Positions 1 to 24,598 of a stretch of DNA of 24,598 nucleotides are shown here, piece after piece. The stretch covers positions 1-24,598 of IMG/VR virus record IMGVR_UViG_3300020139_000003; one strand, 5' to 3'. The notes under the pieces are model-generated. The model saw only the letters and a program-made list of their open reading frames with translations, made no database searches and had not been told where the DNA came from. Numbering within the stretch: position 1 is the stretch's first letter; each line of letters starts with the position of its first letter. The translations under genes and the position numbers were made by a program. The stretch comes from a virus.

Positions 1-20
1 CTCCACTACCATCACCTCCT
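1..20 (-). promoter_or_regulatory. Ribosome binding site and probable start of a gene leaving the window
   Basis: On the minus strand an AGGAGGTG Shine-Dalgarno lies at 20-13, just after the stop codon of the preceding gene (24-22). A GTG at 6-4 has good spacing and would start the next gene of the operon, of which only two codons are inside the window. An ATG at 12-10 touches the Shine-Dalgarno and is too close. After a holin-like gene a lysis enzyme would be common, but nothing here shows the product. Confidence 0.5.
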
Positions 21-21
21 A

Positions 22-252
22 TCAGACAAGGTTTCCAGAGTTGCATATAGACGGAGGAAACTCAATCTCCACGGAGGTCACTCTTTGCCCAAGCTCGTAC
101 AAGATCTCCATTGCGCGCTGATTGATCTCCACGTGGAGCGGGAGAGCAAGTGGGCGGGTCTGCCGTCCTGGAGCGAGGCGGAATCGAATTGTAGGGCAAC
201 AGGGGCACCCGATTTCCATCATGTTGAGGTCGTAGATAATTTGCCCCCTCAT
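22..252 (-). CDS. Small hypothetical protein with a CPCC motif
   Basis: This 76-residue protein is not recognised. It has a short Cys pair (C-P-C-C near residues 16-19) that could bind a metal or form a disulfide, followed by an alternating hydrophobic/charged segment with an Ala-Met-Glu-Ile-Leu-Tyr-type helix. A GGTGAG ribosome site precedes the ATG, and the gene starts 12 bases after the holin-like gene. A competing frame starts with an ATG that overlaps the upstream stop (TGATG at 267-263) and runs 67 residues, but its Pro/Arg/Ser-rich composition looks less like a protein. Function cannot be inferred beyond its place in the lysis or tail-accessory end of the operon. Confidence 0.5.
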   Translation of the reverse strand: MRGQIIYDLNMMEIGCPCCPTIRFRLAPGRQTRPLALPLHVEINQRAMEILYELGQRVTSVEIEFPPSICNSGNLV

Positions 253-264
253 TTCTGCTCACCA

Positions 265-561
265 TCAGTCGGACCGCCGTGTGGCGTCAAGGATGCGGGA
301 GACGGTGAGCTGAATGTCTGCAAGTTCTCGCCGGGCCTCCCGCTGATCGTGGATAAGTTGCTCCTGGAGGGTAGCCAATCGCTCTGACGCAGTGGCAAGC
401 TGACGTAGCGACTCGGAGAGGACGCGCTTCAGGTCATCGTCCAGGCGGCAATAGTTATTGTTGCGACGATCAATTAGCTTGTGGGCGAGCAGAGCCAAAA
501 GCACCGCTATGCCCACTGCCCCGGACTGCACCAAAACGTTAACGTTGGCGGATTCCTGCAT
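265..561 (-). CDS. Putative holin-like small membrane protein (one TM plus coiled coil)
   Basis: The 98-residue protein has a short polar N-terminus, one hydrophobic segment at about residues 10-27 (many Ala, Leu, Val), a basic Asp-Arg-Arg turn, and then a long charged helix of about 55 residues with heptad-like Leu spacing. This is the layout of UviB/BhlA-type phage holins, which have one membrane segment and a cytoplasmic coiled coil, and the position at the end of the tail operon fits a lysis role. The start ATG has a strong GAGGAGG site. No sequence motif proves holin activity. A membrane-anchored tail-accessory protein is the alternative. Confidence 0.5.
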   Translation of the reverse strand: MQESANVNVLVQSGAVGIAVLLALLAHKLIDRRNNNYCRLDDDLKRVLSESLRQLATASERLATLQEQLIHDQREARRELADIQLTVSRILDATRRSD

Positions 562-576
562 CGCTATCCCCTCCTC

Positions 577-837
577 TTATGTGCTGAACGTCTGTCCGAC
601 GAGTGTCTTTGCCTGCTGGTACGCCTCCCACCGTTGGAGATACATAGGAGCGATTTCGGCGCTGAACTTGGCATCAATCTGCTCCGGAGCGAGCCCAGCG
701 AATTCCTCGGTTATTACCGTCTCCGTGATGGTGTCTGTGCCGTCGGTGACGGTGTACCGCACCACCAGAGCCCCGGTCGTGGTGGCGTTGAGGATTTCCA
801 TTCTTACGGTGGGTGGAGTTACCGCTGTTATTGCCAT
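577..837 (-). CDS. Small tail-accessory hypothetical protein
   Basis: The 86-residue protein has a Thr/Val-rich beta-type N-terminal half and an acidic helical C-terminal half with aromatic residues (Tyr-Leu-Gln-Arg-Trp). I do not recognise the family. The ATG at 837 is chosen because GGAGGT lies 7 bases upstream; the in-frame GTG nine bases earlier is part of that Shine-Dalgarno. It lies 13 bases after the receptor-binding-type gene and ahead of the holin-like gene. A role in tail-fibre assembly or as a small structural protein is a guess from position only. Confidence 0.6.
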   Translation of the reverse strand: MAITAVTPPTVRMEILNATTTGALVVRYTVTDGTDTITETVITEEFAGLAPEQIDAKFSAEIAPMYLQRWEAYQQAKTLVGQTFST

Positions 838-850
838 CTCTTCCACCTCC

Positions 851-2101
851 TCAAAAGATTTGGCGGCCTTGAAGTATGGCCTCAGCCCACGACTTCATTT
901 CATAGTCGGAAGCCATGCGTCTTAGCCACACTACTAGCGATTTGCGGGTATTTGGGCGCGCAGTAACATTCCACGATAGAGAGCTGAGATTGACTATCGA
1001 AGTCGGTGCTGTAAGTGGAATCGTGCCACGTCCTACAAACGGTCCTTCTGTATCCACGAACATCTTGGCTATACCTAATGATGCGCTCCAAGTCGCGCCG
1101 AATACGTGAACCCCTGTTGACAAAGATGATGGCCCATTAACAGAGAGGGTGAAAGTACCGGCAACACCAAATCTAAATATGGCAAACGGCGCCGTAGTGC
1201 GGGAGTAAAACTCTAGCCCTCTGCCGTAGCTAGCGAGGCAGTTTAATATGTTCCTAGCTATGCGGAAATCGCCCAAGACCATTTTGACCAATATCGTGCC
1301 TTCATCTAAGGGGACAAGATAAGGTAGGCGCACCTCAGAAGACTCTGCCGCCCTCGCCACCGCCGGATCCTGCCAGGATGTGGGGTAGGATTTTTGCTCG
1401 ATCTGAAGACCGTCGGCATAGAAGGTGCTTGTAGAATTGGACATGGATACTGCTAACCGTAGTTTGGCAGTTGATGCTCCCGTTGTAATAGTGAGAGTGA
1501 TCCGTTGCCATGCGTTATTACCTGACACTAGCGGTGTATTGGTGCCAAGGATAAGTGCGTCTGCACTGTCTCGTTCTTCTGCCCGAAGAAACACCCACGT
1601 GCTCGAATCTGCCAAGAAGTAGGCACTCAACGTATAAGTGGTATTGGGTGCTACACTGATGGATGTGGTTGAGACTCCGTCCCATCCTGCGCCATTACCT
1701 GTAACTTTGATAGAATAACTGCCGTGCCATGCTTTCTCGCTTGTACGCTGTAACGTTATATCCCCAAACGGAATTAGCCCCGACAAATCCGTCTCCGCAG
1801 ATGCCTGATTCACCGTGAGGAGATTCGTCGTCCCCTCTTCAATCCACAGCCCATCCGCCTCCCACCCAGGCACGCCTGTGGAGACCTCGGTACCGTTCAG
1901 TAGCGTGCGCTTGGAATTGCGCACAAAAATGGCGTGTTGCCCGTAGCGATTGGTGATCTGGGTTGTTCCACCGCTGACGAAGTGTCCACCATCAAGAGGG
2001 AGGTAGATGAGCGGGTAGTCGGGCGCGGCGGGATTCAGGATGTGGACCGCCCCGGGTGCGGACAGCGGCCGGTTGATTACCGCCAGCTTCGACGCGGCCA
2101 A
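851..2101 (-). CDS. Tail fibre / receptor-binding protein with carbohydrate-binding and LamG-like modules
   Basis: The 416-residue protein has an N-terminal attachment region of about 90 residues, then a jelly-roll module at about 90-245 in the style of CBM4/9-like domains seen in phage fibre and spike proteins. Supporting patterns are a Gly-Ser-Tyr-Ser-Ile-Lys-Val-Thr-Gly segment, a Thr-Tyr-Thr-Leu-Ser-Ala-Tyr strand, and a closing Asp-Gly-Leu-Gln-Ile-Glu then Thr-Ser-Trp. The last 165 residues look like a concanavalin/LamG-type sandwich. It probably sits at the tail tip and binds host surface glycans. The start is TTG at 2101, immediately after the upstream TAG, with GGGAGGT seven bases before it. 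Parts of the gene are visibly richer in A/T than the head genes, suggesting module exchange. Fold assignments are by pattern only. Confidence 0.7.
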   Translation of the reverse strand: MAASKLAVINRPLSAPGAVHILNPAAPDYPLIYLPLDGGHFVSGGTTQITNRYGQHAIFVRNSKRTLLNGTEVSTGVPGWEADGLWIEEGTTNLLTVNQASAETDLSGLIPFGDITLQRTSEKAWHGSYSIKVTGNGAGWDGVSTTSISVAPNTTYTLSAYFLADSSTWVFLRAEERDSADALILGTNTPLVSGNNAWQRITLTITTGASTAKLRLAVSMSNSTSTFYADGLQIEQKSYPTSWQDPAVARAAESSEVRLPYLVPLDEGTILVKMVLGDFRIARNILNCLASYGRGLEFYSRTTAPFAIFRFGVAGTFTLSVNGPSSLSTGVHVFGATWSASLGIAKMFVDTEGPFVGRGTIPLTAPTSIVNLSSLSWNVTARPNTRKSLVVWLRRMASDYEMKSWAEAILQGRQIF

Positions 2102-2653
2102 CTACGATACCTCCCTGAGCCAAACCTTCACCGCACCGAGGGCGTTGGTGGAATCGTTATTCTTGACGATCACCTGCAGAGCCCGTACGCCATTTGCGGC
2201 CACGCGGACGGTGCGCTGGATGGTTGCGGAAGCGGTTCGCGGAACGGAGTACGAGGAGAAGGGCGCTGAGGTGTGATCCCAAATCAGCCCGCCCGCACCG
2301 TCATCTACCGCAGTGAGAATTAATACGTCTGGATCAGCGGTGATGCTCGCGCCGAATGTGACGGATGCGGTGACGTTGACGATGTCACTCACGCGGTCGA
2401 GGATGATGTAGCCGCCGGAGACACCCACCAGGGCTTGAGCAGAAGCATTGGTCGAAGTCCCGGAGGCAGAATGACCCGCCGGGACGGAAGTGACGTTGAC
2501 GACTTGGGTTTGGGTGACGATGCCACGAGCCACGGGGGCCCCAGATGCATCAAGGCTGGCTGGAGCTATGAGTTGTATGGCGTCTCCATCTGCTGTCTCA
2601 ATGTACTTTTGCGATCCTCGCCCGGTCCATCCTCTCACATCTCCCGTTGCCAT
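2102..2653 (-). CDS. Tail-tip/baseplate structural protein (hypothetical)
   Basis: The 183-residue protein is rich in Ser, Thr, Val and Ala, with alternating beta-strand patterns throughout and no cysteine, signal peptide or membrane segment. It lies between the small OB-like baseplate protein and the receptor-binding-type protein, so a tail-tip or fibre-connector role is likely. The strong AAGGAGG site nine bases before the ATG supports the start, and its TAG stop directly precedes the TTG of the next gene. The middle part, with Val-Ser-Gly-Gly-Tyr-Ile-Ile-Leu-Asp followed by a strand-rich region, could be a jelly-roll domain. No family is recognised. Confidence 0.6.
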   Translation of the reverse strand: MATGDVRGWTGRGSQKYIETADGDAIQLIAPASLDASGAPVARGIVTQTQVVNVTSVPAGHSASGTSTNASAQALVGVSGGYIILDRVSDIVNVTASVTFGASITADPDVLILTAVDDGAGGLIWDHTSAPFSSYSVPRTASATIQRTVRVAANGVRALQVIVKNNDSTNALGAVKVWLREVS

Positions 2654-2669
2654 AGCTCATCCCTCCTTC

Positions 2670-2909
2670 TCAAATTTTAGCAACTACCAAGCCACCGTTT
2701 ACTCCACCCACAAGCTCCACCCGGTCATTGACCGCCAACGTCAGCCCAGCCACGTACGGTACCCAACGGGTTTCAGCGCTCGTGGAGGTGCGCTTCAGCT
2801 TCACATATCCAGTCCACGTCCCACTCCCCACCTGCGACACAATCCACACATCCACTCCACGCCTGCGACGGGCAACATCCTCTGCCACCGTCGCAAGATC
2901 GCGGATCAT
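2670..2909 (-). CDS. Small baseplate protein, possibly OB-fold
   Basis: The 79-residue protein begins with a short charged helix (Val-Ala-Glu-Asp-Val-Ala-Arg-Arg-Arg-Arg), then continues as five or so predicted strands containing Gly-Tyr-Val-Lys-Leu, Trp-Val-Pro-Tyr and a final Asp-Arg-Val-Glu-Leu-Val-Gly-Gly. This pattern resembles the small OB-fold domains found on tail-hub proteins. The start overlaps the upstream stop by four bases (ATGA at 2909-2906), so translation is probably coupled to the hub protein, with which it may form a complex. The family is not identified with certainty. Confidence 0.55.
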   Translation of the reverse strand: MIRDLATVAEDVARRRRGVDVWIVSQVGSGTWTGYVKLKRTSTSAETRWVPYVAGLTLAVNDRVELVGGVNGGLVVAKI

Positions 2910-4687
2910 AGCTGGCTCACCTCAAGCTGCACATCGTATGTTTTTCCGTCGTCTGTGAGGCGGAAAGCTTCGACCACGTAGGTATGCGGCGCCTCGTCGG
3001 GGCCATGCCGCGTCAGAATTACGTCCCCTGCCTCCAAAGTCACCACATTCTGATGGTAATCCGCCGGATGAAGAATGCGAGCGGTATAGGTCTCACGAGA
3101 GCGGCGCTGGAGCTCAACGAGAGCGGCATAGTCGAGTTGCTGTTGCGTAGCGGCAAAGGGGAAACGCAGCACCGGTGTAGCCCGATTTCCCACGCGAACG
3201 GTGCTTGTGCTGGACCAAGCGTCGTCGTTGCGCTTGGTGGAGATGAGCGGGCTCTTCGGATCACCATTTTCCGCAAGCACAATGTTGGCGATATCGGCAT
3301 CGCTCCAGGTGGTCGACGCCTCCAGCACCAGCGGAAACTCCGACAGATCTCGCCATGGATCCACATCCACCGGCCGGGCCACCAGATACCCTTCGCGGTC
3401 GTAGAAGAGCTCCCATCCCCGCGAAGCACAGAGCTCCTGGAGGCACTCCCACTTCGACCGCCCCCGCTCCCAGGTGACGGCCGCCACCCATTCGCGGCTT
3501 GAAGCCAAGCGGAATTTCGTTTCACCCTCCCCGGCAGCCACGTCCTGAATGATGTCGGTCAGGTAGACCTTCTTTGCAGTGTCCACAGTAACGCGGGTCA
3601 CACGCAGGTCCCGTACCGCCACGGGCGGGCCATACCGTGCGAGGAACGTCAGCCGCACGTACCGGGCGCTCACGTCGTCCAGCCGCACATCCATGACCGC
3701 GCCCGCAGAGGCTACCGTTACAACTTCTGTCCAAGCAGAACCATCCGTAGACCGCTCCACTTTGACCTTGTAGCGAGCTTCCGGATCAGTTTCGCTAACA
3801 CCCAATTCTGCTCGAATGCGGTTGATTGTCTGTGCCGAGCCCAGATCTGCCCGCAGCCATCGCTCATAGTCGCTCGTCGTCGGCCGCCAGCTTGTGGCCC
3901 GGTCGCCGTCGATTGCGTTGCTGGCCGGGTAGCTACTGGCGGTTGTGATTGTCACGCCCAAGGTGATGGGGCCGGTCGCCTTGGTCGTCGTGACCCGCAG
4001 ATATCTAAGCACCCCCGCGCTGAACGCGCCCCAGGTGCGCCCGTCGCTGGATTTTTCAATGATTGCGGTGCCGTTGGTCGTTGCGGTCACGGTCTGCACG
4101 TCCTCCACCGCCTTGAGGTCGATGTAGACGATGGATTTCAACTGCGTCATGCCCGGAGCCGAATAGTCCACGCTGTAATTGCCCTGAAGTGGATCACCGG
4201 ACTCGCTTGTAGGCGTAACGGTCTGTTCGATACCGAGAATGGTCGCCTTGGTCAGCTTTTCGTACACCCGCCCTTGAGCGGTGATGTCTCCACCAGCGGC
4301 CAGGGACGACGATGCCGTCACGTTACTGATTAGATTGGCGGTCTCCGTGGCCGTGGTGTCCTCATAGGTCTGCTCGTCTGTCCACCGCGCCAGGGCCAGG
4401 CGTTTTGCCTTGTCCCGGCAGGAGATACGGACGGTGGTCTGGCCGGGTCGCTCGTCCTGAATTACCTCGTCTATATAACCCCAGAACACGTCGTTAGAGC
4501 CGTCCTGCACCCGCACCATTCGCCCCAACACCCGTACATCAGCAGCCTCATCGGTACCTGCAAGCTCGATATCGCAAGTGCGGCGGATTGGCCGGCGACG
4601 GTCGCAGGTCACCTCGATCCGGGAGCAGGTTAACTCTCGCACAAGAGACGTCCCGTCACTCTCGTAGAGTAGAGCCGTGAGACTCAT
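2906..4687 (-). CDS. Tail hub/endopeptidase-position protein with an inserted discoidin (F5/8 type C) domain
   Basis: The 593-residue protein has tail-hub-like ends: an N-terminal beta domain (about 1-125, with Phe-Trp-Gly-Tyr-Ile-Asp-Glu and Ile-Ser-Cys-Arg-Asp) and a C-terminal half (about 375-593) including Trp-Glu-Cys-Leu-Gln-Glu-Leu-Cys and Gly-Asp-Val-Ile-Leu-Thr. Between them lies a module at about 243-366 with discoidin hallmarks: Ser-Asn-Ala-Ile-Asp-Gly-Asp, Thr-Ser-Trp, a Trp-Leu-Arg-Ala-Asp-Leu-Gly strand, and a final Ala-Arg-Tyr-Val-Arg-Leu-Thr. About 100 further strand-rich residues (140-240) precede it. Discoidin domains bind glycans or lipids, so this hub probably also contacts the host surface. 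The ATG overlaps the upstream stop (ATGA), giving coupled synthesis with the neighbouring tail-tip protein. No peptidase motif is seen. Confidence 0.75.
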   Translation of the reverse strand: MSLTALLYESDGTSLVRELTCSRIEVTCDRRRPIRRTCDIELAGTDEAADVRVLGRMVRVQDGSNDVFWGYIDEVIQDERPGQTTVRISCRDKAKRLALARWTDEQTYEDTTATETANLISNVTASSSLAAGGDITAQGRVYEKLTKATILGIEQTVTPTSESGDPLQGNYSVDYSAPGMTQLKSIVYIDLKAVEDVQTVTATTNGTAIIEKSSDGRTWGAFSAGVLRYLRVTTTKATGPITLGVTITTASSYPASNAIDGDRATSWRPTTSDYERWLRADLGSAQTINRIRAELGVSETDPEARYKVKVERSTDGSAWTEVVTVASAGAVMDVRLDDVSARYVRLTFLARYGPPVAVRDLRVTRVTVDTAKKVYLTDIIQDVAAGEGETKFRLASSREWVAAVTWERGRSKWECLQELCASRGWELFYDREGYLVARPVDVDPWRDLSEFPLVLEASTTWSDADIANIVLAENGDPKSPLISTKRNDDAWSSTSTVRVGNRATPVLRFPFAATQQQLDYAALVELQRRSRETYTARILHPADYHQNVVTLEAGDVILTRHGPDEAPHTYVVEAFRLTDDGKTYDVQLEVSQL

Positions 4688-6876
4688 GCTGGCGTCACCT
4701 CAGTGAGCACCACGGGGAGCCACCCAGCACCCGCCCACATCTCATCCAGCCGTACCGACTGACTAACCTTGCCCCGGAACCTGTCACCCGACTGATCGCG
4801 GTAGTAAATCACCGCCCCGGCGGAGAATAGAGCCAGCAATTGATCCCGCTCATCTAGGCTCTGGTACAGGATGAGCAAGGTCATCTCACCCTTGCCCCAA
4901 CCGCGATCTTGTACGACCCAGGTTCCGTCCAGCGCCTGCCTCGCGGAGGCCAGACGCGTCTGGACAAATCCCCGTCGAGCGGGCTCGCGGAGACGGACCT
5001 GCTGCCCCTGAATCCACACTCCGCTGATCGTCACTGTGGCACTGGCGGTGGAGCTGTAGTCTGACTCGAATCCGTCAGAAGCCACCGCAGTGATTTTGTA
5101 CTGCATCGCAGTGCCGCTCTTGACGTAGCGGTCGCTGTAATTCGTCGCTGTAACCAGAACAGTATTGATCTTTTCCCAAGTCGTACCTCCATCCGCAGAT
5201 TGATACACGTTATATCCTGCCAGAGCCTCTCCATTGTGAGCATTCCAAGAGAGATCTATCTCCGCATTTGCCGCGTCGGCCGTCGCGGTCAGGCCCGTGG
5301 GAGCGGAGAGGATAAGCTTGAACCATCCGCCAGAGGGAATATCGCTGTAACCTCCATTCTCATCCCATGCCCGCCAGGTCCAGCGGTACAGAACTCCGTA
5401 TGAGAGAAGCCCCGCTGGGACAGTGACTGCGACGGTGCTTCCGGGAGTTGCAGAATCCTCAACTTCGCCGGAATCCCAAACCACATTTCCCAGTTCGTCA
5501 TAAACCCAGTGACGGCGTTTGGCCATGTTGACGTTGTCCTCTGAGTTGTAAACGCCTTGGAGTTGCAGCTGAAGGGTGTCGTAGATGATAGTCGGATTGG
5601 ATTGGGTACCGTTGGGGGAGGAGATAGCAACAGAAGGCTTGGTGTAGATAACTTCTAGTTTGGGACGAAGAGAACTATTGGAATAGTCCGAGGAATAGAA
5701 AAATTTTGCATAATAATTACTGTCAGTACTGTTGATAAGCTTAATTCCATAGTTGGCAACGCTGCCCTCATACCAACTCCTCACTAAAGATGTTAATTCC
5801 CACGAATACCATGCAGCAGTGTTATTGTGTACATAAGCGCTACTGGCCGCTGACGATTCGTGGGAAGGCTGATTGTTCCGCGTAACTACATACTCCTCCC
5901 ATGGGGCGAGGACCCTATGCGCATAGACGTAAGATGGGTAGTCCGCGCCCACGGTAGGATACACATACAACCAAAGCTTGGCCGAGGTGATCCCCAACCC
6001 TTCGCCAAGCGGCTCTAGTGAGAACTCTATCAACCCCCGCCCATGCGTGGCCCAGGTGTTAATTACACCAACACGTATGTATATATCTCCTCCGTAATTA
6101 GTGTCTTCATAACCGGAAGTGGCGTTCACCCAGCTATCCTTCCCATCTGTCGGCCCCGGCTGGAGCGTAATGGTAGGATCCACCACCACCGGCCACGCCC
6201 GTTCGGAGTCGGAGAGCCAGGACGCATCCGGGGTAATGGTGAGATATGTGCCGTCCCATGCGAGTACAGCGGGACCCCGCGCGCCGTTGGCGTCCTGACA
6301 CCACGGGGCAAGTATCCGACCCAGAGCGCCATCGGCGTTCTTCACCTCGATGGAGCCATCAGGAGCCGGATGAAGGGTAAGGTTAACCTGCTCCACCACG
6401 CGGAAGCTGAACGACGCCGGGGCCTGCGGGGAACGGAGAACGATACTCTCCTTCAACCGCTCTACACCGTGTTCGTAGACTAGATCAGCATCGGTCCACA
6501 GGTCGGCGTAAGTAACGCGGTTGCCCTCCACCACCGGCTGGACCACCGTACGGACGTCAACGGCGGAGAGGGTGATGTACTTACCGACCCCGAAGCCAAT
6601 GCGCTGGCGCCCACGGGGGCCAAAGCGGATGCGAAGAGGGACGCGGTTGACAGCATGAGAAAAGCCATCCGGACGCTCGTCGGCGACGACGGCGTTGTCC
6701 GTCTCCTCCCATTGGCCTGTGTCGCGATCCAGGTAGTGTTGACCCTCCTGAAGAACCACGACCCTGCGACCGTCAGGGAGGCGGAAGTGCTTGGCGTTGG
6801 CCCTACGGAGGTCGGTATCCTCGTAAGCATCCACCGTCTGGCCATCAAGCTCAATCTGCTTAGGGATCAGAGCCAC
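4684..6876 (-). CDS. Distal tail protein fused to DNRLRE and fibronectin-like adhesin domains
   Basis: The 730-residue protein is a mosaic. Residues 1 to about 235 resemble the leader region of large bacterial surface proteins, ending in a Trp-Pro-Val-Val-Val-Asp-Pro-Thr segment. About 240-407 is a DNRLRE-type domain (Lys-Asp-Ser-Trp-Val, Asn-Tyr-Gly-Gly, Gly-Leu-Ile-Glu-Phe-Ser-Leu, Ser-Ala-Lys-Leu-Trp-Leu-Tyr, Tyr-Gly-Ile-Lys-Leu-Ile). About 410-520 is Ig-like, and about 523-613 is a fibronectin type III domain (Gly-Tyr-Asn-Val-Tyr-Gln-Ser). The last 115 residues look like a phage tail-tip domain. The start is GTG at 6876 with GAGGAGG seven bases upstream. It follows the tape measure gene by 12 bases, the usual place of the distal tail protein. 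The region coding for the DNRLRE domain is clearly A/T-richer than its flanks, suggesting acquisition. Confidence 0.75.
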   Translation of the reverse strand: MALIPKQIELDGQTVDAYEDTDLRRANAKHFRLPDGRRVVVLQEGQHYLDRDTGQWEETDNAVVADERPDGFSHAVNRVPLRIRFGPRGRQRIGFGVGKYITLSAVDVRTVVQPVVEGNRVTYADLWTDADLVYEHGVERLKESIVLRSPQAPASFSFRVVEQVNLTLHPAPDGSIEVKNADGALGRILAPWCQDANGARGPAVLAWDGTYLTITPDASWLSDSERAWPVVVDPTITLQPGPTDGKDSWVNATSGYEDTNYGGDIYIRVGVINTWATHGRGLIEFSLEPLGEGLGITSAKLWLYVYPTVGADYPSYVYAHRVLAPWEEYVVTRNNQPSHESSAASSAYVHNNTAAWYSWELTSLVRSWYEGSVANYGIKLINSTDSNYYAKFFYSSDYSNSSLRPKLEVIYTKPSVAISSPNGTQSNPTIIYDTLQLQLQGVYNSEDNVNMAKRRHWVYDELGNVVWDSGEVEDSATPGSTVAVTVPAGLLSYGVLYRWTWRAWDENGGYSDIPSGGWFKLILSAPTGLTATADAANAEIDLSWNAHNGEALAGYNVYQSADGGTTWEKINTVLVTATNYSDRYVKSGTAMQYKITAVASDGFESDYSSTASATVTISGVWIQGQQVRLREPARRGFVQTRLASARQALDGTWVVQDRGWGKGEMTLLILYQSLDERDQLLALFSAGAVIYYRDQSGDRFRGKVSQSVRLDEMWAGAGWLPVVLTEVTPA

Positions 6877-6888
6877 TGTGCTACCTCC

Positions 6889-8988
6889 TCACGGAGCGAA
6901 TGCCAGCCGTTGCTGTCGAATCCGCCGGGATACCTCATCGGCGGCCAGAGCAGCGAGGCGACGCAGGTCGAGATCAGATGCGATGTGGTTGCCGGTGATG
7001 TTGACATTGACCGTCACGGGCGCGGCGGCGCGGTTCAGCGGCACCACCGCCTCTGGGCCGCGCTCACCGAGCAGGGCGAACGTCGGGCGGGTGACGATGC
7101 CGCCTTCTGCGAACGGTTTCGGGTAGAGCTTTAGCCACTCGGCACTCTTCACTGGCCCCAGCCGCTCCATGACGGCCTTGCGGTACTCCTCCACATCCGC
7201 CGCAGTCTGGCCGAGGTTGATCTTCTGTCCTGTCAATGCGGTGAAGATCGCAACGCCGGCCTTGGTCGCGAGGTCAATCACCCGGCCGGTGCCGGGAAGG
7301 CGCCAGGGGATGGCGGCCTGCTGCTTCATTGATTCGGTGAGGGCGTCCATCTCATTCTTCGTCTGCGCCAGGGCCTTCTGGAGCTCCAGGTGCTTGAGCG
7401 TGAGTCGCGCCGTTTCCTCCGCCGTCTTGCCCTTCATCGCGGCAACGGCGGCGATAGCTTGCTCTAACGCAGCGGCCTGCTCTTTCAGCGCGGCGAGCCG
7501 GGCACGGAGGAATTCGTTCGATCCCTCCAGGCGCTTATTCTGCTCAGCCCACAAGTCCCATTTGGCGCGGAGGATTTCAAGATGCTGGTCAATGAGGGAA
7601 ATAGCGTCGGAGAGCGTAGCGCCCTTACCCTCGCCAGCCGCGCCACCTGCGAGCGAAGATGTCATGCGCCGCACAGCCGCAGTTGAATCTTCGGTGGCCT
7701 TCTGGAACGCCCGCTGGCTCTTGGACTGCGCCTCAGCCATCGCAGCGGCGCGGGCGCGAGCCTCGATAGCCGACTGTTCCTCCTTGGCGTAGCGCTCAAG
7801 GCCAGCACGGGCCGCCTCGATCCTTGAGGCAACGCCGGGAATCCACCCCACAAGCCGTTGGATCGCCGCCAGCATCCCGTCTATCTGGCGTACAACCCAG
7901 ACCTTAAGCTTTGCCCATGCATCGGCAAACCAGCGCGTCACAGCATCCCAGTTGCGGTACAGATACCACGCACCCTCGGCAAGCAGCGTTCCAGCCAGCA
8001 TCCAGGCCCGCAGGGACCACGTTGCCTTGGCTATGGTGCTCACCAGCGCCAGGATGGCAGGCATCAGTGCTCCCGTGATAGCCCCGGCAATACCCACGAT
8101 CTTGGCCTGCATATCGGGCGGAATCAGTTCCTGTAGCGCGCCCTTGAGGCCCTTCTGCGACAGCAGGTCATTGAGCCGGGAGAGCGCGTCGATGGCAGAT
8201 TTGAGTTTGGCCTTGAGGTCGAATGTCTCGACGATCTGCTCGCCGATAGAGCGAAGGGCTCCCGTCAGGTTGTCCCTCAGTGTGGACCACATCCCGGCCA
8301 GTGTCTCCGACTGCTTCCGCATCATGTCGGGGAATCGCGCATTCATCCCCTCGATGAGGGCCTGGATCGCAACTGCGGCAGGAATGCCCTCCTTCTCCGC
8401 CTTCTTCATCGCCTCGGGGATGCTGACGCCGATCTTTTGCGCCAAAATTTCCCAAGCAGGAATCCCAGCCTCAGCGAGTTGCATCATTTCTTGCGCAGAA
8501 ACTTTGCCTTTGGCCTGCATCTGGCCGAGGGCTCGCGTCACGCGGTCAATCATCTCCGCCCCGCCGCCAAGGCCCGCGACGGCGTTGCCCACTGCGGTCA
8601 TCATGGGGATGACTTGCTCGGCTTGGAAGCCGAAGGCCAGAAGCTGCTTTGAGGCCTCCTGAAGGCCGGTAAACTCAAAGGGCGTCCTGGCGGCAAAGCT
8701 CCAGAGATCGCGGAGGAATTCGTCGGCCCGCTCGGCCGAACCCAACATCGTCGCGAAGGCGATGCGGCTCTGCTCCATGTCAGCGGCGAGCTTCACGCCC
8801 GCAGCGGCCACGCCAAAGAGTCCCGCGCTCACGCCAGCGGTCGCCTTGAGCAACGCCTGGGACGGCCCAAGGGCGGCCTGAAAACTCCCGGCCACTCGCT
8901 CAAGGCGCGAGTTCGCGGCATCAAGGCCGCGCTGAAGCTCGGTGATGTCCGCGCCGATCTTGACGATCAGCTGCGCCAACGTTGCCAC
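6889..8988 (-). CDS. Tail tape measure protein
   Basis: The tape measure sets tail length and helps DNA ejection. The 699-residue product has an N-terminal coiled coil, a conserved tape-measure domain at about 70-190 (Phe-Ala-Ala-Arg-Thr-Pro-Phe-Glu-Phe, Gln-Met-Gln-Ala-Lys-Gly-Lys-Val-Ser-Ala-Gln-Glu, Glu-Ala-Gly-Ile-Pro-Ala-Trp), hydrophobic segments at about 296-345, long Ala/Glu/Lys-rich helices to about 560, and a C-terminal Phe-Ala-Glu-Gly-Gly-Ile-Val-Thr-Arg-Pro with Gly-Glu-Arg-Gly-Pro-Glu-Ala-Val-Val-Pro-Leu, common at tape-measure ends. At about 0.15 nm per residue the tail would be near 105 nm (inference). GTG at 8988 is preferred because a GAGGTGG site lies just upstream. A longer TTG start at 9009 lacks one and would run towards the divergent lipoprotein leader. 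Confidence 0.9.
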   Translation of the reverse strand: MATLAQLIVKIGADITELQRGLDAANSRLERVAGSFQAALGPSQALLKATAGVSAGLFGVAAAGVKLAADMEQSRIAFATMLGSAERADEFLRDLWSFAARTPFEFTGLQEASKQLLAFGFQAEQVIPMMTAVGNAVAGLGGGAEMIDRVTRALGQMQAKGKVSAQEMMQLAEAGIPAWEILAQKIGVSIPEAMKKAEKEGIPAAVAIQALIEGMNARFPDMMRKQSETLAGMWSTLRDNLTGALRSIGEQIVETFDLKAKLKSAIDALSRLNDLLSQKGLKGALQELIPPDMQAKIVGIAGAITGALMPAILALVSTIAKATWSLRAWMLAGTLLAEGAWYLYRNWDAVTRWFADAWAKLKVWVVRQIDGMLAAIQRLVGWIPGVASRIEAARAGLERYAKEEQSAIEARARAAAMAEAQSKSQRAFQKATEDSTAAVRRMTSSLAGGAAGEGKGATLSDAISLIDQHLEILRAKWDLWAEQNKRLEGSNEFLRARLAALKEQAAALEQAIAAVAAMKGKTAEETARLTLKHLELQKALAQTKNEMDALTESMKQQAAIPWRLPGTGRVIDLATKAGVAIFTALTGQKINLGQTAADVEEYRKAVMERLGPVKSAEWLKLYPKPFAEGGIVTRPTFALLGERGPEAVVPLNRAAAPVTVNVNITGNHIASDLDLRRLAALAADEVSRRIRQQRLAFAP

Positions 8989-9047
8989 ATCTCCCACCTC
9001 GCATGACAAGATGAAACACAGAACAACCTAGAGAGGAGGTGATCATA

Positions 9048-9392
9048 ATGCACCGCCTTTTGCCCGCCATCGCCGCCCTAATCCTTGTGGCAGGTTGCGG
9101 CAGCCAGCCCCAGGCCCAAAACGCGCCAACCCCTCAGCTTGACGTGGCGGCGATAGAGCAGAACCTTCGTGCCAACTTCGGCGGCACCATGTGGTTCAGC
9201 TCGGTCAAAAGCCTTGAGGCCACGGGAAGCAACCGCCTGGCGGTCAATACCGAGATTTTCCCAGACGCCGAGGGCAAACAGTTCGCCGAGGACATCTGTC
9301 GCAAAATGTTGGCGAACACGGCCCAGGCCGGCGTGAAAGTGGTCAATGTCCGCGGACAGGACGGCAAGGTGCTGGCGCACTGCGCACGCTGA
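9048..9392 (+). CDS. Small lipoprotein on the opposite strand (moron candidate)
   Basis: This is the only plus-strand gene in the window. The 114-residue product starts with a basic residue and a hydrophobic signal (residues 4-16) ending in a lipobox Val-Ala-Gly-Cys with the lipidated Cys at 17, so it should be exported and anchored in the membrane. A Pro/Gln-rich linker follows, then a mixed alpha/beta domain of about 80 residues with two Cys (84 and 112) that may pair. The ATG at 9048 is supported by GAGGAGGTGA five bases upstream; a GTG nine bases earlier is part of that site. It faces the tape measure start and ends exactly next to the stop of the frameshifted chaperone (TAA at 9395-9393). 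I cannot name a function. Phage lipoproteins encoded against the operon often act in the lysogen, for example in superinfection exclusion. Confidence 0.8.
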   Translation: MHRLLPAIAALILVAGCGSQPQAQNAPTPQLDVAAIEQNLRANFGGTMWFSSVKSLEATGSNRLAVNTEIFPDAEGKQFAEDICRKMLANTAQAGVKVVNVRGQDGKVLAHCAR

Positions 9393-9901
9393 TTACCACC
9401 GCGCCAGCACCTCGATGCCGCCCGTTGGCTCTCCCCGGACACCGTGACATTTATGATGTTGCTCGGCCAGGGCGTTGATCTGACGCAGAGTAGCCCTCCA
9501 GAACTCGGCCTCTGAGAAGCCGAAGATCACCCGCCCCAGGTAGTAGAGCCAGGCCCAGTCGATGTCGCCTGGCTCTACGTCTCCTGGGGCGTCCCGGCGT
9601 TTGGGTCTGGCGCGGGCAATGCATTAGTGATGGCCTTCGCCACCGCCTCTGCGTACTCCTGGAGTCGGGAGAGGTCCATCATCGCGCCGACCTGCCGTTC
9701 CGTGAGTGTCTCGTCCTCGTGGAGCAGTCCGGCCCAGAGCAGCGTCCGCAGTCGGCCCATGGTCATCTCCTGGCCGAAAAGGGCGTTCAATGAGCCGAAC
9801 TTTGCCTCCAGCTCTACCAGCGCGTTCAGGTCAAAGCGTAGCTCCCGCTCCCGGTCAAGGCGCACTAGGACCTTGGAGGGCTTCAAGTCCTTCCCTCGCA
9901 C
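9393..9901 (-). CDS. Tail assembly chaperone, -1 frameshift product (gpGT-like)
   Basis: A second reading frame continues past the chaperone stop and ends at TAA 9395-9393. It has no start of its own and encodes a segment rich in aromatic residues (Asp-Trp-Ala-Trp-Leu-Tyr-Tyr-Leu-Gly-Arg, Glu-Ala-Glu-Phe-Trp-Arg-Ala-Thr), which is the typical T-part of siphovirus tail chaperones. A slip of -1 at the CCCAAAC heptamer (9605-9599 on the minus strand) joins residues 1-101 of the short protein to 68 more residues, about 169 in total. In lambda-like systems the long form binds the tape measure and recruits tube protein. The reading-frame arithmetic is checked on the sequence; frameshift use and efficiency are inferred. 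Confidence 0.8.
9543..9578 (-). other. Perfect 12-bp stem-loop downstream of the slippery site
   Basis: GTAGAGCCAGGC and its exact reverse complement are separated by 12 bases. In the minus-strand message the stem begins 20 bases after the CCCAAAC heptamer and contains the zero-frame UAG stop of the short chaperone in its 5' arm. It may stimulate the ribosomal frameshift, although stimulators usually lie 5-9 bases away. Within the overlap region it is coding sequence for the longer product. Confidence 0.75.
9575..9901 (-). CDS. Tail assembly chaperone, short form (gpG-like)
   Basis: The 108-residue protein is the zero-frame product of the chaperone pair that acts between the tube and tape-measure genes during tail assembly. 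It has a beta-type start (Leu-Val-Arg-Leu-Asp-Arg-Glu-Arg-Glu-Leu-Arg-Phe-Asp) followed by helices with Leu-Val-Glu-Leu-Glu-Ala-Lys-Phe-Gly, as in the Phage_TAC group, and a flexible Ala/Pro/Asn tail over the slip site. The GTG start at 9901 has GGAGGG seven bases upstream. The gene follows the tail tube gene by 12 bases, which is the conserved order tube, chaperone, tape measure. The lipoprotein gene separates it from the tape measure here. Confidence 0.85.
   Translation of the reverse strand: MRGKDLKPSKVLVRLDRERELRFDLNALVELEAKFGSLNALFGQEMTMGRLRTLLWAGLLHEDETLTERQVGAMMDLSRLQEYAEAVAKAITNALPAPDPNAGTPQET
9599..9605 (-). promoter_or_regulatory. Slippery heptamer for -1 ribosomal frameshifting (C CCA AAC)
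   Basis: On the minus strand the codons Asp-99, Pro-100 and Asn-101 of the short chaperone read as C CCA AAC, a canonical X XXY YYZ heptamer in the zero frame. After slipping back one base the tRNAs re-pair with CCC AAA and the ribosome enters the only open downstream frame, which encodes the expected T-segment. Confidence 0.8.
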
Positions 9902-9913
9902 GTTATCCCTCCG

Positions 9914-10474
9914 TTACGCGATCGGCGTCGCAGTCTCGTTGAACACAATCTCCTTGATCTTCCCGTTGTTGATTGTCGGAATGGCACGGGCGCGGAAGGT
10001 CACCCTGGCGTAATCCGCACCGAGAGTGTACTCCACGTTGCCGCTCAGTTTGCACTTGTAGAACACAACGTGGCAATCTTGCACATCGCCGCCTGGCGCG
10101 TCGGTTCCCTTGCTTTGTCCCTCGATCTTGAAGAACTTGGTCTGATCCGTCGCCAGCACCGTGTACGTCTGCTTCTGATTCGGTGCCGTGCCAGAGGCGG
10201 TCACCGAACCGCCGATCAGGACAGCCAGGGCATCGAGCTGAATCCGGGCCTGCTGCACCTCGATCTCGATAGCCTTCAAGAACGAATGTGAGGTAAGGAT
10301 TTGGTTGTCGCCCTCAAGCTCACGGTAGTCGAACTCGCCTGTGCATCGCATCTCAATAATGCCACCCAGGTCCACAAGGGAACCATAGGTCAGGGCAGCA
10401 CTCGTGTCCGCCGTCAATTCCGCGATCTTGGCGTCGTGCAGCCTGATAACGGCAGCCTGTGTCGAAATTGGCAT
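9914..10474 (-). CDS. Major tail tube protein
   Basis: The 186-residue protein is rich in beta strands and short loops, with a Gly-Gly-Ile-Ile-Glu-Met-Arg-Cys-Thr-Gly-Glu-Phe-Asp segment, one central helix (about 65-88) and a final strand pair with Ala-Asp-Tyr-Ala-Arg-Val-Thr-Phe-Arg-Ala-Arg. This suits the tube fold of siphovirus major tail proteins, which stack as hexamers around the tape measure. Position confirms it: after the tail terminator-type gene and before the chaperone. The ATG overlaps the stop of the 56-residue gene upstream (TGATG), so the two are coupled. Length is somewhat short but normal for this class. Confidence 0.8.
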   Translation of the reverse strand: MPISTQAAVIRLHDAKIAELTADTSAALTYGSLVDLGGIIEMRCTGEFDYRELEGDNQILTSHSFLKAIEIEVQQARIQLDALAVLIGGSVTASGTAPNQKQTYTVLATDQTKFFKIEGQSKGTDAPGGDVQDCHVVFYKCKLSGNVEYTLGADYARVTFRARAIPTINNGKIKEIVFNETATPIA

Positions 10475-10644
10475 CAGTCCTCACTCTCCTTCCCGGCCTC
10501 CGCCGGCTGGAATTCGTCAGGGTAGCAGAGGCAGAGCCTCGCCCCCACGTCATCGGGGACATCAGCGATGCCCTTCTTCACGGGCCAGTACTGGCCGTTT
10601 ATGCCGATCTCTCCTGACTGTTGCTTTAGGCACTTAATCTTCAC
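10474..10644 (-). CDS. Small 56-residue protein upstream of the tail tube gene
   Basis: This short gene starts with GTG at 10644, five bases after a strong GAGGAGGTG site, and its TGA shares one base with the ATG of the tail tube gene. The product is hydrophilic: a Lys-rich start with Cys at 5, a Gly-Gln-Tyr-Trp-Pro-Val-Lys middle, a Cys-Leu-Cys motif near residues 38-40 and an acidic Glu-rich tail. A small protein at this place in the tail operon occurs in related phages, often with no assigned role. The strong ribosome site and exact coupling make it very likely real. Confidence 0.75.
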   Translation of the reverse strand: MKIKCLKQQSGEIGINGQYWPVKKGIADVPDDVGARLCLCYPDEFQPAEAGKESED

Positions 10645-10656
10645 AGTCCCACCTCC

Positions 10657-11109
10657 TCAGAACTCAAACGCTCCGGCGATGTGCACCGTGAGCACCGCGT
10701 CAAAGCCGATGTACGCCTGTCCCGCGTGCTGGAGGATCACCGGCACTGTCGGTGAAGCGCCTTGGAGTACTGACCACGTTACCGTCCCGCCGATGCGGGG
10801 ATCTGAGTCGAACCTGTCCTGCGTCGCAAACCAGAACTCCGTTGCGATACGGCTCGACCGCTCATCCTCCACCGTCGCGCGGGCGGCCAGAAGCTGGATG
10901 TTGATCGTCAGGGTCTGGTCGCGGGTGCCTGCACCGAACTCACGTTCCGATGCATTCAGAGCATTAATGACGCTCGGCAGGTCTGTGACAGCCTGGGCCG
11001 GAGCCCCCCAGTAGGCCCGCTTGACCTGCATGGCGACGGGCGAGGTGATGGCGATGGATTCCTCCAGGGTTTTGAGTGCGGTCCAGAAGGCGTCAAAGGC
11101 GAAACTCAT
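10657..11109 (-). CDS. Tail terminator/completion protein (putative)
   Basis: The 150-residue protein has an N-terminal amphipathic helix (Phe-Trp-Thr-Ala-Leu-Lys-Thr-Leu-Glu-Glu) followed by a beta-alpha pattern and several strands, including a Phe-Asp-Ala-Val-Leu-Thr-Val-His-Ile-Ala-Gly end. Tail terminators such as lambda gpU have this alpha/beta form and cap the tube. The gene lies between the HK97-gp10-like gene and the tube gene, the usual slot. Its ATG overlaps the upstream stop by four bases (ATGA at 11109-11106). The call is mainly positional, and the sequence match is weak. Confidence 0.6.
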   Translation of the reverse strand: MSFAFDAFWTALKTLEESIAITSPVAMQVKRAYWGAPAQAVTDLPSVINALNASEREFGAGTRDQTLTINIQLLAARATVEDERSSRIATEFWFATQDRFDSDPRIGGTVTWSVLQGASPTVPVILQHAGQAYIGFDAVLTVHIAGAFEF

Positions 11110-11576
11110 CGCCGCGCCATCTCCTCGACCTGCCGGCCCATCCTCTCGGTCAGCCGCGGCAGATCCTCGGCGACCGCCTGACGGGCCTGCTCCATAAACC
11201 GCTTGCCCTTGACGCCCGTCCGCTTCATCTCGTTGATGATCTCGATGGCCGGATCGGGATGCCCTACGGCCTCCCGCCAGCGGATGATCTGCGGCAAGAG
11301 GTCGCGGCGGCGCACCTCCGAGGGCCGGCGGCCCTTCTCGATAGACTGCGCCCGCGCCCTCGGTAGCATGGTGTAAACCTTCGCGCTTGTCGGGTCCACG
11401 TGTCGGCCCATCGTCCTGACAGCCAACCCAAGGCCCCCGTCAACGCCTTGCTCTGCAATCTTCTGGCCGAGCGCCGCAGCGTCCGACAAAAGCTCCTTCA
11501 GCGGTCCCATGATAAGCCGTGGGTCGCGCAGCTTAGCCACAAGATCATTTACCCCTTTGAGGCGGACCCTGGTCAT
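11106..11576 (-). CDS. HK97 gp10-like neck/tail completion protein
   Basis: The 156-residue protein begins with Val-Arg-Leu-Lys-Gly-Val-Asn-Asp-Leu-Val-Ala-Lys-Leu, then long helices, a Thr-Ser-Ala-Lys-Val-Tyr-Thr-Met-Leu-Pro segment and an Arg-rich C-terminal helix. That is the usual outline of HK97 gp10-like proteins, which join head and tail. A Lys/Arg-rich stretch with Ser-Ile-Glu-Lys-Gly-Arg-Arg-Pro sits where family members have the conserved Glu-x-Gly. The ATG shares one base with the upstream stop (TGATG at 11578-11574), so it is coupled to the connector gene. Confidence 0.7.
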   Translation of the reverse strand: MTRVRLKGVNDLVAKLRDPRLIMGPLKELLSDAAALGQKIAEQGVDGGLGLAVRTMGRHVDPTSAKVYTMLPRARAQSIEKGRRPSEVRRRDLLPQIIRWREAVGHPDPAIEIINEMKRTGVKGKRFMEQARQAVAEDLPRLTERMGRQVEEMARR

Positions 11577-12148
11577 CAGGCATACCTCACTCTCTGGTAA
11601 GCATCCATCAGGTCTCGGATAATGCGCTGAGCATCAGGCGATGCCTCGATAGCATCCCCTAGCTCAGGAATGCGGCGGGTAGCGCGCGGAGTCTCGAGCC
11701 GCAGGATAGCTGTCAGCTGAATAGTTGCCGCTTTAATTGGATTGGGCACATCGGGCCAACCAAACCGCCCCGTGATCTCCACGCGCGCACCTTCCCAGAA
11801 TACGCCTTTTTTCAGTCGCAGGCGAGTATACGGGCGCGGCTCGGGCCCTTTATCAGCATTAAGCGGCAATAGCTCGTAGTCCTGAGCATCCAGCACCCTG
11901 CCATCCACGGCTACTGACACGATACTCACCACATCATCTATCCAGATGTACTCCCGAGTTTCCTTCACCTCGTATGTGCGGGTAACATCTACGTCATCTT
12001 TGCCAAAGTGCCGCCCTAGCCGCCCATCTATGTACCGTGAGATCGTTTCCAGATCAGCGTTGATCTGTGCAGCATTTCCTGTATCCGTCATACCGATAAC
12101 AGCACGATATTCAGATTCAGTCGCATATGCCGCAGGGACTATGGCCAT
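11576..12148 (-). CDS. Head-tail connector protein (gp6-like)
   Basis: The 190-residue protein opens with helices (Glu-Ser-Glu-Tyr-Arg-Ala-Val-Ile-Gly and Ile-Asn-Ala-Asp-Leu-Glu-Thr-Ile-Ser-Arg-Tyr-Ile-Asp-Gly-Arg-Leu-Gly-Arg), then has a beta section with Tyr-Ile-Trp-Ile-Asp-Asp-Val-Val-Ser-Ile, and a C-terminal helix with Gln-Leu-Thr-Ala-Ile-Leu-Arg-Leu-Glu. This resembles the HK97 gp6 group of adaptors that bind below the portal. GGGGAG precedes the ATG by eight bases. The order capsid, small protein, connector, gp10-like, terminator is the conserved one. The beta section is longer than in compact gp6 proteins. Confidence 0.7.
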   Translation of the reverse strand: MAIVPAAYATESEYRAVIGMTDTGNAAQINADLETISRYIDGRLGRHFGKDDVDVTRTYEVKETREYIWIDDVVSIVSVAVDGRVLDAQDYELLPLNADKGPEPRPYTRLRLKKGVFWEGARVEITGRFGWPDVPNPIKAATIQLTAILRLETPRATRRIPELGDAIEASPDAQRIIRDLMDAYQRVRYA

Positions 12149-12150
12149 CT

Positions 12151-12357
12151 CTATTGCTCCCCCCTACGGGCCCTGGCCGATCGCTTGACTGCCGCCTCGG
12201 GCGGCTTAATCATGGCAAATTCAGGCGCATCTTCTACCGGCTCCGCGATCCCTGCGGCGATCCAGGCCCGCGCTACCTCGTCGGGTCGGTCCACCACCTC
12301 GCCAGAAGCCAGTGACCAGTCCGCAGCTACCATGCTCGTGAGCATCCTGATCCTCAT
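12151..12357 (-). CDS. Small head-associated protein after the capsid gene
   Basis: The 68-residue protein has a short beta-hairpin (Met-Val-Ala-Ala-Asp-Trp-Ser-Leu-Ala-Ser-Gly-Glu-Val-Val-Asp), a helix (Pro-Asp-Glu-Val-Ala-Arg-Ala-Trp-Ile-Ala-Ala-Gly-Ile-Ala-Glu) and a basic tail. Proteins of this form are common between the capsid and connector genes of HK97-type phages, with no settled role. The ATG at 12357 is chosen because upstream codons run through a GC-rich hairpin stretch that does not look like protein. The alternative start at 12420 overlaps the capsid stop (TAATG) and would add 21 residues. Confidence 0.65.
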   Translation of the reverse strand: MRIRMLTSMVAADWSLASGEVVDRPDEVARAWIAAGIAEPVEDAPEFAMIKPPEAAVKRSARARRGEQ

Positions 12358-12419
12358 GCCCTCACCCCCCGCGAGGGGCAGGGGACGGGTTGCCCCGCCC
12401 CCGTCACCCCGGTGCGCCA
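12358..12419 (-). other. GC-rich hairpin spacer after the major capsid gene
   Basis: This 62-base gap holds two inverted repeats: GACGGG/CCCGTC (12384-12389 with 12400-12405), and a C-run/G-run pair with a GCGA loop (about 12367-12378). No T-run follows on the minus strand, so it is not a normal terminator. It may protect the end of the capsid message or reduce downstream expression. Confidence 0.45.
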
Positions 12420-13670
12420 TTAGGTGGCGCTGTTCTGGTAGTACTTGATCGGGTCTGTCCCGGCGTTCACGAGCCCGCCATCATGCCGCGAGAACGCCAA
12501 AAAGCCCACCTGGAGGTAGTCGGCGTAGCGCTCCTGGAGCCGCAGCACCGTCACGTCGCGCACGTCGCGGATGAAGTAGTTCCGAAAGTCGCCGAAGAGG
12601 ATCGACTTGGCATTGGCGGCCATCTGGGGCATGTTCTGGTTGATCACGTATGGATAGCCCAGGATGGTGTCCGGCTCGCGCACGGCCAGTCCCGACTGCC
12701 AGAGAGGACGGCCCTGGCTGTCTTTAAGCTTCTTGAGCGCCCGGAGCGTCGTGTCGTGGAACATCCACTGTGCATTGGCGCGGTAGGCCGGATCGACCGA
12801 GTGCTCCAGGTCCACGAGGTCTTCGTAGGTGACGCTTGTCGTCTGGCCCGTCGTGCCGACCTTACCCTGTGCGGCGGCGGTGACCACGCCCTGGGGCTGT
12901 CCCGTCCCCGTGCCCGTCGTTAGGTCCGCGTTGAGGGCACGACCGATCCGCTCGCCCAGGAGCCGCGCCAGGAACGCCTCGATGTCGAACGCGGAGTCCT
13001 GGAGGAGCTGGATGGAGACGCGCACGATCTTGGATGTGTACATGTACGCCTTAAAGACCTTCGATCCGAAGCCCGTGTCCTGCTCGGCGATCTGCGTGTT
13101 TTCGTCCACACGAGCGCCAACATTGGCCGTGTCGTTCGAGGTCGGCACCGGCAGATCGTTGCCTGCGTCGGTCGTGAGGACAGTGGCCCGCGACAGGCGC
13201 ACCCCTCCGATGGCTTGCTGCGCCTCGATCAGCTGCCGGTAAAAGCCCTGGGGCACGGTGAACCCGCCAGCAGCACCCGTCGCCACGCCGAGCGCCCGCA
13301 TCTCCGGCGATAGCTGCGTGTAGCGGGCCTCAAGGACCTGCCGCTGCTCCGGCGTGAGACCGCTCGTGCCGTGCTTGATCCATGCGATGAACGCCTCGCG
13401 CTCTTCCTCTTCGCTCACCTGATGGGCGGCGGTCTGGCGGCCACCCGCCACGGTCCCGGTGGACTGGCGCAGCTCTTCGCCAAGAACGCTGATGCGCTCC
13501 AGGCGCTCGATCCGCCTGCCCAGCTCGTCGATCTCGTCCTGAATCCTGTTCCACTGCTGCTCCTCTTCCGCAGTGAGGTCGCGGTTCTCGGCTTCGGCGC
13601 GGTTGAGTAGCTCCTCAGCCTGCTTTGCGAGCCTTGCCCGCTGCGTGCGAAGCTCAAGAGGTGTCGGCAT
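12420..13670 (-). CDS. Major capsid protein, HK97 family, with scaffolding delta domain
   Basis: The 416-residue protein starts with about 70 residues of charged coiled coil (Leu-Arg-Thr-Gln-Arg-Ala and repeated Glu/Arg heptads), which serves as built-in scaffold and is normally removed by the prohead protease. The HK97 fold follows from about 125: Thr-Gly-Ala-Ala-Gly-Gly-Phe-Thr-Val-Pro, a Pro-Val-Pro-Thr-Ser strand, Ser-Ile-Gln-Leu-Leu-Gln-Asp-Ser-Ala-Phe-Asp, an Asp-Leu-Thr-Thr-Gly-Thr-Gly-Thr-Gly-Gln-Pro-Gln-Gly-Val loop and Leu-Gly-Tyr-Pro-Tyr-Val. These are classic signatures. GGAGGG lies eight bases before the ATG. A hairpin with a T-run lies between it and the protease gene, which may set its own expression level. 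The cleavage site is not assigned. Confidence 0.95.
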   Translation of the reverse strand: MPTPLELRTQRARLAKQAEELLNRAEAENRDLTAEEEQQWNRIQDEIDELGRRIERLERISVLGEELRQSTGTVAGGRQTAAHQVSEEEEREAFIAWIKHGTSGLTPEQRQVLEARYTQLSPEMRALGVATGAAGGFTVPQGFYRQLIEAQQAIGGVRLSRATVLTTDAGNDLPVPTSNDTANVGARVDENTQIAEQDTGFGSKVFKAYMYTSKIVRVSIQLLQDSAFDIEAFLARLLGERIGRALNADLTTGTGTGQPQGVVTAAAQGKVGTTGQTTSVTYEDLVDLEHSVDPAYRANAQWMFHDTTLRALKKLKDSQGRPLWQSGLAVREPDTILGYPYVINQNMPQMAANAKSILFGDFRNYFIRDVRDVTVLRLQERYADYLQVGFLAFSRHDGGLVNAGTDPIKYYQNSAT

Positions 13671-13688
13671 CGTTCATCCCTCCGTTTC

Positions 13689-13726
13689 GGGCAACAAAAA
13701 ACCGCCTCGCGGCGGTCGTGTTGCCC
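13689..13726 (-). terminator. Terminator-like nested hairpin between protease and capsid genes
   Basis: In the minus-strand message, ACCGCC-GCGA-GGCGGT (GNRA loop) is followed directly by a run of T. This core is enclosed by a second perfect 8-bp stem, GGGCAACA (13726-13719) with TGTTGCCC (13696-13689). The core alone looks like an intrinsic terminator. If the outer stem forms, it buries the U-run, which would favour read-through or RNA stability. It ends 18 bases before the capsid ATG. Confidence 0.75.
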
Positions 13727-13742
13727 CTCTGTGTTGGTCCGG

Positions 13743-14762
13743 TCAGATCAACCGCTTCAGCAGCTCCAGCCGGCGGCGCTTCAGCGCGATCCCTCCGACG
13801 GGATCCGGCCTCCGCGCCCCATCCGCCGGGTGCCCAGCCAGGAGCGGCGCGGCGGGCGGCAGGAGCCGTGAGAGCCGGACAATCTGAGCCTCGAGCTCGG
13901 CAATGGCCGAGCGGACCTGCACCTCTGTCTGCGGGTAGGCGGGGAACGTCACCGGCGACACGTCGTACAGCGCCACCTCCAGCAGTTCCCGCACTACCTT
14001 CCCCTGCTCGTCGGTTTGCCAGCGGTCGCGGATCGTCCGGAACCCGAATGACATCTGGTCCACATCGCCGCGGCGAATCGACTCCATCAGGTCCCGCGCC
14101 CAGGTGGTGTCGGGCGGTATGATCTCGATCCGCAGGCCGTGGTCGTCCTCGGCCAGGGAGAGCGTGCCGCTCTTCGTCCGCCCGAGGACGTAATTCGGGT
14201 CATGATTCCAGAGAGCCCGCACATCGGCCTCCTGGAGCGTCTTGGTGAACGCTCCGCGCCGGATGATCTCGGTGAAGCCGCCCAGTTCCTCGGACGGGCG
14301 GTCGAACACGGCGGCGTAGCCGACCAGTCGCGGCGGCCCGTTGCCGGCGGCCCGCACTTCCAGATCGCCGAAAGGGAAGGTTCGGCGTTCCACAAGACTG
14401 GGTGCGGAGCGCTTGAGTTCTGGCGGCTCCACACCAGCGTCGCGAAGGTGCGCAGCCAGGTGCCGCCACACCCCCTCGCGGTCAGCGTCGGGGATAGTCG
14501 TCCCGCCTCGCGCACCGTTCAGCACAGCGATGCCCGTGATGCAAGCGCGAACGTTGGCCGGGCCGGGGTTGCCATCGCCGTCCACTTCGTGGTGTATGAA
14601 CCGCCAGGCCGCCTTCGTGCTTGGATCACCGTCCGGGTCCTGCCAGGCGTAGGCCCGGCGGTAATAGGCCACGCCTTCCCCAGAACGGAGACGGGCCTCA
14701 TTGGCGGGCCCGTCCCAACTGCGGTCGCTCGTATCCGTGTGATGTACCGGCACAGCCGGCAT
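13743..14762 (-). CDS. HK97-type prohead protease with an extra N-terminal domain
   Basis: The 339-residue enzyme is a serine protease that trims the capsid scaffold inside the prohead. The peptidase domain (about 125-285) shows Gly-Tyr-Ala-Ala-Val-Phe-Asp, a Leu-Trp-Asn-His-Asp with the probable catalytic His at 187, Val-Leu-Gly-Arg-Thr, and a Gln-Met-Ser-Phe-Gly-Phe with the probable catalytic Ser at 238. The first 120 residues form a separate domain (Asp-Arg-Ser-Trp-Asp-Gly-Pro-Ala-Asn-Glu-Ala, Ala-Trp-Arg-Phe-Ile-His-His, Gly-Val-Trp-Arg-His-Leu-Ala-Ala-His, Glu-Pro-Pro-Glu-Leu), also seen on some other phage proteases, role unknown. AGGAGGTG lies six bases before the ATG at 14762; a GTG nine bases earlier is part of that site. 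Confidence 0.9.
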   Translation of the reverse strand: MPAVPVHHTDTSDRSWDGPANEARLRSGEGVAYYRRAYAWQDPDGDPSTKAAWRFIHHEVDGDGNPGPANVRACITGIAVLNGARGGTTIPDADREGVWRHLAAHLRDAGVEPPELKRSAPSLVERRTFPFGDLEVRAAGNGPPRLVGYAAVFDRPSEELGGFTEIIRRGAFTKTLQEADVRALWNHDPNYVLGRTKSGTLSLAEDDHGLRIEIIPPDTTWARDLMESIRRGDVDQMSFGFRTIRDRWQTDEQGKVVRELLEVALYDVSPVTFPAYPQTEVQVRSAIAELEAQIVRLSRLLPPAAPLLAGHPADGARRPDPVGGIALKRRRLELLKRLI

Positions 14763-14792
14763 TGGATCCACCTCCTCACCAAAGGCATATCG

Positions 14793-16802
14793 CTACAAGT
14801 CGGCTAGCACCATGCAGTCGCAGCCCTCGTGGGCTGGCGGGTGCCGCACATTGACGTTCGGTCGGAGCGGGTAGTCCGCACCGTCCGGCTGGAAGTCTGT
14901 GTCCTGCGGAAGGAACCACTGTTCTACCCCGACCACCCGACCATCGAGCGCCTGGCAATAGGGGCAATTCTCTCCGAACGTCCGCCACCGAAGCCGGCGC
15001 ACGCCATGCCGCCGGAACACCTCCACCGCCACGGCGTTCTGAGTCTGCACCGTCTCGCGCATGGCGATCTTCCCAGGCCGGCGCTCCTCCCACTCGCGCA
15101 AGCGTTGCTCAACCGCCGATAGCGGAGCATCGCCATGATCCAGCGCATCGCGCACCACTTGCTTGAGTTGCCCCAGAGACGAGCCGACATGAAATGCTAC
15201 ATGAGCCGCCACGTAGTCGCGAACAAATCGATCCATCTCTGGCGCCCATTCAAAGTCATCACGGCCGATCTCCTCCGCCGCCGCCTGCGCCGCAAGCTGG
15301 CCGAAGGTCATGTAGACCGGTAGCCAGCGCTCCTCTGTGTAACGCTGATGCTTCGCATAGTAGTCGTCCAACCAGTGCACGAAGTCCTGTTCGCTCCGGC
15401 GGAGGAGAAACCGCTCAGCTGCAGCGCGAACATCTGCCACCTCCTTGGCCACAAGCCGCCGCTCAGTATCCCGAAAAAGTCCCTCGAAGCGCCGCTGGAG
15501 CTGGCGGCGGGTGGCAATGACGCGGCCCTGGCGTTCCTCAGCGCTTCTCCTCTCCGACCGCATGGGCATCGCTGGCGCAGCCCCGGCGGAGTCCACCGGC
15601 ATCCAGTTGACAGGTACCCAGTTGACAGGTACGTAGTACGTACTCCCCTGCCCGTTCGGGAGCGGATCGAGGTCGTTCAGCTCCCGCCACTCATCAGCGT
15701 TGATGATCCCGTTCCGCCGCTCGATCTCCAGAATCTTGGCCTGCGTTTCTGCGTCGCCCCGGAGGAGCGCCTTGGCATTGTATTTGACATAGAACCGCCC
15801 GCGCTCCTCAGGTAGAAAGAGGTCCCAGTTCAGCACGTCCTCTTCCCGCTCAAGCCATGGGATGATCGTGAACTTGGCGAATGCCGTCAGGAACTGCGAC
15901 ACTCCTGAGCCCCAAGTCGTGACCTTGGTGAAGTGCTGGAGTAGGATCGGGTTGACGTTCAGGATGCGAGCGATCTCCTCAATCTGCATCGCCCGCGTCT
16001 CAAGAAACTGCGCCTCCTCGGGCGGAATGCTGACGGCCTTCCAGTCCATGCCTCCCCATAGAACTGCTGTACGCTGAGCCCGCGTCAGTCCTGTATGCAA
16101 CTGATTCCACTCATCCCGTAGACGTTGGCGCTCCTCTGCGTCGAGCTTGCCAGGGTAGATGAGGATGCCAGAGGGGCGGCCAGAGTTGCCAAAAAACTGT
16201 GCGCCATACTCATTCGCTGCGATACTAAGGCCCAGACTATCACGATGCACCTTTATGACGTTGTAGCCCCGAAGGCCGTCGAAGCCCAGGCCGGGGACAT
16301 GTAGCACGCGGTCAGCAGACAACCATACTCGCTTACCCTCCACGATCGTCCAATACAACTTTTGCCCATTGCGCACTTCCACGCCGGTGCGGTCAGGTAA
16401 AAGCGGCCAAAGAGCCACCGGACGGCCAGCTTGATCCCGCTCGATCTCAGCATAAGAATTGCCCCAAGTAAGCAGATGAGCCATTCTGATTTCTTTGAAC
16501 GTGTAGGGCGTCATGTAAGGATTTGGACGCTGGTACAGTAGCTTGTGCACTGGGTGATCCGTGGCTACCCGCCTGCCATTTGGCGTGCGCTCAAATACCT
16601 CGCAGGGTAGCGACGCAATAGTCTGCGATATGATTCGCACGCCGGCCCAAAACGCCGTGAGACCTAGAGCCTTTTCCGGCGTCACACTCACGCCAGCTGG
16701 TGTCCTTTCTTCCAGCCCAAGCGCCTGTAAAACATTTGGTGCATGGAGAGGCACCCTGGGATTCTCGATGCTTCTCTGCTCCAGCCGCGCCAATATCCCC
16801 AT
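14793..16802 (-). CDS. Portal protein fused to a Mu F-like head morphogenesis domain
   Basis: The 669-residue protein joins two head proteins. Residues 1 to about 385 are an HK97-type portal: Gly-Leu-Thr-Ala-Phe-Trp-Ala-Gly-Val-Arg-Ile-Ile-Ser, Ala-Ser-Leu-Pro-Cys-Glu-Val-Phe, Gly-Asn-Ser-Tyr-Ala-Glu-Ile, His-Val-Pro-Gly-Leu, Gly-Arg-Pro-Ser-Gly-Ile-Leu, Ile-Ala-Arg-Ile-Leu-Asn-Val-Asn-Pro. A linker with a repeated Pro-Val-Asn-Trp motif (about 391-402) leads to about 240 residues like Mu gpF, helical, with Gln-Asn-Ala-Val-Ala-Val-Glu-Val-Phe-Arg-Arg and a C-terminal zinc-type Cys-Pro-Tyr-Cys (near 611) plus His-Pro-Pro-Ala-His-Glu-Gly-Cys-Asp-Cys. The portal forms the packaging and ejection channel; the F-like part may be an internal head or ejected protein. 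GAGGAGG lies eight bases before the ATG. The gene reads through intact. Confidence 0.9.
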   Translation of the reverse strand: MGILARLEQRSIENPRVPLHAPNVLQALGLEERTPAGVSVTPEKALGLTAFWAGVRIISQTIASLPCEVFERTPNGRRVATDHPVHKLLYQRPNPYMTPYTFKEIRMAHLLTWGNSYAEIERDQAGRPVALWPLLPDRTGVEVRNGQKLYWTIVEGKRVWLSADRVLHVPGLGFDGLRGYNVIKVHRDSLGLSIAANEYGAQFFGNSGRPSGILIYPGKLDAEERQRLRDEWNQLHTGLTRAQRTAVLWGGMDWKAVSIPPEEAQFLETRAMQIEEIARILNVNPILLQHFTKVTTWGSGVSQFLTAFAKFTIIPWLEREEDVLNWDLFLPEERGRFYVKYNAKALLRGDAETQAKILEIERRNGIINADEWRELNDLDPLPNGQGSTYYVPVNWVPVNWMPVDSAGAAPAMPMRSERRSAEERQGRVIATRRQLQRRFEGLFRDTERRLVAKEVADVRAAAERFLLRRSEQDFVHWLDDYYAKHQRYTEERWLPVYMTFGQLAAQAAAEEIGRDDFEWAPEMDRFVRDYVAAHVAFHVGSSLGQLKQVVRDALDHGDAPLSAVEQRLREWEERRPGKIAMRETVQTQNAVAVEVFRRHGVRRLRWRTFGENCPYCQALDGRVVGVEQWFLPQDTDFQPDGADYPLRPNVNVRHPPAHEGCDCMVLADL
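15603..15632 (-). repeat. Tandem 15-bp repeat in the portal-F linker
   Basis: Two perfect adjacent copies of CCAGTTGACAGGTAC (plus-strand reading) encode the doubled Pro-Val-Asn-Trp part of the linker. Part of a third degenerate copy follows in the protein (Asn-Trp-Met-Pro-Val-Asp). It looks like recent slippage that lengthened the hinge between portal and F-like domains without breaking the frame. Confidence 0.9.
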
Positions 16803-16804
16803 TA

Positions 16805-16960
16805 CTACGGCCTCCTCACGGCAAGATAGAACAGAATTGCCCCGGCCACAATGAGCGCAGCTGGCCAGTAAATGATGGCGGTACCGGACGTGATGAGCAC
16901 CAGGCCGCTGTAAGCATGAGCATCACGGATATCGAAATCAATCCGCTTGCCGATGCGCAA
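16805..16960 (-). CDS. Small membrane protein between terminase and portal
   Basis: A 51-residue gene starts with TTG at 16960, nine bases after AGGAGG, and stops with TAG next to a second stop and the portal ATG. The protein has a charged start (Arg-Ile-Gly-Lys-Arg-Ile-Asp-Phe-Asp), then a long hydrophobic stretch from about 19 to 48 that can form one or two membrane helices broken by Trp-Pro, and an Arg-Arg-Pro end. Tiny membrane proteins of this type, with a Tyr/Ile-Trp-Pro turn, are frequently found between large terminase and portal in HK97-like phages; their role is unknown. The strong ribosome site and tight packing support it. Confidence 0.75.
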   Translation of the reverse strand: MRIGKRIDFDIRDAHAYSGLVLITSGTAIIYWPAALIVAGAILFYLAVRRP

Positions 16961-16973
16961 AAGGCAACACCTC

Positions 16974-18539
16974 CTATAGCGCTATAATGCCAGCCTCGCT
17001 GGACTGTGATTGGTGCCGCATGGCCCGGTCAAGCGCCATCAATAGTGCCACAATGCCATCAATCTTGCCCTGCGAGCTGGCCTTATCAGGCTTGAGATTG
17101 CCCGCAGGATCCTGTTTCACAGTCACATTATCGGCCATCCACCGCAACACAGGATTGCCTCCATGCCTAATTTTTCGTGCCAATAACCTGCGCTCAAACT
17201 CCCGCATCGGGGCCGCCATACTGGCAAATCCCATCCCAAAGCCGAACACTCGCTCCTCTCCCAGCGCATCTATTAGCTCAATCGCCAATTGGTGCGCCTG
17301 GAAGTAGCGGTCGATGTTAAGGCTCGCCAACCTGAATTTGCGGGCATCCTCAAGTATCTGCCGCTTGACAAAGGCATAGTCTGTGGCATTGCCGGGAGTC
17401 ACCTTTAGCCAGCCCTCACGCGCCCAGCGCTGGTACTGATCGCGGTAGCGGTTCTGGTTGTTCCACAGTGCAGCCTCGGGCACCCAAAAACGACATAACA
17501 CATCTATCGTTTCAGCATCGTCGTGTGGAAAGACCATCACCCAGGCAGTCAAATCCGACACGGCCCCAAGGTCGAGCCCGCCGTAGCAGATACGTCCCCT
17601 CAACTTCTCTTCGTCCAAAATTTGAGCGCCGTTTTCATCCCATAGCTGCAGGTTAATCCACCGCTCGAGTTGCTGTGTCCACATGTTCAAGTACAGCCGC
17701 TTAAACGTGTTTTCGTAGCTCGGCATCTCCTTGGCTTTGCGGCACTCCTGCTCGTAATACTCAACCGGCACCGTTATCCCCAAACTCGGATTTGCCTTGT
17801 GCCACGTTGATGGCGCGTCCCAGGGGTCGCTCTCCTCCGCGGCATAGATGGCCGCGTAAAACGTTGGGTCGTTTACCAGTCCCTCCTGCACACGCCGGGC
17901 ATATTCATGGATTTCCCAACAGATTGAGCGGCGATCATACCCTGCAGTCGTAATAGCCACAATCAGCGGCTGTTCCCGCGCCCCAACAGAAGTAACCAGC
18001 GTATCCCATAGATCCCGGTTGGGCTGAGCGTGCAACTCATCAAACACGATGCCATGGGCATTGAGCCCATGCTTCGCGGGTACTTCGGCGGACAGAACTT
18101 TGTAGGTCGCGCCAAAGCGAGGCACATAAAGAGCGCGCTTGTATACCTGTACCTCTCGCCGCAAGCGAGGAGATGCCTCTACCATCGCCTTCGCCGTCTC
18201 AAACACAATAGCTGCCTGGTCCCTGTCAGCGGCCGCACTATACACCTCTGCTCCAGGCTCTCCTTCAAGCAACAGCGTCAGCGCAATGCCTGCAGCTAGA
18301 GTGCTCTTCCCTGCCTTGCGGGGCACCTCGATGTATGCTGTGCGATACTGTCGCCTGCCATCCGGCCGCAATGTACCAAACAGATCTCGAATAATCCGCT
18401 CCTGCCACGGCAACAACTCAAACGGGCGCCCAGCCCAGCGCCCTTTAACATGGCGCAACTCCTGGCGAAAAAAGCAGACGATAGCATCAGCCCGCTGCTT
18501 ACCGCGATCCCCAGATCGCCTCAAGCGCTCCTTCCTCAT
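16974..18539 (-). CDS. Terminase large subunit (Terminase_1 family)
   Basis: This is the packaging motor: an ATPase that pumps DNA through the portal and a nuclease that cuts it. In the 521-residue product, Val-Pro-Arg-Lys-Ala-Gly-Lys-Ser at 72-79 is the Walker A motif, Ile-Val-Phe-Asp-Glu at 164-168 is Walker B, and Val-Ala-Ile-Thr-Thr-Ala-Gly at about 194-200 is the coupling motif. The nuclease half has Gly-Gly-Leu-Asp-Leu-Gly (Asp 323), Asn-Ile-Asp-Arg-Tyr (Asp 410) and Lys-Ile-Asp-Gly (Asp 494), an expected acidic set. The start overlaps the small-subunit gene by 41 bases. ATG 18539 and ATG 18542 are adjacent and cannot be told apart, and the ribosome site is weak, so expression may depend on coupling to the small subunit. 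Confidence 0.95.
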   Translation of the reverse strand: MRKERLRRSGDRGKQRADAIVCFFRQELRHVKGRWAGRPFELLPWQERIIRDLFGTLRPDGRRQYRTAYIEVPRKAGKSTLAAGIALTLLLEGEPGAEVYSAAADRDQAAIVFETAKAMVEASPRLRREVQVYKRALYVPRFGATYKVLSAEVPAKHGLNAHGIVFDELHAQPNRDLWDTLVTSVGAREQPLIVAITTAGYDRRSICWEIHEYARRVQEGLVNDPTFYAAIYAAEESDPWDAPSTWHKANPSLGITVPVEYYEQECRKAKEMPSYENTFKRLYLNMWTQQLERWINLQLWDENGAQILDEEKLRGRICYGGLDLGAVSDLTAWVMVFPHDDAETIDVLCRFWVPEAALWNNQNRYRDQYQRWAREGWLKVTPGNATDYAFVKRQILEDARKFRLASLNIDRYFQAHQLAIELIDALGEERVFGFGMGFASMAAPMREFERRLLARKIRHGGNPVLRWMADNVTVKQDPAGNLKPDKASSQGKIDGIVALLMALDRAMRHQSQSSEAGIIAL

Positions 18540-18960
18540 CATCCGCCACATTCGGCACGTCCAACTTGGCCCGCGCCGACGGCGAAAGCCCAAATTCTGC
18601 CGCAAAATGCCGGACCGATTGCTCAGCCCGATCCAACAGCGTCTCCGCCGTGCGAATCGTTGAAATTCCAGCAACCGGATCCACAGTCCGCACCACCCTC
18701 CGCCAGCGTCGCTTCGCCATCTGATAACGCGCCCACGCCTCACACAACGCCTCTAACATTGGCCCATCTACTTCGGTCAATAGCCCAAGACGCTCGAGGC
18801 GTGGCGCCAGCTCATCCCACAACCGTCTCGCTGCCGCAGAGAGCCCAGCCGGCCGGGACGGCGCTATGGGTTGCGGCTTGGGCTCATTGCGAGGCATCCG
18901 GTCTGAGCGGGCAGTCCCCCGCAATACCTTCAGCTTCGTCGGCACCCGCGGGCGAGACAT
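18499..18960 (-). CDS. Terminase small subunit (P27 family)
   Basis: The small subunit recognises the viral DNA end and brings it to the large subunit. The 153-residue protein begins with Pro-Thr-Lys-Leu-Lys-Val-Leu-Arg-Gly-Thr, a characteristic P27-family opening, then a Pro-rich linker, Leu-Ser-Ala-Ala-Ala-Arg-Arg-Leu-Trp-Asp-Glu-Leu, Thr-Glu-Val-Asp-Gly-Pro-Met-Leu-Glu-Ala-Leu-Cys-Glu-Ala-Trp, and a final helix with Phe-Ala-Ala-Glu-Phe-Gly-Leu-Ser-Pro-Ser-Ala-Arg. AAGGAGGT lies eight bases before the ATG; a GTG just upstream is also possible. It overlaps the large-subunit gene. Confidence 0.93.
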   Translation of the reverse strand: MSRPRVPTKLKVLRGTARSDRMPRNEPKPQPIAPSRPAGLSAAARRLWDELAPRLERLGLLTEVDGPMLEALCEAWARYQMAKRRWRRVVRTVDPVAGISTIRTAETLLDRAEQSVRHFAAEFGLSPSARAKLDVPNVADDEEGALEAIWGSR

Positions 18961-19070
18961 CACACATACCTCCTTGCTGCCAGTTTCTACCTACCTCTTT
19001 ACGCAATTGACATCGCATGCATGCGCTCGCCAGCCCGCCTCGCGGCGAAGGTGCCAGAGTTTTTGATCCC
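18961..19070 (-). other. Spacer between HNH and small terminase genes with a 12-bp palindrome (cos/pac candidate)
   Basis: This 110-base gap holds the perfect palindrome CGCATGCATGCG at 19014-19025, a short CGCC-GCGA-GGCG hairpin nearby, and the small-terminase ribosome site. In HNH-carrying HK97-type phages the packaging site is often close to these genes, so a cohesive-end or pac site here is plausible. No nick site is proven. Confidence 0.35.
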
Positions 19071-19400
19071 CTATCCCTTTCGCCTCGCCGCGTTGGCCTG
19101 CGCCAGGGATCGGCGCTGATGGCACGCCTTGCACAATGCCCGCAAGTTAGCGCGGTCATCCGTACCACCCTGTGAACGCGGGACAATATGATCTACCGTC
19201 TGGCTCGGCGCGCCACAACATCTACATGTAGGCTCCTCGCGTAATACCTGAGCACGAATGCTGAGCCAGTCGCCCTTATAGCCTACGAAGCCCCGCCTAC
19301 CGACCCACGGTCCGCGCTGATGGAGAGCACATCGTCCCTTGTGCGTTGCGCGGCGCGGACAGCAGGGGAACGAGCACGGGCTTGCAAGCTTACGTGGCAT
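19071..19400 (-). CDS. HNH endonuclease next to the terminase
   Basis: The 109-residue protein has an N-terminal Cys-rich part (Cys 9, 13, 14, 24 and His 27) and an HNH core: Cys-Arg-Cys-Cys at 59-62, Val-Asp-His-Ile-Val-Pro with His 71, Asn 85 in Asp-Asp-Arg-Ala-Asn-Leu, and Cys-Lys-Ala-Cys-His with His 94. The two Cys pairs hold a structural zinc. In HK97 (gp74) and similar phages, HNH proteins beside the terminase help it cut at cos. The ATG at 19400 gives the usual Met-Pro-Arg-Lys start and a GGGGTGAG site upstream. A longer frame up to 19505 overlaps the preceding gene and is less likely. Confidence 0.9.
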   Translation of the reverse strand: MPRKLASPCSFPCCPRRATHKGRCALHQRGPWVGRRGFVGYKGDWLSIRAQVLREEPTCRCCGAPSQTVDHIVPRSQGGTDDRANLRALCKACHQRRSLAQANAARRKG

Positions 19401-19455
19401 CCCCTCACCCCGACAATACCCGCAAGTATAAAGATGCCACGCGCAATTTCTGCCG

Positions 19456-19881
19456 TCAAGTCTCACAACCCCATCCAGCGACAGTGGCGAAGGCAAGGAT
19501 TGCACCCAGCCTGAGACGATAGTACGTGGCGCGACTGATGCTCATCGCACGCATGACATCTCCCTGCGACGCTCCGCGAAAATAACGTAACTCCACAAAC
19601 AGACGCTGGCGACGGGACATAGCCATGAGCGCCCGTTCCACGCGGCGTATTCTGTGCTCTATTCTCTGCTTCGCGATAACGAGACGCACTGCCGCTGTGC
19701 CCGTGGGATCGGCATAGCGACCCTTTCCTCTGCCCCGCCTGGCAGGCTCCACAGTAGGCGGGAGAGGAGACGACATGATAATATCGTCCTCTATCCGCCG
19801 CAGGCGCTCCCGCAGACGCGGATACTCACATAACTCCCGCTCAACCATGCGCACTACTATCGCATCCACAGCACTACACAA
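19456..19881 (-). CDS. RinA/ArpU-like late transcription regulator
   Basis: The 141-residue protein matches the outline of RinA/ArpU-type phage regulators: an N-terminal Val-Glu-Arg-Glu-Leu-Cys-Glu-Tyr-Pro-Arg-Leu helix, a Gly/Arg-rich linker with Ala-Asp-Pro-Thr-Gly-Thr-Ala-Ala, a helix of Ile-Glu-His-Arg-Ile-Arg-Arg-Val-Glu-Arg-Ala-Leu, then a sigma-region-4-like part (Arg-Gln-Arg-Leu-Phe-Val-Glu-Leu-Arg-Tyr-Phe, Ser-Gln-Gly-Asp-Val, Ile-Ser-Arg-Ala-Thr-Tyr-Tyr-Arg-Leu). Such proteins switch on packaging and head genes and sit directly before them, as here. A TTG start at 19881 is chosen because GGAGGGGG precedes it by about seven bases; the internal ATG at 19848 lacks a site. Confidence 0.85.
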   Translation of the reverse strand: MCSAVDAIVVRMVERELCEYPRLRERLRRIEDDIIMSSPLPPTVEPARRGRGKGRYADPTGTAAVRLVIAKQRIEHRIRRVERALMAMSRRQRLFVELRYFRGASQGDVMRAMSISRATYYRLRLGAILAFATVAGWGCET

Positions 19882-19976
19882 TAGTTACCCCCTCCACCTC
19901 CCCAAATCCTGCTCACTTTACTCCTGACTAGAGCCCACGCGGAGGCCGAAGACGGCAGGCAACCCGCGCGGGGAGT

Positions 19977-20339
19977 TTACTGCTCGGCCTCCCCGCCGTG
20001 CGCTTTTGCCACGAGGCGGCAGAACACGCTCAGCCGCATAGCCACCACCGGCTCCTCGCCGCCTGCAGGTACGAGCACCAACGCATCCGCAGGAGGGAAA
20101 CCCTGTCCAAGCCAGCGACGCAACGTGACCATTCCTCCCACCCGCCGCTTGACCTCGAGCCGCAACGCGGGACAGTCATTCTTCCCGCATACGCACACAA
20201 GGTCTCCTCCCAGCCGCCCTCCCAGCCGCCCCGACAGCGGCTGCCGCTCATACCTCCCTCCCAACAGCGCCTCCACCCGCTTCTCCGCCCGGTACCCACG
20301 CCTCACCTGCGCCCTTCCCCGGTTGTTACCCTGCCCCAT
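19977..20339 (-). CDS. Small PDDEXK-type nuclease, possible Holliday junction resolvase
   Basis: The 120-residue protein has the order of a PDDEXK nuclease: Arg-Arg-Gly-Tyr-Arg-Ala-Glu-Lys-Arg-Val-Glu with Glu 19, Arg-Gln-Pro-Leu-Ser-Gly then Gly-Gly-Asp-Leu with Asp 46, and Leu-Glu-Val-Lys-Arg-Arg with Glu 62 and Lys 64, followed by Ala-Asp-Ala-Leu-Val-Leu-Val. This is like archaeal Hjc or phage resolvases that cut branched DNA before packaging. Between the Asp and Glu lies an unusual insert with Cys-Val-Cys-Gly-Lys-Asn-Asp-Cys that may bind zinc. The position between replication genes and the late regulator fits a recombination role. The ribosome site is weak. Confidence 0.75.
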   Translation of the reverse strand: MGQGNNRGRAQVRRGYRAEKRVEALLGGRYERQPLSGRLGGRLGGDLVCVCGKNDCPALRLEVKRRVGGMVTLRRWLGQGFPPADALVLVPAGGEEPVVAMRLSVFCRLVAKAHGGEAEQ

Positions 20340-20384
20340 CTTCTTTCATCCCCGCATAACCTAACAAAAACGACTAGAAGGCAC

Positions 20385-20912
20385 CTAGAAGCCCATTTGC
20401 TCGGGCGAGACGTATTGTGTGACGTTTTTCCCGTACCGCGTGCTGAGCAGAGCCTTCTGTGGCTTCTCAGGGGCATCCTGCGTGCTGAGCAGAGCCCGGA
20501 TCTGCTGCTTGCGCTCGGCAGGGCCAGGGCAGGGGTGGGCGGCAAAGGCGATGGGCCAGGTAGGAGGCGGAGGTGAGTCCGGGCAGCGGGATAGCCAGCG
20601 GGCCCGCTCGCGGATGAGCTTTGCCGCCCAGGGCGCGTAGTAGTGCCGCGCAGAGGAGTGCGTATCGTGAAGTGACGATTGGCACTCGCCTGTGCACCTG
20701 GCGCAGGCGAGCAAATCGCGAAAGCTTGTCTCTAGTTCCTCCTCCCAGGCCTCAAGCTCCTCTTCGCTCCACTCGGCCCAGGATGGTACCTGCGCAAGGA
20801 CTGCCCAATAGCGCTGCTTGAGAGTCCTCGTGTCGCCCTTCTGCGGGCCCGAGCGAATAAGCCAGTCCTCGAGCTCCTTGAGCTCCTCAACGTGGTCCTT
20901 TAGCGGCTTCAT
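20385..20912 (-). CDS. Hypothetical Cys-containing replication-module protein, possibly related to helicase-loader N-termini
   Basis: The 175-residue product has two acidic helices (Lys-Glu-Leu-Glu-Asp-Trp-Leu and Ser-Glu-Glu-Glu-Leu-Glu-Ala-Trp-Glu-Glu-Glu), then Leu-Leu-Ala-Cys-Ala-Arg-Cys-Thr-Gly-Glu-Cys and a later Cys-Pro, reminiscent of the zinc-binding N-terminal domain of DnaI-type loaders. No Walker A or AAA+ part follows. The C-terminus is instead a low-complexity Pro/Gln/Lys tail with a doubled Ala-Leu-Leu-Ser-Thr motif. ATG 20912 overlaps the stop of the replication initiator (ATGA), so the two are made together and may interact. Whether it is a shortened loader or an unrelated protein cannot be decided. 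Confidence 0.55.
   Translation of the reverse strand: MKPLKDHVEELKELEDWLIRSGPQKGDTRTLKQRYWAVLAQVPSWAEWSEEELEAWEEELETSFRDLLACARCTGECQSSLHDTHSSARHYYAPWAAKLIRERARWLSRCPDSPPPPTWPIAFAAHPCPGPAERKQQIRALLSTQDAPEKPQKALLSTRYGKNVTQYVSPEQMGF
20438..20496 (-). repeat. Direct 17-bp repeat inside the Cys-containing gene
   Basis: GCGTGCTGAGCAGAGCC (plus-strand reading) occurs at 20438-20454 and again at 20480-20496. The 42-base period keeps the frame and duplicates Ala-Leu-Leu-Ser-Thr in the protein tail. Confidence 0.9.
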
Positions 20913-21970
20913 GCCATTTTCTCCCTCCACCATTCGGGCGGATCGCCCGTGATGAGCGCCTCGAGCTCCCGTGCCTCCCGCTCCCACTCCGCCTTCTGCT
21001 CCGGCGTCGGATCAAGGCGCTGGACGCCTGTTGTGGAGCTATCAGCGGTGCCCGGCTTTGGTGCATCATAGCGTCCCTCAAGCACCCGGGCGATTGTAGT
21101 CTCTGACCGCACAGCCCAGTCGAAGTCCGCGCGCCAGCCGCGGGACCCATCGCCGCATAAGAACGGCGAAGCACGGATTCGCGCGAAATATTCTCGCCAC
21201 CATGATTCATCGCGACCGGGCTCCCGCGCTCGGGCTCTTATCTTACTTCGCCTCTCAGTAGTAATCACGCGCACCCTAGGCAACACATCTCCGCATATCT
21301 CGTTCCAGAGATCCACCACCCGGGCGGGAGTAACTGAGTCGGTTTGGGCGTTCCGTCGCTCGCTCTGCCCAGAATCTAACGATATCACGGGCGCCGCCGA
21401 CTCGTCGGCGGCAATATTATCTGCGTGTGTGTCTAGGTTAGGTACGGTTAGGTTAGGTACGGTTAGGTTAGGTACGGTATGGTGCGATAAAACCCGACGC
21501 AAACCCGATTCAGGGAGCGACTCGCCCCCCGATTCGGGGGGCGATTGGGTGCAGTACGGGCAATCAAGTGCGACAATATTGCGATCGAGGTGCCAGCGCT
21601 TATGATTTCCCCATGTTCCCCCCTCTGCGCTGGCCTGACGAGTGTTGATTAGGCGGCCAGCGTAGTCGTGCCAATCATGCAACCGGAGACGGCCGTCGGG
21701 TCCGCGCTCGAGGAAGCCCGGCCTGCCACCCGGCCCGCACGTCAGCAGGGCTTCGATGAACTCTTGGGGGTCACCCTCCCACATAGCGGCGTCTGCGATG
21801 TCCTCTGAGTCGTATGGACTCAGGTCTCCTGTCACGGCATAGTCCAGCGCCCACCACCAAAGGCAGTGCAGGTGCCCAATCGCCTGCGGGAGGCTGATTC
21901 CCAGCTGTCTCGCCAGGCGCTTTGTTTTGGGGTGGTTTCGCAGCTCTTGGTGGCTCTCAATCCAAGACAT
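20909..21970 (-). CDS. Phage replication initiator / replisome organizer-like protein
   Basis: The 353-residue protein has an N-terminal winged-helix region (about 1-110: Ser-Trp-Ile-Glu-Ser-His-Gln-Glu-Leu, Leu-Gly-Ile-Ser-Leu-Pro-Gln-Ala-Ile-Gly-His-Leu, Leu-His-Asp-Trp-His-Asp-Tyr-Ala-Gly) like phage replisome-organizer proteins that bind origin DNA. A variable linker with repeated Val-Pro-Asn-Leu-Thr follows (about 164-180). The C-terminal domain carries Val-Asp-Leu-Trp-Asn-Glu-Ile, Phe-Leu-Cys-Gly and Trp-Arg-Ala-Asp-Phe-Asp-Trp-Ala, then Val-Leu-Glu-Gly-Arg-Tyr, typical of lambda-O/DnaT-type phage replication proteins that recruit the helicase. The repeats in the linker DNA may be the origin. 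A GGTGG site lies five bases before the ATG, and its stop overlaps the next gene. Confidence 0.85.
   Translation of the reverse strand: MSWIESHQELRNHPKTKRLARQLGISLPQAIGHLHCLWWWALDYAVTGDLSPYDSEDIADAAMWEGDPQEFIEALLTCGPGGRPGFLERGPDGRLRLHDWHDYAGRLINTRQASAEGGTWGNHKRWHLDRNIVALDCPYCTQSPPESGGESLPESGLRRVLSHHTVPNLTVPNLTVPNLDTHADNIAADESAAPVISLDSGQSERRNAQTDSVTPARVVDLWNEICGDVLPRVRVITTERRSKIRARAREPGRDESWWREYFARIRASPFLCGDGSRGWRADFDWAVRSETTIARVLEGRYDAPKPGTADSSTTGVQRLDPTPEQKAEWEREARELEALITGDPPEWWREKMA
21436..21480. repeat. Three tandem 15-bp repeats (iteron candidates) inside the initiator gene
   Basis: The unit GGTTAGGTACGGTTA occurs at 21436-21450, 21451-21465 and 21466-21480, the last with two changed bases. 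Being 15 bases it keeps the frame and encodes the repeated Thr-Val-Pro-Asn-Leu. In lambda and related phages the origin iterons also lie within the initiator gene, between its two domains. Confidence 0.85.
21506..21544. repeat. Hairpin and direct repeat near the iterons
   Basis: TCGCCCCCCG-ATT-CGGGGGGCGA at 21522-21544 is a perfect 10-bp inverted repeat with a 3-base loop. Its right part is also a 15-base direct repeat, with two differences, of 21506-21520. It lies about 40 bases from the three 15-bp repeats and could be part of a replication origin. In the protein it gives a doubled Pro-Glu-Ser-Gly. Confidence 0.8.
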
Positions 21971-21983
21971 TTATACCACCCAT

Positions 21984-22322
21984 TTACCTCTGAGGCATAA
22001 TCAGTCTGTAGCAACTGTCTTCCTCTCGCACTCTCATGTAGATAGCTTCTCGCATTGGCATAATGTAGTATCCCGCAACATATCGCCGTGCCGCCATTCG
22101 GTTTGGCGCGGCGATAAACCACCATGCTTCCCCGTCGTCGACCAGCCACACGGGTTGCTTTTTCGCCTCGTGCGCTGGTACAGTATCCTCGCAGGCATGC
22201 GCGGGAACACCCTCACGTTGTCCGCAAGGACGGCAGCCCGGATGGGGTGGGATCGTGAGGCCCGGGGCCTGCATTTTATCTTGCCTACTCGCTTTTCTCG
22301 CCTTGATGATCCGTCTAGGCAT
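21984..22322 (-). CDS. Hypothetical early protein with conserved-looking Asp-Asp-Gly-Glu-Ala-Trp-Trp core
   Basis: The 112-residue protein has a basic N-terminus (Pro-Arg-Arg-Ile-Ile-Lys-Ala-Arg-Lys), a middle with three spaced Cys and His, and a C-terminal domain with Trp-Leu-Val-Asp-Asp-Gly-Glu-Ala-Trp-Trp-Phe-Ile-Ala-Ala and Ala-Ala-Arg-Arg-Tyr-Val-Ala. This last pattern recurs in small phage proteins of unknown role. ATG 22322 overlaps the upstream gene by eight bases, so it is coupled to the Cys-rich pair; the longer frame upstream would cover that gene completely and is rejected. Cysteines in Pro-Gly-Cys-Arg-Pro-Cys-Gly may bind zinc. Confidence 0.6.
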   Translation of the reverse strand: MPRRIIKARKASRQDKMQAPGLTIPPHPGCRPCGQREGVPAHACEDTVPAHEAKKQPVWLVDDGEAWWFIAAPNRMAARRYVAGYYIMPMREAIYMRVREEDSCYRLIMPQR

Positions 22323-22653
22323 GGCAACCTGCCCCCGGCCGGTCTGACTCTTCCGCGATCCGCTGGCGGCAGTTTGGGCATAATTCCCATGTTGCACAGG
22401 CAGAGCAAAGTTGTGCTCCACAGGAGGAGCAGCTAGCAAGTTTTGCTGAGGTAATCCCGCATTTGCCACAATCTTCAGCGATAACGGTTGCGTGTCTACC
22501 TGTGCCGTAGATCTGGTGTAATTCTGTGTGGATCCTCTGTGCACACCTGGAGTGGACAACCATATCCCCGTATGGCGTGGGGATAGCTACAGCATGGATG
22601 GACAAGAATCTCATGCAACAATATTCACATACTAGCCATAGTGGTGCTGGCAT
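22315..22653 (-). CDS. Cys-rich multi-zinc-finger protein B
   Basis: The 112-residue protein has a Cys-Glu-Tyr-Cys at 9-12, a His-Ser-Arg-Cys, then Cys-Gly-Lys-Cys, Cys-Ser-Ser-Cys, Cys-Ser-Ala-Cys and Cys-Pro-Asn-Cys, enough for about three zinc sites. The closing part (CxxC, four residues, CxxC, five residues, CxxC) is like a treble-clef or RING/B-box-type cross-brace. It may be a nucleic-acid or protein-binding regulator; no enzyme motif is seen. A GGAGG lies about ten bases before ATG 22653, and the gene overlaps protein A upstream by 29 bases, so the two are made together and may be distant paralogues. Confidence 0.65.
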   Translation of the reverse strand: MPAPLWLVCEYCCMRFLSIHAVAIPTPYGDMVVHSRCAQRIHTELHQIYGTGRHATVIAEDCGKCGITSAKLASCSSCGAQLCSACATWELCPNCRQRIAEESDRPGAGCHA

Positions 22654-22903
22654 CTCTAATGCCCCTCCCCGCTCCGCAGTCGGGACAGACCATAGCCCCA
22701 AAAGTTGATTCCATCCTCAGACGGACGAATGCGCGACAAACGGCGCATGGTCTCCCTGCCTCCAATCGCCTCTTACACTTGGCGCACATGGGGAATTCCA
22801 GGGCAAAATAAAGGCAGCTCTTGCATACCAGGCGGCAACAAATGGGGCACTCAAAACGCACCCCACCTGTCGCGATCTCGCCAAGACAACTGGCACAAAT
22901 CAC
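22625..22903 (-). CDS. Cys-rich multi-zinc-finger protein A
   Basis: The 92-residue product starts with GTG overlapping the stop of the small membrane protein gene (GTGA at 22903-22900), so it should be translated by coupling. It carries six Cys-x2-Cys pairs: Cys-Ala-Ser-Cys, Cys-Pro-Ile-Cys, Cys-Lys-Ser-Cys, Cys-Ala-Lys-Cys, Cys-Ala-Val-Cys and Cys-Pro-Asp-Cys, for three zinc ions. The middle part repeats the protein B pattern (CxxC, four residues, CxxC, nine residues, CxxC). A longer frame from 22987 adds a Gly-rich stretch that overlaps the previous gene and is not supported. Function is unknown. Confidence 0.65.
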   Translation of the reverse strand: MICASCLGEIATGGVRFECPICCRLVCKSCLYFALEFPMCAKCKRRLEAGRPCAVCRAFVRLRMESTFGAMVCPDCGAGRGIRDASTTMASM

Positions 22904-23193
22904 TGTCCCACCGCCCACGCCAAGACGGCCAACGCAACCGTAGCCGCCAAAAACCCAATGAACGCCCAGTCCGCCATCCGCGCCCAACGGGAGAGATCCT
23001 CAGTAGTCTCTTCCTCCACCCGCATAGCCTGTGCGCGGATCCGTTGGCAGGCTATCTCCGCAGCCTTGAGACGATAGATGGCCTCATCCACCTCCAGCGA
23101 GCTCGAGGCCTCATTGAACCGCTGCCAGGCCAAGTGCCATTCCTGCCAGCGATTTCCTAATGTATTGTTGTGGCCGTTTACGCATACTCTCAT
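22900..23193 (-). CDS. Small single-pass membrane protein downstream of the structured leader
   Basis: The 97-residue protein begins with Arg-Val-Cys-Val-Asn-Gly-His-Asn-Asn, continues as a helical, charged cytoplasmic part (Glu-Ala-Ile-Tyr-Arg-Leu-Lys-Ala-Ala-Glu), and ends in one hydrophobic segment (about 76-96, Phe-Ile-Gly-Phe-Leu-Ala-Ala then Val-Leu-Ala-Trp-Ala), so it is C-tail anchored. The ATG at 23193 has AAAGGAGGTG seven bases before it. An in-frame extension to 23409 would pass through the hairpins and has odd composition, so it is not used. Tail-anchored phage proteins may affect the host membrane (holin-like, exclusion), but nothing specific is visible. Confidence 0.65.
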   Translation of the reverse strand: MRVCVNGHNNTLGNRWQEWHLAWQRFNEASSSLEVDEAIYRLKAAEIACQRIRAQAMRVEEETTEDLSRWARMADWAFIGFLAATVALAVLAWAVGQ

Positions 23194-23433
23194 AAGGACA
23201 CCTCCTTTTTTGTGGCCCCAGCCCCCACCTGCTGGGGCCATGCCTGGGCGCGCTCCGCAGCCGGTAAAGGAGGTGGACCGGGAAGCGATGACCGGCTGCC
23301 CCAGGCTCCCTAGGGAGACGGGTGCTATGTTGAGCGCCTCCGGCCCCACCGCCTTCCGGAGGCATGCCTGCGGCGCTGCATCGCTGGCCGGGTGATCAGG
23401 CCGACCCACCCCGCAGGCTCCCGCGAATACTTG
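23194..23433 (-). promoter_or_regulatory. Highly structured 240-nt non-coding leader with an anti-Shine-Dalgarno (possible riboregulator)
   Basis: In the minus-strand message, several inverted repeats follow one another: GCCTGCGG/CCGCAGGC (23418-23411 with 23373-23366), GCCTCCGG/CCGGAGGC (23363-23356 with 23343-23336), the palindrome CTCCCTAGGGAG (23317-23306), GCAGCCGGT/ACCGGCTGC (23299-23291 with 23265-23257) and TGGCCCCAGC/GCTGGGGCCA (23240-23231 with 23222-23213). The loop after the fourth contains CACCTCCTTT (23275-23266), the exact complement of AAAGGAGGTG (23208-23199), the ribosome site of the next gene. This arrangement could switch translation on and off. No known riboswitch class is recognised and no promoter is evident. 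Confidence 0.55.
23213..23240 (-). other. Perfect 10-bp stem-loop just before the ribosome site
   Basis: TGGCCCCAGC and GCTGGGGCCA enclose eight bases. On the minus strand the stem is followed by CAAAAAAGGAGG, not a T-run, so it is not a terminator. It ends four bases before the AAAGGAGGTG ribosome site at 23208-23199. Confidence 0.85.
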
Positions 23434-24183
23434 CTACACCAGTTCCATCTGCGCCTGGGCCCGTGCGCGCAACGCCTCAGGCTTGATCCTGCGCAGAGTG
23501 TCGCTCATGCGCTGTACCTCATCTGCTGCCCACTCGCTTATCGCTTTCCCTGCCTTTGACTCTGCGGCTTTGATCAATGCATCAATCTCCTCATCTGTGA
23601 GTCCTTTGTCACTAAGTATGTTGTGCAGTTGCTGTAGAGCCTGCGGCAGTTCATTATTCTGATCGAGTATCTCACCCGTGTTGTGATCAACCTGCACTAT
23701 TCGCGCATCGGGAATACTGCCAATTTCGCTCTCGTCGGCCCAGCCCAGCCCGCAGATCGAAAGTGTCACGCGGCGCTTGGCTTTTGTCTCCGCTTTCATG
23801 ATGGCGTTGGCTTTGACCTCGCCGCGTAGCCCTTCCAGGCTTACCGCCCCGATGGCCTCATCTGTCCGGCCATCGGGAGTGGTGGCTCGGGCGGTAACGA
23901 CGTACAAATCATCCACCATCTCTCGCCCCACAATCTCGATGGAAATGCGGTGGATGCGGCGCAACTGCTCGGTCGCATCCTTGCGTGCATACAGTGTAAG
24001 CTTGCCGTTGAGCACGATGTAGTCGAACGGCTTCGTAAAAGGATTCAGCCCTAACGTCTCGCAAACCTTGCGGTAATACCGCACACGGTCTGCAGGGTGG
24101 AGCTTGGAGAGATCGCCACAGACGACGATGTCCTCCAGGAGCTTTGCAGCTTCGTCAATAGTAGCTACCGCCGTCTCGTTCAC
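23434..24183 (-). CDS. Putative RecT/Red-beta-like single-strand annealing protein
   Basis: The 249-residue protein has helical Tyr-Tyr-Arg-Lys-Val-Cys-Glu-Thr-Leu-Gly-Leu-Asn-Pro-Phe-Thr-Lys-Pro-Phe, strand-forming Tyr-Ile-Val-Leu-Asn-Gly-Lys-Leu-Thr-Leu-Tyr-Ala-Arg-Lys, Ala-Thr-Glu-Gln-Leu-Arg, and Met-Lys-Ala-Glu-Thr-Lys-Ala-Lys-Arg-Arg-Val-Thr-Leu-Ser-Ile-Cys-Gly-Leu-Gly. This layout resembles phage annealing proteins of the RecT/Bet superfamily, which pair complementary strands during recombination. The family link is by pattern and not certain; ERF or Rad52-like proteins are alternatives. The start is GTG at 24183 with AGGAGGTGA just upstream, and it avoids overlapping the previous gene. 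A longer frame to 24252 begins with a Gly-run from the Shine-Dalgarno region and is rejected. Confidence 0.65.
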   Translation of the reverse strand: MNETAVATIDEAAKLLEDIVVCGDLSKLHPADRVRYYRKVCETLGLNPFTKPFDYIVLNGKLTLYARKDATEQLRRIHRISIEIVGREMVDDLYVVTARATTPDGRTDEAIGAVSLEGLRGEVKANAIMKAETKAKRRVTLSICGLGWADESEIGSIPDARIVQVDHNTGEILDQNNELPQALQQLHNILSDKGLTDEEIDALIKAAESKAGKAISEWAADEVQRMSDTLRRIKPEALRARAQAQMELV

Positions 24184-24187
24184 CCAA

Positions 24188-24388
24188 TCACCTCCTCCCC
24201 CGCCGTGTCTGTCCCGCAGAGGCATAATTTTCAACCGCTTCCACCGCATCACGAAGAGCTTCCACGCTCTCCCGCGATGGCGGTTGACAACATTCCTCGT
24301 CCAGACACGCTACTACTGCTTTAGCCGCCTCCAGGACGGCCTCTAGTTTGCGTGCCCGCTTAGCCATGGCCTGCTCATCAGTCAACAC
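24188..24388 (-). CDS. Small helical protein, hypothetical
   Basis: The 66-residue protein is almost all helix: an N-terminal Lys-Arg-Ala-Arg-Lys-Leu-Glu-Ala-Val-Leu-Glu-Ala-Ala-Lys, a Cys-Leu-Asp-Glu-Glu-Cys-Cys turn, a second helix Val-Glu-Ala-Leu-Arg-Asp-Ala-Val-Glu, and a basic Arg-Arg-Gly-Arg-Arg end. It may be a two-helix hairpin that works with its neighbours. GTG 24388 follows a run of G seven bases upstream and overlaps the HTH gene by 11 bases; it ends four bases before the RecT-like start. No family is recognised. Confidence 0.6.
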   Translation of the reverse strand: MLTDEQAMAKRARKLEAVLEAAKAVVACLDEECCQPPSRESVEALRDAVEAVENYASAGQTRRGRR

Positions 24389-24539
24389 AACGTTCCCCCC
24401 CTACCAACCATGCCCGCAACTCGCGCACCGGGATGACCACCCTGCGGCCTATCCGCCGGTGCGGAAGCCCTCGTCGAATTGCCTCATCCACCAGATCCCG
24501 GCTCACGCCCAGGGCTTGAGCCACCTCCTCCGGCGACAT
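24378..24539 (-). CDS. Small excisionase/MerR-type HTH DNA-binding protein
   Basis: The 53-residue protein reads Ser-Pro-Glu-Glu-Val-Ala-Gln-Ala-Leu-Gly-Val-Ser-Arg-Asp-Leu-Val, then Ile-Arg-Arg-Gly-Leu-Pro-His-Arg-Arg-Ile-Gly-Arg-Arg-Val-Val-Ile-Pro and a closing Glu-Leu-Arg-Ala-Trp-Leu. This is the winged HTH_17 pattern of excisionase-type proteins. It could be a phage Xis or a transcription regulator of the early operon. The ATG at 24539 is supported by GGAGGAG nine bases upstream and by alignment with family starts; the frame stays open to 24596 or beyond, so a longer form reaching past the window cannot be excluded. Confidence 0.75.
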   Translation of the reverse strand: MSPEEVAQALGVSRDLVDEAIRRGLPHRRIGRRVVIPVRELRAWLVGGERCVD

Positions 24540-24598
24540 GGCGATGCGCTCCTCCGCAACCTCATGGATGTGGATATCTGGCCGGTACTCCGCCAAGC

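Follow-up and report, generated by a model that had tools for sequence, protein, structure and literature searches.

A putative Shine-Dalgarno-occluding leader with two tandem stem-and-hairpin modules in a phage operon

The 240 bases that separate a RecT-like gene from the gene for a small membrane protein in a tailed phage are read here, tentatively and with slightly less than even confidence, as an intercistronic and untranslated leader within an early mRNA, one that may occlude the Shine-Dalgarno sequence (SD) of the membrane protein gene, possibly in a bistable fashion, and so limit its translation. The DNA analysed, referred to throughout as the window (24,598 nucleotides), is a 24.6-kb IMG/VR record in which the portal, terminase, tape measure and replication initiator genes all lie on the minus strand. 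In the minus-strand gene list drawn up for the analysis, no gene-free interval exceeds the gap apart from the window edge and positions 9010-9574, the latter of which contains a plus-strand ORF, and with these two exceptions the first-pass annotation was right to call it the largest non-coding interval in the operon. Relatives of the upstream gene number in the hundreds and are found in phage contigs, its product gave no match in Pfam, PHROG or NCBIfam, and a search for homologues of the membrane protein returned none. The plus-strand ORF mentioned above (9039-9392) is a lone frame with a lipoprotein-like start and the ribosome site AGGAGGTGATC; it is flanked by the tape measure gene on one side and by other tail genes on the other, and is likely to be an extra (moron) gene.

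Table 1. Positions of the features in and around the intercistronic gap, in window coordinates.
Feature	Position	Strand	Description
Upstream gene, 272-aa ORF	23434..24252	-	Labelled "RecT-like" from a sequence motif only
Intercistronic gap	23194..23433	-	Between the RecT-like gene and the 97-aa membrane protein gene; from the ORF list
Membrane protein gene, 97 aa	22900..23193	-	C-terminal stretch hydrophobic; without family
SD of membrane protein gene	23199..23208	-	AAAGGAGGTG; a 10-mer found once on the minus strand of the window
Anti-SD	23266..23275	-	CACCTCCTTT; exact complement of the SD; plus strand reads as the SD AAAGGAGGTG
Module 1	23213..23310		Hairpin A1, T, stem B1, TCCC
Module 2	23336..23422		Hairpin A2, AT, stem B2, TCCC
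Hairpin A1, 10 bp	23213-23222/23231-23240		Inverted repeat confirmed
Stem B1, 7 bp	23242-23248/23300-23306		Absent from the first-pass annotation
Inner hairpin of module 1, 9 bp	23257-23265/23291-23299 (23257..23299)	-	Anti-SD within its 25-nt loop
Hairpin A2, 8 bp	23336-23343/23356-23363		Inverted repeat confirmed
Stem B2, 8 bp	23366-23373/23411-23418		Inverted repeat confirmed

Central to this reading is the anti-SD, the exact 10-base complement of the ribosome site that had been reported in a loop of the gap and is indeed found there (Table 1). When the SD was held fixed and the upstream 222 bases were shuffled with dinucleotides preserved, such a complement arose in one of 5000 shuffles, and none of the 1177 other minus-strand windows held an equally good one. 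Since this SD matches the 16S tail as its ideal complement, reading the letters of the anti-SD on the plus strand yields an SD as well; sequence alone therefore cannot separate an anti-SD from an opposite-strand SD.

The gap is also rich in inverted repeats. Five had been proposed, of which the stems of 8, 8, 9 and 10 bp stand, whereas the "6-bp" one is the loopless palindrome CTCCCTAGGGAG (23306-23317), for which a maximum of 4 pairs is possible. Direct repeats spaced 112-124 nt led to a view of the gap as two modules, each reading on the plus strand as hairpin A, one or two bases, stem B and TCCC. When the modules are aligned, 15 stem pairs match, with 11 unchanged, four altered by double changes that keep the pair and none broken, a result that is weaker than it appears, each copy having been chosen for its perfect stems; sliding the partners by 1 to 3 columns as a control gave zero pair-keeping double changes. 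Two units of the module architecture on one strand were obtained in none of 3000 shuffles and one or more in 69 of the 3000, for modules that were noticed post hoc, only after looking. The sequence similarity between the modules is modest, being reached by 4 of 2000 shuffles when aligned globally and by 27 of 5000 when aligned locally. From this comparison the gap is likely, if not proven, to represent two diverged tandem copies of one unit that arose by duplication, and it is between these two copies within the gap, and only there, that compensatory changes are seen.

Folding of the minus-strand RNA, which the first-pass annotation had put forward as a check, places SD-paired and SD-free states within about 2 kcal/mol of each other on the 3' half of the gap (23180-23310, 131 nt). 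In the minimum-energy fold of this half the SD pairs with the anti-SD (-57.7), and an alternative fold made up of the inner 9-bp hairpin, stem B1 and hairpin A1 lies at -56.7, with the 7-bp stem B1 completing the SD-free state. As ensembles at 37 °C the SD-paired and SD-free states reach -60.1 and -58.2 kcal/mol respectively, a difference that falls to about 1 at 55-70 °C. The SD-free fold still permits a weak local 5-bp hairpin at the SD, which is thus freer but not fully open. When 120 nt upstream and 60 nt downstream of each start were folded, the SD of the membrane protein gene was predicted to be 3% unpaired (0.03), making it the least accessible of the 20 minus-strand starts in the window. 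The predicted pairing of the SD with its complementary segment is 0.98 on the 3' half and about 0.5 in the full gap, where other long-range pairings arise and little remains of either the inner hairpin or hairpin A2; the two-state picture therefore rests on the 3' half. The two states had been described as mutually exclusive, and although both nested states were recovered at near-equal energy on the 3' half, the exclusivity holds for nested drawings only. By geometry, a pseudoknot could retain the inner 9-bp hairpin while its loop binds the SD.

In the mechanism that is proposed, an early mRNA transcribed from the minus strand would bear two diverged tandem copies of the stem-plus-hairpin module, and the loop in the gene-proximal copy would have acquired 10 bases complementary to the strong SD of the membrane protein gene. 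Ribosomes would be barred from entry in the SD-paired fold, whereas the SD would be largely free in the alternative one, which is built of the inner 9-bp hairpin together with stem B1 and hairpin A1, the choice between the two depending on co-transcriptional folding order, RNA processing or some further factor. The most likely effect, we infer, is repression of the membrane protein. Simple translational coupling is unlikely because ribosomes translating the upstream gene terminate ahead of the entire element, and no intrinsic terminator, in the form of a hairpin followed by a T run, is present in the gap on either strand. If the mechanism is real, the expression of one gene within a co-transcribed phage operon would be set by an intercistronic RNA able to adopt two folds of nearly equal stability.

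By analogy, the leader appears most akin in its working to the structures that hide ribosome sites in phage T4-type mRNAs, as described for I-TevI, segB, soc, e and Aeh1 mobE (PMC2988022). Common to both would be a phage gene inside a longer transcript, as is presumed here, with a strong SD that is predicted to be hidden by upstream complementary RNA. In the T4-type systems an RNA structure lies over the SD and several of the genes add a late promoter that gives transcripts without the structure (PMC2988022), whereas the gap has a long-range anti-SD and an alternative fold and no promoter-like site, a search for sigma-70-like sites having found none in the gap, nor any between the anti-SD and the SD. 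Hairpin A1, which stops a few bases short of the SD, resembles the very stable hairpin of seg43(25) from Aeromonas phage 25 in ending just before an SD; in that system the SD is not hidden (PMC2988022) and, unlike the gap, the published account describes neither an anti-SD nor a second module (PMC2988022). Competing structures, with an anti-SD able to capture the SD, are likewise known from the aapA3 toxin mRNA of Helicobacter pylori, in which the anti-SD hairpins are metastable (PMC6733600), but aapA3 is part of a type I toxin-antitoxin system with an antisense RNA and 3' processing (PMC6733600), neither of which was found at the gap. An SD-hiding translation switch is thus of a kind known in principle, and the version suggested for the gap would be phage-specific and is plausible, albeit unproven.

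A different and somewhat unlikely explanation is that the hairpins are plain intercistronic mRNA elements, which would shield the 3' end of the upstream message or set its limit, and would insulate the ribosome site that follows, with the SD complement having no regulatory role. This would fit with the perfect hairpins, unrelated in sequence, that recur directly ahead of an SD in related phages (L002, L029, L042, L052, L060, L070 and L073). Across 80 viral loci, the sense strand carries 8 perfect hairpins of at least 9 bp that are followed within 12 nt by an SD and start, where 1.4 would be expected, and the opposite strand carries 2, an enrichment that suggests a wider, little-described layout and that, given how close hairpin A1 comes to the SD, also speaks for the occluding leader. 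One such hairpin is common to L052 and L070 and travels with the downstream gene, the stretch that L070 has in common with L052 beginning where the upstream gene has its stop codon. What plain elements leave unexplained is the 10-base SD complement, with its single occurrence in 5000 shuffles, together with the similarity of the two modules. As a separate observation, the hairpin arm in L042, L052 and L070 itself bears an anti-SD adjoining the SD.

The modules could also act at the level of the DNA or of the plus strand, as a palindromic repeat element, a site bound by a protein or a small antisense RNA, in which case the SD-like word would be part of the element or the ribosome site of a 35-codon ORF (23288-23395). 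This too is unlikely. All the stem pairs are Watson-Crick and hence serve both strands equally, and modules 1 and 2 folded singly give z values of -2.3 and -1.3 as plus-strand RNA versus -0.4 and -1.5 for the minus strand. The word AGGAGGTG has just two plus-strand occurrences, at 23268 and at 9034, the latter before the plausible gene at 9039. A known plus-strand RNA, Rfam DUF3800-VII (RF02967, 80.6 bits), is located 0.9 kb from the gap at 22190-22278, in or near an intergenic stretch and antisense to the operon. However, no clear further copies of the modules turned up elsewhere in the window or among the related phages and sampled genomes, and the 35-codon ORF falls inside the hairpins with a long SD-start spacing of about 14 nt. 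The gap element does share with DUF3800-VII a G+C-rich composition, a length of about 90 nt, a GGCATGC junction and the same phage, but in DUF3800-VII the outer stem encloses all, and the idea that the gap holds a DUF3800-like element was rejected on this difference in topology and on the lack of a model match at any threshold tried, the DUF3800 models matching within the window solely at 22190-22278. No DUF3800 gene was seen in the window, and searches of Chloroflexota genomes with the Rfam DUF3800-I and -VII models gave one locus only. In a Chloroflexota MAG (L173) a DUF3800 gene (PF12686) has a DUF3800-VII RNA at its end.

That the structure arose by chance in G+C-rich non-coding DNA is very unlikely: although the gap as a whole folds with an energy that its dinucleotide content would lead one to expect (z of -0.8 on the minus strand and -0.9 on the plus strand), the shuffles rarely or never reproduced the SD complement (1 in 5000) and the two-module architecture (0 in 3000). 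The features of the gap are real and non-random, and the idea built upon them is a sound hypothesis. Most improbable of all is a metabolite-sensing translational riboswitch, for which the two near-equal states involving the SD would be suited, but the gap has no conserved aptamer and no relatives that could be found, the downstream protein is without a known role, and a search of the gap against Rfam gave no class at gathering (cmscan) and no meaningful match at E 10. The earlier judgement that the region belongs to no known RNA class is thereby upheld, and its comparison with translational riboswitches or phage riboregulators survives in the two predicted SD states but not in any matched aptamer class.

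Returning to the preferred reading of an SD-occluding leader, relatives were sought in loci fetched through the upstream gene (80 viral and 55 genomic), the terminase (36) and the initiator (13). A two-module covariance model found nothing convincing in about 160 of these loci, and likewise nothing convincing in 251 genomes sampled from the phylum of a Chloroflexota relative and 299 from that of a Bacillota relative, the genome searches being weak negatives in view of their stricter filters and a model built from two sequences. A weak match of the covariance model in L082 was set aside, as the stretch reads as coding and in the opposite orientation. DNA similarity to the gap was absent from phage and plasmid collections, as was the exact module-2 pattern from viral contigs. 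The pattern ATGCCTGSGN{35,65}CSCAGGCTCCC gave six matches in viral contigs, none with the full module, which were treated as chance; the four for which frames were listed all overlap ORFs.

A more far-reaching version of the preferred reading, and a decidedly unlikely one, is that the gap exemplifies a new class of phage RNA, a ligand-free bistable switch built from recurring stem-plus-hairpin modules in which the frame stays constant and the inner loop varies, the inner loop of one copy having been fitted to the SD of the neighbouring gene. A distant example could then be the non-coding gap downstream of the same upstream gene in L016 (4120-4253, the same in L015), for which no Rfam class fits; the resemblance is a lead only, because a loose-stem architecture scan of all loci gives 303 matches. 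That gap consists, in order, of the palindrome CCTTCTAGAAGG, a 7-bp stem with an inner hairpin inside it, and a 12-bp hairpin, followed by a zinc-ribbon-like gene, and the loop of its inner hairpin, CTCTGAGG, is able to pair with CCTCAGAG in a pseudoknot.
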